Assembly: GCF_025152575.1 (NCBI RefSeq)
Contig: NZ_CP102293.1
Span: 1,612,001 to 1,676,000 of the forward strand
DNA length: 64,000 nucleotides
Source: Subdoligranulum variabile
GTDB lineage: Bacteria; Bacillota; Clostridia; Oscillospirales; Ruminococcaceae
Direction of reading: 5' to 3'
Shown: positions 1 through 64,000 of the stretch, piece after piece
Numbering within the stretch: the first letter of the stretch is position 1
Layout: every line of letters begins with the position of its first letter
Position numbers and translations under genes: made by a program
Notes under the pieces: model-generated
What the model was told of the DNA's origin: nothing
The model's input: only the letters and a program-made list of their open reading frames with translations
Databases searched by the model: none

Positions 1-55
1 TGCTCAGAAAAGCTAGAATGTGGAGTGCGTCACTCAGTTTTGTGGAATATTTCAT
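1..55 (-). CDS. Rrf2-family transcriptional regulator, N-terminal fragment (runs off the window)
   Basis: The reverse strand from position 55 reads MKYSTKLSDALHILAFLS before leaving the window. This is the typical opening of Rrf2-family winged-helix regulators, which often sense redox state, nitric oxide or Fe-S cluster status. A GAGGTGA ribosome binding site lies just upstream on the minus strand. The gene is divergent from the sirtuin operon that starts at 163, so it may regulate that operon. Only 18 residues are visible, so ligand cysteines cannot be checked and the family call rests on the N-terminal motif alone. Confidence 0.6.
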   Translation of the reverse strand, partial: MKYSTKLSDALHILAFLS

Positions 56-87
56 GGTATCACCTCAAAAAACTCGGCCGCCTACTT

Positions 88-140
88 GTAATTTATAAAA
101 TAACATGATAGAATTGCAACATGTAATTTTTATAATAACA
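88..140. promoter_or_regulatory. Direct 18-mer repeat in the divergent Rrf2/sirtuin intergenic region
   Basis: GTAATTTATAAAATAACA (88-105) and GTAATTTTTATAATAACA (123-140) match at 15 of 18 positions and sit 35 bases apart, in an AT-rich gap between the Rrf2 start and the sirtuin start. The second copy contains TATAAT at 131-136, a candidate -10 for the rightward operon, although no good -35 lies 17 bases upstream. The layout fits a regulator operator; which regulator binds is inference. Confidence 0.4.
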
Positions 141-162
141 ACTCGTGGAGGCTTTGTCAACT

Positions 163-1083
163 ATGCTGCTGAATCGGAAAAGCCCTATGGATACTTCCGT
201 CCATCGTCAAAATGTGGAGGTCCTGCTGGACAAAATCAATGGAGCAGAGGCTATTTTGGTGGGAGCTGCGGCCGGTATGTCTGCGTCCTGCGGATTTGAC
301 TTCTTTTATCACAACGACGCCATGTTTGAGCGTTATCTGGGAGATTTTCACCGAAAATATGGATTTGTGGGTGCATTCAACGGATTTTATTACAACTATC
401 CATCTCCGGAAGCCCACTGGGCATTTCTGGCCCGTATGGGCTATATGGAATACGAGTGCCCCACGGGAAAGCCTTATTATGATCTGATGCGTCTGCTCAG
501 TGGGAAAAATTTTCATATCATGACAACGAATCAGGATTTCCAGTTTACCCGGGTGGTTCCGGAAGAAAAGTTGAGCGCAATTCAGGGCGATTCCCGGTAT
601 TATCAATGCAGCCGCCGATGCCATGACGCAATTTACTGGAATAAAGAAATGGTGTATGAAATGAACCGGGCGATTGATGAAAACCTGTGTATCCCGGCGG
701 AACTGATTCCCCGTTGTCCCCGATGCGGAGCAGAAATGGAACCCTGGGTACGGGGGTATACGTTCCTGGAAGGGGAAAAGTATCGGGACGAATACCGAAA
801 AATTCAGGAATTTCTGACAGCCAATCAGGAACGGAAAATCCTTTTCCTGGAACTGGGGGTGGGGCGTATGACGCCCATGTTTATTCAAGAGCCCTTCTGG
901 AATCTGACTTATTCCCTCCCACAGGCGTATTACATTACCATCAATCCCAAAGACGCCCTGCTGCCCCAAGAATTATCTCAGAAAGGATGGGCTATCCAAG
1001 AGGACATCGCTGCGGTGCTGCGAGATGCCGTGACGGTCGTGGAAAAGGAAGAAGGAAAGAATGGATCTACAGCGGAAAAGTAA
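163..1083 (+). CDS. Sirtuin-like protein 1, SirTM (class M) type
   Basis: 306 residues from an ATG preceded by GGAGG; a GTG 18 bases earlier lies inside that site and is less likely. The NAD-binding loop reads GAAAGMS (34-40), the usual TQNxD motif reads TTNQD (121-125), and the position of the sirtuin catalytic His is Gln141 in QGD. A four-cysteine zinc module follows (C149, C153, C185, C188), then a FLELGVG...TP segment. Gln at the catalytic position and the QGD...QCS..CH pattern are as I recall them for SirTM proteins, known to ADP-ribosylate a lipoylated GcvH-like carrier. No such carrier, lipoate ligase or macrodomain is in view. The 3' end overlaps the next gene by 23 bases. Confidence 0.75.
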   Translation: MLLNRKSPMDTSVHRQNVEVLLDKINGAEAILVGAAAGMSASCGFDFFYHNDAMFERYLGDFHRKYGFVGAFNGFYYNYPSPEAHWAFLARMGYMEYECPTGKPYYDLMRLLSGKNFHIMTTNQDFQFTRVVPEEKLSAIQGDSRYYQCSRRCHDAIYWNKEMVYEMNRAIDENLCIPAELIPRCPRCGAEMEPWVRGYTFLEGEKYRDEYRKIQEFLTANQERKILFLELGVGRMTPMFIQEPFWNLTYSLPQAYYITINPKDALLPQELSQKGWAIQEDIAAVLRDAVTVVEKEEGKNGSTAEK

Positions 1084-1942
1084 ATTGGAATGGTTGGCCC
1101 AGCAAATCGCCCGGGCGGATGCCGTCGTCATTGGCGGCGGTTCAGGCTTATCGAGCGCAGCCGGATACGACCACTACCACTGGTCCCCGGCACTGTCCGG
1201 CCCATTGGAAAAGTTCCGGAAGTATTACGGATTCACTTCTCCCTTTGCCGGCTTTTATCATTGCTTTTCCAGTTACGGAGAGCAATGGGGCTATTACAGC
1301 CAGTACATTCGCGCCATGTGGGAGGCTCCCACGGGGCGGCCCTATCTTGACCTGAAAGAAATCATAGGCAACAAGCCGGTTTTTGTTTTGACTACCAATG
1401 CGGATGGTCAGTTTTTCCGGGTGTTTCCCCAAGAGAAGATATGTGCCTTTCAGGGCGATTTTGGGTATTGTCAGTGCAGTCAGCCCTGTCAGGACAAGCT
1501 GTGGGAAAACCGGGATCTGGTGGAAAGACTGACCTGTCGCCTGCAGGGCGTACGGTTGCCGGAAAATGCGGTACCCCGGTGCCCGGATTGCGGCCGGGTC
1601 CTTGTGCCTTGGGTGCGGGATGATACCTTTCTGGAAGGCAGCGTGTGGCGGCAGAATCTGACCCGCTACCATGATTTTTTGCGGCACTGGCTGTTGGAGC
1701 AGCCGGGGAAACGGCTCCTTCTTTTGGAAGTGGGGGTAGGGGAGATGACGCCCAGCATCATCAAGCTGCCCTTCTGGCAACTGACGGCCAGAAATGAAAT
1801 GGTTTTTTACGCCTGCATGAACCAAAAAGAGTCTGATGTGCCAGAACATCTGAAAGATCGGGGGCTGTATATTCAGGGGGATCTGGCGGAAACGCTGGCA
1901 GCCCTTCGACAGATACAGAAAGGAGAATACAGCAATGCATGA
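1061..1942 (+). CDS. Sirtuin-like protein 2, SirTM (class M) type
   Basis: 293 residues, paralogous to its two neighbours. The Rossmann loop is GGGSGLS (25-31), the Asn/Asp motif is TTNADGQF (111-118), and the catalytic-base position is Gln131 in QGDFGY. Zinc ligands are C139, C143, C174 and C177. The C-terminal VGVGEMTPSIIKLPFWQLT segment is the best match of the three to the SirTM pattern. The start overlaps sirtuin 1 by 23 bases and the end overlaps sirtuin 3 by 8, so translation is probably coupled. It keeps the NAD-contacting Asn and Asp, so ADP-ribosyltransferase activity rather than deacetylation is the reasonable family-based guess. Confidence 0.75.
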   Translation: MDLQRKSKLEWLAQQIARADAVVIGGGSGLSSAAGYDHYHWSPALSGPLEKFRKYYGFTSPFAGFYHCFSSYGEQWGYYSQYIRAMWEAPTGRPYLDLKEIIGNKPVFVLTTNADGQFFRVFPQEKICAFQGDFGYCQCSQPCQDKLWENRDLVERLTCRLQGVRLPENAVPRCPDCGRVLVPWVRDDTFLEGSVWRQNLTRYHDFLRHWLLEQPGKRLLLLEVGVGEMTPSIIKLPFWQLTARNEMVFYACMNQKESDVPEHLKDRGLYIQGDLAETLAALRQIQKGEYSNA

Positions 1943-2792
1943 TCTCAAACCCATCGCGGAAAAAATCCGTGAAGCAGATGCCATTCTGATCGGTGCCAGC
2001 AACGGGCTGTCCATCACCGAAGGACTGCACTTGTTTGCGGACAATGCGGCATTTGATAAATTGTTTGGGGACTTCAAACGGAAATACGGCCTGGGGTGTC
2101 TGCTGCAGGGGATGGCAGCCCATTGGCCATCGGAAGAGGAAAAGTGGGCCTTCTGGGCCCGGTTGATCCATCATTACTGCGGGCAGTACCAGCCTACGCC
2201 GGTGATGAAGGATTTGAAGGCCATTGTGGGGGAGAAAGACTACTTTGTCATCACATCAAACGGAGAAGGCCACTTTGAACTGTGTGGCTTCGATCCGTCG
2301 AAAATCTATGAGATTGAGGGAAACTGGCTCACGATGCAATGTGCCCGCCCTTGCCACGATACCCGTTATCCAAGTCTGGAAGTGGCCCAAAAAATATCAG
2401 CTGCCGAGCAGGGGGGCCGTGTCCCTACAGAGTTGGTGCCGCGGTGTCCCAAGTGCGGCGGTCCCATGGACATCCACATGGGGGCAGGTCAGAGAATGAT
2501 TCCGGATACCGCTGCCCAGGCACAATTTCAAAACTTTCTGAAAACCTATCACGGGAAAAAGCTGGTGGTTTTGGAGCTGGGGATTGGTTGGCGCAATCAG
2601 CTCATTAAGGCCCCAATGATGCGCCTGGTGGCTCGCGAGCCAAACGCGAATTATGTGACCATCAATCTGGGTGAGATCTATATTGCGGACAATATCAAAG
2701 AGAAGTCCTTTGGATTGGATGGACGGCTGGATGAGCTGCTGCCTGCTCTCCGATCAGCGTGCGAAAGGATAGAACAGCAAGATCTATGCTGA
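1935..2792 (+). CDS. Sirtuin-like protein 3, divergent catalytic site
   Basis: 285 residues, the most diverged of the three paralogues. The glycine loop GASNGLS (20-26) and the zinc cysteines C136, C140, C171 and C174 remain. The Asn/Asp motif is TSNGEGHF (107-114), with Glu replacing Asp, and the catalytic position is Glu128 in EIEGN. Those changes suggest altered or lost catalysis, perhaps a regulatory or substrate-binding subunit of a heteromeric sirtuin complex; that is inference. AAAGGAG-like sequence lies just before the ATG inside the end of sirtuin 2. The fold assignment is sound by homology to the neighbours. Confidence 0.7.
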   Translation: MHDLKPIAEKIREADAILIGASNGLSITEGLHLFADNAAFDKLFGDFKRKYGLGCLLQGMAAHWPSEEEKWAFWARLIHHYCGQYQPTPVMKDLKAIVGEKDYFVITSNGEGHFELCGFDPSKIYEIEGNWLTMQCARPCHDTRYPSLEVAQKISAAEQGGRVPTELVPRCPKCGGPMDIHMGAGQRMIPDTAAQAQFQNFLKTYHGKKLVVLELGIGWRNQLIKAPMMRLVAREPNANYVTINLGEIYIADNIKEKSFGLDGRLDELLPALRSACERIEQQDLC

Positions 2793-2900
2793 AAATGAAA
2801 ACAGGTTGAACAGGATATTCCAACGATAGCGTTGGAGGACAGACGTGGCAAGCCAGAATTAAGAAACAAAAACAAGCTATACGACAAAGGAGAAAAACAT

Positions 2901-3251
2901 ATGAAGTTGGGAATTATTCGTTGTATGCAAACAGAGGATTACTGCCCCGGAAGCAGGGACTTTAAAACCATCCGGGAGAGAAAAGGAGCCTTTGCAGGAG
3001 TGGATGACATTGAGTTGGTAGGATTTATCAACTGTGGCGGATGTCCTGGAAAGAAAGTCGTACTGCGGGCAAACTCTCTGGTTAGTCAGGGAGCAGATAC
3101 AATCGCGTTTGCTTCGTGCATCCAAAAAGGAACCCCCATTGGCTATCCTTGTCCTTTTGCCAAACGGATGAAAGATCTTGTACAGAATGCAGTCGGCGAC
3201 AAGGTTCAAATTTTGGATTATACGCACGATGCAGGCCCGGAACAGAAGTGA
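2901..3251 (+). CDS. CGGC-domain protein, putative metal-binding
   Basis: 116 residues after an AAAGGAG site. The motif NCGGCPGKK (about residues 48-56) defines the CGGC domain, with further cysteines early (C8, C15) and later (FASC, YPCPF). These small proteins are of unknown function and are predicted from their cysteine pattern to bind metal. It sits 108 bases after the sirtuins and 53 bases before an ArsR-type regulator, which suggests a metal- or redox-linked operon. A short hairpin without a T-run (TCCAACG/CGTTGGA, 2817-2834) is the only obvious structure in the gap before it. Confidence 0.7.
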   Translation: MKLGIIRCMQTEDYCPGSRDFKTIRERKGAFAGVDDIELVGFINCGGCPGKKVVLRANSLVSQGADTIAFASCIQKGTPIGYPCPFAKRMKDLVQNAVGDKVQILDYTHDAGPEQK

Positions 3252-3304
3252 GTTCCCATCCGTTCCTGTTTGTGATATGATAAGCCCAACAGGAAGGTGA
3301 TTCG

Positions 3305-3676
3305 ATGGGAAAGATGGATTTGCCTCACGATCATGGGCAGATGATGGAGCGGAAGTTGCAGAATATGCCCAGCGTGGAAAATTTCCAAACGATTGCGGAG
3401 ATTTTCAAGCAGCTGGGCGATGGCAGCCGACTGCGAATCTTTTGGGTGCTGTGCCATTGTGAGGAGTGTGTGGTCAATCTGTCGTCTATGGTTGGGATGA
3501 GCAGCCCGGCTGTATCCCATCATCTGAAGCAGCTGCGGTCAGCCGGTCTGATTGTCAATCGCAGGGAGGGCAAAGAGGTATATTATACGGCTGCGGACAC
3601 GGAACAGGTCAGACTGCTTCATCAGATGATTGAGGAACTGGTAAAAATCGCCTGCCCCTCCCAAGAAAAAACGTGA
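3305..3676 (+). CDS. ArsR/SmtB-family regulator
   Basis: 123 residues with GGAAGGTGA upstream. The winged-helix core is clear: ADGSRLRIFWVL-like helix, then CHCEECVVNL, SSPAVSHHLKQLRSAGLIV and REGKEVYYTA. The cysteine cluster CHCEEC lies where ArsR/CadC sensors carry the ELCVCDL metal site, and the N-terminus carries HDHG, so metal or metalloid sensing is plausible. It is 12 bases upstream of the AraC-type gene and follows the CGGC protein, so it may autoregulate this cluster. The exact inducer cannot be read from sequence. Confidence 0.85.
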   Translation: MGKMDLPHDHGQMMERKLQNMPSVENFQTIAEIFKQLGDGSRLRIFWVLCHCEECVVNLSSMVGMSSPAVSHHLKQLRSAGLIVNRREGKEVYYTAADTEQVRLLHQMIEELVKIACPSQEKT

Positions 3677-3688
3677 GGAGGGCGGAAC

Positions 3689-4792
3689 ATGAGGCAAGAA
3701 GAACGGGAAAACTTGGAACAGCAACTTCAAGATGTTCCCTATGGCAGCATGACGACAATTCGGCATACTCTTCCCGGTCAGGAAGAAGTCCTTCTGACCG
3801 GCCAGTTTTCAGCCAGAACAAAGGGAAAGGGGAAATTGGATGTATATCAACCTCTGCCTGGGGTGGAGGCGTCGTACAGCAGGCTGATCGGCACAGAGGT
3901 AACGGTATGCCATGAGGCTTCCGACACCATTCTGGAGCTGTTTTATTGCCGCCGTGGCCGGGTAGGCTGGAATATGCGGGGTGGCATATCGGTATATTTG
4001 GGCGCGGGAGACCTGAGTGTTCACAGCGCCTGCTGTTGTGCGGATTCCTGCATGATGTTTCCCTTGGGATATGCAGAGGGCCTGTCCGTTTCGATGGATC
4101 TGGCAGTCCTGCAGGAAACTTTCCCGCCTATTTTGCGGGATTCCGGGGTGGATGTTCAGGCCCTGCATCAGACTTTCTGCGCGGAAAAGCCCGTTGCCAT
4201 TCCGGCCAGCCAGAGGCTGGAAGAGATCTTTTCACCGATATATTCGGCACCTTCTGTTCAGCGAAAGGCTTATCTGTACCTGAAAATGCAGGAACTGCTG
4301 CTCTATCTTTCCCGTGTGCGGCCCCAGAAGGAGATGCTCCCGCCATATGAATCCCAACAGACAGAAATGATCAAAGAAATCCATCGGGAGCTGACCACGC
4401 ATTTGGAACAGCGCCTTACCATTGAGGATCTTGCCCGGAAGTATCTGATCAACACCTCTACCCTGAAGGAGGTGTTCAAGGCGGTCTATGGCCAGCCTAT
4501 TGGGTCGTATATGAAAGGGTACCGTGTGGAGTACGCCATGAAACTGTTGAGAGAAACCCGCATGTCCATCCAGGAAATTGCGGAGCGTGTGGGATACAGG
4601 ACCCAGGGAAAATTCTCGAAAGCCTTCAAGGATGTGGCGCAGATGCTTCCCACAGAGTACCGGAATCACGCTGCAGGTGATTTTTTTGAATGGGAACACA
4701 ATTTGAATGGGGCCATGAGCGGAGCCCATGAAAGCGCCAATGCGGGGAAGGGGGCAAACGATGACGCTGGAGAATACCATTCGGATGACTGA
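3689..4792 (+). CDS. AraC-family transcriptional regulator
   Basis: 367 residues from an ATG behind GAGGAGGG. The N-terminal 210 residues are a poorly conserved sensor region with a CCCADSC cysteine run near residue 115. The C-terminal AraC domain has two helix-turn-helix units: LTIEDLARKYLINTSTLKEVF and MSIQEIAERVGYRTQGKFSKAF, ending in the P-TEYR signature. A Ser/Gly/Asn/His-rich tail of about 40 residues follows and overlaps the next gene start. It lies directly after the ArsR gene, so a cascade is possible. Sensor ligand unknown. Confidence 0.85.
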   Translation: MRQEERENLEQQLQDVPYGSMTTIRHTLPGQEEVLLTGQFSARTKGKGKLDVYQPLPGVEASYSRLIGTEVTVCHEASDTILELFYCRRGRVGWNMRGGISVYLGAGDLSVHSACCCADSCMMFPLGYAEGLSVSMDLAVLQETFPPILRDSGVDVQALHQTFCAEKPVAIPASQRLEEIFSPIYSAPSVQRKAYLYLKMQELLLYLSRVRPQKEMLPPYESQQTEMIKEIHRELTTHLEQRLTIEDLARKYLINTSTLKEVFKAVYGQPIGSYMKGYRVEYAMKLLRETRMSIQEIAERVGYRTQGKFSKAFKDVAQMLPTEYRNHAAGDFFEWEHNLNGAMSGAHESANAGKGANDDAGEYHSDD

Positions 4793-5621
4793 GCATCTTA
4801 CGCCGACGGAAAGTGAACTGGGAAGCTATCTCATACGCCATCTGGATACGATCCCGGAACTGTCCATTCTGGAATTGTCCGAGCGGACCCACATTTCCAA
4901 ATCCGCCATTCATCGTTTCTGCAAAAAGCTGGGCTTTGGCGGTTTCAACGAAGTAAAAGTGGCGGCAGCCAAAGAGCTGGCTGAACCCCGTGCCAACAGT
5001 GAATGGATCGATGTGAATTATCCTTTCGAGGAAAATGATGGACCCCAGCCGGTGGCCCAGAAGTTGGCCAAACTGTATGAAACCGCCATTCGGGATACCT
5101 ACAAGTGCATGGATTTCGTGCAGGTTCAGCAGGCGGCGCGGTTGATGAACCGTGCCCGTGGAATTGATATTTACACCCATGCTCACAACATGAATGTGGC
5201 GGAAAATTTTCAGGATAAAATGCTGGCTATCGGTCGGTTGGTGAACTGCCCCAAGGGGGAATATAACCAGCGGGCCACTGTACTGGCTGCCGCGCCGGAC
5301 CGGGTGGCGCTGATTCTTTCCTATTCCGGGCGGGCCAGCTTTATCCGGCCAATTCTGCCGGTGCTGCATCGAAAAAAGATCCCGGTCATTCTCATCGGCA
5401 AAGCGGGCAGCAACCGATTCCCGGAATATGTTACCCACGCGCTGAGTATCAGCGGCCAGGAAAATCTGCGGGATCGCATCTCTCAGTTTTCTTCCCATAT
5501 TGCTATGCAGTACATGATGGATGTGCTGTTCGGGTGCATCTACAACATAGAACGGCAACAAAATATTGATTACCTGACGCAGTCCATTGATTTTATGGAT
5601 GATCGGGAGCCGGAACCCTGA
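4761..5621 (+). CDS. RpiR-family (HTH + SIS domain) regulator
   Basis: 286 residues. The start was placed at MTLENTIR because GAAGGGGG lies 7 bases upstream; it overlaps the AraC gene by 32 bases. Residues 1-75 form the RpiR helix-turn-helix (HISKSAIHRFCKKLGF), and residues about 110-260 a SIS sugar-phosphate isomerase-fold domain (LILSYSGRASFIRP, IPVILIGKAGSN). Such proteins sense phosphosugars. The GH4 phospho-glycosidase gene lies just downstream beyond a terminator, which makes it the obvious target. A strong hairpin with T-run follows at 5631-5669. Confidence 0.85.
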   Translation: MTLENTIRMTEHLTPTESELGSYLIRHLDTIPELSILELSERTHISKSAIHRFCKKLGFGGFNEVKVAAAKELAEPRANSEWIDVNYPFEENDGPQPVAQKLAKLYETAIRDTYKCMDFVQVQQAARLMNRARGIDIYTHAHNMNVAENFQDKMLAIGRLVNCPKGEYNQRATVLAAAPDRVALILSYSGRASFIRPILPVLHRKKIPVILIGKAGSNRFPEYVTHALSISGQENLRDRISQFSSHIAMQYMMDVLFGCIYNIERQQNIDYLTQSIDFMDDREPEP

Positions 5622-5630
5622 AAAGTTTCA

Positions 5631-5669
5631 AAAAGTGCCAGAGGCAATGCCGCCTCTGGCACTTTTTTT
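5631..5669 (+). terminator. Rho-independent terminator after the RpiR gene
   Basis: A 15-bp perfect stem, AAAAGTGCCAGAGGC pairing with GCCTCTGGCACTTTT, with a 6-base loop and a run of seven T. It ends the sirtuin-to-RpiR transcription unit and separates it from the glycosidase. Confidence 0.9.
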
Positions 5670-5823
5670 GGAAAAAACTCTCTGGTTTGCGGATCGTGAT
5701 TGCTGGCAAAAATGCATGGCTCTATACTGAAACCAATGAAAGCGCAGACATCACAGCCCGGGATGTGATGAGGCAGCATTTTCTGAATTTTGTGAGAAAC
5801 AGACCCCAACAGGAGGCATCGTT

Positions 5824-7212
5824 ATGAAAGGACCTGTCAAAATCGTGACCATCGGCGGTGGCAGCAGCTATACACCGGAGTTGATGGAAGGATTTATCAA
5901 GCGCTACCAGGACCTCCCCATCCGGGAAATCTGGCTGGTTGACATCGAGGATGGGAAGGAAAAGTTGGAGATCGTGGGAGCATTGGCCCAGCGGATGTGG
6001 GATGCGTCTCCCTACGATGTGAAAGTTCACCTGACTCTGGACCGGCGCGAGGCATTGAAAGATGCGGACTTTGTTACCACCCAGTTCCGGGTAGGACTGC
6101 TGGATGCCCGCATAAAGGACGAGCGCATTCCGCTGCTTCACGGTATGCTGGGGCAGGAGACCAACGGCGCGGGGGGCATCTTCAAGGCGTTCCGCACCAT
6201 CCCTGTCATTGGTCAGATTATCGAGGATATGAAAGAGCTCTGCCCCAACGCCTGGCTCATCAACTTCACCAACCCAAGCGGTATGGTGACCGAGGCTGCC
6301 ATCAAGCATTTCGGGTGGGAAAGGTGCATCGGCCTGTGCAACGTACCTACCATCTCCATGATGGCGGAACCCAGGCTGCTGGGAAAAGATCTTTCGGAGC
6401 TGACCTATCGGTTTGCCGGCCTCAACCATTTCCACTGGCACAAGGTGTATGACCGGGATGGCAAGGATCTGACGCCCGAGCTCATCGACCACATTAACGA
6501 GGCGGGAGGCGGTACGCCGGTCAACATCTATCAGGCGCCTTTCCCGCTGGAACTGTTGCACAGCATGAATCTGTTGCCCTGCGGCTATCATCGCTACTAC
6601 TACCAGAAGCAGGCCATGTTGGACCATGCTCTGGAAGAGTTCCGGCAAGGCGGCACACGGGCTGAGCAGGTGAAGCAGACCGAAAAGGAACTGTTCGAGC
6701 TGTACAAGAATCCCCAGCTGCACGAAAAACCGGTCCAGCTCAGCAAACGGGGTGGCGCCTATTACAGCGACGCGGCCTGTGAGTGTATCCGGGCTATTTA
6801 CAGCAACAGCAGGACGCATATGGTGGTGAGTACACGGAATAACGGTGCCATCTCCTGCTTGGACGACGACTCCATCGTGGAGGTGTCCAGCCTCATTTCT
6901 GCCACGGGAGCACAGCCGCTGGCCTGGGGCCCTATGCCTTCTGCCGAAAAGGGCTGGCTGCAGATGATGAAGGCAATGGAGGAATGCACCATCCAGGCGG
7001 CCCTGACCGGCGACTACGGTCTGGCGCTGGAAGCCTTTGTGCTGAATCCTCTGGTGGAGAATAATGCGGAAACCCAGCGGGTGTTGGATGAACTTCTGGT
7101 GGCCCATGAAAAATACCTGCCCCAGTTCCATGGCAAGATTCAGCAACTCAAGGCCAAAGGTGTACATTGTCAGGACCCTGTTGTGGAGGACTTGATGGAA
7201 CACGGTCATTGA
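5824..7212 (+). CDS. GH4 family 6-phospho-glycosidase
   Basis: 462 residues, standard length for glycoside hydrolase family 4, which cleaves phosphorylated disaccharides by an NAD- and Mn-dependent redox mechanism. The N-terminal Rossmann motif GGGSSYTPELM is followed by VDIEDG, TTQFRVGLLDAR, the FTNPSGMVTEA motif, the metal-ligand region GLCNVP (about residue 170) and GLNHFHWH. The overall pattern resembles the 6-phospho-beta-glucosidase branch, but alpha versus beta specificity cannot be settled by eye. An AGGAGG-like site (CAGGAGGC) precedes the ATG. No PTS genes are adjacent; the neighbouring RpiR and TetR regulators are candidate controllers. Confidence 0.88.
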   Translation: MKGPVKIVTIGGGSSYTPELMEGFIKRYQDLPIREIWLVDIEDGKEKLEIVGALAQRMWDASPYDVKVHLTLDRREALKDADFVTTQFRVGLLDARIKDERIPLLHGMLGQETNGAGGIFKAFRTIPVIGQIIEDMKELCPNAWLINFTNPSGMVTEAAIKHFGWERCIGLCNVPTISMMAEPRLLGKDLSELTYRFAGLNHFHWHKVYDRDGKDLTPELIDHINEAGGGTPVNIYQAPFPLELLHSMNLLPCGYHRYYYQKQAMLDHALEEFRQGGTRAEQVKQTEKELFELYKNPQLHEKPVQLSKRGGAYYSDAACECIRAIYSNSRTHMVVSTRNNGAISCLDDDSIVEVSSLISATGAQPLAWGPMPSAEKGWLQMMKAMEECTIQAALTGDYGLALEAFVLNPLVENNAETQRVLDELLVAHEKYLPQFHGKIQQLKAKGVHCQDPVVEDLMEHGH

Positions 7213-7228
7213 GCCAACACCGGCAGGA

Positions 7229-7870
7229 TTATGGAGCAGTGGCATCGGCAGGCAGAATGCCGTCATAGCCGGAAGAAATAAAACGAAGCAGTAAAGCCTG
7301 AATCTGGTACCAGGTGTCATCCTTCTGCCAGTGCAGAGCCTTGTTCACGCTGAAGCTGCCGTTGATGATGAATAAGGCCAGCAGTTGGGATTCCTTCTCG
7401 CTGAGGTGAAACTGCTGGGAAAAGCTGTGGATAAAGCGCTGCTTTTGAGATTGGTAAATACGATTGACCACATACCCGGAAATCGTTTCATCCAGAAACA
7501 GTACCTTGTATTTGGGCAGGGAAGCGGCCCGCTGGCACACAGGCATCAGGCTGTCACTTTCCTGCAGATGATCGGCCGGAATGCTGGCCAGACGGTGGCT
7601 CAAGGCCAGAAGATTTTCTGCCCCGGCCGCGGTTTCGCTTTCTGCAATGTGCAGTGCGTCATCCAGCGCATCATCCAGTACATCGGTCAGGGACTGATAG
7701 TGAAGATAGTAGGTGGCACGGGTGATCTCTGCCAGGCGGCAGATCTCGGTCACCGTGATGCGTTCAAAGGGCTTTTTGTGCATAGCTTCCAGTAACGCGT
7801 CCTTGATTACCTGACGGGTATACAGGGTACGGCGATCTGTTTTGCGAATCGGTTTGTTCTGCTCATCCAT
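7229..7870 (-). CDS. TetR-family regulator
   Basis: 213 residues from an ATG with AAAGGAGG upstream on the minus strand; a start 48 bases further upstream is poorer. The N-terminal TetR helix-turn-helix (RITVTEICRLAEITRATYYLHYQSLTDVL) is clear, and the C-terminal half is an unassigned ligand and dimer domain with TetR_C-like helices. It converges on the GH4 gene with only 16 bases between stops and is divergent from the truncated GH3 gene, whose promoter it probably once controlled. TGTCAA half-sites fill the intergenic region. Confidence 0.85.
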   Translation of the reverse strand: MDEQNKPIRKTDRRTLYTRQVIKDALLEAMHKKPFERITVTEICRLAEITRATYYLHYQSLTDVLDDALDDALHIAESETAAGAENLLALSHRLASIPADHLQESDSLMPVCQRAASLPKYKVLFLDETISGYVVNRIYQSQKQRFIHSFSQQFHLSEKESQLLALFIINGSFSVNKALHWQKDDTWYQIQALLLRFISSGYDGILPADATAP

Positions 7871-7893
7871 AATGGGGCCTCCTTTCCAAACTC

Positions 7894-8016
7894 CTTGACA
7901 AAAAGAAAAATCTGTCAAGAAACGACGATATTCCGCGAAACTGTAGATTGAAATTTTCTTACTACCATCTTATATTAATTATAGACAATATGTCAAGAAC
8001 TTTTGTGCATGTCAAC
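7894..8016. promoter_or_regulatory. Divergent promoter region with repeated CTTGACA/TGTCAAG half-sites
   Basis: CTTGACA (7894-7900) and TGTCAAG (7913-7919) form an inverted repeat with 12 bases between, and further TGTCAA copies lie at 7991 and 8010. On the minus strand TTGACA (8-bp match region near 7998) followed after 16 bases by TATAAG is a candidate tetR promoter. The half-sites are plausible TetR operators; binding is inference. Confidence 0.4.
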
Positions 8017-8070
8017 AAATCGCCGGCGTGTATGGTATGCGAAAGGTTCTGCAAAAAAGGAGGAAAAAAC

Positions 8071-8478
8071 GTGATTGCCATTCAATGGGAAGATGTGATC
8101 GGTGTTTTACAGACCTGTGCCCCGTATCTGATCGCGTTGGGGATTCTGTGGGCTGCTGCTGTCATCGTCATGGTAGCTGTACATACTTTGCAGGCACCGA
8201 AACGGAAGATGGCCCGCGGCTACGCGGCCCTGAGTATGGTGCTGTCCCTGGCGGTAGTGGCCAATCTGATCTGCCTGGGTCCCATGTCCGCGTTGCTGGA
8301 CCTTTCCTCCGGGGAGGGAACCGTCAGTGACGAAACCACCCAGGAGGCCATTGCCGTGGCCAACCAGATTGCAGAGGAAGGCACTGTACTTTTGAAAAAC
8401 GACGGTCTGCTGCCCCTGAAAAACACCAAAAATCTGAACCTCTTCGGCTGGACCAGTGTCGCTTTGCAAAAAAAATGA
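8071..8478 (+). pseudogene. GH3 beta-glucosidase, 5' fragment only
   Basis: The frame opens at a GTG behind an AAAAAAGGAGG site and gives 135 residues: a membrane-embedded N-terminus (about residues 14-40 and 52-72), then the GH3 opening AIAVANQIAEEGTVLLKNDGLLPLK and FGWTSVA. After this the coding match stops at LQKK and a stop codon, whereas GH3 enzymes of this type run to many hundreds of residues. No remainder of the gene is seen downstream; different, plasmid- or island-like genes begin instead. It is read as a gene truncated at the left boundary of the accessory island. Confidence 0.7.
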
Positions 8479-8507
8479 GAACATTTTGCTGATAAAATGA
8501 AAAAAGA

Positions 8508-8554
8508 AAAGGGCGTTTAAGAGGTTTTTAAAGCCTCCTTAAACGCCCTTTTCC
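8508..8554. terminator. Long hairpin at the XRE gene end
   Basis: AAAAGGGCGTTTAAG pairs with the CTTAAACGCCCTTTT arm across an A/T-rich loop, giving T-runs on both strands. It overlaps the last codons of the minus-strand XRE gene, so it probably ends that transcript and also insulates the truncated GH3 gene. Confidence 0.65.
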
Positions 8555-8821
8555 TGTCTCATTGTCTCTTGGGTTTCCGTGTTCTTCGAGAATCAAGCAA
8601 TTCCCGGTCCGCTTCTGCTTGTTCGGGATGTACTCCAGCACATCCTCAACTTGGCAGTCCAGCGCCTCACAGATTCGATCCAGGTGTTCCAGACTGATCC
8701 TATCCGCGAATTCGTTATAGTAAGCGCAGATCGTAGACGGCCGAATACCTGTTTCACGCGCAAGGCGTGCTTGCGACCAACGCTTTTCCCCAAGCAAACG
8801 AGACAGATGATTTTTGATCAT
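8528..8821 (-). CDS. XRE-family (Cro/CI-type) helix-turn-helix protein
   Basis: 97 residues. Residues 8-60 form a small Cro/CI helix-turn-helix: LLGEKRWSQARLARETGIRPSTI, then LEHLDRICEALDCQVEDVLEYIP, the common layout of island-borne short regulators. No strong Shine-Dalgarno precedes the ATG, and the start lies inside the 3' end of the upstream minus-strand gene, so coupled translation is likely. The final codons lie in a terminator hairpin. A role in controlling the island is inference. Confidence 0.75.
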   Translation of the reverse strand: MIKNHLSRLLGEKRWSQARLARETGIRPSTICAYYNEFADRISLEHLDRICEALDCQVEDVLEYIPNKQKRTGNCLILEEHGNPRDNETGKGRLRRL

Positions 8822-9614
8822 CTGATCGCCCCGCCGACCATTTTAATAGAGCCAGCTGGGGCGTGTCCCGTTTTTGATAGAGTATAACGAATTGCGTTAG
8901 TAGTTGCGGATCAGAAGCTCTTTGTAGGGTGGCCTTAAACCGCCGGCAGAAGTCCTCGCTCTCCACCTGTTCCGTGAAGTCACCCTTCGGGTCGGGGAGA
9001 GAATGGATCCTGCTGTCCTCATCTTCCATGCATTCTTCCAGGGAAACGGTCTGCACCCGTTTGGAGCGGGTGTGATACCACTTGCGGAGGAAGTCTTTTC
9101 GGACATAGGTGTCCCACCGCTCAAAATCTTCCTCGCAGGGCATGTCCCGTATTACTTCCAACATGGGACCCCAGCCCTGTTCCTCGATGGTCTGTTCCAC
9201 CACTTGTTTCATGACCTGGCGCACATCTTCCGGGTCGCAGAAGGGAATCTCATAGTCAGGGGGCAAGGCAAAGAGTGCCTGCACGCCCCAGCCCCGCACT
9301 TTTTCCACTCCTTTGGCCCATAGGGGCAAGGCATAGGACAAGCGCCATACCGGGGAATAGCCGGAGTAATGTTCCTTCCAGCCGCCAAAGCCAAAATGAG
9401 GGAAAGCAAGGGAAGCCACGGCATCCATGATCTCGTTCAAGAACTGCTGGCTCAAAATGACCTTGCCCCATCCGGGGGTGGCGTTCAGTGCTCCCATGCT
9501 GCGGGGGAGTTTACTCAGGGTAGGATAACGGGAAATCACATCGTAGGACAGCATATACGCCAGAGGCAGGTAACGGACGGGGCTGTCATAGGAAAACTGG
9601 TAGATAACGGGCAT
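8754..9614 (-). CDS. Uncharacterised island protein
   Basis: 286 residues from an ATG with AAAGGAGG 10 bases upstream. I do not recognise a family. The sequence begins MPVIYQFSYDSPVRYLPLAYMLSYD and is rich in aromatic residues (FGFGGWKEHYSGYSPVW), with an acidic middle region (CEEDFERWD) and no signal peptide or membrane segment. Its last ~23 codons overlap the XRE gene in another frame. It is transcribed from a well-formed promoter (TTGAAA, 17 bases, TATACT) that carries a perfect palindrome, and is divergent from 9869. Confidence 0.6.
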   Translation of the reverse strand: MPVIYQFSYDSPVRYLPLAYMLSYDVISRYPTLSKLPRSMGALNATPGWGKVILSQQFLNEIMDAVASLAFPHFGFGGWKEHYSGYSPVWRLSYALPLWAKGVEKVRGWGVQALFALPPDYEIPFCDPEDVRQVMKQVVEQTIEEQGWGPMLEVIRDMPCEEDFERWDTYVRKDFLRKWYHTRSKRVQTVSLEECMEDEDSRIHSLPDPKGDFTEQVESEDFCRRFKATLQRASDPQLLTQFVILYQKRDTPQLALLKWSAGRSDDQKSSVSFAWGKALVASTPCA

Positions 9615-9670
9615 ATAGGTTCGACCTCCTTTCGTGAGAGACGGTTGTGTCTCTAATTATTAACGGCACA

Positions 9671-9717
9671 AGTATATACCTTTTGTTCCTGCTTTTCAAA
9701 GAAATTTGAAAAGCAGG
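9671..9717 (-). promoter_or_regulatory. Leftward promoter with an overlapping palindromic operator
   Basis: On the minus strand TTGAAA (9699-9694) and TATACT (9676-9671) are 17 bases apart. A perfect 13-bp inverted repeat with a 4-base loop (CCTGCTTTTCAAA/TTTGAAAAGCAGG, 9688-9717) covers the -35, which is the usual geometry of a repressor operator. Confidence 0.6.
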
Positions 9718-9791
9718 GGAATAATTCACCGTAGCAATAGGGGGGACAGAATGCCTTTTAGGCGAAGAAAGGAAGTTTTTCTGTTTATGAC

Positions 9792-9820
9792 TTGCACTTT
9801 CCACTTTATCCCTTTACAAT
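9792..9820 (+). promoter_or_regulatory. Promoter for the 9869-10833 gene pair
   Basis: TTGCAC (9792-9797) and TACAAT (9815-9820) with a 17-base spacer, about 50 bases before the start codon of the first gene. Confidence 0.6.
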
Positions 9821-9868
9821 GAAAACAAATCGAACTGCACCTGTTTGGTGCGGAAGGGGGATTGTGTC

Positions 9869-10390
9869 ATGGGCTTTAATCTGAATAAGGCAAAGGCGGC
9901 AAAAGAAGAAATTTTGAAGTCGTTTACTCCTCTGGAACTCAACGAGGGCAATGTCCAGGCTATCTTCAATCGGTGTTTGGCGACGAAAGACACGCCCAAC
10001 GCCGATGTGCAGTTGACTATTCTGTTCGAAAAAGTCATGGGATATGACGAGGACAGCAAGCCCATGGCCTTTCGAAAATCTACTGTCGAACAAAACAAGA
10101 AGAATGTCCTGTATCTGATGGGACAGTTAAATTCTGTCCATCAAGGAAGTCGTGCGATTACGGCCAAAGAGTCTATATACAGATATGACGGGAAAAAGTG
10201 GACAACCGAAACGGTCACTATCATGCAGCTTTATCACTTAGCGAAAACTGCAGATTGTATGGCCCCGTTTGTAAAACAGAGTAATCGAGCCATGACTGAA
10301 CCCATCGTCACCCCCACCCTCTCCCCGAAAGACCCGGAGTTCCCCGCTTGGTGGGAGGCCCACAAGAGCGAGTGGGAGGACAAGGCGTGA
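9869..10390 (+). CDS. Uncharacterised island protein
   Basis: 173 residues from ATG 9869, behind GGAAGGGGG; an upstream in-frame start at 9845 lacks a site. It begins MGFNLNKAKAAKEEILKSF, is soluble and charged, and has a WWEAHKSEWEDKA tail. I do not recognise the family. The stop overlaps the GTG start of the HD-domain gene (GTGA), so the two are translationally coupled and may work together. Confidence 0.6.
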   Translation: MGFNLNKAKAAKEEILKSFTPLELNEGNVQAIFNRCLATKDTPNADVQLTILFEKVMGYDEDSKPMAFRKSTVEQNKKNVLYLMGQLNSVHQGSRAITAKESIYRYDGKKWTTETVTIMQLYHLAKTADCMAPFVKQSNRAMTEPIVTPTLSPKDPEFPAWWEAHKSEWEDKA

Positions 10391-10833
10391 TTTACACAAC
10401 CCTGACCAACAAAGCCCTGCGGCTGGCCTACGCCGCCCACCACGGGCAGACGGACAAGAGCGGCCAGCCGTATATCTTCCACCCCTATCATCTGGCGGAG
10501 CAGATGACGGACGAGGTGAGCATCTGCGTGGCCCTGCTTCACGATGTGGTGGAGGACACCGATCTGACCTTTGCGGATTTGGAACGGGAGTTCCCGCCGG
10601 AGGTCACGGACGCTTTGCGTCTGCTGACCCACGAAAAGGGGACGGACTATTTTGACTATGTGCGGGCCATCAAGAAAAACCCCGTGGCGGTGAAAGTCAA
10701 GCTGGCCGATCTCGCCCACAATTCCGATGAAACCCGGTTTGCCGGGTGCGGGGACAGATCGGCGGAACAGCTTGCGAGGCGGCGGGAGAAGTATGCCAAA
10801 GCGAGAGCGATTTTAGAGGGCGGCGAGGATTGA
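10387..10833 (+). CDS. HD-domain protein, SpoT/RelA hydrolase-like
   Basis: 148 residues starting at a GTG that overlaps the previous stop. The pattern AYAAHHGQTDKSGQPYIFHPYHLA, then ALLHDVVEDTDLT and KVKLADLAHNSD, matches the metal-dependent HD phosphohydrolase half of RelA/SpoT and MESH1-type small alarmone hydrolases. The synthetase and regulatory domains are absent. Family knowledge suggests hydrolysis of (p)ppGpp or a related nucleotide, not proven here. Its position in a mobile island next to a coupled unknown gene is unusual. Confidence 0.75.
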   Translation: MIYTTLTNKALRLAYAAHHGQTDKSGQPYIFHPYHLAEQMTDEVSICVALLHDVVEDTDLTFADLEREFPPEVTDALRLLTHEKGTDYFDYVRAIKKNPVAVKVKLADLAHNSDETRFAGCGDRSAEQLARRREKYAKARAILEGGED

Positions 10834-10937
10834 CGGCGGGGTAGCAACCCCAGCCGGGGCCGTCAATGGTCAAGATGAACGGCGCACAAGTGCGCCGCCA
10901 TTGACCGCCCCGCCCGGCCTTGCTCTGCGGTTATCAA

Positions 10938-10974
10938 GGCGGGCAAGCCCCAAGGGTGCTTGCCCGCCCTTTTG
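10938..10974 (+). terminator. Terminator after the HD-domain gene
   Basis: GGCGGGCAAGC pairs with GCTTGCCCGCC across a 9-base loop and is followed by CTTTTGG. It lies about 100 bases after the HD gene stop. Confidence 0.6.
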
Positions 10975-11319
10975 GATTTTGGGAGAACGGGAGCCGCCTC
11001 CTTTGGGACACTTTGTCCCAGCCCTGCGGGGGACGAAAGACGAGGGACGGGGGCTTATATACCTGCCGCCGCTCTCTGAAAACGGACAGGCTTTTTGTTC
11101 CCTCCCGGTCACAACACTCCCGCCCGTTTTCCTGCCGAGGGAAGCGGGGTGCATACCGCACCGCACCCCGCTTCCCCCGTCAGCCGCGCCAGCAGGTATA
11201 ACACACTATACCTTGCAAGCAAGGTAGTGTGCCAGGGGGACACCCCCTGGACCCCCTCGTGCTGCTGGTGTGCGCCGAGTTGATCCCGTCCACCTCTGTT
11301 TCGTAAACCGCATAGAACC

Positions 11320-11364
11320 AGCGCAGGACAGCGTACCCCGTGGCTGCCCTGCGCTTTTTCTTTT
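11320..11364 (+). terminator. Rho-independent terminator
   Basis: AGCGCAGG pairs with CCTGCGCT, with inner CAGC/GCTG pairing, followed by TTTTTCTTTT. It insulates the XRE/recombinase pair from upstream transcription. Confidence 0.65.
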
Positions 11365-11457
11365 GCCCATCCGTAAATCTCGGAGAATCTGATTTCGGGT
11401 TGCAATTTTACAAAAACCGGGTTATAATGAAATTGACCCGGAAAAGGAGGCGAGAGT

Positions 11458-11811
11458 ATGATAGAAGTGGGTAGGCGATTGAAAGCCCTGCGGGAGAGCA
11501 TCGGATTCTCCCAGGTGAAGATGGCCCAGGCATTGGGCACCACCCAGTCCAGCATCAACCGATATGAAAACGGACAGTCCTCTCCATCGGTGGAACTGTT
11601 CCGACGGTATGCAGATTACTTTGATGTGTCTCTGGATTATATCTTTGCCCGGACGGATAAGCCACAAGGGGAAACCTATCACTTCAAGCCCAAGGCAGCC
11701 CCGGAGCGGGAGGAGCTGCGGCGGTTCATTGAGATGTGCTTTGATCCGCAATCTCCCATGAACGAAAAGCTGAAGGAAACCCTGTTCCGCATGATGGAGG
11801 GTGAATCATGA
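11458..11811 (+). CDS. XRE-family regulator, coupled to the recombinase
   Basis: 117 residues, GGAGGCGAG upstream. The helix-turn-helix is RLKALRESIGFSQVKMAQALGTTQSSINRYENG at residues 6-38, followed by SPSVELFRRYADYFDVSLDYIFART, a standard SinR/Cro-like arrangement, and a 45-residue acidic tail. Its stop overlaps the recombinase start (ATGA), so it probably controls recombinase expression, as in many serine-integrase elements. Confidence 0.8.
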   Translation: MIEVGRRLKALRESIGFSQVKMAQALGTTQSSINRYENGQSSPSVELFRRYADYFDVSLDYIFARTDKPQGETYHFKPKAAPEREELRRFIEMCFDPQSPMNEKLKETLFRMMEGES

Positions 11812-13358
11812 ATGCTGTGATCTATGCCCGGTACTCCTCGGACAACCAGCGGGAAGAGAGCATCGAGGGCCAGATCCGGGAATGCACTGCCTACGCTGAG
11901 AAAAACGGCATTACCATTCTGAGACACTACATTGACCGGGCCTTGTCCGCCAAGACCGACAACCGCCCGGAGTTTCAGAACATGATCAAGGACAGCGGCA
12001 AACGCCTGTTTGATATGGTCATTGTCTGGAAGCTGGACCGGTTTGCCCGCAACCGCTACGATAGCGCCCGTTACAAAACCACACTGAAAAAGAACGGGGT
12101 GAAGGTGGTGTCTGCCACCGAGATTATCTCCAACGGGTCCGAAGGAATCCTTCTGGAAAGTCTGCTGGAGGGCTATGCGGAGTATTACTCCGCCGATCTG
12201 GCAGAAAAGGTCTCCCGGGGAATGACCGAGAATGTCCTCAAGTCCAAGTGCAATGGGGGCAACCGCACCATGGGATATGTCATTGACAGTGACCGGCATT
12301 TCCAGCCGGACCCCTTGACTGCGCCATTTATCCGAGAGGTATTCCAGCGGTATGCCGAAGGAGCTACCATGACCGAGATTCGGGACTGGCTCAATGAGCA
12401 AGGGGTAAGAAACACCAGGGGCCAGAAGATGAACTACGGTAGCATCCAGCGGATTTTGAACAATCGCCGGTATATTGGAGAATACACCTTCCGGGGAACC
12501 GTAGCGCCGGAGGGCATCCCGGCCCTTGTGACACGGGAACTCTTTGACCGGGTGCAGGAAAGGATGGCCAAAAACAGAAAAGCCCCGGCCCGTTATAAGG
12601 CCGAGGAAGAATATTTGCTGACCACCAAGCTGTTCTGCGGCTACTGCGGAGCGTACCTCTGCGGGGAGAGCGGTGTCAGCCACACGGGAAAGGTGCATCG
12701 GTACTACAAGTGCGTATCGGTGAAAAAGAAGCGAACGGAGTGCCACAAGAAATCGGTGCGGAAGGACTGGATCGAAGACCTGGTGGTCAGCGAGACCATG
12801 AAGATGGTCACGGACGATCAGGTCATTGAAGCCATCGTGTCCATGCTCATGGATCTGCAGGACCGGGAGAATGTGAATCTTCCCCTGTACGAACAGCAGC
12901 TGCGGGAGGTAGACCGGGCCATCGAGAATCTGCTGAACGCCATCCAGCAGGGAATCCTCATCAAGTCCACCAAAGCACGGCTGGAAGAACTGGAAGCCAA
13001 CAAGGAGGATCTGGAGACCAGGATCGCCTGTGAGAAGCTGGCCAAGCCCCGGATCAGCGCCGAGTTCATCACCTTCTGGCTGCAGCGGTTCCGCAAACTG
13101 GATGTACGGCAGGAGTTCCACAGGAAAATGCTCATTGATACCTTCATCAACGCCATTTTCCTGTATGACGACAAGGTGGTGCTCACCTTCAACTATAAGG
13201 AAGGCACCAAGACCATCACCTTCGATGACCTCAAGACCGCTCTGGCAGAGGAAAAAATAAGTTCGGATTTGGATTGCCAAGCTGCACCAAAAGAAAGCCC
13301 CTACGGCGTATCCCGCCGTGGGGGCTTTGCTTTTGGTTGCACGCTCGGAGGACTCTAA
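11808..13358 (+). CDS. Large serine recombinase
   Basis: 516 residues. The N-terminal resolvase domain starts MNAVIYARYSSDNQREESIEGQ, with the nucleophilic Ser at 10 or 11, and contains LDRFARNRYD. A recombinase domain (GYVIDSDRHFQPDP, MTEIRDWLNEQG) follows, then a zinc ribbon (CGYCGAYLCG...YYKC, about residues 277-310) and a coiled-coil-rich C-terminus. This is the architecture of TndX/phage-type large serine integrases that insert and excise elements. A terminator-like hairpin (13294-13334) overlaps the last codons, so the true C-terminus may lie near QAAPK in the ancestral gene. Confidence 0.93.
   Translation: MNAVIYARYSSDNQREESIEGQIRECTAYAEKNGITILRHYIDRALSAKTDNRPEFQNMIKDSGKRLFDMVIVWKLDRFARNRYDSARYKTTLKKNGVKVVSATEIISNGSEGILLESLLEGYAEYYSADLAEKVSRGMTENVLKSKCNGGNRTMGYVIDSDRHFQPDPLTAPFIREVFQRYAEGATMTEIRDWLNEQGVRNTRGQKMNYGSIQRILNNRRYIGEYTFRGTVAPEGIPALVTRELFDRVQERMAKNRKAPARYKAEEEYLLTTKLFCGYCGAYLCGESGVSHTGKVHRYYKCVSVKKKRTECHKKSVRKDWIEDLVVSETMKMVTDDQVIEAIVSMLMDLQDRENVNLPLYEQQLREVDRAIENLLNAIQQGILIKSTKARLEELEANKEDLETRIACEKLAKPRISAEFITFWLQRFRKLDVRQEFHRKMLIDTFINAIFLYDDKVVLTFNYKEGTKTITFDDLKTALAEEKISSDLDCQAAPKESPYGVSRRGGFAFGCTLGGL
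13294..13334 (+). terminator. Terminator hairpin inside the recombinase 3' end
   Basis: AAAGCCCC/GGGGCTTT and ACGGCG/CGCCGT stack into one stem with a short loop, followed by GCTTTTGG. It lies before the recombinase stop codon, suggesting the reading frame has been extended by later sequence change. Confidence 0.55.
13311..13352. repeat. Direct repeat copy 1 of about 42 bp
   Basis: TCCCGCCGTGGGGGC, then T-rich bases and GGTTGCACGCTCGGAGGA; it recurs at 13798-13838, 487 bases downstream, with only small changes. The pair flanks the palindromic repeats and may mark an insertion or an element end. Confidence 0.7.
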
Positions 13359-13364
13359 CAGGGC

Positions 13365-13434
13365 GACGGCGCCGCCGCGCCGGAACCAACAGTCCGGTGG
13401 ACTGTTGGTTAGCCCGCGGGAGAGTCCCCGGGAA
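13365..13434. repeat. 70-bp palindromic repeat, copy 1
   Basis: Carries AACCAACAGTCC and GGACTGTTGGTT as a perfect 12-bp inverted repeat with a 3-base centre, then AGCCCGCGGGAGAGTCCCCG. Copy 2 is at 13685-13754 with about two differences. Confidence 0.8.
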
Positions 13435-13485
13435 TGGGAAAGGGCCCCCGACGTGCTGGGGGTGGAGCTTTTACGGTTATGGAGG

Positions 13486-13518
13486 ACAGCCTTACACAGT
13501 GTGTAGGGCTGTTTTTTA
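13486..13518 (+). terminator. Terminator-like hairpin after the recombinase
   Basis: ACAGCC pairs with GGCTGT, with additional TACACA/TGTGTA pairing, followed by TTTTTT. It is the first full intrinsic terminator beyond the recombinase stop codon. Confidence 0.6.
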
Positions 13519-13599
13519 TTGCTGTAATCCGGAACGTAGAGCTGATGCACCATCGGGGACGAGAACAGCTGCGAAGGCGACTGCCGCCTGCGGCGGAAA

Positions 13600-13681
13600 C
13601 AGGGAGCCGGAGCAGGGGCCGCGGTCGCAGAGGCGGCGGGCCGCTCCAAGGGGCGCCAGCCGATGCGGGCACCGCAACCTG
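13600..13681 (-). repeat. Dispersed repeat, inverted relative to 37933
   Basis: Reading the minus strand gives GGTTGCGGTGCCCGCATCG, then a CCTTGG...GCGGC stretch and CTCTGCGACCGCGGCCCCTG. The same order occurs on the plus strand at about 37933-38006 between the two CobW-type genes. Conservation of non-coding sequence 24 kb apart indicates a mobile or functional intergenic element. Confidence 0.65.
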
Positions 13682-13684
13682 TAA

Positions 13685-13754
13685 GACGGCGCCGCAGCGC
13701 CGGAACCAACAGTCCAGTGGACTGTTGGTTAGCCCGCGGGAGAGTCCCCGAGGA
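13685..13754. repeat. 70-bp palindromic repeat, copy 2
   Basis: Near-identical to 13365-13434, with A instead of G in the palindrome centre, and in the same orientation. Confidence 0.8.
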
Positions 13755-13797
13755 ATGCGGAAATGAGCAGTATGTGGCGGGGGTGGAGATCGGCGTG

Positions 13798-13838
13798 TCC
13801 CGCCGTGGGGGCCTTTTTTTGGTTGCACGCTCGGAGGA
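13798..13838. repeat. Direct repeat copy 2 of about 42 bp
   Basis: Second copy of the CCCGCCGTGGGGGC...GGTTGCACGCTCGGAGGA unit seen at 13311-13352. Confidence 0.7.
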
Positions 13839-14022
13839 AGAGGCACCTAAGGATAGCAGAGCGTGGCGGGGGTTGGGCGTGGAGGAAAGAGCGGCGGGGT
13901 CAAGAACCCGCCCTACGGGCTGCGGAAATCCGGGATGCAGCGGCAGTCTGTGCACCATCGGGGACGAAAACCGCTGCGGCGGTGTGGAAAATGCCAAAAG
14001 CGTGACAATGCCGGGCGGCGGC

Positions 14023-14052
14023 TTGCAGGGCGCGGGCCGCGGCATGTATACT
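14023..14052 (+). promoter_or_regulatory. Promoter for the 14100 gene
   Basis: TTGCAG (14023-14028) and TATACT (14047-14052) with an 18-base spacer, about 48 bases before the start codon. Confidence 0.5.
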
Positions 14053-14099
14053 GAAAACAGGATCCGGACCGAACCGGTGGTACAAAGGGAGGCGACGCC

Positions 14100-14495
14100 A
14101 TGAAATCATCCGGCACCATTATGATTCCCCTTGCGGTCGTGGCGCTTCTGGCGCTGCTCCTGGCGGGAAATGCCGCCGCGCACCCCCACAGGGGCGCGCC
14201 GGAACCCGCCGAAATCCATTACCGTCCGGCCATACGCTATGAGGATGAACTGTATCTGTACATCAGCCAGCCGCCGTTCGGGGAGGTAGAGCGGGAAAAC
14301 CTCTCCTATGCGGCTACCCTGGCCGGGGATCTTCCTTCCAGTCAACTGCCCACCGAGAATCTGCAATCCTGCGGCTGTCCGGAACTTGTGAATGGCAGGA
14401 TTTACCGCTCCGAGAAGCACCCGGAGTATCTGTTTGTCCATAACGCGGAGGAGGACCGGATGGTGGCCTTTGTGGCGGAATCCCCGTCATCCTGA
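14100..14495 (+). CDS. Small secreted protein of unknown function
   Basis: 131 residues, AAAGGGAGGCG upstream. A signal peptide is evident: MKSSGTIMIPLAVVALLALL, then LAGNAAAHP with AxA cleavage near residue 27. The mature part is hydrophilic, with a CGC pair (about residues 99-101) and no recognisable domain. No cell-wall anchor is seen. It faces the convergent putP gene across a terminator. Function unknown. Confidence 0.65.
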   Translation: MKSSGTIMIPLAVVALLALLLAGNAAAHPHRGAPEPAEIHYRPAIRYEDELYLYISQPPFGEVERENLSYAATLAGDLPSSQLPTENLQSCGCPELVNGRIYRSEKHPEYLFVHNAEEDRMVAFVAESPSS

Positions 14496-14533
14496 GGGCA
14501 GCCGGCCCGAACGCACAAACGGTTACCCCAACC

Positions 14534-14562
14534 AAAAAGGGACACGGCCGGAGCCGTGTCCC
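14534..14562. terminator. Terminator between the 14100 gene and putP
   Basis: A 10-bp perfect stem (GGGACACGGC/GCCGTGTCCC, 4-base loop). The T-run is on the minus strand, so it chiefly ends putP transcription. Confidence 0.85.
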
Positions 14563-14584
14563 TGGGCCGGGGAAATCCCGGGAA

Positions 14585-16108
14585 TTACTTCTGTTTCACC
14601 GCCTCGAAGGTGTCCAGGATGGACTGTTCGGGGGCGGGGGTGAGCAGCGACACCACCACGATGGCCGCCGCAGCGCAGAGGAAGGCGGGCAGCAGCTCGT
14701 AGATGGCGAAGACGCCGCCCAGCGGGGCGATGAGGAACTTCCACAGGAAGACCATGATGCCGCCGGTGAGCATGCCGGCCAGGGCGCCCCATCGGTTGGA
14801 GCGCTTCCAGAACAGGGCGGCCAGCATCACCGGGCCGAAGGCGGCGCCGAAGCCCGCCCAGGCGAAGGAGACCACCCGGAAGACCGAGCTGTCGGGGTCC
14901 CGGGCCAGGAAGGCGGCGATGAGGGCGATGGCCAGCATGACGCCGCGGGCCACCACCATGCCGCGCTTGCCGCTGAAATCCCGTTTGAGGAAATCGTTGC
15001 CCAGGTCCTGGGAGACCGAGGAGGAGGCGGCCAGCAGCTGGCTGTCGGCGGTGGACATGGTGGCGGCCAGGATGCCCGCCAGGATGACGCCGGCCAGCAG
15101 GGCGGGCACCGCCCCGTACTGGCTGATGAGGCTGGCGATGCGGACGATGATGGTCTCGGAATCGGCCAGCTGTTCCAGGGCGCCGCTGGCGGTCATGGCG
15201 TTGCCCACCACGCCGATGACGATGGCCACCCCCATGGAGATGACCACCCAGGAGGAGGCCACCCGGCGGGAGAGCTTGAGTTTCTTTTCGTCCTCGATGG
15301 CCATGAAGCGGACGAGGATGTGGGGCATGCCGAAATAGCCCAGGCCCCAGGCCAGCAGGGAGCAGACGGTCAGCAGGCTGTAGGGGTGAGAGCCGCCGGT
15401 GGCGGGGTCATGGATGCGCAGCACCGACAGGTAATCGGTCATGGAGCGGGCGTTGTCCAGCACGGCCTGCACGCCCCCCGCCTGGGTGACGCCGAAGCCC
15501 AGCACCACCACCAGGGCCACCGTCATGATGATGGACTGGATGAGGTCGGTGAAGGAGGCCGCCAGGAAACCGCCCATGACGGTATACAGCACGATGACCG
15601 CCGCCGAGATCAGCATGGCCGTGAGGTAGTCCATGCCGAAGAGGGTGGAGAACAGCTTGCCGCAGGCGGAAAAGCCCGACGCCGTGTAGGGGATAAAGAA
15701 GACGATGATGACCAGGGCCGCCACCGCCGACAGCAGGCAGCGGGAATCGCCCCACCGCTTGGAGAAGAACTGGGGCACCGTGATGGCGTTGAGCCGGTGG
15801 GAGTAGCGGCGGATCCGCTTGGCCACGATGAGCCAGTTCAGGTAGGTGCCCACGATGAGGCCCAGAGCCGTCCAGCTGGCCTCGGCCAGACCGGTGAGGT
15901 AGGCCACGCCGGGCAGGCCCATGAGCAGCCAGGAGGACATATCGCTGGCCTCGGCACTCATGGCGGTGACGAAAGGCCCCAGCTTGCGGCCCCCCAGATA
16001 GAAATCGTCCACCGACTCGTTTTTCTTGGCACAGATCCAGCCGATCCACAGCATGAACAGCAGGTAGACCGCAATGGCCAGCAGGATCAGGGCTTGCGCT
16101 GTCGTCAT
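14585..16108 (-). CDS. putP: Sodium/proline symporter
   Basis: 507 residues with about 13 hydrophobic segments, the sodium:solute symporter family (LeuT fold). The N-terminus TTAQALILLAIAVYLLFMLWIG, SVDDFYLGGRKLGPFVTAMS and EASDMSSWLLMGLPGVAY are close to PutP as I know it, and the length fits. It imports proline with sodium. ATG 16108 was chosen because AGGAG lies 8 bases upstream; a GTG three codons earlier overlaps that site. It is a single gene, ended by its own terminator. Confidence 0.92.
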   Translation of the reverse strand: MTTAQALILLAIAVYLLFMLWIGWICAKKNESVDDFYLGGRKLGPFVTAMSAEASDMSSWLLMGLPGVAYLTGLAEASWTALGLIVGTYLNWLIVAKRIRRYSHRLNAITVPQFFSKRWGDSRCLLSAVAALVIIVFFIPYTASGFSACGKLFSTLFGMDYLTAMLISAAVIVLYTVMGGFLAASFTDLIQSIIMTVALVVVLGFGVTQAGGVQAVLDNARSMTDYLSVLRIHDPATGGSHPYSLLTVCSLLAWGLGYFGMPHILVRFMAIEDEKKLKLSRRVASSWVVISMGVAIVIGVVGNAMTASGALEQLADSETIIVRIASLISQYGAVPALLAGVILAGILAATMSTADSQLLAASSSVSQDLGNDFLKRDFSGKRGMVVARGVMLAIALIAAFLARDPDSSVFRVVSFAWAGFGAAFGPVMLAALFWKRSNRWGALAGMLTGGIMVFLWKFLIAPLGGVFAIYELLPAFLCAAAAIVVVSLLTPAPEQSILDTFEAVKQK

Positions 16109-16427
16109 GTACAACACTCCTCTTACTTCAACATTCCCACCCCCGGCTGTGCAGCAACCGGAAGAATGGGCCTATTATACCATACCCGGCGGGAAATGGG
16201 TATCCGAAAAAGCCCTTTTCCGGCGGAAAATCGCGGATTCCGCCGGTTTTTTTCCCTGAATCTCATCCCCGGAACGCTGCGCAGGTTGCACAAATTCTGC
16301 CATAAGCAGCTGTGCACTCTGCCAATTGCGGCGGAGGGCCCGGCGGCGGTACACTGAAACTGTACAAAACCAAAGCGGCGGGGATTCCGCCGTTTTCCCA
16401 CAGCAACAGACAAAGGAGGCACTTTCT
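16109..16427. other. Divergent intergenic region between putP and the DUF3237 gene
   Basis: Holds a leftward TATAAT (about 16173-16178, minus strand) for putP, a rightward promoter (TTGCGG 16326-16331, TACACT 16350-16355, 18-base spacer), and a plus-strand terminator-like hairpin at 16220-16253 with no obvious upstream gene. Nothing else is seen. Confidence 0.5.
16220..16253 (+). terminator. Orphan plus-strand terminator
   Basis: CCGGCGGAA pairs with TTCCGCCGG, followed by seven T. It precedes the DUF3237 promoter and follows the divergent putP start, so no annotated transcript needs it. Confidence 0.55.
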
Positions 16428-16835
16428 GTGCAGGAAGTATTGACGATTTGGGTGGATCTGGCGGATACCTATGAGGTGCAGGGGGCGTCCGGCATGGCCC
16501 GGCTGCTGCCCTTCACCGGCCGGGCCGAGGGGCCGGACTTCACCGGCGTGATCCTGCCCGGCGGGGTGGACACCCAGCGCCGGGCCCCCGGGGGATGCCT
16601 GCATCTGTCCGCCCGGTACATGCTGGAGGGCACCGACAGCAGCGGCGCCGCCTGCCGTATTTTTGTGGAAAACAACGCCGTCACCGACGCCGACGGCAAA
16701 TTCCGCAAGACCCAGCCCGCCATCCTCACCGACAGCCCCGTGCTGGCCTGGCTGGAATCCGCCCGGCTGGAAGGCACCCTGACTTCCCGGGAAAAGGGAG
16801 TCGTCATCCGCATCTTCGCCCGGCCGCAGCCCTGA
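16428..16835 (+). CDS. DUF3237-family protein
   Basis: 135 residues from a GTG behind AAAGGAGG (8 bases); upstream in-frame starts have no site. The pattern GMARLLPFTGRAEGPDFTGVILPGGVD, then LHLSARYMLEGTD and the C-terminal EGTLTSREKGVVIRIF, matches DUF3237, a small beta-barrel family of unknown function. It stands alone between a putP-divergent promoter and a bidirectional terminator. Confidence 0.75.
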   Translation: MQEVLTIWVDLADTYEVQGASGMARLLPFTGRAEGPDFTGVILPGGVDTQRRAPGGCLHLSARYMLEGTDSSGAACRIFVENNAVTDADGKFRKTQPAILTDSPVLAWLESARLEGTLTSREKGVVIRIFARPQP

Positions 16836-16856
16836 CCGCTGCCCCGCAAAACCAGA

Positions 16857-16894
16857 CACCCCCGCCCTGCGGTCCATGCCGCAGGGCGGGGGTG
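16857..16894. terminator. Bidirectional terminator between convergent genes
   Basis: A 16-bp perfect GC-rich stem (CACCCCCGCCCTGCGG and its complement) with a 6-base loop, lying between the DUF3237 stop and the convergent PNPOx-like stop. Confidence 0.85.
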
Positions 16895-16897
16895 TTG

Positions 16898-17371
16898 TCA
16901 TACCTTATGTTCCTTGGCGGTCCAGGCAGTGACCCGCAGCCGGTAGACCGCCGTGCGGTCCAGCATGGCCTCCGACACCGGCCAGTCCTCCCGGCCGGAA
17001 TAGTGGGCCATGATCCGGTTCAGCCCCGCCAGCCGGGCTTCCCGGCCTTCCAGAAACTCCACCGTGCCCCGGCCCATGACGCTGCGGTAGGCGTAGGTGT
17101 ACTCCTCCGCCTGATCCCCCGGCACCAGCCGGTGGCCGGTATCCATCTCAAAGCTGGCGGCAGGGTTCGCCCGCAGCAGTGCCAGCTTTTTGCCGGCGTC
17201 CGCCCCGTGAAAATAGAGCACCAGCGCTCCGTCCCCGGCCTCATAGCCGAAATTCAGCGGCACGATGTAGGCGCCCTCCCCGTCGGTCAGCCCCAGCCGG
17301 CAGACCCCGCAGGCCTTCACGATGTTCACCATGGCCCCGAATTCCGTGACCTCCCGGTCCTTTCTGCGCAT
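16898..17371 (-). CDS. Pyridoxamine 5'-phosphate oxidase-fold flavoprotein (NimA-like)
   Basis: 157 residues starting MRRKDREVTEF, with a GGAAAGGA site upstream. The order RRKDREVT, CGVCRLGLTDGEGAYIVPLNFGY, LYFHGADAGKKL, and a SVMGRGTVEFLEG strand is the split-barrel FMN-binding fold of the NimA and PNPOx-like family, typical of anaerobes; some members reduce nitro compounds. Actual substrate is unknown. It is monocistronic and divergent from the sigma-factor operon. Confidence 0.8.
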   Translation of the reverse strand: MRRKDREVTEFGAMVNIVKACGVCRLGLTDGEGAYIVPLNFGYEAGDGALVLYFHGADAGKKLALLRANPAASFEMDTGHRLVPGDQAEEYTYAYRSVMGRGTVEFLEGREARLAGLNRIMAHYSGREDWPVSEAMLDRTAVYRLRVTAWTAKEHKV

Positions 17372-17544
17372 GATCTTCCCGTCCTTTCCCCTGTAAACTT
17401 TTTTTACTATACCACACCGGGACGGGCCGCACAAGGCCCGCGGGGTTCCCGGCCGGCCCGGAAAGGCGTATACTAAAAAAATATCCGGAAGGTGCTCCTT
17501 TTTGGGGGCGCCGGTCGTTATACCCTGTGAACGGTGGTGAAAGG

Positions 17545-18030
17545 ATGGACCAGGCGGAACTGGAAGCGCTGATGCTGGCGCAGTATGATACGATCTATGC
17601 CTATTGCTGGCGGCATGTGGGGCAGCAGGAGCTGGCCCGGGACCTGACCCAGACCACCTTTCTGCGGTTCTGGCAGCACCGGGACCGCTACCGCCACGAC
17701 GGCCGGGCGCTGAACTACCTGTACACCATCGCGGGGAACCTCTGCAAGGACTGGTGCAAGCGGAAAAAGCCGGTGGCCCTGGAGGACCTGCCGGAAAGCC
17801 GGCGGGACCCCGGGGCGCCGTCCCCCGACCAGGACACCGCCCTCACCGTGCGGGCCGCCCTGGCCGCGCTGCCCTTTGCGCAGCGCAACGCCCTGCTGCT
17901 GTATTACGAGCAGGGGTTCACCGCCGCCGAGATCGCCGCCATCACCCACACCACGGTGCCCGCCGTGCGCTACCGGCTGCACCGGGCCAAACGCCGTTTA
18001 CAGGAACTGCTGAAGGAGGAACTGCCATGA
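17545..18030 (+). CDS. ECF-type RNA polymerase sigma factor
   Basis: 161 residues. Sigma region 2 reads YDTIYAYCWRHVGQQELARDLTQTTFLRFW, and region 4 reads ALPFAQRNALLLYYEQGFTAAEIAAITHTTVPAVRYRLHRAKRRLQ. Region 3 is absent, as in extracytoplasmic-function factors. ATG 17545 is preferred to a GTG six codons earlier. The stop overlaps the next start (ATGA), so it is coupled to a membrane protein and an ABC exporter. No classic anti-sigma domain is seen, but the next gene holds that position. A TATACT at 17469-17474 may be the -10. Confidence 0.9.
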   Translation: MDQAELEALMLAQYDTIYAYCWRHVGQQELARDLTQTTFLRFWQHRDRYRHDGRALNYLYTIAGNLCKDWCKRKKPVALEDLPESRRDPGAPSPDQDTALTVRAALAALPFAQRNALLLYYEQGFTAAEIAAITHTTVPAVRYRLHRAKRRLQELLKEELP

Positions 18031-18779
18031 CCCGCGAACCTGACTGGGCCGCCCTGCTGCGCCGGGACTCCCCGCCCGCCCCCGACCCGGCGGACAAGAC
18101 CCGCACGGCGGCGCTGCTGCGCACCCTGCCGCCGCCCCGGCCCACCGGCCTGGGCTTTGTGTGGTGCCAGGCGGGGTTCATCCGCAAACGGATGTGGGCG
18201 CTGCAGTTCGCCGTGCTGGCCGCCGTGCTGCTGCTGGTCTGGGCCCACGGCCGCACCGGCGCCTACGCCCTGCGGCAGTACGCCCTCTGCGCCGCGGCGG
18301 CGCCGCTGCTCCTCATCGCCAACGTCCAGGACCTGGCCCGGGTCTACCACCAGGGCATGCTGGAACTGGAACTGGCCACCCGCTACAGCCTGCCCCGGGT
18401 CACGGCGGCCCGGCTGCTGGTCTTCGGCGTCTGCGACGCCGTGCTGCTGGGCATCTTCGCCGCCGTGGGGGCCGCCCTCAGCCGCGCCGACCTGGGGGTG
18501 GTGCTGCTCTACTGCCTGACCCCCTTCTGCGCCGTCAGCGCCCTCTGCATGGCCCTGCTGCGCCGCCTGCGCCCCGCCGCCTTCACCCGCGCCGCCCTGG
18601 CCGTCACCGCCGCCGTCATCTTTGTGCTGGTGCTGCCCGCTCCCCGGCTCCAGGGCCGCCTCTATGCCCCCGGCGCCCGCCCGGTCTGGGCCGCGGTGCT
18701 GGTGCTCTCGGTGCTGGCCCTGGCCCGCCAGACCCGCCGTCTTGCCCGGGAGGGCGGCCGGACGCTGCTCTCTCTTTAA
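18027..18779 (+). CDS. Multi-pass membrane protein in the anti-sigma position
   Basis: 250 residues with a cytoplasmic N-terminus of about 60 residues (TREPDWAALLRRD, then Pro-rich) followed by about six hydrophobic segments (LQFAVLAAVLLLVWA, YALCAAAAPLLLIA, LLVFGVCDAVLLGIFAAVG and others). The gene overlaps the sigma-factor stop by 4 bases and precedes the ABC ATPase by 15 bases. By position it may anchor and restrain the sigma factor, or be a third exporter subunit. There is no recognisable zinc-binding anti-sigma motif. Confidence 0.65.
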   Translation: MTREPDWAALLRRDSPPAPDPADKTRTAALLRTLPPPRPTGLGFVWCQAGFIRKRMWALQFAVLAAVLLLVWAHGRTGAYALRQYALCAAAAPLLLIANVQDLARVYHQGMLELELATRYSLPRVTAARLLVFGVCDAVLLGIFAAVGAALSRADLGVVLLYCLTPFCAVSALCMALLRRLRPAAFTRAALAVTAAVIFVLVLPAPRLQGRLYAPGARPVWAAVLVLSVLALARQTRRLAREGGRTLLSL

Positions 18780-18794
18780 AGAAAGGAAACCACC

Positions 18795-19667
18795 ATGCGC
18801 ACCTTGCAGACCGAACATCTGACCAAACGCTACGGCAGCTTTGCCGCCGTCCGGGATGTGTCCCTCACCCTGGGCAGCGGCGTCTACGGACTGCTGGGCG
18901 CCAACGGCGCCGGCAAAACCACCCTGATGCGGATGCTCTGCGGCATCCTGGACCCCACCGAGGGCACCGTCCGCTGCGACGGGGCGGAGATCACCCGTCT
19001 GGGGGAGGACTACCGGGCCCTGCTGGGCTATCTGCCCCAGGACTTCGGCTGTTACCCCGACTTCACCGGAGCGGAATTCCTGCGGTACATCGCGGCCCTC
19101 AAGGGGCTGACCCGGGCGGAGACCAGGCGCCGCACCGCCCAATTGCTGGAGCAGGTGGGGCTGGCCGACGCCGGGCGCAAAAAGCTTCGGGCCTACTCGG
19201 GCGGCATGCGGCAGCGGCTGGGCATTGCCCAGGCCATGCTCAACGACCCCGAGATCCTCATCCTGGACGAACCCACCGCGGGCCTGGACCCCCGGGAACG
19301 GGTGCGGTTCCGCAACCTCATCGCCGACTACGCCAAGGGGCGCACGGTGCTGCTCTCCACCCACATCGTCTCCGACGTGGAAGCCATCGCCGACCGCATC
19401 CTCCTGATGAAAAACGGCGCCATCGCCGACGAGGGCACCGTGGCGGAACTGGCGCAGAACGCCCGGGGCAAGGTCTGGACGCTGCGCACCGATGGGCAGA
19501 CCGCCGCCCGGCTGGAATCGGTCTACAATGTGGCCAACCTCCGCCACGAGGGGGAGGGGGTGGAGCTGCGGCTCATCACCGCCGACCCGCCCGCGGGGGC
19601 GGTGGCCGCCGAACCCACCCTGGAGGATGTCTACCTCTGGCACTTTGCGGAGGAGGAACAACCATGA
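18795..19667 (+). CDS. ABC transporter ATP-binding protein (ABC-2 export type)
   Basis: 290 residues. Walker A is GANGAGKTT (about 35-43), the Q-loop region LGYLPQDFGCYPDFT, the signature YSGGMRQRLGIAQAML, Walker B ILILDEPTAGLD, and the switch His in LSTHIVSDVE. The C-terminal 60 residues form the accessory domain found in drug, bacitracin or lantibiotic exporters. It overlaps the permease start by ATGA. Together with two permeases and the sigma factor it fits an envelope-stress or antibiotic-resistance exporter; substrate unknown. Confidence 0.93.
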   Translation: MRTLQTEHLTKRYGSFAAVRDVSLTLGSGVYGLLGANGAGKTTLMRMLCGILDPTEGTVRCDGAEITRLGEDYRALLGYLPQDFGCYPDFTGAEFLRYIAALKGLTRAETRRRTAQLLEQVGLADAGRKKLRAYSGGMRQRLGIAQAMLNDPEILILDEPTAGLDPRERVRFRNLIADYAKGRTVLLSTHIVSDVEAIADRILLMKNGAIADEGTVAELAQNARGKVWTLRTDGQTAARLESVYNVANLRHEGEGVELRLITADPPAGAVAAEPTLEDVYLWHFAEEEQP

Positions 19668-20869
19668 CGCTGCTGGCCTGGGAACTGAAAAAACTGCTGA
19701 AACACCGGCTGACCCGGGTGCTGCTGGGGCTCTGTCTGGTGCTGGTGACGGCGGAACCCCTGGCGCTGGGCTTTGCCAACCTGGGCTTCGGCACCGAGGT
19801 GGCGTCCCCCACCTGGGAGTCCCGGGCCCGGGTGGTGCAGGCCACCGCCGACGCCGCCGCCTGGCACGGCCCCCTGACCCCGGCGGTGCTGCGGGCCGCC
19901 CGGCAGGACTGCCGCACCGTGCTGGAAAGCGGGGGAAGGGTGGACGGCCAGACCGCCTTTGTGCAGGGGGACATCCTCTACACCGCGGCGGAGGTGATGG
20001 TGGACGCCGGGATCCTGCCGTGGCAGGACTGGGCCGCCGGCATGACCGCCCTGGACGACGACACCCTCACCGCCTGCGACGCCCTGTGGCAGCAGGCGGC
20101 GGACCGGCAGATCGCCGCCGCCCCCGCCGCCTGGCAGGACACCCTGCGGGCCCTGAAAGACCGGGTGGCCCAGCCCTTTACCTACGACTGGACCGCCGGC
20201 CACGAGAGCGTCCTGGCCATGCTGGGCAACATCATGTTCCTGGTGGGGCTGCTCCTCAGCGCCGCGGTGCTGCCCCTCTTCTGCGGGGAGGTGCGCACCC
20301 GGGTGTACACCGTCAGCCACTGCGCCCGCCGCGGCCGGGGCGCCCTGGCCGCCGCCAAGCTGGCCGCCGCCCTCCTCTTTGCCGGGGGCGCCTTCGCGGT
20401 GTGTATGGGGGTCTTTGTGGCGGTCCAGCTGGCCATGTTCGGCAGCCGGGCCCTCTCCGCCTCCCTACAGATTGCCGACTTCCGCTGCCTCTTCCCCCTG
20501 ACCCTGGGCCAGGCCGAAGCCCTCCTGCTGGGGGCGGGGCTGCTCTCCTGCCTGGCGGCCACCGCTCTGGCTGCTGCCCTCTCCGCCGCCTTCGACGGGG
20601 AATTCCCCGCCCTGGCCGCCCTGGCGGGCATCCTGGTCTTCCTGCGGGGACTCATCGCCTCCGGCTTCCTGGCCGGGCCGCTGGACTTCCTCCTCCGGGC
20701 CGTGCCCTTCCTGGCCGGCCTGTCCGACCTCACCGGCAACGCCCTGCTCACCCTGCCCGGCGGCCGGGTCCTGCCTGCCCTTTTGTACCAGATGGCCGTG
20801 CAGCCCCTCTGGCTGGTGGTGCTGCTGCCCCTGGCCGGGCGGGCGTACGTCCGCCGCCCGCATCCCTGA
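19664..20869 (+). CDS. ABC-2 type permease subunit 1
   Basis: 401 residues. It opens LLAWELKKLLKHRLTRVLLGLCLVLVTAEPL, the hallmark of ABC-2 permeases with one early membrane helix, a large extracellular loop (about residues 40-185), then five hydrophobic segments. The motif SHCARRGRGALAAAKLAAALL after the second helix is shared with the next gene, so the two permeases are paralogues and probably form a heterodimer. It is coupled to the ATPase gene. Confidence 0.85.
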   Translation: MTLLAWELKKLLKHRLTRVLLGLCLVLVTAEPLALGFANLGFGTEVASPTWESRARVVQATADAAAWHGPLTPAVLRAARQDCRTVLESGGRVDGQTAFVQGDILYTAAEVMVDAGILPWQDWAAGMTALDDDTLTACDALWQQAADRQIAAAPAAWQDTLRALKDRVAQPFTYDWTAGHESVLAMLGNIMFLVGLLLSAAVLPLFCGEVRTRVYTVSHCARRGRGALAAAKLAAALLFAGGAFAVCMGVFVAVQLAMFGSRALSASLQIADFRCLFPLTLGQAEALLLGAGLLSCLAATALAAALSAAFDGEFPALAALAGILVFLRGLIASGFLAGPLDFLLRAVPFLAGLSDLTGNALLTLPGGRVLPALLYQMAVQPLWLVVLLPLAGRAYVRRPHP

Positions 20870-20882
20870 AAGGAGGTCCCCC

Positions 20883-22103
20883 ATGCGCCTGTACTGCTGG
20901 GAACTGAAAAAGCTCCTCCGCCGCCGCTCCGCCCGGGTGGCCCTGCTGCTGCTTCTCCTCTGGACGGCGGCGGGCATCCTGGTCAACGTCTTTGTGAACA
21001 ACGGCTACACCATCTCCAATGACCGGCCCCGGGTCTCCGGCCCCGCCGAGATCGCCCACCAGCTGGCCTGGGCCGAGCCCTGGCGGGGGCCCCTCACGGG
21101 GGAAAAGCTGGCCGCCGCCCAGAGCGTCATCTATGACTTCTACCAGGACCCCGCCCTCCGCACCCCCGACGGCAATGTGGATTTTGACGCCTGGGTGGAG
21201 GTCATCCGGCCCATGGGCGGCATGGGGGATGCGCTGTCCAACATCGCCGCCGAGGTGTACGACTACCCCTACAGCGAGGCCAGCGAACTGGAGCCGGACC
21301 GGCTGCTGACCTACTACGACGACCGGGCCGCCGCCGTGACCCGCTGGCTGGAAAGCCAGTTCGACGACCCCGACGACCGGGCCGTTTTTGAGGCTCAGGA
21401 GGCCGCCGTGAAGACCCCCTTTGTCTTTGACTGGTACAGCGGCCAGTTCACCGTGCTGGAGACCTTCCGGGACATCCTCATCGGGACCTGTCTCTTGCTG
21501 GGCATCGCCCTGGCGCCCCTCTTCAGCGACGAGATCCAGACCGGCGTGCTGGCCGTCAGCCACTGTGCCCGCCGCGGCCGCCGCCCCCTGACCCTGGCCA
21601 AGCTGGCCGCCGCCCTCACGGTGGCCGCAGGGGTGTGGGTCGTGGTGGCCCTTCTGCTGGTGGCGGGACAGCTGGTCTTCTTCGGCACCCGGGGGCTGGA
21701 CTGCCCCATCCAGCTGCTCCGCCCCCTGGCCACCGCGCCCCTGACCTTCGGGGACTGCGAGGGTTTTGCCCTGGTCTTCGGGCTGGCCTGCTGCCTGGGC
21801 ACCGCCGGCATCACGGCGGGCCTGTCGGGGCTGCTGCCCTCCAACTTCGCGGCGATGATCGCCGTCTTCGGCCTGCTGGTGCTCCAGCCCATGTTCGCCG
21901 GGCTGCTCCCCGACCGGTGGCAGCAGCTGGCGGCGCTGCTGCCCACGGCGGTGGATTTCTACGACCTCTTCCGCCAGAACCTCTACCACATCGGGCCGCT
22001 GCGCCTCTGGTCGCCCCTGGCCCAGCTGGCCGCCCAGCCGCTGTGGCTGGCGGTGATGATGCCGGCGGCGGGGGTGGCTTATGTGCGGCGGCAGGTGCGA
22101 TGA
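20883..22103 (+). CDS. ABC-2 type permease subunit 2
   Basis: 406 residues with AAAGGAGG 7 bases before the start. Topology and motifs match the preceding permease: LYCWELKKLLRRRSARVALLLLLLWTAAG, a long loop, then SHCARRGRRPLTLAKLAAALT and several helices. It is the last gene of the sigma-factor operon. A structured dispersed repeat, not a simple terminator, follows at 22118. Confidence 0.85.
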   Translation: MRLYCWELKKLLRRRSARVALLLLLLWTAAGILVNVFVNNGYTISNDRPRVSGPAEIAHQLAWAEPWRGPLTGEKLAAAQSVIYDFYQDPALRTPDGNVDFDAWVEVIRPMGGMGDALSNIAAEVYDYPYSEASELEPDRLLTYYDDRAAAVTRWLESQFDDPDDRAVFEAQEAAVKTPFVFDWYSGQFTVLETFRDILIGTCLLLGIALAPLFSDEIQTGVLAVSHCARRGRRPLTLAKLAAALTVAAGVWVVVALLLVAGQLVFFGTRGLDCPIQLLRPLATAPLTFGDCEGFALVFGLACCLGTAGITAGLSGLLPSNFAAMIAVFGLLVLQPMFAGLLPDRWQQLAALLPTAVDFYDLFRQNLYHIGPLRLWSPLAQLAAQPLWLAVMMPAAGVAYVRRQVR

Positions 22104-22117
22104 CGCCGCCCCGGCGC

Positions 22118-22284
22118 CTCAAAGAGGAGGTTCGGATTCAGCGGCTGCGCCGCGTCTCCTGCACCTCCCCTTTGGATTCCCACCGTCGCGCCCGAACCCG
22201 TTCTCATGCCGCGGGCGGCGACTCGAACGGGCCCGGACGCTCTCAAAGTATCGCCCTCGTCGGCACATGTCCGCCGAGGGCGAT
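22118..22284 (+). repeat. 167-bp structured dispersed repeat, copy A
   Basis: Aligns along its length, at roughly 85-90% by eye, with 56734-56901. Pairings kept in both copies: GGAGGT with ACCTCC, GCCGC with GCGGC, CCCGT with ACGGG, and the terminal TCGCCCTCG stem. Conserved structure with no reading frame suggests RNA-level or DNA-level function. Confidence 0.65.
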
Positions 22285-22286
22285 GG
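22251..22286 (+). repeat. CATGTCC-core hairpin, copy 1
   Basis: TCGCCCTCGTCGG-CACATGT-CCGCCGAGGGCGA, followed by TGG and a T/A-rich stretch. One of five related hairpins in this window. Confidence 0.7.
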
Positions 22287-22495
22287 TTTTAAAATTCCAC
22301 AGCCGCAGTTTTACGGTTTGAAAGTTTGGAATTTCTTTGCCTGGTTTCCCTGCAAAGGCGAGGCTCGGCAGTTTCCACGACTGCAGTTTCCCGGTTTATA
22401 TGGTTGGAATTTCTTTGCTTGTTTTCCCTGCAAAGGCGAGGCAGGGCGGTTTCCACAGCCGCAACTTTACGGGTCAAAATGTTGGAATTTCTTTG

Positions 22496-22521
22496 CCTAC
22501 TTTCTTTGCAAAGAAAGTAGG
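22496..22521. repeat. TTGCAA-centred palindrome, 26 bp
   Basis: A perfect palindrome with half-site CCTACTTTCTTTG; identical copies lie at 39356-39381 and 62927-62952. Confidence 0.8.
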
Positions 22522-22617
22522 ACTTGCGGGGGAGGCGGGGGCATGGTATCATAAGGGCAACACAAGACCGGCGCCGGGCTTCGGGCCGCGGCGCCCTGCA
22601 CCCAAGGAGGTTGCCTC

Positions 22618-23208
22618 ATGAAACGAATCATCACCATCGGCCGGGAATTCGGTGCCGGCGGCGGCGAACTGGGCCGGCGCCTGGCGCGGGAACTGGGCAT
22701 CGCCTACTATGACCGGGACATCATCCTGCGCACGGCCAAGGCCAGCGCTCACCTGAGCCCCGAGCAGGTCCGCCGCTGGGACGAGCGGGTCCCCCACGAA
22801 TTCGGCTTCACCCAGAGCCTGTTCAACTTCTACGACCGCCCCTTAAGCGAGGAACTGTGGAACGCCCAGGTGAAGGCCATCCGGGAACTGGCCGACAAGG
22901 AAAGCTGTGTCATCGTGGGCCGCAACGCCGACTACATCCTGCGGGAATTCGACCACTGCCTGCGGGTCTTCGTCCACGCCGACCGCAACTGGCGGCTCAT
23001 GCATATGCGGGAACTGATGCCCGATACCCCCTTCGACCAGCTGGAGGCGGATATGGATTCCGCCGACCACGCCCGGCGGAACTACTGCGCCAAGCACACC
23101 GGCCAGATCTACGGCGACAGCCGCAACTACGACCTGACGCTGTGCACCAGCAAACTGGGCCTTGACAAGGCGCTGGAAATTCTGCTCTGTGCCGCCCGGA
23201 ACCTGTAA
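22618..23208 (+). CDS. Cytidylate-kinase-like P-loop protein
   Basis: 196 residues after CCAAGGAGG. The N-terminus IITIGREFGAGGGELGRRLARELGIAYYDRDII is the P-loop variant of the cytidylate kinase-like family that is widespread in gut Firmicutes. Further motifs are SCVIVGRNADYIL, LRVFVHADRNWR and YDLTLCTSKLGLDKA. It is not the essential Cmk, which is longer and has a different lid; the true substrate is unknown. It stands alone, followed by a promoter for the transporter genes. Confidence 0.8.
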   Translation: MKRIITIGREFGAGGGELGRRLARELGIAYYDRDIILRTAKASAHLSPEQVRRWDERVPHEFGFTQSLFNFYDRPLSEELWNAQVKAIRELADKESCVIVGRNADYILREFDHCLRVFVHADRNWRLMHMRELMPDTPFDQLEADMDSADHARRNYCAKHTGQIYGDSRNYDLTLCTSKLGLDKALEILLCAARNL

Positions 23209-23259
23209 AGCGAAATCCTGCCGAAACTTAAAAAAAGAAACCGAAAACGGCCCTGCAGC

Positions 23260-23287
23260 TTGACTTTCCATAGAAAAATGATATAAT
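23260..23287 (+). promoter_or_regulatory. Strong promoter before the first amino acid transporter
   Basis: TTGACT (23260-23265) and TATAAT (23282-23287) with a 16-base spacer. Transcription would start near 23294, upstream of an intrinsic terminator hairpin and 125 bases before the gene. Confidence 0.8.
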
Positions 23288-23306
23288 AGGAAAGTACGAT
23301 GTATGG

Positions 23307-23354
23307 GAACTATCAAGGGCGATAGCATCCGTATGGATTGCTGTTGCCCTTTTT
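23307..23354 (+). terminator. Leader terminator (candidate attenuator)
   Basis: AAGGGC...GCCCTT with an extended imperfect stem (ATAGCA/TGCTGT and TCC/GGA) and a T-run at 23350-23354, between the promoter and the binding-protein gene. CTATC (23310-23314) can also pair with GATAG (23321-23325), which would disrupt the terminator stem. Confidence 0.65.
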
Positions 23355-23418
23355 CTGTTCCTGCCGCATCGGATGCGGCCGCGGGCCGCAGATATTATAG
23401 AGAGAGGACGAGAACATT

Positions 23419-24255
23419 ATGAAAAAATTGCTTGCTTTTGGTATGGCTGCCATGATGGCACTGTCTCTGGCTGCCTGCGGCGGCGCTGCTTCTTCCAGTG
23501 AAGCCGCTTCCAGCGAGGCTGCCTCCAGCGAAGCCGCTTCCTCCGGGGCCGCTTCCACCGCCGAGACCGCCGGTTCCGACAAGACCTGGGTCATCGCCAC
23601 CGATACCGTTTTCAAGCCCTTTGAATACACCGATGCCAACGGCGACTTCGTGGGCATCGACGTGGACATCGTGGCTGCCATCGCTGAGGATCAGGGCTTT
23701 AAGTACGAGCTGAAGAGCCTGGGCTGGGACAGCGCCATCGCGGCCTGCCAGGCCGGCCAGGCGGACGGCATGATCGCCGGCGCCTCCATCACCGACGAGC
23801 GCAAGGCTTCCGGCTGGATGTTCTCTGACGGCTACTACACCGCCACCCAGACCATGACCGTGGCTGCCAACTCCGACATCACCGGCTTCGACGGCCTGCA
23901 GGGCAAGACCGTTGCCGTCAAGACCGGCACCCAGGGCGCTGCCTATGCCGAGAGCCTGAAGGATCAGTACGGCTTCAACATCACCTACTTCGAGGATTCC
24001 CCCACGATGTACCAGGCAGTCCTGGGCGGCCAGTGCGTGGCCTGCTTCGAGGATACCCCCATCATGCAGGCGTCCATCAAGGACGGCGGCCTGGCCCTGA
24101 AGGTCCTGGAAGATACCGCCAATGAGGGCGGCGACTACGGCTTCGCCATCTTCAACGCCGACAACCAGGAACTGCTGGATATGTTCAACGCCGGTCTGGC
24201 CGACATCAAGGCCAACGGCAAGTACGACGAGATCCTGGCCAAGTACCTGGGCTAA
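23419..24255 (+). CDS. Amino acid ABC transporter substrate-binding lipoprotein, system 1
   Basis: 278 residues. The signal peptide ends in LSLAACGG, a lipobox with Cys21, followed by a Ser/Ala/Glu linker (about 22-50) and a family 3 solute-binding domain: WVIATDTVFKPFEYTDANGDFVGIDVDIVAAIAED, then GMIAGASITDERKASGWMFSDGYY. Such proteins capture polar amino acids and deliver them to the permease. Which amino acid is not certain. It is first in an operon with permease and ATPase, separated from them by an internal terminator that probably gives excess binding protein. Confidence 0.9.
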   Translation: MKKLLAFGMAAMMALSLAACGGAASSSEAASSEAASSEAASSGAASTAETAGSDKTWVIATDTVFKPFEYTDANGDFVGIDVDIVAAIAEDQGFKYELKSLGWDSAIAACQAGQADGMIAGASITDERKASGWMFSDGYYTATQTMTVAANSDITGFDGLQGKTVAVKTGTQGAAYAESLKDQYGFNITYFEDSPTMYQAVLGGQCVACFEDTPIMQASIKDGGLALKVLEDTANEGGDYGFAIFNADNQELLDMFNAGLADIKANGKYDEILAKYLG

Positions 24256-24274
24256 GCCTCACTTAGAGGAGGTG

Positions 24275-24310
24275 TCGCCGGTGTCGGCACATGTCCGCCC
24301 CCGGCGACGG
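24275..24310 (+). repeat. CATGTCC-core hairpin, copy 2
   Basis: TCGCCGG pairs with CCGGCGA around the invariant TCGGCACATGTCCGCC core. Stem bases differ from copy 1 but pairing is kept. Confidence 0.65.
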
Positions 24311-24343
24311 ATTTAAAAAGATCCCTTACAAATTCAATCGCCC

Positions 24344-24382
24344 GCGGGGACGCCTGACTGTTGCGGGCGTCCCCCGTTTTTT
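24344..24382 (+). terminator. Intra-operon terminator
   Basis: GCGGGGACGCC pairs with GGCGTCCCC(C)GT and is followed by TTTTTT, between the binding-protein and permease genes. Partial read-through would set the ratio of binding protein to membrane subunits. Confidence 0.75.
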
Positions 24383-24426
24383 GTGTTCCCACCCTTTTAC
24401 ATTTCCCGAAAGGAGAGATCTGCCCC

Positions 24427-25101
24427 TTGATCCAGATCATCACCACCTACGGCGGTCTTCTGCTCACCGCCATGGGCCAGACGCTGCTGCTGGCGCTCTG
24501 CGGGCTGTTCTTCGCCTGCATTCTGGGCCTGATCTTCGGCCTGCTCAGTGTGGTCAAGAACCGCGCGTGCAACATTGTCTCCATCATCTTCGTGGACGCC
24601 ATCCGCGGCGTGCCCATGATCGTGCTGGCCTACTTCATCTACTTCGGCATCCCCTACCTGCTCAACACCATTCTGGGCTTCGGCGGGGTGACCCTCACCG
24701 CTCTGCAGGCCGGCACCGTCTGTCTGGCACTGAACTGCGGCGCCTACATGGCCGAGATCATCCGCGCCGGTATCGAGAGCGTGGACAAGGGTCAGATGGA
24801 AGCCGCCCGCAGCCTCGGCCTGCCCTACTGGCGGGCCATGGTCCGCGTGGTGCTGCCCCAGGCCATCCGCACCATGATCCCCAGCATCATCAACCAGTTC
24901 ATCATCACCCTGAAGGATACCTCCATCCTGTCGGTCATCGGCTTCCCCGAGCTGGTCAACACCGCCAAGAACGTGGTGGCCAATTCCTTCATGTCCTTCC
25001 AGGTCTGGGCCATCGTCGCCGTTATGTATCTCATCGTCATCACCATCCTGTCGGTGCTGGCCAAGCAGATGGAAAGGAGGCTCAACCGTGGCCGTGAATA
25101 A
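24427..25101 (+). CDS. Amino acid ABC transporter permease, system 1
   Basis: 224 residues from a TTG preceded by AAAGGAG; the open frame extends further upstream but into the terminator region, so the TTG is preferred. It has five to six membrane segments and the HisM/GlnP-type loop [30 protein letters not shown] (EAA motif for ATPase contact), then [19 protein letters not shown]. It overlaps the ATPase gene by 14 bases. Confidence 0.9.
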
Positions 25102-25834
25102 AAACAATGTGAAGATCCATGTCTCCCACCTCAAGAAGAACTTCGGCAACCTGGAAGTCCTCAAGGACGTCTCCGCCGACATCTGCGAGGGGGAAGTGGT
25201 GGTCATCCTGGGCCCCTCCGGCTCCGGCAAATCCACCTTCCTGCGCTGCCTCAACCGTCTGGAGGACATCACCGGCGGTGAGGTCATCGTGGACGGGCAC
25301 GACCTCACCGACAAAAAGACCAACATCAACAAGGTCCGCGAAAATGTGGGCATGGTGTTCCAGCATTTCAACCTCTTCAACAACCTGAACGTGCTGGGCA
25401 ACATGATGCTGGCCCCCACCGAGCTGAAAAAGGCCACCAAGGCCCAGGCCAAGGAAAACGCCCTCCGGCTGCTCACCCGGGTGGGCCTGGCCGACAAGGC
25501 CGAAGCCTATCCGGCCCAGCTGTCCGGCGGCCAGAAACAGCGGGTGGCCATCGCCCGCGCCCTGGCCATGAACCCCGACATCATGCTCTTCGACGAGCCT
25601 ACCTCGGCCCTCGACCCTGAAATGGTGGGCGAGGTGCTCCAGGTCATGAAGCAGCTGGCCAGCGAGGGCATGACGATGGTGGTCGTCACCCACGAGATCG
25701 GCTTCGCCCGGGAAGTGGCCAGCCGGGTCATCTTCATGGAGGGCGGCTACATCGTGGAGGAAGGTACCCCCGACGAGGTCATCAACCATCCCCAGCAGCC
25801 CCGCACCATCGATTTCCTCAGCAAAGTGCTGTAA
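25088..25834 (+). CDS. Amino acid ABC transporter ATP-binding protein, system 1 (GlnQ-like)
   Basis: 248 residues from a GTG inside the permease gene end, with GGAAAGGAGG upstream. Walker [10 protein letters not shown], the Q-loop [20 protein letters not shown], signature [15 protein letters not shown], Walker [15 protein letters not shown] and switch [10 protein letters not shown] are all intact and typical of polar amino acid importers. A strong terminator follows at 25840-25878. Confidence 0.95.
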
Positions 25835-25839
25835 TTTCC

Positions 25840-25878
25840 GGCAGAAATGGGCAAAGCGGCCCGTTTCTGCCTTTTTTT
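25840..25878 (+). terminator. Terminator of amino acid importer 1
   Basis: GGCAGAAA..GGGC pairs with GCCC..TTTCTGCC and is followed by seven T. Confidence 0.85.
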
Positions 25879-25889
25879 GCGGTTTTCCC

Positions 25890-25918
25890 TTGCACAAACG
25901 ACGGTTTTGCGGTAGTAT
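25890..25918 (+). promoter_or_regulatory. Promoter of amino acid importer 2
   Basis: TTGCAC (25890-25895) and TAGTAT (25913-25918) with a 17-base spacer, 85 bases before the binding-protein start. Confidence 0.6.
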
Positions 25919-26002
25919 TAAACAATACCGTTACTTTACTGCTTTAGGACAGTGAAGATTCTGTGCGGAAAAACGGGACCCAATCAAGGGAGGAGAAGTA
26001 TC

Positions 26003-26863
26003 ATGAAAAAACTCATCAGCTTACTGCTGGCCGCCGGTATGGCCGCCAGCCTGGCCGCCTGCGGCTCCAGCGCCGCCACCAGCGAATCCGCTGCCACGGC
26101 GGATTCCACCAGCGAGGCCGCTTCCACTTCGGAAGCCGCCGAGGCCGAAACCACCGGCGAGAGCGACCTGCAGTACATCAAGGACAAGGGCAAGATGACC
26201 ATCGGCTACACCGTCTACGCCCCCATGAACTACACCGACGACAACGGCGAGTTCGTGGGCTTTGACACCGAGCTGGCCACCGCCGTCTGCGAACAGCTGG
26301 GCGTGGAGCCGGAGTTCGTGGAGATCAACTGGGACACCAAGGTGGTGGAGCTGGACGCCAAGAGCATCGACTGCATCTGGAACGGCATGACCCTCACCGA
26401 TGACATCATGGCCAACACTTCCTGCACCGAAGCCTACGCCAAGAACGCCCAGGTGGTCGTCATGAAGACGGGCAGCGGCTACACCTCCACCGCCGACCTG
26501 GTGGGCAAGACCGTGGTGGCCGAGGCCGGTTCCGCCGGTGAGACCACCATCCAGGAGGACGAGAACCTCTCCCAGGCCGACTACGTCAGCAAGGGCGTCC
26601 AGACCGACTGCCTGATGGAAGTGGCCGCCGGCACCGCCGACGCCGCCGTGCTGGACCTGACCCTGGCTTCCGCCATGATCGGTGAGGGCACCGACTACGC
26701 CGACCTGGAGATCGTGGATGAGCTCAACGCCGAGGAGTACGGCGTGGCCTTCCGCAAGGGCAGCGACGCTGCTGCCGCTGTGAACGATGCCTTCGCCGCC
26801 CTGCGCGCCGACGGCACCATGCAGGCCCTGGCCGACAAGTACGGCCTGACCCTGGCCGAGTGA
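26003..26863 (+). CDS. Amino acid ABC transporter substrate-binding lipoprotein, system 2
   Basis: 286 residues after AAGGGAGGAGAAG; earlier in-frame starts lack a site. The lipobox is SLAACGS with Cys20, then a Ser/Thr/Glu linker and a family 3 binding domain: KMTIGYTVYAPMNYTDDNGEFVGFDTELATAVCEQLG, CIWNGMTLTDDIMANTSCT. It is only loosely similar to the system 1 protein, so the two importers probably differ in substrate. The stop codon overlaps the permease start. Confidence 0.9.
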   Translation: MKKLISLLLAAGMAASLAACGSSAATSESAATADSTSEAASTSEAAEAETTGESDLQYIKDKGKMTIGYTVYAPMNYTDDNGEFVGFDTELATAVCEQLGVEPEFVEINWDTKVVELDAKSIDCIWNGMTLTDDIMANTSCTEAYAKNAQVVVMKTGSGYTSTADLVGKTVVAEAGSAGETTIQEDENLSQADYVSKGVQTDCLMEVAAGTADAAVLDLTLASAMIGEGTDYADLEIVDELNAEEYGVAFRKGSDAAAAVNDAFAALRADGTMQALADKYGLTLAE

Positions 26864-27522
26864 TGGGCGAGGCGGGTGTCATCTGGGGGCGCCTCACCGA
26901 AGCGTTCTGGCTCAACTGCCAGCTCTTCGGGCTGACGCTGCTCTTTGCGGTGCCGCTGGGCCTGGTGGTGGCCTTCGGCTCGATGAACCGGTTCGCCCCC
27001 CTGCGCGGGGCGGTCAAGACCTTTGTGTGGATCATCCGCGGCACCCCGCTGATGCTGCAGATCCTGGTCATCTATCTGGGCCCCGGCCTGCTGGGCTTCA
27101 CCAGCCCCTGGCCTTCCGGGTCCAGCGGCCGTCTGGTGGCGGCGGTGGTGGCCTTTGCCATCAACTATGCCTGCTATTTTTCCGAGATCTACCGCGGCGG
27201 CATCGAGGCGGTCCCCAAGGGCCAGACCGAGGCCGGGCAGGTGCTGGGCATGACCCGCAGCCAGATCTTCTTCAAGGTCACGCTGCTCCAGGTCATCAAG
27301 CGCATCCTGCCCCCCATGGGCAACGAGATCATCACGCTGGTCAAGGATACCTCCCTGGCCAACGTCATCGCCAACAAGGACATCATCATGATGGCCAAGG
27401 AGTACAGCGCCAAGGGCCTGATCTGGCCGCTTTTCTCCACGGCGATCTTCTTCCTGGTCTTCGTGGGCGCCCTGACGCTGCTCTTCGGCTGGCTGGAAAA
27501 GCGGCTGGCCTATTTCCGCTGA
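26863..27522 (+). CDS. Amino acid ABC transporter permease, system 2
   Basis: 219 residues; the ATG overlaps the previous TGA (TGATG), and a GTG one codon earlier is possible. Features: NCQLFGLTLLFAVPLGLVVAFG, WIIRGTPLMLQILVIY, the EAA loop YFSEIYRGGIEAVPKGQTEAGQVLGMTRSQIFF, and EIITLVKDTSLANVIA. These are standard for HisM/GlnP-type permeases. It has an insert near GLLGFTSPWPSGSSGR before the EAA loop. Confidence 0.9.
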   Translation: MGEAGVIWGRLTEAFWLNCQLFGLTLLFAVPLGLVVAFGSMNRFAPLRGAVKTFVWIIRGTPLMLQILVIYLGPGLLGFTSPWPSGSSGRLVAAVVAFAINYACYFSEIYRGGIEAVPKGQTEAGQVLGMTRSQIFFKVTLLQVIKRILPPMGNEIITLVKDTSLANVIANKDIIMMAKEYSAKGLIWPLFSTAIFFLVFVGALTLLFGWLEKRLAYFR

Positions 27523-27535
27523 GGAGGGGACTGCT

Positions 27536-28318
27536 ATGGCATTATTGGAAGTGGCCGGCATCGGCAAGAGCTTCGGCAGTACCGCCGTGCTGCGGGATAT
27601 CTCCTTTACGCTGGACCAGGGCGAGGCCATCGCCATCATCGGGTCGTCGGGTTCCGGCAAGACCACCCTTTTGCGCTGCCTGAATTTCCTGGAAACGGCG
27701 GACACCGGGTCCATCACGGTGGGGGGCGAGACGCTGTGGAGCGCCGCCGACGCCCGCACCCAGAGCGAGGCGGCCATCCGCAAGAAGCGGCTGCATTTCG
27801 GGCTGGTGTTCCAGAACTTCAACCTGTTCCCCCAGTACACGGCGCTGCAGAACGTCATGCTGGCGGGCCAGTTGCTGGCCAAGGAACGCCCCGACTACAA
27901 GCAGCACAAGAAGGAAATTCTGGCCGAGATCGAGGCCCACGCCCGGCAGCTGCTGGATGACATGGGCCTGTCCGACAGGGCGGGGCATTATCCCCACCAG
28001 CTCTCGGGCGGGCAGCAGCAGCGGGTGGCCATCGCCCGCGCCCTGGCCCTGAAACCCGATATTCTCTGCTTCGACGAGCCGACCTCGGCCCTCGACCCGG
28101 AACTCACCGGCGAGGTGCTGCGGGTGCTCCGCGACCTGGCGGCCCATAAGACCACCATGATCATCGTCACCCATGAGATGAAGTTCGCCCGGGATGTGGC
28201 GGACCACATCCTCTTCATGGACGGCGGCGTGGTGGTGGAACAGGGCCCCGCCAAGGAGGTCATCGACCATCCCAAGGAGGAACGGACGAGACAGTTCCTG
28301 GCCAGTTACGGAAAGTAA
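27536..28318 (+). CDS. Amino acid ABC transporter ATP-binding protein, system 2 (GlnQ-like)
   Basis: 260 residues, GAGGAGGG upstream. Walker A GSSGSGKTT, Q-loop LVFQNFNLFPQYTALQNVMLA, signature [15 protein letters not shown], Walker [15 protein letters not shown] and switch IVTHEMKFA are intact. It has a 30-residue insertion relative to system 1 (KERPDYKQHKKEILAEIEAHARQ region). It closes the operon, with a terminator 6 bases after the stop. Confidence 0.95.
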   Translation: MALLEVAGIGKSFGSTAVLRDISFTLDQGEAIAIIGSSGSGKTTLLRCLNFLETADTGSITVGGETLWSAADARTQSEAAIRKKRLHFGLVFQNFNLFPQYTALQNVMLAGQLLAKERPDYKQHKKEILAEIEAHARQLLDDMGLSDRAGHYPHQLSGGQQQRVAIARALALKPDILCFDEPTSALDPELTGEVLRVLRDLAAHKTTMIIVTHEMKFARDVADHILFMDGGVVVEQGPAKEVIDHPKEERTRQFLASYGK

Positions 28319-28323
28319 AACGG

Positions 28324-28350
28324 AGGTCCCCGCAAGGGGACCTTTTTTTT
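28324..28350 (+). terminator. Terminator of amino acid importer 2
   Basis: AGGTCCCC pairs with GGGGACCT (4-base loop), followed by eight T. Confidence 0.9.
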
Positions 28351-28550
28351 GTTGGGGCGGGAAGGTTTGCGCTTCCTTTCTGTGTTCCTTTTTGAGCGAC
28401 CTGCAATAGCAGCAAGTTGCGCAGCCCGCCCAATGGCCCCGGTTCCGGGGCCGTGTATATGGGAACCAACGCGTTGCGTTGGTTTTTGCAGCGCGCTTTT
28501 TTCTGCGGGCGCGCTTGCGGGGCATAGCCCCGCAGGCAAAAAGCGCCGCA

Positions 28551-28800
28551 TTCCGAGGCGCGGGGCACGGCTCAAGGGGCCTGCGGGCCCCTTAAGAAAC
28601 CCCGGAGGTCTGGGGATGTCGCCCGAGACGATTTGATTTATCACGGCGGTGCAAGCTCACCGACCCGGCCCGCCCGTGGCTGCGGTGCAAGCTCATCCGG
28701 TCTCCGCGTTCTGAAACCCCGTCCGCCTTCGCGGGCGGGCCACGACCGGGAACGGGAAATTTCCCACCGCACCCCGGCGCATCCTGTTTTGGTTTGTCTG
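28551..28800 (+). repeat. 250-bp dispersed repeat, copy 1
   Basis: Nearly identical in sequence and equal in length to 62608-62857, with only a handful of differences by eye. It contains GGGGCC/GGCCCC pairing, an internal CGGTGCAAGCTCA repeat (two copies about 40 bases apart) and a CCCG...CGGG hairpin with a CTTC loop. Confidence 0.8.
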
Positions 28801-28837
28801 TTTCCTGTTTGCAAGGGGGGACCGGAACCCCATAAAA

Positions 28838-28912
28838 ATATCCCGCAGGGGATCACCCTGCGGGATATTTTTTGTGAGAGTTTCTTCGGTTCCTTCTTTG
28901 CAAAGAAGGAAC
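28838..28912. terminator. Composite terminator element 1
   Basis: The central stem ATATCCCGCAGGG/CCCTGCGGGATAT has T-runs on both sides, followed by GAGTTTCTTCG and a perfect 24-bp TTGCAA-centred palindrome at 28889-28912. The left outer palindrome is decayed. It lies 10 bases from the trxA stop and probably ends the trxB-trxA transcript. Confidence 0.7.
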
Positions 28913-28921
28913 AAACAGGCA

Positions 28922-29233
28922 TCAAAGCACCGTGCTCAGCCACTGCATGAGGGTGGCTTTGGGCATGAAGCCCACCTGGCGGGCCACCGGCTGGCCGTTC
29001 TTCAGCACCACCAGCGCCGGAATGCTGGAAATGCCGAACTGCTGGGCCAGGGCCAGGTTCTCATCCACGTCGATGCCGTAGAACAGCGCCTTGCCCTCCA
29101 GGTCGTTGCTGGCTTCCTCCAATACGGGAGCCAGCATCCGGCAGGGATTGCACCAGGTGGCGTTGAAATCCAGCACCGCCACATCGGCGGCCTGGGCCTG
29201 GGTCAGATCATTCTTGTGTACTTCGTGTACCAT
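28922..29233 (-). CDS. trxA: Thioredoxin
   Basis: 103 residues, a normal thioredoxin length. The active site is WCNPC (about residues 28-32), with Asn in place of the usual Gly, preceded by VAVLDFNATW and followed by MLAPVLEEASND, FYGIDVDEN and the cis-Pro region ISSIPALVVLKNG. It reduces protein disulphides using electrons from the reductase encoded 6 bases upstream. Stop lies beside the composite terminator. Confidence 0.93.
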   Translation of the reverse strand: MVHEVHKNDLTQAQAADVAVLDFNATWCNPCRMLAPVLEEASNDLEGKALFYGIDVDENLALAQQFGISSIPALVVLKNGQPVARQVGFMPKATLMQWLSTVL

Positions 29234-29239
29234 GTTGCA

Positions 29240-30112
29240 TTACTCCTTTGTGTTGCGCTTCTGGGCGGCCAGGTACTCCACGGCGGACAGCGCCGCCACG
29301 TTGCCTTCTCCCGCCGCCTTCACATACTGATAGGGCAGTCCCACCGCGTCGCCGCAGGCAAAACAGCCCGGCAGATTGGTCTGCATCTTCGCGTTTACCG
29401 CCACGTGCCCGCCGGATCCCTCCAGCCCCGGCACCAGCTGGGTGGGCGCCATGGCGTCCCGCAGCAGGAACACCCCGTCCACCGGATACTCCCCGGCTTC
29501 GGTGTGCAGTGCCGTCACCACGGCCTCGCCGGTCACCGCCGTGGGCTTCTCCCGGAGCACCTGTACCGAGGCGGGCAGGTCCGGGTCCCCGTCGTAGAGG
29601 GGCAGGTAGAGCACCGACCCCGCGACCTCCGCCATATAGGCGGCCTCCGGCTCGGCCGCCGGGCTGGACCCGATCACCGCCACCCGCTTGCCCCGGTAGA
29701 GCGGCGCGTCACAGGTGGCACAGTAACTCACGCCCCGGCCCAGGAACTCCTCCTCGCCGGGCAGCGGCTTGCCCTGCACCACCCCCGTGGCCAGGATCAC
29801 CGTCGTGGCTTCGTAGGTCTCGTTCGCCGTCTGGATGGCAAAATAGTCCCCCATGGCATAGACGGCGTTCACCCGGGCTTCGGTCACCGTCACCCCCATG
29901 GCATCCAGATGCCGCTGAAAGGCCGCCCGCAGCGCCTCGCCGCTGATGTCCGGCAGCCCCGGATAATTCCGGATGGTATGGGCCTTGCCGATCTTGTCGC
30001 TCAGGTCCTTGCTGCCGAAGAGCAGCACCGGCTTGCCCCGCAGGCTCGCCGTGATGGCCGCCGATACCCCCGCCGGCCCGCTGCCGATGATCGCAATCTC
30101 TGCACGTTCCAT
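29240..30112 (-). CDS. trxB: Thioredoxin reductase
   Basis: 290 residues, FAD/NAD(P) two-domain flavoprotein. The N-terminal dinucleotide motif is IAIIGSGPAGVSAAI, the redox centre is CATC (about residues 132-135, in GVSYCATCDAPLYRG), then the second Rossmann motif VAVIGSSPAAEPEAA and the C-terminal CGDAVG with FAD. It is slightly shorter than E. coli TrxB. It is transcribed with trxA from a promoter with TTGCAA and TATACT separated by 16 bases (30177-30150, minus strand). Confidence 0.92.
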   Translation of the reverse strand: MERAEIAIIGSGPAGVSAAITASLRGKPVLLFGSKDLSDKIGKAHTIRNYPGLPDISGEALRAAFQRHLDAMGVTVTEARVNAVYAMGDYFAIQTANETYEATTVILATGVVQGKPLPGEEEFLGRGVSYCATCDAPLYRGKRVAVIGSSPAAEPEAAYMAEVAGSVLYLPLYDGDPDLPASVQVLREKPTAVTGEAVVTALHTEAGEYPVDGVFLLRDAMAPTQLVPGLEGSGGHVAVNAKMQTNLPGCFACGDAVGLPYQYVKAAGEGNVAALSAVEYLAAQKRNTKE

Positions 30113-30149
30113 GGGACACCTCCCGAAAATTTCAAATTCCTATAATAAT

Positions 30150-30177
30150 AGTATACTATGCCTTGCCCCAATTGCAA
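30150..30177 (-). promoter_or_regulatory. Promoter of trxB-trxA
   Basis: Minus strand TTGCAA (30177-30172) and TATACT (30155-30150), 16-base spacer, about 38 bases before the trxB start. Confidence 0.55.
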
Positions 30178-30211
30178 GGCCCCGGCTGTGAAGAAAGTGT
30201 AAACTTTTCCT

Positions 30212-31702
30212 TTACAGCTGGTACAGCGCGGTGTACTTGGCTTTGAGATAGTCGGTGAAATAGTGGGGATCAAAGTCGCCGCCGCACAGGCTCTTCACCA
30301 GCCAGGCCGGTTCCTTCAGGTTGCCGTACTGCCACAGCCGGTCGCACAAAGCGTCCTTCAGCGGCTGCAGGTTGCCTTCGGCCCACTGGGCGTCCAGGTC
30401 CATGGTCTTGCTCAGGTCGGCGATGGCCTGGGCCCCGTAGGCGCTGCCCAGGGCGTAGCTGGGGAAGTAGCCCATGTCGCCCATGGCCCAGTGGATGTCC
30501 TGCAGGCAGCCGTGGCCGTCGTCCGGCACGTCCAGGCCCAGGTACTCCTTGTACTTGGCATTCCACGCCGCCGGCAGATCCCGCACCGCCAGGGTGCCCT
30601 GGATCATCGCCTTCTCCAGCTCGTACCGCACCATGATGTGCAGCGCGTAGGTCAGCTCGTCCGCCTCGGTGCGGATCAGCCCCGGCTCCGCCCGGTTCAC
30701 CGCCCGCCAGATCTCCTCCTCGGTGACGTCCGCCAGCTGGGTGGGGAACAGTTCCCGCAGGGTGGGGTAGAGGCAGTGCACAAAGGCCCGGCTCCGGCCT
30801 ACGTAGTTCTCAAACAGGCGGCTCTGGCTCTCGTGCAGGCCCATGGTGGCGCCGCCCGTGATGGCCGTGTAGTCCAGTTCCGGCGCGATGTGCCGCTCAT
30901 ACAGGGCATGGCCGCCCTCGTGGGCCACGCTGTACAGGTTGGAGAACATGTCCCGGGGCATGTAATGGGTGGTGATGCGCACATCCCCCCGCCAGAATTC
31001 CGTGGTGAAGGGATGCTCGCTCTCCGCCAGCAGGCAGTGCTCCGGCTCCAGCCCCCACAGTTCCATGATCTTTTGGGAGACCAGCTTCTGGGCGTCCAGC
31101 GGCCAGTCCTGGTCGAGAAAATCCGTGCGGATGGCCGCGCCGTGGTCCCGGATGGCCGCCAGCAGCGGCACGATGGTGGCCCGCAGCGTGGCGAAAAATT
31201 CATCGCACTGGGCGATGGTCAGCCCCCGCTCGTACCGGTCCAGCCATACCTCGTAGGGGTCCCGGTCGGGGGCAAAATACTTCGCCTGGGCCCGGCGGGC
31301 TTCCACGATTTTTTCCAGATAGGGGGCGAACAGCGCAAAGTCGTTGGTCCGCTTGGCCTTGGTCCACACCGGGATGCTCTGCTGCACCAGCTTGGTGAAG
31401 GCCGCATACTCCGCGGCGGGGATCTTGGCGATCTCGTCGTACTGCCGCTGCAGTTCCCGCACCTCGGCGGCCTGCTGCTCGTCCTCCGCGTCCGCCGCCG
31501 CCTGGCGCAGCAGCGCCGCGGTGTCCTCGTTCACCAGCAGGTCAAAACTGGCCCGGCTCAGCACCTCGCAGGCCTCCGCCCGGCCGTCGGCGCCCCCCTC
31601 CGGGGCCACCGTCTCGGCGTCAAAGTCAATGGCGTTCAGCGCATACCGGTAGGCATACAGCTGCTTTTCCAGCGCCCGCAGGCGCACAATGGATTCTTTC
31701 AT
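30212..31702 (-). CDS. M32-family metallo-carboxypeptidase
   Basis: 496 residues from the ATG at 31702 (CGAGG upstream); a start ten codons earlier is weaker. Zinc motif HEGGH (in SVAHEGGHALYER) with the downstream ESQSRLFEN glutamate and the M32 signatures DYTAITGG, RTEADELTYALHIMVRYELE and GYFPSYALGS are all present. These enzymes release C-terminal residues from peptides in the cytoplasm. It is monocistronic and divergent from the glycosyltransferase. Confidence 0.93.
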   Translation of the reverse strand: MKESIVRLRALEKQLYAYRYALNAIDFDAETVAPEGGADGRAEACEVLSRASFDLLVNEDTAALLRQAAADAEDEQQAAEVRELQRQYDEIAKIPAAEYAAFTKLVQQSIPVWTKAKRTNDFALFAPYLEKIVEARRAQAKYFAPDRDPYEVWLDRYERGLTIAQCDEFFATLRATIVPLLAAIRDHGAAIRTDFLDQDWPLDAQKLVSQKIMELWGLEPEHCLLAESEHPFTTEFWRGDVRITTHYMPRDMFSNLYSVAHEGGHALYERHIAPELDYTAITGGATMGLHESQSRLFENYVGRSRAFVHCLYPTLRELFPTQLADVTEEEIWRAVNRAEPGLIRTEADELTYALHIMVRYELEKAMIQGTLAVRDLPAAWNAKYKEYLGLDVPDDGHGCLQDIHWAMGDMGYFPSYALGSAYGAQAIADLSKTMDLDAQWAEGNLQPLKDALCDRLWQYGNLKEPAWLVKSLCGGDFDPHYFTDYLKAKYTALYQL

Positions 31703-31773
31703 GGGTCGTACCTCGTGTTTTGTAAAATTCAATCACTGTCTGTTATTTTACCACAGTGCGGCAGCATTTTCCA

Positions 31774-31802
31774 TTGTCAGCGGCGTGAATTTATGGTATT
31801 GT
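31774..31802 (+). promoter_or_regulatory. Promoter of the glycosyltransferase gene
   Basis: TTGTCA (31774-31779) and TATTGT (31797-31802), 17-base spacer, 33 bases before the GTG start. Confidence 0.5.
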
Positions 31803-31834
31803 GATACTAGACAGAGTGAAGGGGGAATGCAGCC

Positions 31835-32695
31835 GTGCCGGAGCATCAGCCGCTGGTCAGCATCATCGTGCCGATCTACAACGCCCAGAACCATATTGCG
31901 CGCTGTGTCGAGAGTATCCGCCGCCAGACCTATGAAAATCTCGAGATCCTGCTGCTCAACGACGGCAGCCAGGACGTGAGTCTGCAGGTCTGCCAGATGT
32001 ACGCCGGGGTGGACAAACGCATCGTCCTCATCGACAAGGCCAACAGCGGGGTGGCCGCCACCCGCAACCTGGGGCTGCAGTTCGCCAAAGGGGCGTATCT
32101 CCAGTTCGTGGACGCCGACGACACCATCCTGCCCAACGCCACCGAACTGCTGGTGGACCGGGCCACCCGGTTCGACGCCGACCTGGTCATTGCCCACTAC
32201 AACCGCATCACGCCGCCCCGCCCCCGCAGCGAGGAGGCGGAAGCCCGCCGTCCCCGGCCGCCCCGCCCCGACAAGGTGCAGACCTTCGGCTTCCTGCTGG
32301 AAGGTCCCATGAACAAGGAACAGTTCGCGGCGGGCCTTATGCAGGAGCCGGCCAGCTTCTACTACGGCGTCATGTGGAACAAACTCTACCGGGCGGACAT
32401 CGTCCGCGCCCACGACGACATCCTCTGCGCCGAGGAGCTGGACTGGTCGGAGGACCTCTATTTCAACCTCAGCTACATCCGCTATGCCGAGAAGTTCTAC
32501 GCCCTCTCCACCCCCATCTACAACTACTACAACACTCCCGGCAGCGCCGTGCATACCGTGCTGAACCCGGTGAATATCGTCACCACCCGGGCGGCGCTGT
32601 TCAACTACTACAAGGACCTGTACGAACATCTGGGCCTGTATGAGGAATACAAACCCCAGATCTACAAATACCTGGTGGCTGTGGCCGAGAGCTGA
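31835..32695 (+). CDS. Family 2 glycosyltransferase
   Basis: 286 residues from a GTG with AAGGGGG upstream. GT-A fold motifs: LVSIIVPIYNAQNHIARCVESIRRQTYENLEILLLNDGS, then KANSGVAATRNLGLQFAKGAYLQFVDADD, with the DxD-type metal site, and a C-terminal EELDWSEDLYFNLSY. Such enzymes add sugars to polysaccharide or wall polymers. No polysaccharide cluster surrounds it; the acceptor is unknown. Confidence 0.9.
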   Translation: MPEHQPLVSIIVPIYNAQNHIARCVESIRRQTYENLEILLLNDGSQDVSLQVCQMYAGVDKRIVLIDKANSGVAATRNLGLQFAKGAYLQFVDADDTILPNATELLVDRATRFDADLVIAHYNRITPPRPRSEEAEARRPRPPRPDKVQTFGFLLEGPMNKEQFAAGLMQEPASFYYGVMWNKLYRADIVRAHDDILCAEELDWSEDLYFNLSYIRYAEKFYALSTPIYNYYNTPGSAVHTVLNPVNIVTTRAALFNYYKDLYEHLGLYEEYKPQIYKYLVAVAES

Positions 32696-32724
32696 GGCCC
32701 CGGGCAAAGAAAGGAGCATCTGCC

Positions 32725-33699
32725 ATGAAACGCTGTCCCAAGTGCGGGGCCGTCAGCCTGCGGCCCGGCGAAAAATTCTGTTCGAGGTGCGGTGCGCCCC
32801 TCTCTGACACGCCGCCCCAGGCCTCTGCCGGCTGGCCGCCGGAATCCTTTGTCCGGCGCAAGCGTACCGCGACCATCGTGGTGGTGGTCCTCATGCTGGT
32901 GGTGCTGGCGGCGGTGCTCTGGGTGGCGGCTTTCGGGATGTTCGGCCGCCCCGCCCAGCCCGCCGATGCCCCGGTGCAGAACCTGCCCGTCACGGCGGAG
33001 ACCTCCCAGGGAACGCTGAATCTGGAGGAAGACGACCGGCTGTATCTGGAAAATCTCACGGCGGTGAAGGATATGACCCTCACCCTTGACGGCAAGTCCA
33101 TCCCGTACGGTGTGGGCGCCGACGGCCGGGTCTACATCGACCGTGCCGCCCTCACCCGGACCGACATCCTGCTGCGGGCCATCCTGCCCAGCGGCGACGG
33201 CTGGCAGACCTCCCTGGCCCTGGTCTCCAAACCCAGCAATCCCTCGGCCTCCTTCGGCACCCTCTCGGTCTGCGACGAGGAGGGCTACAACGACCCCGAC
33301 CAGGCCTACCTGGACGCCATGCTGTCGGTGTACTACCGCTCCCAGCTGCAGGCCTTCAACTCCCGCCAGGTGGAGGACCTGCGCTTCTCCACCGACCTCA
33401 ACGACCAGAGCTGGGAAGGGTCCATCACCATGGGCGCCTACGACGCCGTGGCCTACAATCTGGACCAGTCCGACATGACCTTTACCACCGCGGGGCTGGC
33501 CTACGGGGACCACAAGGTCACCCTGAACGCCGCCGGCCAGTGGACCGGCACCAACCGCACCAGCGGCCAGACCGAGTCCGGCACCGACTACATGACCATC
33601 CAGGCCATCTGGCGGGACGGCATCTGGCAGGTGGACCGCTGCATGCCCTGTACCCAGGAAGAATACGAAAACGGTACGCTGAAACTTTCCAGCCACTGA
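32725..33699 (+). CDS. Zinc-ribbon, single-pass membrane protein
   Basis: 324 residues. The N-terminal zinc ribbon CPKCG...CSRCG (about residues 4-22) is followed by a cationic stretch, one membrane helix TIVVVVLMLVVLAAVLWVAAF (about 51-71) and a 250-residue extracellular part with no family I recognise. This layout is common in Firmicute envelope proteins. It follows the glycosyltransferase by 29 bases and is probably co-transcribed, ending in the terminator at 33705. Confidence 0.75.
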   Translation: MKRCPKCGAVSLRPGEKFCSRCGAPLSDTPPQASAGWPPESFVRRKRTATIVVVVLMLVVLAAVLWVAAFGMFGRPAQPADAPVQNLPVTAETSQGTLNLEEDDRLYLENLTAVKDMTLTLDGKSIPYGVGADGRVYIDRAALTRTDILLRAILPSGDGWQTSLALVSKPSNPSASFGTLSVCDEEGYNDPDQAYLDAMLSVYYRSQLQAFNSRQVEDLRFSTDLNDQSWEGSITMGAYDAVAYNLDQSDMTFTTAGLAYGDHKVTLNAAGQWTGTNRTSGQTESGTDYMTIQAIWRDGIWQVDRCMPCTQEEYENGTLKLSSH

Positions 33700-33704
33700 A
33701 TCCC

Positions 33705-33732
33705 GGCAGGACCTTGCGGTCCTGCCTTTTTT
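33705..33732 (+). terminator. Terminator after the zinc-ribbon gene
   Basis: A 9-bp perfect stem GGCAGGACC/GGTCCTGCC with loop TTGC and six T. Confidence 0.9.
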
Positions 33733-33760
33733 GTTCACAGAAAGTTTGGAATTTTGGTAC

Positions 33761-33801
33761 TTGACTTAGTCAACTGATTGGGCTATACTTGACATTGTCA
33801 A
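33761..33801 (+). promoter_or_regulatory. Promoter flanked by two TTGAC-N3-GTCAA operators
   Basis: TTGACT (33761-33766) and TATACT (33784-33789) with a 17-base spacer. TTGACTTAGTCAA (33761-33773) covers the -35, and TTGACATTGTCAA (33789-33801) begins at the last base of the -10. The same 5-3-5 inverted repeat at two positions 28 bases apart is a convincing repressor target, of the sort bound by MarR-type dimers. Confidence 0.75.
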
Positions 33802-33875
33802 GCGGAGAGGCCGCGAGACAGCAGCAAGAATCCACGCCCGCTGCGGCGGGCCCACCTCAGAAAGGGGTATAAGCG

Positions 33876-34418
33876 ATGAGCAAGCTGAATGCATTTATGG
33901 AGATCCTGACCGGACATTTCAACAACAAGGACCAGTACGAGGCCAAGAAGGCGGAGAACTTCCCCTATGCGGAGCATGTGAACACCGCCTGCAACGACAA
34001 GATCACCGGATTGCCGGCGGATTTTGCGGGGGTGTTCATGGTGGAGGAGAGCTATTTCACGGCCAATGGCTCCACCCACGCGGCGCCCCATCTGTTCCTG
34101 TTCACCGAGCAGGCGGACGGCGTGCTGCTGACCAGCTACGATCTGCCGGCAGGCTACGACAAGGACAGCTTCACCTACGAGAATATGAAGCCGGTGGCCT
34201 ACGCCGACCTGAAGCCGTCGGCGAAGTTCACCCCGGCGCTGTACAAGGAGAAGGACGGCGTCTGGGAGGGCGGCAGCGTGTCGATGTTCAGCCCGGTGCT
34301 GAAGTTCACCCTGTTTGAGCGGTTCAGCCCCGAGGTGCTGGAAGTTTCCGAGAGCATGGAAGTCAACGGCAAACGCACCTTCGGCTACGACGAGCCCATC
34401 CTGTACAAGCGGGTATAA
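33876..34418 (+). CDS. Uncharacterised protein under a two-operator promoter
   Basis: 180 residues, AAAGGGG upstream. It starts MSKLNAFMEILTGHFNNKDQYEAKKAEN and has VFMVEESYFTANG, HLFLFTEQADGVLLTSYDLP and FTLFERFSPEVLEVSESMEV. The order of strands vaguely recalls beta-barrel lipocalin-like or CpcT-type proteins, but I would not assign one. There is no signal peptide or membrane segment. The paired operators suggest tight control, perhaps by stress or a small molecule. Confidence 0.7.
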   Translation: MSKLNAFMEILTGHFNNKDQYEAKKAENFPYAEHVNTACNDKITGLPADFAGVFMVEESYFTANGSTHAAPHLFLFTEQADGVLLTSYDLPAGYDKDSFTYENMKPVAYADLKPSAKFTPALYKEKDGVWEGGSVSMFSPVLKFTLFERFSPEVLEVSESMEVNGKRTFGYDEPILYKRV

Positions 34419-34426
34419 GTGTTTTT

Positions 34427-34545
34427 GTTCCTTCTTTGCAAAGAAGGAACCGAAGAAACTCCCACTAAAAATCCCCCGCAGGGAATTTCCCTGCGGGGGA
34501 TTTTTGATTAGAGTTCTTTTGGTTCTTTTCTTGCAAGAAAAGAAC
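34427..34545. terminator. Composite terminator element 2 (complete form)
   Basis: Left palindrome 34427-34450 (GTTCCTTCTTTG half), CGAAGAAACTC, a central 13-bp stem ATCCCCCGCAGGG (34471-34501) with T-runs, then GAGTTCTTTTG and right palindrome 34522-34545 (GTTCTTTTCTTG half). The whole 119-bp element is an imperfect inverted repeat lying between convergent genes. Confidence 0.75.
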
Positions 34546-34554
34546 AGAAAGCGC

Positions 34555-36342
34555 TTACCGCCCGATGGGCGCGCACTTGTTGGCCAGCCAAGTCTTTTCC
34601 TCGTCGTTCAGGCGGGGGGCCAGCGTCTCATAGACATGCTTGTGGAAGGCGTTCAGCCAGTCGATCTGCACCCGGGACAGCTCATCCACCAATACCGGCG
34701 TGGTGTCGATGGGCACCACCGTCAGCGGCGTGAATCCCAACCAGTGTCCGTACTGGTTGTCGCCCAGGTCGATGCACTCCAGCTCATTCTCGATGCGGAT
34801 GCCCACCTCGTCGGTCTCATAGATGCCCGGCTCGTCGGTGATGGTCATGCCCGGCTTGAAGACCACCGGATTGTTGGGCCGCAGGCTCTGGGGGCCCTCA
34901 TGCACACCGGAAATAAAGCCCACGCCGTGGCCGGTGCCGCAGCGGTAGTTCACCTTGTGCGCCCAGACCGGACCCCGGGCAAAGGTGTCCAGGGCAAACC
35001 CCGTGCAGTAATCCAGGAACACCGCCCGGGCCATGTCGATGTGGCTCTGCAGCACCCAGGTGTAATACTTGCGCTCGTCCTCGGTCAGCGGGCCCACCGG
35101 ATAGGTCCGGGTGATGTCGGTGGTGCCGCAGTCGTACTGGCCGCCGTTGTCCACCAGCAGGAAGCCCCGCCGCTGGATCTTGCTGTTGACCTCGCCCTCG
35201 GCATGGTAGTGCATCATCGCCGCGTTGGGACCCCAGGCTGCAATGGTGGAGAAGCTGTCCTCCAGATAGCCCGGCTGCTCCGCACGGCGCTTCTGCAGCA
35301 TCTTCTCAATGTCGGTCTCGTAGAGCTCCCGGCCCTCGGCCAGGGCTTTCTCCAGGTCCATCTCAAACCGGACCACCGCCACGCCGTCCCGGATGTGGCA
35401 TTCCCGGATGTTCTTCAGCTCCACCTCGTTCTTCACGCCCTTCAGCGCAAAGATGGGGTCGGCGCCCGCCACCGTCTTGTAGGCGGACAGCGCCGTGTAC
35501 AGGTCGTAGTTGGTGGCCTTCTCGTCCACCAGGAAGACCTCGCCGGCATCCACCTTGCTCACCGCGTCCAGCAGATCGCCGTAACCCCGGATGGCCACAC
35601 CACTCTGGGCCAGGGTGGCGGCGTCGGCGTCAGACAGCCGGCCCGGCGCCACAAACAGCGTGCAGTCCTGGGAGGTCACCAGGGCGTAGGCCACCGCCAG
35701 CGGCGTGCAGGGCAGATCCCGCGCCCGCAGGTTCAGCAGCCAGCCCACACAGTCCAGACCCGTCACGGCCAGCGCCGTGGCACCGGCCTTGGCCAGCTCG
35801 GCGCGCACCATGGCGATGCGCTCGCCCGCCGTGGCGCCGGTCTGGGCCGGAGTCAGCAGCTCACAGGGGGTGTCCGGCAGCGCCGGACGCTCGCCGGAGG
35901 CATCCCAGATGGCACTGGCTACGTCCTGGCTCTTCAGAACCGCACCGTTCTTCGCCAGCACTTCGGTGTACTCGTGGGCCAGGTTCGCCGGCACACAGCT
36001 GCCGTCCAGCAGCAGCGTCTGGCCCGCCTTTACGTGGTCCGCCAGATACTCCGCCACCGTGGGCACCCCCGCCGAACCGGCGTGCATGCACGCAATCTCG
36101 GTGCCCGCCAGCTGCTTGTCCGCCTGCACATAAAAGCGGCCGTCACACCACAGGGCCGAACCCTCCTGGGTCACCACCAGGGTGGAATTCTCCCCCGTGA
36201 ACCCCGAAAACCAGGGCAGGGCATTGTAATAGTCCGGCAGATACTCGCTGCAGTGCGGGTCGCTGGTCATCAACAATACGGCGTCTGCGCCCGCAGCCTT
36301 CGCGGCGGCACGCAGCGCGGCGATCTTTTCATTCGTCGTCAA
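34555..36342 (-). CDS. Xaa-Pro aminopeptidase (M24B)
   Basis: 595 residues, the long three-domain form found in Firmicutes and eukaryotic cytosolic APP. Two N-terminal creatinase-like domains are followed by the pita-bread catalytic domain with metal ligands in LLVDNGGQYDCGTTDITRT (two Asp), GTGHGVGFISGVHEG (His), TDEPGIY (Glu) and RIENELECID (Glu). It removes N-terminal residues before proline. A promoter with TTGACC and TATGAT (16 bases apart, 36403-36376, minus strand) precedes it. Confidence 0.92.
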   Translation of the reverse strand: MTTNEKIAALRAAAKAAGADAVLLMTSDPHCSEYLPDYYNALPWFSGFTGENSTLVVTQEGSALWCDGRFYVQADKQLAGTEIACMHAGSAGVPTVAEYLADHVKAGQTLLLDGSCVPANLAHEYTEVLAKNGAVLKSQDVASAIWDASGERPALPDTPCELLTPAQTGATAGERIAMVRAELAKAGATALAVTGLDCVGWLLNLRARDLPCTPLAVAYALVTSQDCTLFVAPGRLSDADAATLAQSGVAIRGYGDLLDAVSKVDAGEVFLVDEKATNYDLYTALSAYKTVAGADPIFALKGVKNEVELKNIRECHIRDGVAVVRFEMDLEKALAEGRELYETDIEKMLQKRRAEQPGYLEDSFSTIAAWGPNAAMMHYHAEGEVNSKIQRRGFLLVDNGGQYDCGTTDITRTYPVGPLTEDERKYYTWVLQSHIDMARAVFLDYCTGFALDTFARGPVWAHKVNYRCGTGHGVGFISGVHEGPQSLRPNNPVVFKPGMTITDEPGIYETDEVGIRIENELECIDLGDNQYGHWLGFTPLTVVPIDTTPVLVDELSRVQIDWLNAFHKHVYETLAPRLNDEEKTWLANKCAPIGR

Positions 36343-36375
36343 CGTTCAACACTCCCTCGTAAAATGCTTGCCTTC

Positions 36376-36403
36376 ATCATACCACGTTTTATAAAAAGGT
36401 CAA
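36376..36403 (-). promoter_or_regulatory. Promoter of the Xaa-Pro aminopeptidase gene
   Basis: Minus strand TTGACC (36403-36398) and TATGAT (36381-36376), 16-base spacer. Confidence 0.5.
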
Positions 36404-36545
36404 GCAGACCATAATATTTGCAAAAAGTTCAAAAAACCGGGACCAAAATGCCCCGAAACCTCTTGACGCGTTTGGTATAATGGTATTAGCAGTTAGTGTT
36501 TACGACTGCCAGAACCAACCAATTCAGCGAAACAGAGGTGCCATC

Positions 36546-37865
36546 ATGGCAGAGAATAAGACCAAAATTGATATTTTTTCCGGCTTTCTGGGCGCAGGCA
36601 AGACCACGCTCATCAAGAAACTGATCCAGGAGTGCTTCGCCGGGGAGCGCATCGTCCTGATCGAAAACGAATTCGGCGAGATCGGCATTGACGGCGGCTT
36701 CATGCGGGAGGCCGGCATCCAGGTCAACGAACTGAACTCCGGCTGCATCTGCTGCTCCCTGGTGGGCGACTTCCGGGAGGCCCTGAAAAAGGTCGTCGAG
36801 ACCTACCACCCCGACCGCATCCTCATCGAGCCCTCCGGCGTGGGCAAGCTGTCCGACGTGACCCGCGCCGTGGAAGGCGTGGCCGAGACCCTGCCCGTCA
36901 TCCTCAACAGCTTTGTCACCGTGGCCGATGTGAACAAGGTCAAGATGTATATGAAGAACTTCGGCGAGTTCTACGATGACCAGGTCAGCCATGCTTCCTG
37001 CATCATCCTCAGCCGCACCGGCAACGCCAGCGAAAAGAAGATCGCCGACGCCGTGGCCCTGCTCACCGAGAAGAACCCCACCGCCACCATCGTCACCACC
37101 GACTGGACCGCCCTGTCCGGCGCCCAGATCGTCTCGGTCATGGACGGCAAGCGCGACCTGGTGGCCGAGCTGCTGGACCAGGCCCGGGCCGCCAACGAGG
37201 CCCATGCCGGCGAGGAGGAGCATCACCACCATCACCACCATGAGGACGGCGAGGAGCATGAGTGCTGCCACCATCATCATGACGAGGACGAGGAGCACGA
37301 GTGCTGCCACCATCATCATGACGAGGACGAGGAGCACGAGTGCTGCCACCACCATCATCATGACGAGGACGAGGAGCACGAATGCTGCCACCACCATCAT
37401 GACGAGGATGAGGAGCATGAGTGCTGCCACCACCATCATGACGAGGATGAGGAGCATGAGTGCTGCCACCATCACGATCATGACCATGAGGAGGGCGAGT
37501 GCTGCCATCATCACGATCATGACCATCACGAGCACCACTACGACGAGCACGGCGTCTGCAGCTGCGGGCATCATCACCACGACCACGACGCCGACGAGGT
37601 ATTCACCAGCTGGGGCCGGGAGACGGCCCACAAGTTCAGCCGCGCGGTGCTGGACGAGGCCCTCACCAAGCTGGACGGCGGCGATTACGGCATGATCCTG
37701 CGGGCCAAGGGCATCGTGGACGGCGGCGCCGACGGCTGGCTGGAGTTCGACATGGTCCCCGGCGAGCACGAGATCCGTCCCAGCACCCCCGACGTCACCG
37801 GCAAGCTCTGCGTCATCGGCTCCAAACTGCAAGAGGGCGCTATTGCAGAACTGTTTGGCCTTTAA
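36546..37865 (+). CDS. CobW/ZNG1-type metallochaperone GTPase with a His/Cys tandem repeat
   Basis: 439 residues. The G3E GTPase core has Walker A GFLGAGKTT, the metal motif GCICCSL, IEPSGVG and a TxxD-type region. Residues about 223-350 are a tandem array of HECCHHHHDEDEE-like units (six or seven copies), then HHDHDH stretches, before a CobW C-terminal domain (WGRETAHKFSRAVLDEAL...). Family knowledge ties such His-rich insertions to zinc or nickel storage and delivery. The ATG at 36546 follows AACAGAGGT. No Zur site was recognised. The next gene is a second GTPase of the same superfamily. Confidence 0.9.
   Translation: MAENKTKIDIFSGFLGAGKTTLIKKLIQECFAGERIVLIENEFGEIGIDGGFMREAGIQVNELNSGCICCSLVGDFREALKKVVETYHPDRILIEPSGVGKLSDVTRAVEGVAETLPVILNSFVTVADVNKVKMYMKNFGEFYDDQVSHASCIILSRTGNASEKKIADAVALLTEKNPTATIVTTDWTALSGAQIVSVMDGKRDLVAELLDQARAANEAHAGEEEHHHHHHHEDGEEHECCHHHHDEDEEHECCHHHHDEDEEHECCHHHHHDEDEEHECCHHHHDEDEEHECCHHHHDEDEEHECCHHHDHDHEEGECCHHHDHDHHEHHYDEHGVCSCGHHHHDHDADEVFTSWGRETAHKFSRAVLDEALTKLDGGDYGMILRAKGIVDGGADGWLEFDMVPGEHEIRPSTPDVTGKLCVIGSKLQEGAIAELFGL
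37210..37600 (+). repeat. Coding tandem repeat (His/Cys/Asp/Glu units)
   Basis: Units of about 39-42 bases encoding GEEHECCHHHHDEDE-like peptides, near-identical at the DNA level, so prone to copy-number change by slippage. Confidence 0.85.
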
Positions 37866-37932
37866 GCCCTCAAAGAGGGGAACAGTCCCGCAGGTTGCCG
37901 CCTGACGGGCCTATTCCCCCCTTTGGATATAC

Positions 37933-38006
37933 GGGTTGCGGTGCCCGCATCGTGCAGCACGCCTTGGGGCGGCGTTTGCACTCTGCGACCGCGGCCCCTG
38001 TTCCGC
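37933..38006 (+). repeat. Dispersed repeat, plus-strand copy
   Basis: GGTTGCGGTGCCCGCATCG ... CTCTGCGACCGCGGCCCCTG; its inverse is at 13600-13681. Confidence 0.6.
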
Positions 38007-38126
38007 CGCGCTAATTCTGCCGCAGGCAGCGCGCGTCTTCACAGCCCTCGACAAAATTTTGCCCAAAACCGCGCACTCGTCGCGGGCTCCTCGCACACAA
38101 TTTTGAGCAAAATTTCCCTGTCGGTG

Positions 38127-38162
38127 TCGCCGCCGTCGGCGCATGTCCGCCGGCGGTGACGG
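38127..38162 (+). repeat. CATGTCC-core hairpin, copy 3
   Basis: TCGCCGCC pairs with GGCGGTGA around GTCGGCGCATGTCCGCC; the stem bases differ from copies 1 and 2 while pairing is retained, including a G-T wobble. Confidence 0.65.
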
Positions 38163-38184
38163 TTTCAACAGAAAGGATACTACT

Positions 38185-39162
38185 ATGGCAAGACAGATTC
38201 CGGTCTACCTGTTTGTAGGCCAGCTGGAGAGCGGCAAGACCAAGTTCATCCAGGAGACGATGGAGGACCCCCAGTTCGATTCCGGCGACAAGACGCTGCT
38301 GCTGGTCTGCGAGGAGGGCGAGGAAGAGTACGATCCCGACCGCTTCGCTTTCGGCGGGGTGCATGTGGCCCAGCTGGAGGACAAGAGCGAGCTGAACAAA
38401 GAAAACCTGGAAGCGCTGGAGAAAAAATCCGGCTGCGGCCGTGTCATCATCGAGTACAACGGCATGTGGCTGATCCAGGACCTGTACGACGCCCTGCCGG
38501 ACAACTGGCTGGTGTATCAGTGCCTGGCCACGGCGGACGGCACCACCATCAAGACCTACGCGGGGGACAACGCCATGCGGTCCCTCTTGCTGGACAAGCT
38601 GCGGGGCAGTGAGCTGCTGGTGGTGAACCGCGCCGAGCATGTCAACGACGACGAGAGCCGCCAGCTCATCCACAAGCTGGTGCGCCAGGCCAGCCGCCGC
38701 TGCGACATCGCCTACGAGTTCGCCGACGGCAGCGTGGCCTACGACGACATCCCCGACCCGCTGCCCTTCGACGTGAACGCCCCGGTCATCGAGATCCCCG
38801 AGGAATTCTTCGGCATCTGGTATATGGACTGCATGGACGACGCCAAGAAATACGACGGTAAGACGGTGAAATTCCTGGCCCAGGTCTGCCAGACCAACCG
38901 CGCGGGCAAGAACAGCTTTGTGCCCGGCCGGTTCGCCATGACCTGCTGCGTGCAGGACATCCAGTTTGTGGGCTTCCCCTGCAAGTACGACGACTACAAG
39001 AACCTGGAACAGCGCAGCTGGATCACCCTGACCGCCAAGGTCAACGTGAAGTACCATCCCATCTACCAGGGCCAGACCCCCGATTCCACCGGCCCGGTGC
39101 TGACGGCCCTCAAAGTCGAACCCGGCGAAAAGCCCAAGGACGACGTGGTCATGTTCAGCTGA
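38185..39162 (+). CDS. CobW-like P-loop protein fused to a TIGR03943/DUF1980-like domain
   Basis: 325 residues. The N-terminus VYLFVGQLESGKTKFIQETMEDPQF carries a Walker A (GQLESGKT) of the CobW superfamily, but the CxCC metal motif is missing. The C-terminal ~120 residues (GIWYMDCMDDAKKYDGKTVKFLAQVCQ, FVPGRFAMTCCVQDIQFVGFPC) match the TIGR03943/DUF1980 domain, usually a separate partner of a membrane permease. With the upstream GTPase this suggests metal handling at the envelope. GAAAGGA precedes the start. Confidence 0.75.
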   Translation: MARQIPVYLFVGQLESGKTKFIQETMEDPQFDSGDKTLLLVCEEGEEEYDPDRFAFGGVHVAQLEDKSELNKENLEALEKKSGCGRVIIEYNGMWLIQDLYDALPDNWLVYQCLATADGTTIKTYAGDNAMRSLLLDKLRGSELLVVNRAEHVNDDESRQLIHKLVRQASRRCDIAYEFADGSVAYDDIPDPLPFDVNAPVIEIPEEFFGIWYMDCMDDAKKYDGKTVKFLAQVCQTNRAGKNSFVPGRFAMTCCVQDIQFVGFPCKYDDYKNLEQRSWITLTAKVNVKYHPIYQGQTPDSTGPVLTALKVEPGEKPKDDVVMFS

Positions 39163-39172
39163 ACAGGGGACC

Positions 39173-39287
39173 GTTCTTTTCTTGCAAGAAAAGAACCAAA
39201 AGAACTCTCATAAAAAATATCCCGCAGGGATTTTCCCTGCGGGATATTTTTGTTGGGATTTTTTCGGCTCTTCCTCGCAAAAAGGAC
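39173..39287. terminator. Composite terminator element 3
   Basis: Left palindrome 39173-39196 (GTTCTTTTCTTG half), AAAAGAACTC, central stem ATATCCCGCAGGG/CCCTGCGGGATAT (39217-39246) with T-run, and a decayed right palindrome. It ends the CobW pair. Confidence 0.7.
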
Positions 39288-39355
39288 AGCCCACGGTGCC
39301 GACCTGTAACAGCGGGGGAGTACACATTCATGGGTAAAAGGTTGGAGTTTCTTTG

Positions 39356-39381
39356 CCTACTTTCTTTGCAAAGAAAGTAGG
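39356..39381. repeat. TTGCAA-centred palindrome, 26 bp
   Basis: Perfect copy of the CCTACTTTCTTTG palindrome, directly abutting the scfB stop codon. Confidence 0.8.
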
Positions 39382-40836
39382 TCACTCGCAGCCGTCTTTG
39401 GTTTCGCCGCAGCCGTCGCAGTCGCTTTCATACTGCACGGCGTTGCGGGCCAGTTCCGGGTCCAGGCGCTGGGCCACCTGGATCATCAGGGCGCACTCCA
39501 TCCGCTTGCGGAACACCTTGCATCCGTACTCGTAGGTGCCGTGGATATCGCCGGTGGCGTGCAGGGCGTTGGCCGCGCAGCCGCCCGCGCAGTACAGCCG
39601 CGCCCAGCAATCCTTGCAGTCGGGGCGGGCGTAGACGTTGCAGAGCTTGAACTCATCCCGCAGGGCGGTGTTGGTCACGCCGTCCCACACGTTGCCCAGC
39701 TTGTAGTCCGGGTCACCCACGAACTGGTGGCAGGGATACAGATCGCCCCAGGGCGTCACCGCCATGTACTCGGTGCCAGACCCGCAGCCCGAGATCCGCT
39801 TGTAGATGCAGGGGCCGTGCTTCAGGTCCAGAATGTAGTGATAGAAGGTGATGGGCTTGCCCGCCTTCTGGCGGCGGAGCATGTCCTTGGCCAGCAGCTC
39901 GTACTGGTCGAACAGCTTGGGCAGGTCCTCCTCGGTGAGGGCTTCGGGGGAATCGGCGGGGGCCACCACCGGCTCCATGGACAGTTCCGTGAAGCCCAGA
40001 TCGTCCGCCATGTGGAACAGATCGTTGGTGAAATCCACGTTGTGATGCGTAAAAGTGCCCCGCATGTAGTAGCCTTTGCCGCCGCGGGCCTTGACCAGCT
40101 TCTGGAACTTCGGCACGATGCGGTCATAGCTGCCGTTGCCCGCCAGGTCCACACGGAACCGGTCGTTGACCTCCTTGCGGCCGTCCAGCGAGAGCACCAC
40201 GTTGTAGCACTCCTGGTTGGCCCACTGGATGACCTCGTCGGTGAGGCCGATGCCGTTGGTGGTCAGGGTGAACCGGAAATTCTTGCCCGCCGCCTTCTCG
40301 ATGCTGCGGGCGTAGGCCACCAGCTGCTTGCATACCTCAAAGTTCATCAGCGGTTCGCCGCCGAAAAAGTCCACTTCCAGGTTGCGCCGGGTGCCCGAAT
40401 GGGCGACCAGGAAATCCAGCGCCTGCTTGCCGGTTTCAAAGCTCATCAGCCCCGCCTCGCCGTGGAACTTGCCCTGGGCCGCAAAACAGTAGCTGCAGTT
40501 CAGGTTGCAGGTGTGCGCCACGTGCAGGCAGAGCGCCTTCACCACGTTGGAACGGTTCTTGAAGTCAAAGGCATGGTCGGCGTAGGCGTCGGGGGCAAAC
40601 AGCTTGCCCTCCTTCGTCAGCTCGTCGATGTCGTCCAGGCAGTCCTGAATGTCGCCGGCGGTCACGTCGTCACGGCCTGCGTACTTCTTCGCCAGGGCGT
40701 CGGCGGCTTCCTCCCGGGTCTTGCCCCCGTCGATGAGGGCGATGGCGTCATAGGCCACGTCGTCCACGGCGTGCACGCTGCCGCTGAACACGTCCAGCAC
40801 GATGTTGTACCCGCCCAGTTTGTACTGATGGATCAT
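39382..40836 (-). CDS. scfB: SCIFF-peptide radical SAM maturase
   Basis: 484 residues. An N-terminal peptide-recognition (RRE-like) region precedes the radical SAM motif CNLNCSYC (about residues 110-117, in HVAHTCNLNCSYCFAAQG). The GGEP motif is in DFFGGEPLMNFEV, and the C-terminal SPASM region has many cysteines (CGSG, CHQF, CKDCWARLYCAGGC). This enzyme forms thioether cross-links in the SCIFF peptide, whose gene lies 82 bases upstream on the same strand. The C-terminal CDGCGETKDGCE adds further cysteines. Confidence 0.93.
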   Translation of the reverse strand: MIHQYKLGGYNIVLDVFSGSVHAVDDVAYDAIALIDGGKTREEAADALAKKYAGRDDVTAGDIQDCLDDIDELTKEGKLFAPDAYADHAFDFKNRSNVVKALCLHVAHTCNLNCSYCFAAQGKFHGEAGLMSFETGKQALDFLVAHSGTRRNLEVDFFGGEPLMNFEVCKQLVAYARSIEKAAGKNFRFTLTTNGIGLTDEVIQWANQECYNVVLSLDGRKEVNDRFRVDLAGNGSYDRIVPKFQKLVKARGGKGYYMRGTFTHHNVDFTNDLFHMADDLGFTELSMEPVVAPADSPEALTEEDLPKLFDQYELLAKDMLRRQKAGKPITFYHYILDLKHGPCIYKRISGCGSGTEYMAVTPWGDLYPCHQFVGDPDYKLGNVWDGVTNTALRDEFKLCNVYARPDCKDCWARLYCAGGCAANALHATGDIHGTYEYGCKVFRKRMECALMIQVAQRLDPELARNAVQYESDCDGCGETKDGCE

Positions 40837-40918
40837 GGAAAAACTCCTTGTAAAATAACCATAGAAAATGCCGGGCGCCGCACGGGCTGCCCGGCACGAT
40901 TGCCAGATGGGTGAAAAA

Positions 40919-41065
40919 TCAGTCCTCAGCCTTCTCGCAGGGCTGGTTCGCGATGCCGCAGCTGGTCTTGCAGGCGCTCTGGCAGGAGGTCTGGCATTCG
41001 CCGCAGCCGCCGTTCTGGAGGCTCTTGACCATATCGCGGGTTTCGAGAGTCTGAATGTGCTTCAT
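40919..41065 (-). CDS. scfA: SCIFF ranthipeptide precursor (six cysteines in forty-five)
   Basis: A 48-codon gene. It begins MKHIQTLETRDMVKSL and has the core GGCGECQTSCQSACKTSC, ending GIANQPCEKAED, giving six cysteines at 21, 24, 28, 32, 36 and 43. This is the SCIFF precursor, almost universal in Clostridia, modified by ScfB to a thioether-linked peptide of unknown physiological role. AAGGAG lies 8 bases upstream. It immediately precedes scfB on the same strand, as expected. Confidence 0.95.
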   Translation of the reverse strand: MKHIQTLETRDMVKSLQNGGCGECQTSCQSACKTSCGIANQPCEKAED

Positions 41066-41160
41066 ACAACAGTCACTCCTTTGCACAAGTTTGGATTGTT
41101 CTTATTGTACACGTATCCCGGACCCTTGTCAAGCAGCCCGCCCCGCCTCCACGAGAGCCT

Positions 41161-41308
41161 TGTGGAAAACTTTTCCCCCAAAACCCGCCGGACAGGGCTT
41201 TCCACCGGGTTTTCCACATTTTCAACAGAAAAAACCGGGGAGTTTTCCACCCTTTCCACAGAGTTTTCCACAATTTCAACGTGGATAACCCCTTTACACA
41301 GTGGATAA
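41161..41308. promoter_or_regulatory. Cluster of DnaA-box-like sequences
   Basis: Near matches to TTATCCACA: TGTGGAAAA (41161), TTTCCACC (41199), TTTTCCACA (41210), TTTTCCACC (41243), CTTTCCACA (41252), TTTTCCACA (41264), CGTGGATAA (41280) and AGTGGATAA (41300). Five to eight boxes in 148 bases is far above chance for this GC-rich sequence. No dnaA or dnaN is nearby, so a DnaA-titration or secondary site is more likely than oriC. Confidence 0.5.
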
Positions 41309-41334
41309 CCGGCTGGAAATATACGGAATGTTTG

Positions 41335-41470
41335 GTTCCTTCTTTGCAAAGAAGGAACCGAAGAAACTCCAAACATGGGTACCGGAACGCTGCGGACGGG
41401 GGAGAAAGGGTTCCACGCCTTTGCGCGGCAGCGGGGGAAGATCTTCTTTGCAAAGAAGGAACCGAAGAAA
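41335..41470. repeat. Tandem near-duplicate carrying TTGCAA palindromes
   Basis: TTCTTTGCAAAGAAGGAACC is present at about 41339 and 41443, each followed by GAAGAAA...CCAAACAT...GTACCGGAACGCTGCGG, so about 80 bases are duplicated. Confidence 0.7.
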
Positions 41471-41522
41471 TGCCAAACATAAGTACCGGAACGCTGCGGG
41501 CAAGGGGGGCATACCTTTGGGG

Positions 41523-41551
41523 GGCGGCAGCATGTCCGCCGGCCGCGATGG
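41523..41551 (+). repeat. CATGTCC-core hairpin, diverged copy 5
   Basis: GGCGGCAGCATGTCCGCCGG followed by CCGCGATGG and GGTTAAAAAG, matching the downstream TTTAAAA pattern of other copies. The outer stem is weaker. Confidence 0.5.
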
Positions 41552-41573
41552 GGTTAAAAAGTGCATCCCAAAA

Positions 41574-41598
41574 GAAAAAAGCCTCCGGAACGGAGGCT
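41574..41598 (-). terminator. Terminator of the 41608 gene
   Basis: AGCCTCCG pairs with CGGAGGCT around a 2-base centre, with six T on the minus strand. Confidence 0.85.
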
Positions 41599-41607
41599 GT
41601 AAGGGTT

Positions 41608-42792
41608 TTAATGTCTGCGCCGGTGGGAGACAAACAGCGCGCAGCTCATGATCAGGAAGAAGACCGCCAGCGCCGCCACGATGAGGAGCAGCAGCTCGAA
41701 AATCTTCACGTTGAAGTGGCTCTGCAGCGTCTGGGTGGCGTCCTCGATGGCCGCGCTGGTGCTGCTCACCGTGCTGGACGCGCCGCTCTCCGCCGCTGCC
41801 AGTGCCGCCGAGGCCGCATCGCTGTCCCCCAGGGCCGTCAGCGCATCCGCCAGCGCCTGGCCGCCCATGGCCACCAGCCGGTTGTTGGTCTCGCTCTTGA
41901 CCTTCTCGCCGTTCACCGCCCCCGACAGATACTCCGCCAGCAGGTCGGTGGCGCCCCGCACTGCGGGGGCGTAGCTCTCGTCGATGGTCCAGCCGTCCAC
42001 CGTCCACATGCCGTTCATGTAGAACAGCAGCTGCATGCCGGAATCCGAAACCACCGCATTATAGATGGTGTCCGCAAAGCCCGTGGAGGAGGTGTCCACC
42101 GTGCCGAAACTCAGCGAGATGAACTGGTAGGCCCGGTCATAGTCGGTGAGGCCGTCGTAGTAGCTGCGCAGGGCGTCGGCAATGTCGGTGTCCTTGGTCA
42201 GCTGGGAGCCCACCACCACCGAGTCCAGATCCGCCCGCAGGTCCTGGTCGCCGAACTTGCTGGTGGAACCGTCGTCATCGATGTTGAAGGTGGCCCGCAT
42301 GGCTTCGGCGTAGCCCGCAGCGTCGCTGGCCTGGCCGTAGTAGGCCTGGGCCAGCTCCATGCAGTCGCCGCCCCAGCTGCCCGTGATGGGAATGCCGTTG
42401 TACACCAGGTTCATCGACGCCAGCAGATGCCCGAAGTCGATGGCCTGGCCGCTGGGCAGCGTTACCGTGTTCATCCCCTGCAGCGCCGAAAGGTCGCTGT
42501 CGTTCTGGGAGACATAGCTCTCAAATTCCGTGTCCCGGGCGCCGGCGGTCAGCTGCCACATCGTGGTGTTGTAGTCCCCGGTGCGGGTGTAGCCCAGCGT
42601 CAGCAGGATGGGGTCGGCGTCGTGCTCCGCCGCATAACTTACCGCCAGGTCCTGCAGACGGCCCAGGCGGTCCAGCGTTTCGTCATAGTCCGCCGCCGCA
42701 GCGCGCGGGGCGACCCAGAAAAACAGGGCCGCCATCAGCCCCAGCAGTACCACCAGCCGGGGCAGACGGATCGTGTGGGAATACGTGGTCAA
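41608..42792 (-). CDS. Secreted, C-terminally membrane-anchored protein of unknown function
   Basis: 394 residues. An N-terminal signal segment LVVLLGLMAALFFWVAPRAAAA with AxA cleavage near residue 34 is followed by a globular exterior of about 320 residues (DPILLTLGYTRTGDYNTTMWQLTAG, GSWGGDCMELAQAYYGQ) and a C-terminal helix FELLLLIVAALAVFFLIMSCALFV with RRRH. The single Cys in SWGGDC could be catalytic, in the manner of papain-like or NlpC/P60 folds, but I see no reliable domain match. Minus-strand TATACT near 42830 may be its -10. Confidence 0.65.
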   Translation of the reverse strand: MTTYSHTIRLPRLVVLLGLMAALFFWVAPRAAAADYDETLDRLGRLQDLAVSYAAEHDADPILLTLGYTRTGDYNTTMWQLTAGARDTEFESYVSQNDSDLSALQGMNTVTLPSGQAIDFGHLLASMNLVYNGIPITGSWGGDCMELAQAYYGQASDAAGYAEAMRATFNIDDDGSTSKFGDQDLRADLDSVVVGSQLTKDTDIADALRSYYDGLTDYDRAYQFISLSFGTVDTSSTGFADTIYNAVVSDSGMQLLFYMNGMWTVDGWTIDESYAPAVRGATDLLAEYLSGAVNGEKVKSETNNRLVAMGGQALADALTALGDSDAASAALAAAESGASSTVSSTSAAIEDATQTLQSHFNVKIFELLLLIVAALAVFFLIMSCALFVSHRRRH

Positions 42793-42884
42793 GCACCTCC
42801 ATCATTGTTTCCGAATTGTAACCTTTACAGTATACCACAAAAGCCGGCGTTTTGTCACGAAATTTTTGTGAAACTGACGCCCCC

Positions 42885-42913
42885 TTTACTTGCGGGCCGC
42901 CCTGCCGTATAAT
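42885..42913 (+). promoter_or_regulatory. Promoter of the GT39-like gene
   Basis: TTTACT (42885-42890) and TATAAT (42908-42913), 17-base spacer, 33 bases before the ATG. Confidence 0.6.
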
Positions 42914-42945
42914 GGCTGTAACAATCATAACGGAGGATTCCCACC

Positions 42946-44721
42946 ATGACAAGGGGTAAAAAATACCAGGGCTGGCTCTGGGTGCTGGCGCTCTTCGCGG
43001 TGTGCACCGTGGTGTACGGCCTGCTCAGCAGTTATCCCCGGGAACTGGCCGTCTACAGCGACGAGGTCCGCTATCTGGACATCGCCCGCAGTCTCTGGCA
43101 GGGCCGCGGCCTGCGGGTGCGCAACATGCCCAGCGATTACCAGAAGATCCTCTACCCCCTGTGCATCCTGCCCGCCCTCCTTCTAAAGACCACCGCCGCC
43201 CAGATCACCGCCATCGGCTGGCTGAACGCCGCCTGGGCGTCCAGTGCGGTCTTCCCGGCCTACGCCCTGGCCCGGGCCACCGGCCAGAATCGCCGCCGCA
43301 CCGCCTTCCTGGTGGGCATCACGGCGGTGCTGCCCACCCTGTCCGCCTGCGCCACCTTTATGAGCGAGACGGTCTTCCTGCCCCTCTCGTTGTGGCAGGT
43401 CTACTTCCTGTGGCGCGCCATGGCCGCCGCCCCCCGCCCCCGCATCGCCTGGAGCGCTCTGGCCGGGGCCTGGTGCTGGCTGCTCTATTTAAATAAAGAA
43501 GTGGCCCTCTATTACCTCATCGCCTGGGTGCTGCTCCGCCTCTGGGTCACCGCTCACGATCCTCGCAGCTGGCCCGCCGAACTGGCCGGGGTGGCTGCCC
43601 TGCTGGGCGCCTTCCTCCTCTGCTTCGCGGGGTCCAAGCTCACCCTCTTTGCGGGGCTGGGCAACTCCTACAACCAGACCGGCTGGCTCACCGCCGAACA
43701 GTGGGCCTTCCTGCCCTTCGCCGTGGTCTGCGACGTCCTCTTCACCGTGCTGGCCTTCGGGGTCTTTCCGGTGCTGGTGCCCCTGTGCGCCCTGCGCCGC
43801 CCCCGCCCCGGCACCGACCCCCGCCGCACCCAGCTGCCCCTGCTGGTACTGCTGGCCTTGGGGCTGGGCGTGGGCGTGGTGGCCTGGAGCATCACCGTGC
43901 GGGAGGACCTGGGCTCCGCCTCCCCCCGGCAGCACATGCGCTACCTGGAACCCCTGCTGATTCCGCTGCTGCTGGTGACGATGGACGCCCTGGACGGCGC
44001 CCTGACCCCGGTGCGCCGCCGTCTGCTGGCGGGGCTCACCGCCCTGTGGGGCGTGGGCTTTCTGGTCTTTTGCCGGGACATCGGCCCCGGCGCCGGGGAC
44101 AACACCTTCCTGCAGTGGTTCGACTTCGTGGCCGACCGGCTGGACCGTCTGCCGGTGCTGGGCTCTGACGGCTGGCTGCTGGTGTGGCGGGTCGTCATCG
44201 TGGCGGGCGCCGCCGCGCTGGGGACGGCCCTGGTACGGCGCAGGGCCCGCAGGCCGATGGCCGCGGCGGCCCTGGTCCTCTGCGTGCTCTGCTACGCCGG
44301 GGAATGGCGCATCAACCGCTGGACCTACGGCGTGGACGAGGACACCGTCCGGGCCGCCAGCGCCCTCAACGATTCCCTCAAGACTCTGGAGGGCACCGTG
44401 CTGTTTATCCCCCAGGGCGTGCGCCAGCGGGACAGCCAGCTCATGGACACCTACCTGGACCGGGACGTTTACCTCTGCGAGTATGAGACGCTGGCGGCCG
44501 CGGGATTCCTGGACGACGGCGTGCTGGATCTGACCACCGAGGCCCCCGGCTCCGAATATCCCGGCCGCCCCTACGAGGACCTGACAGGCGCCGACTGGAT
44601 CCTCGTGTCCGACGGGGTGCCCCTGGACACTTCGGCCCTGGAACCCTCCGGCATCGCCTGCCCGGCGGGCTATACGCTGTGGCGCAATCCCACGCCGGAA
44701 CGGGTGGCCTTTGGGGGATAA
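42946..44721 (+). CDS. Polytopic membrane glycosyltransferase-like protein (GT39/ArnT type)
   Basis: 591 residues with a dozen or so hydrophobic segments. The first loop reads SYPRELAVYSDEVRYLDIARSLWQGRGL, where the acidic DE pair corresponds to the catalytic region of polyprenyl-phosphate-dependent GT-C enzymes. A C-terminal soluble domain of about 130 residues follows the last helix. These proteins add sugars to lipids or proteins from lipid carriers. It is monocistronic, GGAGG upstream. Exact substrate unknown. Confidence 0.7.
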   Translation: MTRGKKYQGWLWVLALFAVCTVVYGLLSSYPRELAVYSDEVRYLDIARSLWQGRGLRVRNMPSDYQKILYPLCILPALLLKTTAAQITAIGWLNAAWASSAVFPAYALARATGQNRRRTAFLVGITAVLPTLSACATFMSETVFLPLSLWQVYFLWRAMAAAPRPRIAWSALAGAWCWLLYLNKEVALYYLIAWVLLRLWVTAHDPRSWPAELAGVAALLGAFLLCFAGSKLTLFAGLGNSYNQTGWLTAEQWAFLPFAVVCDVLFTVLAFGVFPVLVPLCALRRPRPGTDPRRTQLPLLVLLALGLGVGVVAWSITVREDLGSASPRQHMRYLEPLLIPLLLVTMDALDGALTPVRRRLLAGLTALWGVGFLVFCRDIGPGAGDNTFLQWFDFVADRLDRLPVLGSDGWLLVWRVVIVAGAAALGTALVRRRARRPMAAAALVLCVLCYAGEWRINRWTYGVDEDTVRAASALNDSLKTLEGTVLFIPQGVRQRDSQLMDTYLDRDVYLCEYETLAAAGFLDDGVLDLTTEAPGSEYPGRPYEDLTGADWILVSDGVPLDTSALEPSGIACPAGYTLWRNPTPERVAFGG

Positions 44722-44757
44722 ACACAGGATTTGCAAAGTTTTGCCGCGGCTTCGTGC

Positions 44758-44786
44758 TTTACAAGGCCGCTCAAATACGCTACAAT
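44758..44786 (+). promoter_or_regulatory. Promoter of nfnA-nfnB
   Basis: TTTACA (44758-44763) and TACAAT (44781-44786) with a 17-base spacer, 37 bases before the TTG start. Confidence 0.65.
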
Positions 44787-44823
44787 AAAATCACCAAAAA
44801 AACAAAGAGAAGGAGAGATCGCT

Positions 44824-45666
44824 TTGTTCACCATCATGAAACGGCGGGAACTGAACCCCACCGTCACCGAACTGTGGATCCATGCGCCGCTCATCGCCAA
44901 AAAGGCGAAGGCCGGGCAGTTCATCATCGTGCGCCCCAAGGAGGACTCCGAGCGCATCCCCCTGACCATTGCGGGGTATGACCGGGAAGCCGGCACTGTC
45001 TCCATCATCTTCCAGGTGGTGGGCGCCGGTACGATGGAACTGAACACCCTGAAGGAGGGCGAAGCGGTCCATGACTTTGTAGGCCCCCTGGGCAAAGCCA
45101 CCGAGATCGAAGGCCTGAAGAACGTCTGCGTGGTGGGCGGCGGCGTGGGCTGTGCCATCGCCCTGCCGGTGGCCCAGGCACTCCACGCCCAGGGCACCCG
45201 GGTGACCGGTATCGTGGGCTTCCGCAACAAGGACCTGGTCATCCTGGAGGAGGAGTTCCGCGCCTGCTGTGATGATTTCATCATCATGACCGACGACGGC
45301 TCCTACGGCGAGAAGGGCGTGGTCACCGCGCCTCTGGAAGCCAAGATCAACGAGGGCGCCAACTTTGACGAGGTCATCGCCATCGGCCCGCTGATCATGA
45401 TGAAATTCGTGGTCAAGACCACCAAGCCCCATGGCGTCAAGACGGTGGTGTCCATGAACCCCATCATGGTGGACGGCACCGGCATGTGCGGCGGCTGCCG
45501 CCTGACGGTGGGCGGCAAGACCAAGTTCGCCTGCGTGGACGGCCCCGACTTTGACGGTTTTGAAGTGGATTTTGACGAAGCTATGCACCGCGGCACCATG
45601 TACAAGCCTTTTGAGGGCCACGCCCGCGAGGAAGAGTGCAATCTGCTGAAACAGGAGGTGCAGTGA
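44824..45666 (+). CDS. nfnA: NfnA-type FAD/NAD-binding subunit with [2Fe-2S] site
   Basis: 280 residues from a TTG 8 bases after AAGGAG; the ATG four codons later lies too far from that site. The ferredoxin-reductase fold has a FAD region (RIPLTIAGYD), an NAD region (VCVVGGGVGCAIALPVAQAL) and a C-terminal cysteine cluster MCGGCRLTVGGKTKFAC for [2Fe-2S]. With the next gene it forms the pair that bifurcates electrons between NADH, ferredoxin and NADP in anaerobes. Older annotations call it sulfide dehydrogenase or DHOD-like subunit. Confidence 0.88.
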   Translation: MFTIMKRRELNPTVTELWIHAPLIAKKAKAGQFIIVRPKEDSERIPLTIAGYDREAGTVSIIFQVVGAGTMELNTLKEGEAVHDFVGPLGKATEIEGLKNVCVVGGGVGCAIALPVAQALHAQGTRVTGIVGFRNKDLVILEEEFRACCDDFIIMTDDGSYGEKGVVTAPLEAKINEGANFDEVIAIGPLIMMKFVVKTTKPHGVKTVVSMNPIMVDGTGMCGGCRLTVGGKTKFACVDGPDFDGFEVDFDEAMHRGTMYKPFEGHAREEECNLLKQEVQ

Positions 45667-45668
45667 TC

Positions 45669-47066
45669 ATGCCGAACATGGACCCGAAAAAGTGCCCCAT
45701 GCCCAGCCAGGACCCCAACGTCCGGAACAAGAACTTCAAAGAGGTGGCCCTGGGCTACACCGCCGAGATGGCGGTCAACGAGGCCCAGCGCTGCCTGCAG
45801 TGCAAGAACCACCCCTGCCGCTCGGGCTGCCCGGTGGATATTGATATTCCCGGCTTCATCGCCCATGTGGCCAAGGGCGAGTTCGAGGAGGCCTACAAGG
45901 TCATCGCCCAGTCCAGCGCCCTGCCCGCCGTCTGCGGCCGCGTCTGCCCCCAGGAGAACCAGTGCGAGGGCAAGTGCGTCCGGGGCATCAAGGGCGAGCC
46001 GGTGGGCATCGGCCGTCTGGAGCGGTTCGTGGCCGACTGGTACCGGGAAAACGTACATACCAAGCCCGAAAAACCCACCCCCAACGGCCACAAGGTGGCG
46101 GTCATCGGCGCCGGTCCCTCCGGCCTGACGGTGGCCGGCGACCTGGCCAAGATGGGCTATCAGGTCACCGTGTATGAGGCCCTCCATGTGGCGGGCGGCG
46201 TGCTGATGTACGGCATCCCCGAGTTCCGTCTGCCCAAGGACATCGTCCAGCACGAGGTGGAAGGCCTCAAGGAACTGGGCGTGGACATCGAGTGCAACAT
46301 GGTCATCGGCAAGGTGCTGACCATCGACGAACTGATGAACGACTACGGCTTCGAGGCGGTCTACATCGCCTCCGGCGCCGGTCTGCCCCGGTTCATGGGC
46401 ATCCCCGGCGAGAGCCTCAACGGCGTCTACTCCGCCAACGAGTACCTGACCCGCGTCAACCTGATGAAGGCCTACCTGCCGGAGTCCCACACCCCCATCA
46501 TGAAGTCCCGCGCCGTGGCCGTGGTAGGCGGCGGCAACGTGGCCATGGACGCCGCCCGCTGCGCCAAGCGTCTGGGGGCTGAGACCGTCTACATCGTCTA
46601 CCGCCGCGGCATGGCCGAGCTGCCCGCCCGCAAGGAGGAAGTGGAACACGCCGAGGAGGAAGGTATCATCTTCAAGACGCTGACCAACCCCGTGGAGGTC
46701 CTGGGCGACGAGAACGGCTGGGTCAAGGGGATGACCTGCGTGGAGATGGAACTGGGCGAGCCTGATGAATCCGGCCGCCGCCGCCCCATCGTCAAGGAGG
46801 GCAGCGAGTTCGAGCTGGACGTGGATACCATGATCATGGCCCTGGGCACCAGCCCCAACCCGCTGATCCGTTCCACCACCCCGGGTCTGGACGCCGACCG
46901 TCACGGCTGCCTCATCACCAACGGCCCCGACGGCCTCACCAGCCGCCCCTTCGTCTACGCCGGCGGTGACGCCGTCACCGGTGCGGCCACCGTCATCCTG
47001 GCCATGGGCGCCGGCAAGGAAGCCGCCAAGGCCATCGACAAGGCCATCAAAGAAAAGGAACAGTAA
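45669..47066 (+). CDS. nfnB: NfnB-type NADPH-dependent flavoprotein subunit (glutamate synthase beta-like)
   Basis: 465 residues after an AGGAGG site. An N-terminal cysteine region (RCLQCKNHPCRSGCPVDIDIPGFI and AVCGRVCPQENQCEGKC) binds two [4Fe-4S] clusters, then FAD motif VAVIGAGPSGLTVAGDLA, NADPH motif AVAVVGGGNVAMDAARCA and C-terminal YAGGDAVTGAATVILAMGAGK. It resembles the GltD small subunit, but no GltB-type large subunit is present and the partner is NfnA, three bases upstream, so the bifurcating transhydrogenase is the better call. Confidence 0.88.
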   Translation: MPNMDPKKCPMPSQDPNVRNKNFKEVALGYTAEMAVNEAQRCLQCKNHPCRSGCPVDIDIPGFIAHVAKGEFEEAYKVIAQSSALPAVCGRVCPQENQCEGKCVRGIKGEPVGIGRLERFVADWYRENVHTKPEKPTPNGHKVAVIGAGPSGLTVAGDLAKMGYQVTVYEALHVAGGVLMYGIPEFRLPKDIVQHEVEGLKELGVDIECNMVIGKVLTIDELMNDYGFEAVYIASGAGLPRFMGIPGESLNGVYSANEYLTRVNLMKAYLPESHTPIMKSRAVAVVGGGNVAMDAARCAKRLGAETVYIVYRRGMAELPARKEEVEHAEEEGIIFKTLTNPVEVLGDENGWVKGMTCVEMELGEPDESGRRRPIVKEGSEFELDVDTMIMALGTSPNPLIRSTTPGLDADRHGCLITNGPDGLTSRPFVYAGGDAVTGAATVILAMGAGKEAAKAIDKAIKEKEQ

Positions 47067-47079
47067 AACGTGAGCTCCA

Positions 47080-47109
47080 TCCCGCACTGAGAGGTGCGGG
47101 ATTTTTTTG
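47080..47109 (+). terminator. Terminator of nfnA-nfnB
   Basis: ATCCCGCAC/GTGCGGGAT, 6-base loop, seven T. Confidence 0.9.
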
Positions 47110-47150
47110 ACGATGCGCTGACGCTTTTGCCCCGCAGGAGGGGGCGTGCC

Positions 47151-48272
47151 ATGTATCCTCCCTTTTTTCAGTTCGTGCTGCCCCGGGTGGGGCAGGCCGC
47201 CCTGGCTGTGCTGCTCTACCTGAACTTCCTCCAGCTGCCGCCGCTGGCCTGGCTCGCCCCCTGGCCGCTGCTCTGCTACGGCCTGCCCCTGCTCCTGGTG
47301 GCCCTGCTGGCCTGGTTCGCCCGGGATCCCCTGGGCATCGGCATCGTGCTGGCGGGCTACCTCACCGCCTTCTACTGCCTGGGCAACCTCACAGGCCTCG
47401 CCGCCCGGCTGGCGGGCGGTCCGGTCTGGACCCTCTGGCAGATCCTCTGGCTGGAGGGCGTCACCCCCTGGCTGCTCACCGGGCTTGTCTGGTGGCGGGG
47501 CAACCGCCGCGCGGTGCGGCTGTGCACCACCCGCTACCGCCTGACCACCTCCAAACCCCTGCCCGGCGGCCACCTTACCATCGTCCAGATCAGCGACATC
47601 CACCCCAACCCCCGGGCCGCCATGCACCGGGGCCGCATCCCCGAGCTGCGGGCCGCCATTGAGGCCTGCCACCCCGATCTGCTGGTGTTCACCGGGGACA
47701 TCTTCGACGAATACACCGAACCGGAGGAATTCGCGGCGTTCTGCGACCTCTTCGGGGAACTGAAAGCGCCCCTGGGCAAATACTACGTGCTGGGCAACCA
47801 CGACCTCTTCCACCACTGGCGGGAACCCAGCTTTGACCGCGCCGCCCTGGAACAGGCCATGGCCCGGGCCGGGGTGCGCATCCTGGAGGACACCGCCGTG
47901 CTGGTGAAGGGGGTGCGCATCCTGGGCCGCAAGGACTACCTCTACACCGGCGGGCGCCGGTTCACCGCCGCCCAGCTGCTCCCCGGCGGCCCCGACGGCC
48001 ACTACACGGTCTGGCTGGACCACGAACCCCGGGATTTCAAAAACGCCGCGGCGGCGGGGGCGGACCTGATCCTCAGCGGCCACACCCACGGCGGGCAGAT
48101 CTGGCCCGCGGGGGCGGCGGGCATGGTGGCCAAAAACGAGCGAAACTACGGCAAAAAACGGGTGAGCGGCCGCTGCACGGCCATCGTCAGCGGCGGCACC
48201 GGCACCTGGGGCTACCGGCTGCGCACCCAGGGCAGGACCGAGATCGTCTGCGTCAAGGTGGAACAGGCATAA
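47151..48272 (+). CDS. Membrane-bound metallophosphoesterase (YaeI/YkuE type)
   Basis: 373 residues from the ATG behind GGAGGGGG. Four N-terminal hydrophobic segments (about residues 1-120) precede a calcineurin-like phosphoesterase domain with ISDIHPNP, FTGDIFDEY, VLGNHDLFHHW and SGHTHGGQIWP, which supply the two-metal centre. Related proteins act on lipid A or peptidoglycan precursors at the membrane; here substrate is unknown. It lies after the nfn terminator and ends in its own terminator. Confidence 0.88.
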   Translation: MYPPFFQFVLPRVGQAALAVLLYLNFLQLPPLAWLAPWPLLCYGLPLLLVALLAWFARDPLGIGIVLAGYLTAFYCLGNLTGLAARLAGGPVWTLWQILWLEGVTPWLLTGLVWWRGNRRAVRLCTTRYRLTTSKPLPGGHLTIVQISDIHPNPRAAMHRGRIPELRAAIEACHPDLLVFTGDIFDEYTEPEEFAAFCDLFGELKAPLGKYYVLGNHDLFHHWREPSFDRAALEQAMARAGVRILEDTAVLVKGVRILGRKDYLYTGGRRFTAAQLLPGGPDGHYTVWLDHEPRDFKNAAAAGADLILSGHTHGGQIWPAGAAGMVAKNERNYGKKRVSGRCTAIVSGGTGTWGYRLRTQGRTEIVCVKVEQA

Positions 48273-48280
48273 AAACGGCA

Positions 48281-48316
48281 AACGCCCGCGTCTTTCGGGA
48301 CGCAGGCGTTTTTTTT
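48281..48316 (+). terminator. Terminator after the phosphoesterase gene
   Basis: AACGCCCGCGTC pairs with GACGCAGGCGTT (6-base loop), then eight T. Confidence 0.9.
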
Positions 48317-48504
48317 ATTTTGCAAAAGGGGATGGGGTGTTCATTTTTCCCCGGAAACCGGGTACACTAAATAGCACTTTACGAAAGATTAACTATTAAA
48401 AGTCAACCCCAAAAATGAATGGTGGTGGTGAAAAGAGATAGTTCAAGAAAGGTATAGCAAAGCAGAGGTCCGTAGGGACCCCGGCGTAGGCTAACAAGAT
48501 GGAA

Positions 48505-49686
48505 TTAGGCCGCCAAGCTGCAATAAGGCTGTCTGGATCTTTCCAGGGCAAACAGCAGACGAACTAACTTTTTGGTGGCATGAGAAAGTGCGACATTGTA
48601 GTGTTTGCCTTCATCTCTTTTCTTAGCAAGGTAAGCAGCAAAGGTTGGGTCCCAGTGACATACATACTTGGCTGCGTTGTAAAGAGCGTAGCGTAAGTAT
48701 CGAGAGCCACGCTTCTCCATGTGGGGATAGCAATTTTTGAGCTGCCCGGACTGGTAAGTAGAAGGCGACATTCCGGCGTAGGCCAATAATTTGTCCGGTG
48801 ACTCAAACCGAGAGAAGTCGCCGATTTCAGCAAGAATCATGGCAGCCATACGAAAGCCCATGCCAGGGATAGTTGTAATGGGAGACTGTATCTTGTCCAT
48901 CATTGTCTCAATTTCAGCCTCGATTTCAGCGATCTCAGCATCCAATTCACGGATAAGCCGGATGGTATGTTGCAATTCCAGGGATTTGGCAGGCATACAG
49001 GACCCAACAGAATTCTGAGCAGCGCTCCGGATAGTAACAGCCATATCCCGACCGTAGCGACCTTTGGAGGCGTTCCCCAAAAGGGTTTTGAGCCTTGTCA
49101 GGTGTGCCTTGGCAATCTGTTTGGAACCTGGAAACTCTTCCAGCAGAGCGTAGACAGTCGCCAAATGGAGAGAGGACACCAGCTTCTCCAGTTCAGGGAA
49201 GAGAATGCAAACCAGTCTGGAAATTGAGCTTTTCAGCTTTGCTCGTTCTTTCACCTTGTCAAAACGGTATCTGGTGAGTGACTTTAGTTCCTCGTTGTGA
49301 TATGCTGTATTCGTGTAGGGTTTGAGGCCCACATCGGATAACAGCATAGCAGCAATGGTTCGAGCATCTACACGGTCGGTCTTGGTCTTTCGCAGGCTGA
49401 GACTTTTCCGGTAGAGATTCGTGCGTAAGGGATTCAAGACATAGGTGGCCAGACCGTTGTCCAGAAGAAACCCAAGAATGTTGTAGCTGTAATGCCCGGT
49501 TGCCTCAAGCCCTACTTTTATTTTGTCCTGCGGTGTAGTACAAGCTCGAATTTTTTCCAGTAGAGCATAAAAACCGTCCATGTTGTTAGGGATAGTAAAA
49601 ACATCCGCCAGGACTTCACCCTCTGAGCTTACAATGAAGCAATCATGCTTGTTTTTTGAGACATCAATGCCAACAGAAACTACCAT
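48505..49686 (-). CDS. IS110-family transposase (DEDD recombinase)
   Basis: 393 residues. The start MVVSVGIDVSKNKHDCFIV is preferred because GGAGG lies 7-8 bases before it. The N-terminal RuvC-like DEDD domain (GIDVSKNKHD, GLEATGHYSYN, KTDRVDARTIA) and the C-terminal domain with the catalytic serine (TIPGMGFRMAAMILAEIGDFSRF, YAGMSPSTYQSG) are intact and full length, so the element may be active. The family uses a structured bridge RNA made from non-coding sequence of the element. Confidence 0.95.
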   Translation of the reverse strand: MVVSVGIDVSKNKHDCFIVSSEGEVLADVFTIPNNMDGFYALLEKIRACTTPQDKIKVGLEATGHYSYNILGFLLDNGLATYVLNPLRTNLYRKSLSLRKTKTDRVDARTIAAMLLSDVGLKPYTNTAYHNEELKSLTRYRFDKVKERAKLKSSISRLVCILFPELEKLVSSLHLATVYALLEEFPGSKQIAKAHLTRLKTLLGNASKGRYGRDMAVTIRSAAQNSVGSCMPAKSLELQHTIRLIRELDAEIAEIEAEIETMMDKIQSPITTIPGMGFRMAAMILAEIGDFSRFESPDKLLAYAGMSPSTYQSGQLKNCYPHMEKRGSRYLRYALYNAAKYVCHWDPTFAAYLAKKRDEGKHYNVALSHATKKLVRLLFALERSRQPYCSLAA

Positions 49687-49880
49687 AACAAATACCTCCA
49701 GAGAAAATATGTGATGCTGCATCCACAGTACACCTTACTTTTGTAGCCTTGTTCCACATAAACCGTCTGGCGGTATTTAACTGATTAACAAAATTGTAAG
49801 GGGCTGTGGTTGGAACCTTTCGTGAACCATCTTGTGGTAGGAGCCGCCAACCAATCCACAGCATCCCTTACAGTGTAGCA
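49687..49880 (-). ncRNA. Candidate IS110 bridge RNA region
   Basis: Upstream of the transposase start on the minus strand lies a long imperfect stem-loop at 49796-49871: GTAAGGG pairs with CCCTTAC, and CTGTGG..GGTTGG pairs with CCAACCACAG, leaving a loop of about 30 bases; a second ACCG/CGGT hairpin lies at about 49762-49774. Paired internal loops are the known layout of bridge RNAs in IS110-group elements. Loop guides were not matched to targets. Confidence 0.45.
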
Positions 49881-49940
49881 CAGCCCTTGGAGAGGGGCTC
49901 TAATAACTACTACTCTATAATACAAGGAGCACCCCTGTCC

Positions 49941-50765
49941 ATGACTTTGCAAGCCTATTCCGACTGGATGTAGGCCCGGGAGTACAGCGCCGGGACCATC
50001 GAAAAATATATCCGCGATGTGAGGCGGTTCTTTCACGAGACCCACGCCGCACCGCTGCCCGACAAACAGACCGTCGCCGACTGGCGGGACAGTCTGGTGA
50101 AACGGGGGTATTCGGCCTCCAGCGTCAACGCCATGCTGGCGGCCGTCAACGGCTACCAGGAATGCTGCGGCAATCCCCAGGGCAAGGCCAAGCCTCTCAA
50201 GTGCCAGCACCGGGTCTTCTCCGACGCCGGGCGGGAACTGAGCCGCGCCGAATATTTCCGCCTGCTTCAGGCTGCCCGGGAAACCGGCCGCAAACGCACC
50301 CTGCTGGTGCTGCAGACCCTCTGCGCCACCGGCATCCGGGTGTCGGAACTGGCCTATATCACCGCTGAGGCCGTCCACCGCCGCCGGGCCTCCATCCGCT
50401 GCAAGGGCAAGTGCCGGGACATCCTGCTGCCCGCCCAGCTCTGCAAACGCCTGGAACGCTGGTGCGCCCGCCGCCATATCCATGCGGGCCCCGTCTTCGT
50501 CACCCGCACCGGCCGCCCCCTGGACCGCGTCACCGTCTGGAAAGAAATGAAGGCCCTGTGCAAACGGGCCGGTGTGGCGCGGGAAAAGGTCTTCCCCCAC
50601 AACCTGCGGCACCTGTTTGCCAGGACCTTCTATCATATCGAAAAAAATCTCTCCAAACTGGCGGACCTGCTGGGCCACTCCAGCATCGAGACGACGCGCA
50701 TCTATATCATGGAATCCGGCGCCGAACACCAGCGCCTGCTGGAACAGATGCACCTTTTACTGTAA
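49941..50765 (+). pseudogene. Tyrosine recombinase gene with in-frame amber at codon 11
   Basis: AAGGAGC precedes ATG 49941. The frame reads MTLQAYSDWM, a TAG at 49971-49973, then AREYSAGTIEKYIRDVRRFFHETH without further interruption to 50765 (274 codons). The rest is an XerD-like integrase: ATGIRVSEL with catalytic Arg, HNLRHLFARTF, GHSSIETTRIYIM with the Tyr. A shorter product could start at GTG 50019 but would lose the first helix of the core-binding domain. The amber and the IS110 just upstream suggest decay, unless the codon is read through. Confidence 0.8.
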
Positions 50766-50867
50766 ATACTACAAAAGTACGGTTCTGTTGCAAAGGCTTT
50801 GCTGCGTTTCGGCAAAAAACAGCGAAAAAAAGCTTTTTTTAAATTTCAGGGAAGTTACATAAGAAAA

Positions 50868-50922
50868 GACACACGAAATCTGTCGAGCGTCCTTGCTGGT
50901 TGCTCGACTGATTTCGTGTGTC
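50868..50922. terminator. Bidirectional hairpin inside the inverted-repeat segment
   Basis: GACACACGAAATC-T-GTCGAGC pairs with GCTCGAC-T-GATTTCGTGTGTC around a 13-base loop; CATTTTTGG follows on the plus strand and TTTTC on the minus strand. It would block read-through from the left gene. Confidence 0.75.
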
Positions 50923-50959
50923 CATTTTTGGTAAAACCGACAAAATGGTGCACGACTCC

Positions 50960-50988
50960 TTGCATTTTGGAGGGGCTTGTGCTACCAT
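50960..50988 (+). promoter_or_regulatory. Rightward promoter inside the inverted-repeat segment
   Basis: TTGCAT (50960-50965) and TACCAT (50983-50988), 17-base spacer. In the present orientation it points to the 51102 gene and the surface protein beyond; inversion would turn it toward the first recombinase gene. Confidence 0.55.
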
Positions 50989-51101
50989 AGATACGTGGTT
51001 TTTTGCCGGACAGGCAGAGCCATTCGGTTTCGCCCGCCAGAAGAGCGGGCCTTTGCAACAGAACCGTACTTTTGTTGGAGGCAGGCAGAAAGGGAGTAAC
51101 C

Positions 51102-51908
51102 GTGGAAGACAAAAAGGAAATTTTGCCAGGCTACCCGATTGAACAATACCTGCAGGAAAAAAAAGAAACCGACTGGAATGCAGAAACACGTGCCAGCTAC
51201 CGGCGCATCCTGTATGAACTGCAGGCCTACCTGGAATCCGATGGACCGGCCGATGCGGCGGCGCTCCGGCGCTGGCAGCAGAATCTGCGCGACGCCGGCT
51301 ATCGCCAGCAAAGTATCAACATCCGCATCTCGGCGGCCAACAACTATTTCCGCTGGTGCGGACGGTATGATCTGCTCATGCACCACCAGAGCGAACCTGC
51401 AGCCCCCACACCGGAACTGACCCGGGCGGAATATCTCCGCCTGCTGCGCGCGGCCAGAAAACACGGCTGGCATCAGCTGTACCTCCTGGTCAAGCTGTTC
51501 GCCGTGACCGGGCTGCCGCTGCAGTGCCTTGACCAGGTCACCCCGCAGATCGTCCAGGCGGGCAGCGCACTGCTTCCCTGGCGCAGCGGCCGCTTCTCCT
51601 TCAGGCTGCCGGAATCCCTGCGCCGGGAACTGCTGGACTATATCGCGGAAAACGCCATCACCGCCGGACCGGTCTTCGTCACCCGGAGCGGAAAACCCAT
51701 CAACCGCTCCAACCTCTGCCGCAAAATGCAGGAACTCTGCCGGGAGGCAGGTGTCCCGGAGGAAAAGGGCAGCCCCCGCTGCCTGCGCAATCTCTGCCGC
51801 GCCACCCAGGACAATCTGTATGCCAGTCTGGAACAGCAGCTGCAGCAGGTGTACGATATGCTGCTGCAGGCGGAACAGGAATCCGTCGGCTGGCTTGCCG
51901 GAGCCTGA
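51102..51908 (+). CDS. Tyrosine recombinase-like protein lacking catalytic residues
   Basis: 268 residues from a GTG behind AAGGGAG. The SAM-like core-binding domain (about 1-95) and a recombinase-like domain align with the neighbour at 49941. Where active enzymes have Arg in TGxRxxEL this protein has TGLPLQCL; box II reads RCLRNLCRAT instead of HxLRHxxAT, and the GHSS segment is missing, though a Tyr remains in QVYDML. It therefore cannot be a normal recombinase. A regulatory partner or recombination directionality role is possible. It lies 85 bases before the surface protein gene. Confidence 0.8.
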   Translation: MEDKKEILPGYPIEQYLQEKKETDWNAETRASYRRILYELQAYLESDGPADAAALRRWQQNLRDAGYRQQSINIRISAANNYFRWCGRYDLLMHHQSEPAAPTPELTRAEYLRLLRAARKHGWHQLYLLVKLFAVTGLPLQCLDQVTPQIVQAGSALLPWRSGRFSFRLPESLRRELLDYIAENAITAGPVFVTRSGKPINRSNLCRKMQELCREAGVPEEKGSPRCLRNLCRATQDNLYASLEQQLQQVYDMLLQAEQESVGWLAGA

Positions 51909-51993
51909 ACGCCCCGTTATTTTACTGGAACATTCGAACTTAACGGATGTGCCGATATAGAGTCGTTATTATTTTAAAGGAGGAATTATCAAA

Positions 51994-54900
51994 ATGCGAA
52001 CAGTCAGAACAGGCTTTCGCCGCATCATCGCAATGATATGCGCACTGGCATTGTGCGCTGGCATGCTGCCCTTTGCGGCTTTTGCAGAGGATCCAGAAAA
52101 TGACGGGTCCGGTTCAACGGGTTCCGCGACGACGGAGAAAACACCGGGGGAAATCCCTCCCTCCGCCGGAGTAGAATTACTTGGTGGAACACCAAGAAAC
52201 CTGGGAAATTATAAGGTTATTGTACAGGCGGTTATCCGCGACGAATCCGGCGGTTGGGTTAGTACAAATGCCCTGCCCAGCAAATTTTTCAATGGGACCA
52301 CTGCGGGAGGATCTTCCGGAGACGCTGGAAGTTCCGGTTCCTGGCAATGGACGGCGCAGGATGGAGGGTATACTTTAACAGGTCAGTTTGACTCCCATGC
52401 TAATGTGTGGGGAAACTTGAAGTATCCCACCTCCTTATGGAATTATGATACCGATGAGCTTCAGTTTATGGGAATCGGTAAGAACTCCTATTCTACAGAG
52501 GTCGCTTATTCTGACGATGTAGACTCGTCCTTCCTTTTTGAGAGAAATTCGTACCCGTTAGGTGTGGCATCCGGCACGGAATGGAGAACCTATATCTTCC
52601 AGCAAAAAGGGCCCTCGGCTCCCGCTATCCCGGACCCAACGCCGGATGATTTGGACAATCTGGGTGAAATCGTCAATATTATCTGTACCACCAACACTGC
52701 TCAGCATCCCACGATCACCAGCGAAGTGATCGGCAGTAAAGATATAGACTATACTATCACACATGAAGAAAATGCGGCCACGGCCACAGTTACCATCATC
52801 AATGCGGACCTTTATGTGGCAAAATATAACGAGACGTATGTAGACCATACGCTGGACAATGATACTACCGCAGATTTGACCATAGGTCTCGTGTATGACG
52901 ACGATACGAAACAGTGGACGGTGGCTTCTGACAACGGTACAGCTACAGTGTATGTCAAATGTACGACTACGCCTGTCACACCTCCGCTGCCCGATGGCGA
53001 AATCCTGAAAAGCATTCTGGGAAATGCCATTAAAGTGGAGTGTGCCACCGAAAACAGTGGGCATGACCCCATTGTCACGGGACTGTTGGGGGATAAGGAT
53101 ACCGACTATACCGTGACACAGTCCGGCAATACGGCCACCGTTACCATCACCGTAACCGATCCTTATGTGGCAAAGTATAACGAGGAGTATGCCGGACATA
53201 CCTTGGGGGAGAACTCCGATCTGACCATCGGCCTCGTCTATGACGGAGGCAACTGGGTTCTGGATCCCAATAACAACACCGCTACGGTATACGTCCAGTG
53301 CACTGTGCCGTCCAACATTCCCGATCCCACGAATGAGGATGTACGGGATGCGCTGAATGGGGCAGGCAACATCGTCAGCATCGAGTGCACCAACAACAGC
53401 GCCCATGAGCCCGTCACCAGCGGGCTGCGCGGTGCCGCACCCAAGGACTACATCATTACCCACGAACCCGACGCCGCTACGGCAACCATCACCATTCAGA
53501 ATACCGGCGTTTATCTTACTACATACAACAAGGCCTATCCCGGCCATGTCTTGGATGAGGGGTCTGACCTGGTGCTGGGCCTCATTTATGAAGGCGGCGC
53601 CTGGAAGCTGAATCCGGAGGACAACACCGCCACGATCTATGTGACCTGCCCGGATATCGTGGTGACGCCCGCCAGCATGGTCATCTACAAAGGTGGCGAA
53701 ACAAACACCACCGACAGCAATGTGGAAATTGTGGGGGCCGACGGAAATCCCATCACCAATGCGGACGGTTCTCTGCCGGAGATCGGCTTCTATCTGGAAC
53801 TGTCGGATGAATTGAACGCCGAGCTGCGCAGCAAACTGAATGTGCCGGAGGATGAGGTGCTGAACCTATCCGATCTCGTTACTCTTACGGCCGATGTGCA
53901 GGGCAGCTCCGGCGAGACCCTTTCCTGGAAACTGGAAAAATACAGCGACGGCAACGGATCCAGCTCCACGGTGGAAAGCAAAAACGGACGGTATATCTAC
54001 AAGATCGTTCCGGAAACCCCCGGAAGCGGAACGAAACTGAAGGTGTCTTTCTATACCGAAACGGAGACGACAGGCCAGAAAAACTATGTGAACAGCGATA
54101 ATTTTGCCCTGACGGATTCTCTTTCGGAAACCTACCAGATGGAAATCTACGGCGACCGCGTGGATGCCGCTACCCTGAAAGCGACCATCGAAATCAACGG
54201 GGAGGAACAGACCATCGGTGTCAAGGGATCTGACACGCCGGCTACCCTGACGGTCCGCTATGTGGTGGGTGCTCAGGATGCCGTGGTGACCCCGTCCTAT
54301 GACACCATTGTGCATGCTTCCGAGGTGGATGATCCCAATCAGGATGCGCTGAAAAAGGCCTATGTGATCCGCAGCAACGGTACGCAGCCTGCCGTGGATG
54401 ACTTCATGGTCAATGAGAGCAATGTCCAGGTGGCGGCATCGGATGTCTCGCTGCTGGCTGATGCCATTGCGGATACGGTCGGCACCACCTTCGAAGAAAC
54501 TCTGAAGTCAAAAGCCGGCAAGGAAGTGGCCTCGAAGTTCCAGTTGAAGGAAGCCAACCTGCAAAGCCAGGCACAGTATCTGGACTTGGTGGATGCCACC
54601 AACGGCAACGCCTGGGTGACCACCGAGCAGGATGTTACCATCTATCTGCCCTTCCCCAAGGAAACCGACGCCAACACAACCTTCTATCTGGCGCACTTTG
54701 ATGGCCTTGACCGCAACACCTCTGTGGATGCTATGGAAGCTGCGGTAGAGAGCAAGGTGCCGACGGTTACCAAAGTGGCTGCCGACCAGTACGGTGTTTA
54801 TTTCGAGGCCAGTGATTTCTCGCCCTACGTGCTGGTGTGGGATACCACCAAGACCCAGCCCACCACGCCGGATGACGATAACGACGACGATAACAATAAC

Positions 54901-55116
54901 GACAACAACAACGCTACTACCACCAACAACAACAATACCAGCACCACCAATGTCAGCGTGAACAATAACGCGGCAGCGGCAGCGCCTGCGGCCACGGCGG
55001 CCATCCCGCAGACCGGCGACGCAATGCCCGTTGGCCTGCTGGGCGGTGTGGCGGTTGTTGCGGCGGCAGCCTTCGCGGCACTCTTCGTGCTGCGCAAGCG
55101 CAAGCACAATGACTGA
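51994..55116 (+). CDS. Sortase-anchored surface protein with three repeats
   Basis: 1040 residues, AAAGGAGG upstream. The signal peptide ends AFAAFA/E region near residue 31. Three related domains of about 110 residues (about 213-330, 331-439, 440-556) share TxIVxIxCTxxxxHxPxxxxG, DYxITxxxxxATATxTI and YVAKYNxxYxxHTL. A Ser/Asn/Asp-rich linker (DDDNDDDNNNDNNN) leads to IPQTG, a hydrophobic helix and RKRKHND, a complete LPxTG-class wall anchor. Likely role is adhesion or surface interaction. A terminator follows at 55148. It is less GC-rich than its neighbours. Confidence 0.88.
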   Translation: MRTVRTGFRRIIAMICALALCAGMLPFAAFAEDPENDGSGSTGSATTEKTPGEIPPSAGVELLGGTPRNLGNYKVIVQAVIRDESGGWVSTNALPSKFFNGTTAGGSSGDAGSSGSWQWTAQDGGYTLTGQFDSHANVWGNLKYPTSLWNYDTDELQFMGIGKNSYSTEVAYSDDVDSSFLFERNSYPLGVASGTEWRTYIFQQKGPSAPAIPDPTPDDLDNLGEIVNIICTTNTAQHPTITSEVIGSKDIDYTITHEENAATATVTIINADLYVAKYNETYVDHTLDNDTTADLTIGLVYDDDTKQWTVASDNGTATVYVKCTTTPVTPPLPDGEILKSILGNAIKVECATENSGHDPIVTGLLGDKDTDYTVTQSGNTATVTITVTDPYVAKYNEEYAGHTLGENSDLTIGLVYDGGNWVLDPNNNTATVYVQCTVPSNIPDPTNEDVRDALNGAGNIVSIECTNNSAHEPVTSGLRGAAPKDYIITHEPDAATATITIQNTGVYLTTYNKAYPGHVLDEGSDLVLGLIYEGGAWKLNPEDNTATIYVTCPDIVVTPASMVIYKGGETNTTDSNVEIVGADGNPITNADGSLPEIGFYLELSDELNAELRSKLNVPEDEVLNLSDLVTLTADVQGSSGETLSWKLEKYSDGNGSSSTVESKNGRYIYKIVPETPGSGTKLKVSFYTETETTGQKNYVNSDNFALTDSLSETYQMEIYGDRVDAATLKATIEINGEEQTIGVKGSDTPATLTVRYVVGAQDAVVTPSYDTIVHASEVDDPNQDALKKAYVIRSNGTQPAVDDFMVNESNVQVAASDVSLLADAIADTVGTTFEETLKSKAGKEVASKFQLKEANLQSQAQYLDLVDATNGNAWVTTEQDVTIYLPFPKETDANTTFYLAHFDGLDRNTSVDAMEAAVESKVPTVTKVAADQYGVYFEASDFSPYVLVWDTTKTQPTTPDDDNDDDNNNDNNNATTTNNNNTSTTNVSVNNNAAAAAPAATAAIPQTGDAMPVGLLGGVAVVAAAAFAALFVLRKRKHND
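52630..53658 (+). repeat. Three tandem coding repeats in the surface protein
   Basis: Three units of about 340 bases at roughly 52630, 52984 and 53311, diverged at the DNA level but aligned at the protein level. Confidence 0.75.
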
Positions 55117-55147
55117 TCGCAGTCTGTGACCCTGTAAACGCATCATG

Positions 55148-55180
55148 CGCCGGGGCTCCTTCGGGAGCCCCGGCGTTTTT
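55148..55180 (+). terminator. Terminator of the surface protein gene
   Basis: CGCCGGGGCTCC-TTCG-GGAGCCCCGGCG, followed by five T. Confidence 0.95.
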
Positions 55181-55291
55181 GTTTGGCTCCATCACCAAAA
55201 TGTTGCCGGGACAACATACAACCGGACGGGAATCCGGTATAGTTAAGTGTCTGAAAACACATACTACCGCAAAAGGAGGAACCCCCCTGTT

Positions 55292-56287
55292 ATGAAGATC
55301 ATCTTTTACGGTACGCGGGACTACGACCGCCTGTACTTTGAACTGCTGGCCGCCGACCCCGAATACGGCTGCTCCATCAAATTCCTGGCCGCCAATCTGG
55401 ACGTGGACACCGCCCCGCTGGCTGAGGGCGGCGACGCTGTCTGCGCCTTTGTGAACTCGGACTGCTCCGCCCCGGTGCTGGAAGCCCTGGCCAAGGCGGG
55501 CATCCGGCTGCTGCTCATGCGGTGTGCGGGCTTCAACAACGTGGACCTGGACGCCGCCAAGCGGCTGGGCATCACGGTGCTGCGGGTGCCGGGCTACAGC
55601 CCCGAGGCCGTGGCCGAACACGCCATGGCCCTGGCCCAGGCGGCCAACCGCCGCATCTGCAAGGCCTATATCAAGGTGCGCAACAACAACTTTGCCCTGG
55701 ACGGTCTGCTGGGCTACAACCTCTACGGTTCCTGCGCGGGCATCATCGGCACGGGACGCATCGGCGCCGCCATGGCCCGCATCTGCCACGGTTACGGCAT
55801 GACGGTGCTGGCCTACGACCAGTACCACAACCCCGATCTGGAGGGCATCGTCCGCTACGTGGAGCTGGATGAGCTGCTCCGGGCGGCGGACCTCATCAGC
55901 CTGCACTGCCCCCTGACCGCCGAGACCCATCACCTCATCAACGCCGAGACCATCGCCAAGATGCGGGACAACGCCATCCTGGTGAATACCAGCCGGGGCG
56001 GCCTCATCGACACCGACGCCCTCATTGCCGCCCTGCGCAACCGCAAGTTCGCAGGCGTGGGCCTGGACGTCTACGAGGACGAGGACGGCCAGGTGTTCGA
56101 GGATTTCTCCGACACCGTGCTGGAAAACGAGGTGGTGCCCATCCTGCTCAGCTTCCCCAACGTGGTCATCACCAGCCATCAGGCCTTCTTCACCCGGACC
56201 GCTCTGCAGAGCATCGCCATCATCACCATGGAGAACGCCCGCGCCTATGCCCGGGGCGAAAAGCTGGTCAACGAGGTGAAGGCGTAA
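55292..56287 (+). CDS. D-lactate dehydrogenase-like 2-hydroxyacid dehydrogenase
   Basis: 331 residues; ATG 55292 follows AAAAGGAGG. Domains: catalytic domain with YDRLYFELLAA, CAGFNNVDLDAAKRLGI, then NAD motif GIIGTGRIGAAMARI, LISLHCPLTAETHHLIN, catalytic Arg in NTSRGGLIDTDAL, Glu in GLDVYEDEDG, and His in TSHQAFFT. Residues and length match fermentative D-lactate dehydrogenases (LdhA type), which reduce pyruvate with NADH. TATAGT at 55238-55243 may be the -10. Confidence 0.85.
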   Translation: MKIIFYGTRDYDRLYFELLAADPEYGCSIKFLAANLDVDTAPLAEGGDAVCAFVNSDCSAPVLEALAKAGIRLLLMRCAGFNNVDLDAAKRLGITVLRVPGYSPEAVAEHAMALAQAANRRICKAYIKVRNNNFALDGLLGYNLYGSCAGIIGTGRIGAAMARICHGYGMTVLAYDQYHNPDLEGIVRYVELDELLRAADLISLHCPLTAETHHLINAETIAKMRDNAILVNTSRGGLIDTDALIAALRNRKFAGVGLDVYEDEDGQVFEDFSDTVLENEVVPILLSFPNVVITSHQAFFTRTALQSIAIITMENARAYARGEKLVNEVKA

Positions 56288-56357
56288 AAGGGGACTGGCC
56301 TTTTGCGCCGCGATGCGGTACAATGAAAGCAATCTACCGTAAAAGGAGTTGTTTTGT

Positions 56358-56729
56358 ATGAAACGCATCGTCACCGACAAGGCCCCCGCCGCCCTGGGCC
56401 CCTATGTGCAGGCCGTGGATGACGGCACCACCGTCTATTGCAGCGGCCAGCTGGGCCTGGATCCCGCCACCAACACCCTGGCCGACGGCGTGGCCGCCCA
56501 GACCCGGCAGTCCCTGCAGAACCTCCGGGCCGTTCTGGCGGAAGCGGGGCTGACTCTGGCCCATGTGGTCAAGACCACCGTGTTCGTGCAGGATCTGGCC
56601 GATTTCGGCACCGTGAACGAGGTCTACGCCGAACTGTTCGGCGAGACCGTCCCCGCCCGCAGCTGCGTCCAGATCGCCGCCCTGCCCAAAGGCGCGCTGG
56701 TGGAGATCGAGTGCATCGCCGTGCGGTGA
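56358..56729 (+). CDS. ridA: RidA-family enamine/imine deaminase
   Basis: 123 residues; AAAAGGAG lies before the ATG. The fold is complete: DKAPAALGPYVQAVDDGTTVYCSGQLGLDPAT, RQSLQNLRAVLAEAGLTLAHVVKTTVFVQDLADF, and PARSCVQIAALPKGALVEIECIAVR with the conserved Arg and Glu. The family hydrolyses reactive enamines from PLP-dependent enzymes. It follows the dehydrogenase by 70 bases and may share its transcript. Confidence 0.92.
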   Translation: MKRIVTDKAPAALGPYVQAVDDGTTVYCSGQLGLDPATNTLADGVAAQTRQSLQNLRAVLAEAGLTLAHVVKTTVFVQDLADFGTVNEVYAELFGETVPARSCVQIAALPKGALVEIECIAVR

Positions 56730-56733
56730 GAAT

Positions 56734-56901
56734 CTCAAAAGGGAGGTTCGGATTCAGCGGCTGCGCCGCGTCTCCTGCACCTCCCTCTTGGACACCCACC
56801 GTCGCGTCCAGCCCCGTCCTCATGCCGCTTGCGGCGACTCGTACGGGTCCGGACGCTCTCAGGGTATCGCCCTCGTCGGCACATGTCCGCCGAGGACGAT
56901 G
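56734..56901 (+). repeat. 167-bp structured dispersed repeat, copy B
   Basis: Partner of 22118-22284, with the same hairpins. The terminal hairpin (56867-56903) is CATGTCC-core copy 4. Confidence 0.65.
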
Positions 56902-56908
56902 AGATTGT

Positions 56909-57027
56909 GTTCCTTCTTTGCAAAGAAGGAACCGAAGAAATTCCAAACAAAAATAGCCCGAGGGGTGTTACCCCTTGGGCTATTTTTCATTAGAGTTCTT
57001 TTGGTTCTTTTCTTGCAAGAAAAGAAC
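56909..57027. terminator. Composite terminator element 4 (complete form)
   Basis: Left palindrome 56909-56932 (GTTCCTTCTTTG half), CGAAGAAA, central AATAGCCCGAGGGG stem (56952-56984) with T-run, GAGTTCTTTTG, and right palindrome 57004-57027 (GTTCTTTTCTTG half). Same architecture as 34427-34545 but a different central stem. Confidence 0.75.
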
Positions 57028-57110
57028 ATAGTTCGCTTCCGCAGGGGTTGCAAAATGTGCTATAATGTACTCTGTATATTGGGGTACTGTTGGGAAAGGG
57101 GGATTTTGCC

Positions 57111-58016
57111 ATGCTTACCGTGACGTTGCTGGGCTGCGGCGGCACCCAGCCGCTGCCCCACCGGGCGCTGTCCGCCCTCACCGTCAGCGTGGGGGGCGCC
57201 GCCGTATTGCTGGACTGCGGCGAGGGTACCCAGACCGCCCTGCGCCGCTGGGGCGTCAGCGCCTACCGGCTGACCCACATCCTGCTCACCCACTACCACG
57301 GGGACCACATCCTGGGCCTGCCGGGCCTGCTGCAGACCCTGTCCAGCCTGGGCCGCACCGGGCCGCTGACCATCACCGGCCCGGCGGGGCTGGACGCCGT
57401 GGCGGCGCCCATCGCTGCCCTGGCGGGACCGCTGCCCTTTGCCGTGCACTGGCAGGAGGCGGGGGACCAGCCCTTCGGGGCGGGACCTCTCACCGTGACG
57501 CCGGTGCCCCTGCAGCACCGGGTGCCCTGCTGCGGCTATGCGCTGCATCTGCCCCGGGCCGGACGGTTCGACACCGCCCGGGCGCTGGCGGCGGGGGTGC
57601 CGGTCTCCCTGTGGGGACGGCTGCAGGCAGGGGAGGCCGTGGGCGGCTTCACCCCCGACCAGGTGCTCGGCCCGCCCCGGCGGGGGCTGACCGTGGTCTA
57701 CGCCACCGACACCAGCCCCTGCCCGGCGCTGCTGGAAGCCGCCCGGGACGCCGACCTGCTCTGCATGGACGCCACCTACCCCGACGACGCCGACCGGGAC
57801 AAGGCCCGGCTCTACGGCCACGCCACCTGCCGGGAAACCGGCGCCCTGGCCGCCGAAGCCGGGGTGCGGCGGCTCTGGCTGACCCACTATTCCGCCGCCG
57901 TCACCGACCTGGAACCGGGGCTGGCGGCGGCCCGCAGCCAATACCCCGGCGCCGTGGCCGGTACCGACGGACTGCGGCTGGAACTGGATTTTGACAAAGA
58001 GGACGAACCGACGTGA
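57111..58016 (+). CDS. rnz: Ribonuclease Z
   Basis: 301 residues, GAAAGGGGG upstream. Metallo-beta-lactamase fold with the zinc motif LTHYHGDHILGLPGLLQ, VLLDCGEGTQTALRR, a flexible-arm region (about residues 140-190), VVYATDTSPC and LTHYS near the end. It processes tRNA 3' ends. Extended -10 TGCTATAAT lies 45 bases upstream. It overlaps the NusG-II gene by GTGA. Confidence 0.92.
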   Translation: MLTVTLLGCGGTQPLPHRALSALTVSVGGAAVLLDCGEGTQTALRRWGVSAYRLTHILLTHYHGDHILGLPGLLQTLSSLGRTGPLTITGPAGLDAVAAPIAALAGPLPFAVHWQEAGDQPFGAGPLTVTPVPLQHRVPCCGYALHLPRAGRFDTARALAAGVPVSLWGRLQAGEAVGGFTPDQVLGPPRRGLTVVYATDTSPCPALLEAARDADLLCMDATYPDDADRDKARLYGHATCRETGALAAEAGVRRLWLTHYSAAVTDLEPGLAAARSQYPGAVAGTDGLRLELDFDKEDEPT

Positions 58017-58363
58017 CATTTTTGCAAAAACACCGCAAGGACCTGCTGTTTACGGCGGTACTGCTGGTGCTGGCGGGGGTGCTGTTCCGCTTCACCCATC
58101 CCGGCGGCGCCGGGACGGTGGCTGTGCTGCGGTACGGCGACCCCCAGACCGAACAGATCATCGACCTGACCAAGGACGCCCGGTACGACATCGACACCGG
58201 GGTGTATACCATCCATCTGCAGGTGGCGGAGGGCGGCATCGCCTTCGTGGACAGTCCCTGTCCCGACCACACCTGCGAGGGCTTCGGCGTACTGCGCAAT
58301 GTGGGCGACTGGGCCGCCTGCCTGCCCGCCCAAGCCAGCCTGACCATCGAAGAAAGCCCCTGA
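58013..58363 (+). CDS. Membrane-anchored NusG domain II protein
   Basis: 116 residues from a GTG overlapping the rnz stop. One N-terminal membrane helix (LLFTAVLLVLAGVLFRF, about 11-27) precedes an extracellular NusG domain II with VAVLRYGDP, the paired CPDHTCEGFG and AACLPAQASLTIEE. These small proteins are common in Clostridia; function is not known. Confidence 0.8.
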   Translation: MTFLQKHRKDLLFTAVLLVLAGVLFRFTHPGGAGTVAVLRYGDPQTEQIIDLTKDARYDIDTGVYTIHLQVAEGGIAFVDSPCPDHTCEGFGVLRNVGDWAACLPAQASLTIEESP

Positions 58364-58379
58364 ACAAAGGAGTGTACCC

Positions 58380-58880
58380 ATGAAACCGACCTTCAAACAA
58401 GTGACCAAGACCCGCTACGTGGAGCTGGTGAGCGAGCTGGCCAAGGAGATCTTCGTGCAGCATTACACGAAGCTCACCCCCAAGGTGGCCGCCGCCCTGG
58501 CCGACAAATACCAGAGCGACGTGCTCACCGACGACGAGATCCACAGCGGGGTCATCAACTATTTTCTGATCTATCTGGGCAGCGAGCCGGTGGGCTATTT
58601 TGCCATGGACTTAGGGCCTGCGGGGGCGCTGTGTCTCAGCCGTCTGTTCCTGAAAGAGAAGGCCCGGGGTCAGGGCATCGGCCGCAGCGTGGTGGCCTAC
58701 GCCCAGAAGCTGGCCGAGGGCGACGGCCGCAGCCGCCTGTACATGCAGGTGTGGGCCCGGGACCTGAAAGCCGAGATGTTCTGCAAGAAATGCCGGTTCC
58801 GCAAGGCGGAGACGGTGCCCGTGGAGGTGCTGCCCGGCGTGACGCTGGACATCACCACCTGGGAAAAACTTTGGAGATGA
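58380..58880 (+). CDS. GNAT-family N-acetyltransferase
   Basis: 166 residues, AAAGGAG upstream. The acetyl-CoA motif A is visible as LSRLFLKEKARGQGIGRSVVAYAQKLA, followed by a beta-bulge and VWARDLKAEMFCKKCRFRKAET. Substrate is unknown. It lies 16 bases after the NusG-II gene and 4 bases before sbcD, so these genes form one transcription unit. Confidence 0.85.
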   Translation: MKPTFKQVTKTRYVELVSELAKEIFVQHYTKLTPKVAAALADKYQSDVLTDDEIHSGVINYFLIYLGSEPVGYFAMDLGPAGALCLSRLFLKEKARGQGIGRSVVAYAQKLAEGDGRSRLYMQVWARDLKAEMFCKKCRFRKAETVPVEVLPGVTLDITTWEKLWR

Positions 58881-58884
58881 CTGC

Positions 58885-60015
58885 ATGAAATTTCTGCATC
58901 TGGCGGACCTGCACCTGGGCAAACGGGTGAACGGGTTCGATCTGCTGGAGGACCAGCGTTTCATCCTGGAACAGGTGCTGGCCCTGTGTGACGAACACGA
59001 CGTGGAGGCCGTGCTGCTGGCGGGGGACATCTACGACGCCCCGGTGCCGCCGGCGTCGGCCTGCACCCTGCTGGACTGGTTCCTGACCCAGCTGGCGGGG
59101 CGGCGCATCCCGGTGCTGGCCATCGCGGGCAACCACGACAGCGCCGAGCGGCTGGATTTTGCGGCGGGACTGCTGGCGGCCCAGGGGGTACACCTGGCCG
59201 GACGGTTCACCGGCGCACCGCGCCAGATCGTGCTCAACGACCGCCACGGCCCGGTGGAGTTCACCCTGCTGCCCTTTGTGCGGGCGGCCACCGTGCGCCA
59301 TTTTCTGCCCGACGCCGACCTGCCCGACTACGACAGCGCCGTGGCCGCGGCCCTGGGAGCCTGCCAGCCGGCAGCGCCCCGGCGGGTGCTGCTGGCCCAC
59401 CAGATGGTGGTGGCGGGGGTCTGCCCGCCCCAGCTGTCCGGCAGCGAGACGGCACCCCTGACGGTGGGCACGGTGGATTCCATCGACGCTTCCCGGTTTG
59501 ACGGCTTTGCCTATGCGGCCCTGGGGCACATCCACCGGGCCCAGCGGGTGGGCAGCGACACCGTGCGGTACGCCGGGGCGCCGCTGTGCTATCACCTGGA
59601 CGAGTGCGGCACGGAAAAATCCGTGACGCTGGTGGACCTGGGCCGCCGCGGCGTGGAGGACATCCAGCTGCTGCCCCTGATCCCCCGCCGCGCCATGCGC
59701 CACCTGACGGGACCGCTGGCCAAACTCACCGAACATCCCACCGACACGGGGGATTACATCTGGGCTACGCTGACCGACCCCACGCCGCTGCCCGACGCCA
59801 TGGCCGCCCTGCGGGCTGCCTACCCCAACGCCATGCGGCTGGACTACCAGCCCCGGGGCAGCGCCGCCGGTCCTGCCGACGCGGCCCTGGCCGTGCGGGG
59901 CAAGCCCTTTGCCGAGCTGTTCCAGGACTTTTTCACCCAGATGAACGGCCGCCCCCTGACCATCGAGGAGGCCCGGGCCGTGAAGCAGCTGCGAGAGGAG
60001 GCCGCCAAAGCATGA
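58885..60015 (+). CDS. sbcD: SbcD, nuclease subunit of SbcCD
   Basis: 376 residues. Mre11-type phosphoesterase motifs: FLHLADLHLGKRV, LLAGDIYDAPVPP, IAGNHDSAERL, a HQM motif and ALGHIHRAQ, with a SbcD C-terminal capping domain and RPLTIEEARAVKQLREEA tail. With SbcC it cuts DNA hairpins and double-strand ends. It overlaps sbcC by ATGA. In a genome so rich in palindromes this complex would be especially relevant, which is inference. Confidence 0.95.
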   Translation: MKFLHLADLHLGKRVNGFDLLEDQRFILEQVLALCDEHDVEAVLLAGDIYDAPVPPASACTLLDWFLTQLAGRRIPVLAIAGNHDSAERLDFAAGLLAAQGVHLAGRFTGAPRQIVLNDRHGPVEFTLLPFVRAATVRHFLPDADLPDYDSAVAAALGACQPAAPRRVLLAHQMVVAGVCPPQLSGSETAPLTVGTVDSIDASRFDGFAYAALGHIHRAQRVGSDTVRYAGAPLCYHLDECGTEKSVTLVDLGRRGVEDIQLLPLIPRRAMRHLTGPLAKLTEHPTDTGDYIWATLTDPTPLPDAMAALRAAYPNAMRLDYQPRGSAAGPADAALAVRGKPFAELFQDFFTQMNGRPLTIEEARAVKQLREEAAKA

Positions 60016-62507
60016 AACCCCTGTACCTGACCCTGTGTGCCTTCGGGCCCTATGCCGGGCGCACCGAGCTGGATTTTGCCAAATTCGGCGGCAGCGGCCT
60101 GTTCCTGATCGGCGGCGACACCGGCGCCGGCAAGACCGCCCTGTTTGACGCCATCACCTTTGCCCTCTACGGCGAGACCACCGGCGAAAACCGCAAGACC
60201 ACCATGCTGCGCAGCGATTTCGCCGCCCCCGACGCCGAGACCTTCGTGGAGCTGACCTTCGCCCACCGGGGCCGCACCTACGTGGTGCGCCGCTGGCCGG
60301 AGCAGCAGCGCGCCGCCAAGCGGGGCAGCGGCATCGTGAAAAGCCCGCCCCGGGCGGAACTGATCCGGGAACCGGAAGCCCCGGTCTCGGGCGCCCAGGC
60401 CGTGACGGCGGCGGTGGTCAAGTTGCTGGGCATCGACGCCAAGCAGTTTGCCCAGGTGTCCATGCTGGCCCAGAACGACTTCACCCGGCTGCTCAACGCG
60501 CCGTCCGCCGACCGCGCCGACATCCTGCGCCAGATCTTTGACACCGCCGACCACCAGCGGCTGGGACAGGCGGCCATCCGCCACGCCCGGGAGGCCGACG
60601 AGGCCTGCCGCCGTCTGGAGGAGGTGCTGCTCATGCATGTGGGCAGCCTGCTGGGCGCCGGGGCCGACGAGGAGACCGCCGCCGAACTGCAGAAGATCCA
60701 GGACGCCCGGGACGCCTTCGGGGCGGCGGGGGCGGTGGACCTGGCCAAACGGCTGCTGGAATTTGACGAGGCCATCGAGGCCCGGCAGAACGAGGTCATG
60801 GCCGACCTGGACGAGAAGATCGCCCGGGGAGACGCCGGGGTCAAGCTGGCCGAGGAACGGGTAGCCCGGCGGCGTCAGCTGGCGGGGCTGGTGGCGGAGG
60901 AAGCCCGCACGGCGGAGGTGCAGCGCCAGACCGAGGCGCTGCAGACCGAGCTGCAGACCCGCAGCGACGCGCTGAAACAGACCATCGCCGACACCGAGGC
61001 CGCCCGGGACGCCCTGGGCAAGACCGACACCGAGCAGGTGCGGCTGGAACACCACATCGAACTGGCGGAGAACCTGACCGCCACCTGCGAAACCCTGCTG
61101 CGCAGCCTGACGGCGGCGGATCAGGCCGCCGAAACGGCCGCCGCCCGCCAGCAGGACTACGTAAAGGCCCAGGCCGCGCTGGACGAGGCCGAGGCTCAGT
61201 ACGCCGCGCTGCAGCGGCAGCTCAACGCCAACCGGGCGGGCCTGCTGGCCCAGCAATTGCAGCCGGGGCAGCCCTGCCCGGTCTGCGGTTCCACCGAACA
61301 CCCCTGCCCGGCCCAGCTGCCGGGGGACCATGTGACCGAACAGGCCCTGGAGGAGCGGGAACAGGCCCTCACCGCCCAGCGGCGGGACACGGCGGCCTCC
61401 TCCCGCACGGCAGGGGATGCGGCCGCCCGGGCGGCCGAGCTGCGGGCCGCCCTGACCCGGGACGCGGCCTCCTTTTTTGCCCGCCGCGCCGGGCGGTACA
61501 CCGGCAAACCGGCGGAGGAACTCTCCCCGGCGGAGCTGCGCGCCGCCCTGGAGGAACAGAAGACCAGTCTGGCCGAGGGGCTGAAAGGCCTGCGGGCCCA
61601 GCACGACGAATACAAGCGCCAGAGCGACAAGGCCCGGGCGCTGTCCGACCAGCTGGACAACCTGAACAACCAGCTGAAAGGGCTGGAAAAGCAGGCCTTT
61701 GCGGCCTCCCGCAAGGCGGCCAACGCCAAGGCGGGCCACGCTGCGGCGGCCGCCCGGGTGCAGCAGATGCAGGAGACGGTGCCCGGCAAGGAGGAATCCG
61801 ACGCCCTGGCCAAGCTCCAGCAGGCCCTGGCCCGGCTGCGGGCCGACCGCGCCGCCGCCACCAACGCCCGGGACGCCGCCGTCCACCGGCTGCACACCAA
61901 CCGCGCCGCCCTGGAGGGCATGGAAAAGACGCTGCGGGCCCTCTCCGCCGCCCGGGACAAACGGGCCATGTGGGACAATCTGTCCAAGACCATCAACGGC
62001 AACCTGGCCGGCAAGGTCAAGCTGCCCTTTGAACAGTACGTCCAGGCCTTCTACTTCGACGGCGTGGTGGAGGCGGCGAATCTGCGCTTCACCCGGATGA
62101 CCGACGGCCAGTACCGGCTGCTCCGCCGCAAGAGCGAGGCGGTGGGCGGCAAGACCGCCCTGGACCTGGACGTCTTCGACGCCTACACCGGCAAGACCCG
62201 CCCGGTGGGCAGTCTGTCGGGAGGGGAGAGCTTCATGGCCGCCCTCTGCCTGGCGCTGGGCATCAGCGACACCATCCAGCAGAACGCCGGGGGCGTCACC
62301 ATCGAGACCCTCTTCATCGACGAGGGCTTCGGTACCCTGGATTCCGACAGCCTGGAAAAGGCGGTGGACACGTTGGCGGGCCTCGCCGGCGGTGATAAGC
62401 TCATCGGGGTCATCTCCCACGTGGAGGCGCTGCAGTCCCGCCTGACGCGGCAGATCCGGGTCACCAAGACCCGCGCCGGCAGCAAGGCGGAGATTGTGCT
62501 GGAATAA
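60012..62507 (+). CDS. sbcC: SbcC, SMC-like ATPase subunit of SbcCD
   Basis: 831 residues. Walker A is GDTGAGKTALFD (about 35-46), then the Q-loop AQNDFTRLL. Long Ala/Glu/Arg-rich coiled coils surround a zinc hook CPVCG (about residues 421-425). The C-terminal half has signature LSGGESFMAALCLALG (near 735) and Walker B LFIDEGFGTLD (near 767). It is somewhat shorter than E. coli SbcC, in its coiled coils. It ends the rnz-to-sbcC transcription unit. Confidence 0.95.
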   Translation: MKPLYLTLCAFGPYAGRTELDFAKFGGSGLFLIGGDTGAGKTALFDAITFALYGETTGENRKTTMLRSDFAAPDAETFVELTFAHRGRTYVVRRWPEQQRAAKRGSGIVKSPPRAELIREPEAPVSGAQAVTAAVVKLLGIDAKQFAQVSMLAQNDFTRLLNAPSADRADILRQIFDTADHQRLGQAAIRHAREADEACRRLEEVLLMHVGSLLGAGADEETAAELQKIQDARDAFGAAGAVDLAKRLLEFDEAIEARQNEVMADLDEKIARGDAGVKLAEERVARRRQLAGLVAEEARTAEVQRQTEALQTELQTRSDALKQTIADTEAARDALGKTDTEQVRLEHHIELAENLTATCETLLRSLTAADQAAETAAARQQDYVKAQAALDEAEAQYAALQRQLNANRAGLLAQQLQPGQPCPVCGSTEHPCPAQLPGDHVTEQALEEREQALTAQRRDTAASSRTAGDAAARAAELRAALTRDAASFFARRAGRYTGKPAEELSPAELRAALEEQKTSLAEGLKGLRAQHDEYKRQSDKARALSDQLDNLNNQLKGLEKQAFAASRKAANAKAGHAAAAARVQQMQETVPGKEESDALAKLQQALARLRADRAAATNARDAAVHRLHTNRAALEGMEKTLRALSAARDKRAMWDNLSKTINGNLAGKVKLPFEQYVQAFYFDGVVEAANLRFTRMTDGQYRLLRRKSEAVGGKTALDLDVFDAYTGKTRPVGSLSGGESFMAALCLALGISDTIQQNAGGVTIETLFIDEGFGTLDSDSLEKAVDTLAGLAGGDKLIGVISHVEALQSRLTRQIRVTKTRAGSKAEIVLE

Positions 62508-62607
62508 GAATTTCTTTGCGAAGAAGAGCGGCAACACAGGAGGCTCGCGCTTCCTTTCTGTGTTCCTTTTTGAGCGACCAAAAAGGAACCGAAAAAGTCG
62601 CCGCTAC

Positions 62608-62857
62608 TTCCGAGGCGCGGGGCACGGCTCAAGGGGCCTGCGGGCCCCTTAAGAAACCCCGGAGGTCTGGGGATGTCGCCCGAGACGATTTGATTTATCA
62701 CGGCGGTGCAAGCTCACCGACCCGGCCCGCCCGTGGCTGCGGTGCAAGCTCATCCGGTCTCCGCGTTCTGAAACCCCGCCCGCCTTCGCGGACGGGCCCT
62801 GACCGGGAACGGGAAATTTCCCACCGCACCCCGGCGCATCCCATTTTGGTTTGTCTG
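62608..62857 (+). repeat. 250-bp dispersed repeat, copy 2
   Basis: Same length and almost the same sequence as 28551-28800, same orientation relative to the window. Confidence 0.8.
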
Positions 62858-62926
62858 TAGGGCGGGGATTTATCCCCGCCGGATGGTGGTGCGGGATTCC
62901 CGGATTATGATATGGGAGTTTCTTTG

Positions 62927-62952
62927 CCTACTTTCTTTGCAAAGAAAGTAGG
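62927..62952. repeat. TTGCAA-centred palindrome, 26 bp
   Basis: Third exact copy of the CCTACTTTCTTTG palindrome, 23 bases before the decarboxylase start. Confidence 0.8.
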
Positions 62953-62975
62953 TTTGCAAAAAAGGAACAAAGACT

Positions 62976-64000
62976 ATGCAATCTATCTTACAACAACAAT
63001 GTGAAGCGCTGGCCGCGGCGCGGTATCCCTTGCACATGCCGGGGCACAAGCGGCGGACGGCTCCTGCGCCGGGGCTGGGATGTTACGCCTTCGACCTCAC
63101 CGAGATCCAGGGCGCCGACGACCTCCACGACGCCGACGGTATCCTGGCCGACGCCATGAGCCGCACCGCCGCCCTCTACGGCTCCGCCCGGTGCTGGTAC
63201 CTGGTGGGCGGCTCCACCGTGGGGCTGCTGGCGGGCATCCGCGCCGCCGCCCCCTTCGGCAGCGAGGTCCTGGTGGCCCGCAACTGCCACAAGGCCGTCT
63301 ACCACGCCCTCGAGCTGGGCCGCCTCACCGCCCACTATCTGACGCCCCCCGTGGTGCCGGACTTCGGCGTCTACGGCAGCGTGCCCCCCGCCGCGGTGGC
63401 CGCCGCCCTGGACGCCCACCCCGCCGTGCGGTGCGTCATTTTGACCAGCCCCACCTACGAGGGCGTCCAGAGCGACCTCAAGGCCATCGCGGACCTCTGC
63501 CACGCCCGGGGCGTGCCCCTCCTCGTGGACGAGGCCCACGGCGCCCACTATCTGCCTCTGGCCGAACCCTGCGGCTGGCGGGGCGGCGCCGTGGCGGCCG
63601 GGGCCGACCTCGTCGTGCAGAGCGCCCACAAGACGCTGCCCAGCCTGACCCAGACCGCCTGGCTGCATCTCAACGGTACCCGCATCGACCCCGCCGCCGT
63701 GGAACGGCAGCTGGACGTCTTCGAGACCAGCTCCCCCAGCTATCCGCTCCTCGTCAGCCTGGACGGCTGCACCGGCTGGCTGGCCACCGAAGGCCCCGCC
63801 GCCTTCGCCGCCTGGCGGCAGCGGCTGGACCGGTTCGCCGCCGCGGCCCGGCCATGGCACCACACCCCGGTGCTGGGCCTCGGGGCCGAACGGCAGGACT
63901 TTTACGGCTATGACGACGGCAAGATTTTGCTGCGCATCGGCGCGGCGGGAGCCGCCGACCTGCGGGGGGCCGGCTTCGAGCCGGAGATGGTCTGCGGCCC
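62976..64000 (+). CDS. Orn/Lys/Arg decarboxylase family protein (3' end outside the window)
   Basis: The frame opens at ATG 62976 behind AAAAGGAACAAAG and is still open at 64000 (341 codons seen). The fold-type I PLP enzyme pattern is clear: YPLHMPGHKRR, FDLTEIQGADDLHDADGIL, YLVGGSTVGLLAGIRA, VLVARNCHKAVYHALEL, TSPTYEGVQSDL, VDEAHGAHY and the PLP lysine in SAHKTLPSLTQTAWLH. It matches the shorter Firmicute lysine or arginine decarboxylases lacking the N-terminal wing domain. Amino acid specificity is not decided. Confidence 0.9.
   Translation, partial: MQSILQQQCEALAAARYPLHMPGHKRRTAPAPGLGCYAFDLTEIQGADDLHDADGILADAMSRTAALYGSARCWYLVGGSTVGLLAGIRAAAPFGSEVLVARNCHKAVYHALELGRLTAHYLTPPVVPDFGVYGSVPPAAVAAALDAHPAVRCVILTSPTYEGVQSDLKAIADLCHARGVPLLVDEAHGAHYLPLAEPCGWRGGAVAAGADLVVQSAHKTLPSLTQTAWLHLNGTRIDPAAVERQLDVFETSSPSYPLLVSLDGCTGWLATEGPAAFAAWRQRLDRFAAAARPWHHTPVLGLGAERQDFYGYDDGKILLRIGAAGAADLRGAGFEPEMVCG

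Follow-up and report, generated by a model that had tools for sequence, protein, structure and literature searches.

A predicted invertible promoter module of gut Clostridia, followed in Subdoligranulum variabile by a gene for a non-catalytic recombinase homologue

Introduction

Between a gene for an Xer-like tyrosine recombinase (gene A) and a second recombinase-like gene (gene B) that precedes a surface protein gene, the genome of Subdoligranulum variabile (RefSeq assembly GCF_025152575.1, contig NZ_CP102293.1) carries a short element with perfect inverted repeats at its ends. Is this element a phase-variation switch, can it still turn in this strain, and what might a second recombinase homologue be doing downstream of it? 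Invertible promoters beside tyrosine recombinases are already known, Clostridia included, and an initial annotation made from the letters alone had read the element as such a promoter, set between two recombinase genes. Here, we follow up this reading within the 64,000 nucleotides from position 1,612,001 to 1,676,000 of the contig, hereafter the window, and compare the locus with related loci of the genus Gemmiger, its family and its order. Positions refer to the window unless stated otherwise, and loci are given by their L numbers where they have to be told apart.

Results

Parts of the element

The features of the locus, with their strand, are the following:

49941–50765, plus: gene A, Xer-like tyrosine recombinase and candidate invertase (PF00589, E 3e-26)
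50771–50797, plus: left inverted repeat, 27 nt, with the recombination-site variant ACAAAA-GTACGG-TTCTGT of the type ACATAA-N6-TTATGT
50798–51048, no strand: predicted invertible segment, 251 nt; inversion between orthologous loci is known from L172/L184
50861–50929, no strand: hairpin with T-rich tails on both strands (arms 50861–50888 and 50902–50929), a probable bidirectional terminator
50960–50988, plus: promoter, −35 TTGCAT (50960–50965), 17-nt spacer ending in TGTGC, −10 TACCAT (50983–50988)
51049–51075, minus: right inverted repeat, exact reverse complement of the left arm
51102–51908, plus: gene B, recombinase homologue without catalytic residues, first gene past the right repeat, with an RBS-like AGGGAG at 51091–51096
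51994–55116, plus: surface protein of 1040 aa with a signal-peptide-like start, the sortase anchor IPQTG, a hydrophobic stretch and the tail RKRKHND

The whole element (50771–51075) measures 305 bp. Its arms are 100% complementary and enclose 251 nt, exactly as initially annotated, and in the window they form the longest inverted repeat at a spacing of up to 1 kb; none of 20 dinucleotide shuffles gave one of more than 15 nt. The proposed bidirectional terminator was likewise recovered as a hairpin on both strands (−39.4 kcal/mol, z −8.65, on the plus strand; −37.9 kcal/mol, z −9.16, on the minus strand), with T-rich stretches after the stem either way. In a simple scan, hairpins with a score of at least 12 were present in 33 of the 52 segments of the sister loci vs 5 of 52 shuffled ones. 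Searches against Rfam families gave no match in 48300–52100.

A single rightward promoter had also been claimed, and TTGCAT-17-TACCAT at 50960–50988 agrees with this. It is weak compared with the plain consensus, and a simple consensus scan of the window reported neither this promoter nor a terminator inside the element; the assignment rests on the comparison with sister loci described below. As sequenced, the promoter points rightward, towards gene B and the surface protein, an orientation that we call ON. The annotation of the latter as an LPxTG-type protein was borne out by the NCBIfam model LPXTG_anchor (TIGR01167; 19.2 bits, cut-off 15.9), and the score against the Pfam anchor PF00746 (18.9) fell slightly under its cut-off of 20.

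Recurrence across the order

Recombinase A, inverted repeat and promoter segment were found together repeatedly across the order. Alignment searches, in which the best few candidates of each genome were scored, placed A (E ≤ 1e-60) in at least 70 of 297 genomes of the family (46 of 126 genera) and in at least 110 of 394 genomes of the order (74 of 169 genera). The closest models and solved relatives of A are XerA, XerD and XerC, all with scores under the NCBIfam cut-offs. The catalytic residues R-K-H-R-H-Y are present in gene A of the window and complete in all 40 A sequences checked.

For detailed comparison we used 64 A-locus rows, 19 from Gemmiger and 45 from other genera, which represent 63 loci as L143 is the same as L165; the 45 non-Gemmiger rows comprise 44 of the 88 non-Gemmiger places in the family listing, mostly the top-scoring ones. 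Left aside were Gemmiger contigs that break at the element (L045/L046, L055/L056, L061/L062, L066) and two Gemmiger loci, L047 and L059, in which B occurs with no A. In 52 of the 64 rows we found a perfect inverted repeat no shorter than 13 nt (repeat lengths 13–29 nt, enclosing 184–317 nt), which started between −10 and +51 nt relative to the stop of A in 51 of them, L068 being at +144. No such repeat was found in the remaining 12 rows, among which contigs end 16–495 nt past A (L158, L170, L171, L176, L178) or repeats are imperfect or absent (L071, L137, L138, L140, L143/L165, L182). Viral contigs yielded no match to the recombination site and no relative of B among 10 candidates.

Repeats as recombination sites

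The arms in many loci of other genera read ACATAA-N6-TTATGT, which we take to resemble the dif sites of XerC/D, and Gemmiger carries variants such as ACAAAA-GTACGG-TTCTGT. We picked site pairs solely on their 12 flanking positions, which yielded a pair in 57 of the 64 rows, and then compared the 6-nt centres. Of the 57 pairs, 46 had identical centres when read in the inverted sense and none when read in the direct sense; a control inside the coding sequence of A gave 12 pairs, none with identical centres. Several of the 11 pairs with non-identical centres are mis-picked sites. From locus to locus the centres vary, and this combination, matching within a locus and differing between loci, is what is predicted for a strand-exchange region that needs identity between its two partners.

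Both orientations among related loci

We scanned 57 segments, 52 bounded by exact repeats and five taken as fixed windows after A, for the promoter pattern TTG-N17-TG-N-TA-N3-T, a form fixed after inspection of the Gemmiger sequences. The pattern occurred on exactly one strand in 45 segments and on both strands in none, vs 17 occurrences in 1140 shuffled segments. It faced A (OFF) in 33 segments and away from A (ON) in 12. Both orientations were found within Gemmiger (11 OFF, 6 ON, 2 without the pattern, L067 among the latter) and outside it (22 OFF, 6 ON, 10 without), where 28 of 38 segments had a match on one strand. A looser pattern with the TG dropped gave 37 OFF, 13 ON, 4 on both strands and 3 on none of the 57, at a background of 222 in 1140 shuffles. 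The promoter classifier used initially had called 22 segments OFF and 6 ON and had left 24 of 52 undecided (61 of 1040 mononucleotide shuffles called).

Segment alignments point the same way. At E ≤ 1e-6, 21 pairs aligned in a sense consistent with their ON/OFF calls, 19 of them via the strict pattern and two, L156/L163 and L172/L184, via the looser one; the window and L050 aligned in inverted sense, as did L064 and L065. A further L048/L049 row arises from a self-match of the hairpin. Most telling are L172 and L184, which belong to two species of one other genus: their A genes are 90% identical and the 4 kb downstream 87%, in the same sense, and the sole match reported for the intervening segment runs in inverted sense (74.6% over 287 nt), at an identity (75%) below that of the flanks.

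In three genomes (G009, G033, G023), one contig with A and one with B each break off at the element or no more than about 50 nt from it, assuming a single locus in each, and the contigs of L158 and L176 stop 16 nt past the stop of A. Such ends would be expected from the assembly of mixed orientations, or from any repeat.

Two further observations concern the OFF state. It exceeds ON by 33 to 12 in the deposited genomes, perhaps because being ON carries a cost for cells in culture or in the gut. Moreover, the OFF promoter aims into the 3′ end of gene A (e.g., L048, L057, L160), where it could give rise to an antisense RNA to the recombinase.

Given the parts and their conservation, the two orientations observed across loci and the inverted orthologous segment observed in another genus, we consider it very probable from sequence comparison that the 305-bp element is a site-specific invertible promoter module. 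The initial reading as a phase-variation switch is thus favored by the matching repeat centres, by the confinement of the promoter pattern to one strand and by the inversion between L172 and L184.

Gene B, a recombinase homologue without catalytic residues

The profiles of A and B aligned over 228 columns (probability 100, E 1.6e-42), with TGLPLQCL in B at the place of TGIRVSEL in A and PRxLR in B at that of PHNLR in A. By itself, B of the window matched just an N-terminal SAM-like domain (PF02899, E 4.3e-5). Neither the catalytic tyrosine nor the GH box is present in any of 28 B sequences, and the first arginine is absent from 27, with L144 as the exception; in B of L051 a histidine occupies the GH-box column, the box itself being absent. 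Hence, the idea of two recombinase genes flanking the element survives for the left gene, which has the PF00589 domain and the catalytic residues despite a TAG that interrupts it, and has to be given up for the right one. When a protein database was searched with the profile of B, 1243 of the 8000 candidates scored reached E ≤ 1e-20, a number that will include A-type enzymes; among the best 120 of these 1243, none had the R1, HxLRH or GH box.

In one FastTree run, A was split from B plus C with a local support of 0.999, which argues that B is old; a grouping of B without C received just 0.108 in the same tree. C denotes a third recombinase-like gene, likewise devoid of catalytic residues, that lies between B and the surface protein gene in L064 (G027:C1, 10262–10942).

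B is less widespread than A. A query with B matched 25 of 35 genomes of the genus, the weak matches being A-type genes, and places of B type (at least 47% identity) remained in 13 of the 35. Within the order, B-type genes were present at E ≤ 1e-52 in 8 of 394 genomes and A at E ≤ 1e-60 in at least 110; most A-type switches are therefore probably devoid of B. B is an optional part of the switch that is frequent in Gemmiger, where it usually starts immediately past the right repeat. For 17 B loci of Gemmiger the sequence read extended 2 kb or more beyond B, and from the translations we found an anchored surface protein next to B or within 2 kb in 13; none was found in the listed reading frames after B in L052 and L045, and L059 and L065 could not be decided from the translations. 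Neither A nor a repeat was found upstream of B in L047 and L059.

Outside Gemmiger, the switch is followed by B and then by glycosyltransferase-like genes in L137, L138 and L140, a layout that suggests phase-variable polysaccharide in other genera. Two loci of G581 (L195 and L196; C1 and C11) have A, a repeat, an OFF promoter and a gene for a large protein of 1605 aa or about 3100 aa with a signal-peptide-like start, and B comes last, at the end of the switched stretch. Among ten B stretches from two other families (L185–L194), A lies directly upstream in four (L185–L188; 2 ON, 2 OFF) and upstream with about 2 kb between in L193; L190 and L191 are the G581 loci, whose A lay beyond the part first fetched. 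In L189, L192, L194 and L139, A was not seen in the stretch fetched upstream of B or its relatives. The output genes vary as well: judging by their translations, with no database matches behind the names, they encode anchored proteins in L050, L146, L164, L175 and others, and those listed also include SipW-like genes and regulator-like (L172, L184), transporter-like (L173, L174) and chemoreceptor-like (L159) products.

State of the switch in this genome and alternative readings

In the window, gene A contains an in-frame TAG at 49971–49973, after 10 codons, and its reading frame is open from a GTG at 50019 to the stop. Relatives carry open A genes. The sole close paralogue in the genome (genome positions 1333145–1333952, L070) is split over two frames; at its locus, the repeat measures 26 nt, the promoter is OFF, B is absent and the anchored protein is 1430 aa long. 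With gene A and its only close paralogue both interrupted, switching in this strain is doubtful, and the recombinase initially annotated beside the switch is there with its catalytic domain, yet broken. The element may be either locked ON or served in trans. It is quite possible, if somewhat short of probable, that a formerly invertible promoter is now fixed as an ordinary one in the ON state, especially as A is also in two frames in L060, L063 and L070, which makes four broken Gemmiger loci with the window (window and L060 ON, L063 ON by the looser pattern alone, L070 OFF; too few for a test). Against such a locked state, the 27-nt arms have not diverged from one another, suggesting recent exchange or selection, a different recombinase could work in trans, and the TAG could be an assembly error. 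A lock in this strain is compatible with an invertible promoter as the explanation for the family. Quite another origin, an IS6-derived mini-element (MITE) with the repeats as insertion-sequence ends, would place the same ends and inner sequence at unrelated sites. The arms contain GGTTCTGTTGCAAAG, which we take to resemble the ends of IS6-family elements; however, the element is located after gene A in other species too, and the half-site that reads TTATGTTG in other genera occurs here in the variant TTCTGTTGC. As the full element occurs once in the genome, a single contig of 3.24 Mb, and an 8-bp target duplication is absent at either possible boundary (TAAATACT/TGGAGGCA; AAAAGTAC/GTACTTTT), we rejected this origin as highly improbable. 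Just upstream of gene A lies an IS110-family transposase gene on the minus strand (48505–49722; PF01548, PF02371), by which A's own promoter may have been displaced.

For B, three readings compete. It could be a decaying duplicate of A carried along in the operon without a function, given that all catalytic boxes are lost and that it evolves faster than A: identities to the first sequence range from 47 to 68% for B and from 52 to 86% for A, and nine of the 12 closest B pairs (136 pairs in total) have dN/dS values of 0.49–0.84, compared with 0.12–0.44 for the 12 closest A pairs (91 in total). We regard this as improbable, however, because the B frame is open in all 16 aligned loci, the three closest B pairs have values of 0.20, 0.11 and 0.34, the split from A is old, the boxes are missing from all of the 120 closest relatives listed, and in another genus, too, B belongs to the output operon, as its last gene. 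Sequence comparison thus depicts B as an old non-catalytic relative, faster-evolving than A yet kept open. A function unrelated to inversion, as a regulator or structural partner of the switched operon (e.g., a DNA-binding transcription factor), appears rather unlikely. It would fit the N-terminal SAM-like domain kept in B of the window, the six loci without a visible A upstream of B or its relatives (L047, L059, L139, L189, L192, L194) and the ipuS operon, which begins with a gene for a predicted LuxR-type regulator according to the available part of that report (PMC6083910). Its targets would then have to vary widely, from Gemmiger surface proteins to the glycosyltransferase-like genes of L137/L138/L140 and the very large surface-type proteins of G581, and the common denominator of these outputs is the switch. 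We tentatively favor a third reading: B may be a catalytically dead subunit, produced only in the ON state, that latches, resets or biases its own switch by binding either the sites or the active recombinase.

Discussion

We propose that two identical 18-bp sites in opposite orientation, each consisting of two half-sites and a 6-bp centre, enclose the terminator hairpin and the promoter, and that a tyrosine recombinase of the gene A type would recombine them, so that the segment flips. In the ON orientation the promoter would transcribe gene B first and the gene of the sortase-anchored surface protein next, presumably on a single transcript; in the OFF orientation it would point back to gene A and leave the output operon silent. 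The hairpin would shield this operon from gene A in either orientation. By binding the sites or A, the B protein may feed back on the switch.

In its plan the module resembles systems known from other bacteria. Jiang et al. 2019 reportedly described invertible promoters of gut bacteria, in which a promoter lies between inverted repeats upstream of surface genes, and by description the promoter here is placed in the same way, within inverted repeats upstream of a surface gene. RecV of Clostridioides difficile serves several distant switches, unlike the recombinases here, the genes of which lie directly beside most switches examined. The likeness to the RecV-type switches cwpV and flg lies in inversion with a site-specific recombinase, which makes a cell-wall protein or flagella phase-variable, as far as the available parts of the reports describe (PMC2784873, PMC7446863).

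Closer still is inverton group 139, described in the portion of PMC11892184 available to us as 33 invertons, 32 of them from Clostridia and nearly all near a tyrosine-type recombinase of invertase group 35. Two examples quoted there have segments of about 205–228 nt, and both orientations were measured in culture reads, with shifts between them (PMC11892184). Likened by description, this group and the switch studied here are probably of the same kind and may be of the same family. The same portion also cites six repeat motifs of Jiang et al. 2019 and states that invertases near invertons are generally not under the inverton promoter, with group 145 as a possible exception (PMC11892184); in contrast to those invertases, the homologue under the switch promoter here is a dead one.

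In Escherichia coli, ipuS is a promoter segment of 260 bp beside a tyrosine recombinase gene, and its operon encodes a regulator first and a surface protein second (PMC6083910, in the part available). The order of recombinase, invertible promoter, regulator there or B here, and surface protein is thus shared. The repeats of ipuS, fimS and hyxS measure 7–16 bp according to the same excerpt, vs 13–29 nt in the A loci, and a dead recombinase in the output operon, as represented here by B, does not appear in what that excerpt says of the three switches (PMC6083910).

Our literature search, which covered few subscription papers, returned no Gemmiger switch, no dead recombinase in a switched operon and no paper combining DNA inversion, phase variation and Gemmiger. 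The module is known in kind and new in detail, with gene B as its open and interesting part; what looks like a new variant is the conserved dead recombinase inside the output operon.

These results define by sequence a family of promoter switches that extends across an order of gut Clostridia, the ON or OFF state of which is readable from DNA and which would control surface products, sortase-anchored ones among them. Metagenome reads could then reveal the state of Gemmiger surface proteins. Within the switched operon, the conserved dead recombinase offers a ready candidate for feedback control of inversion, and if the reading of B as a subunit acting on its own switch is true, the module would be a self-sensing invertible promoter in gut Clostridia.
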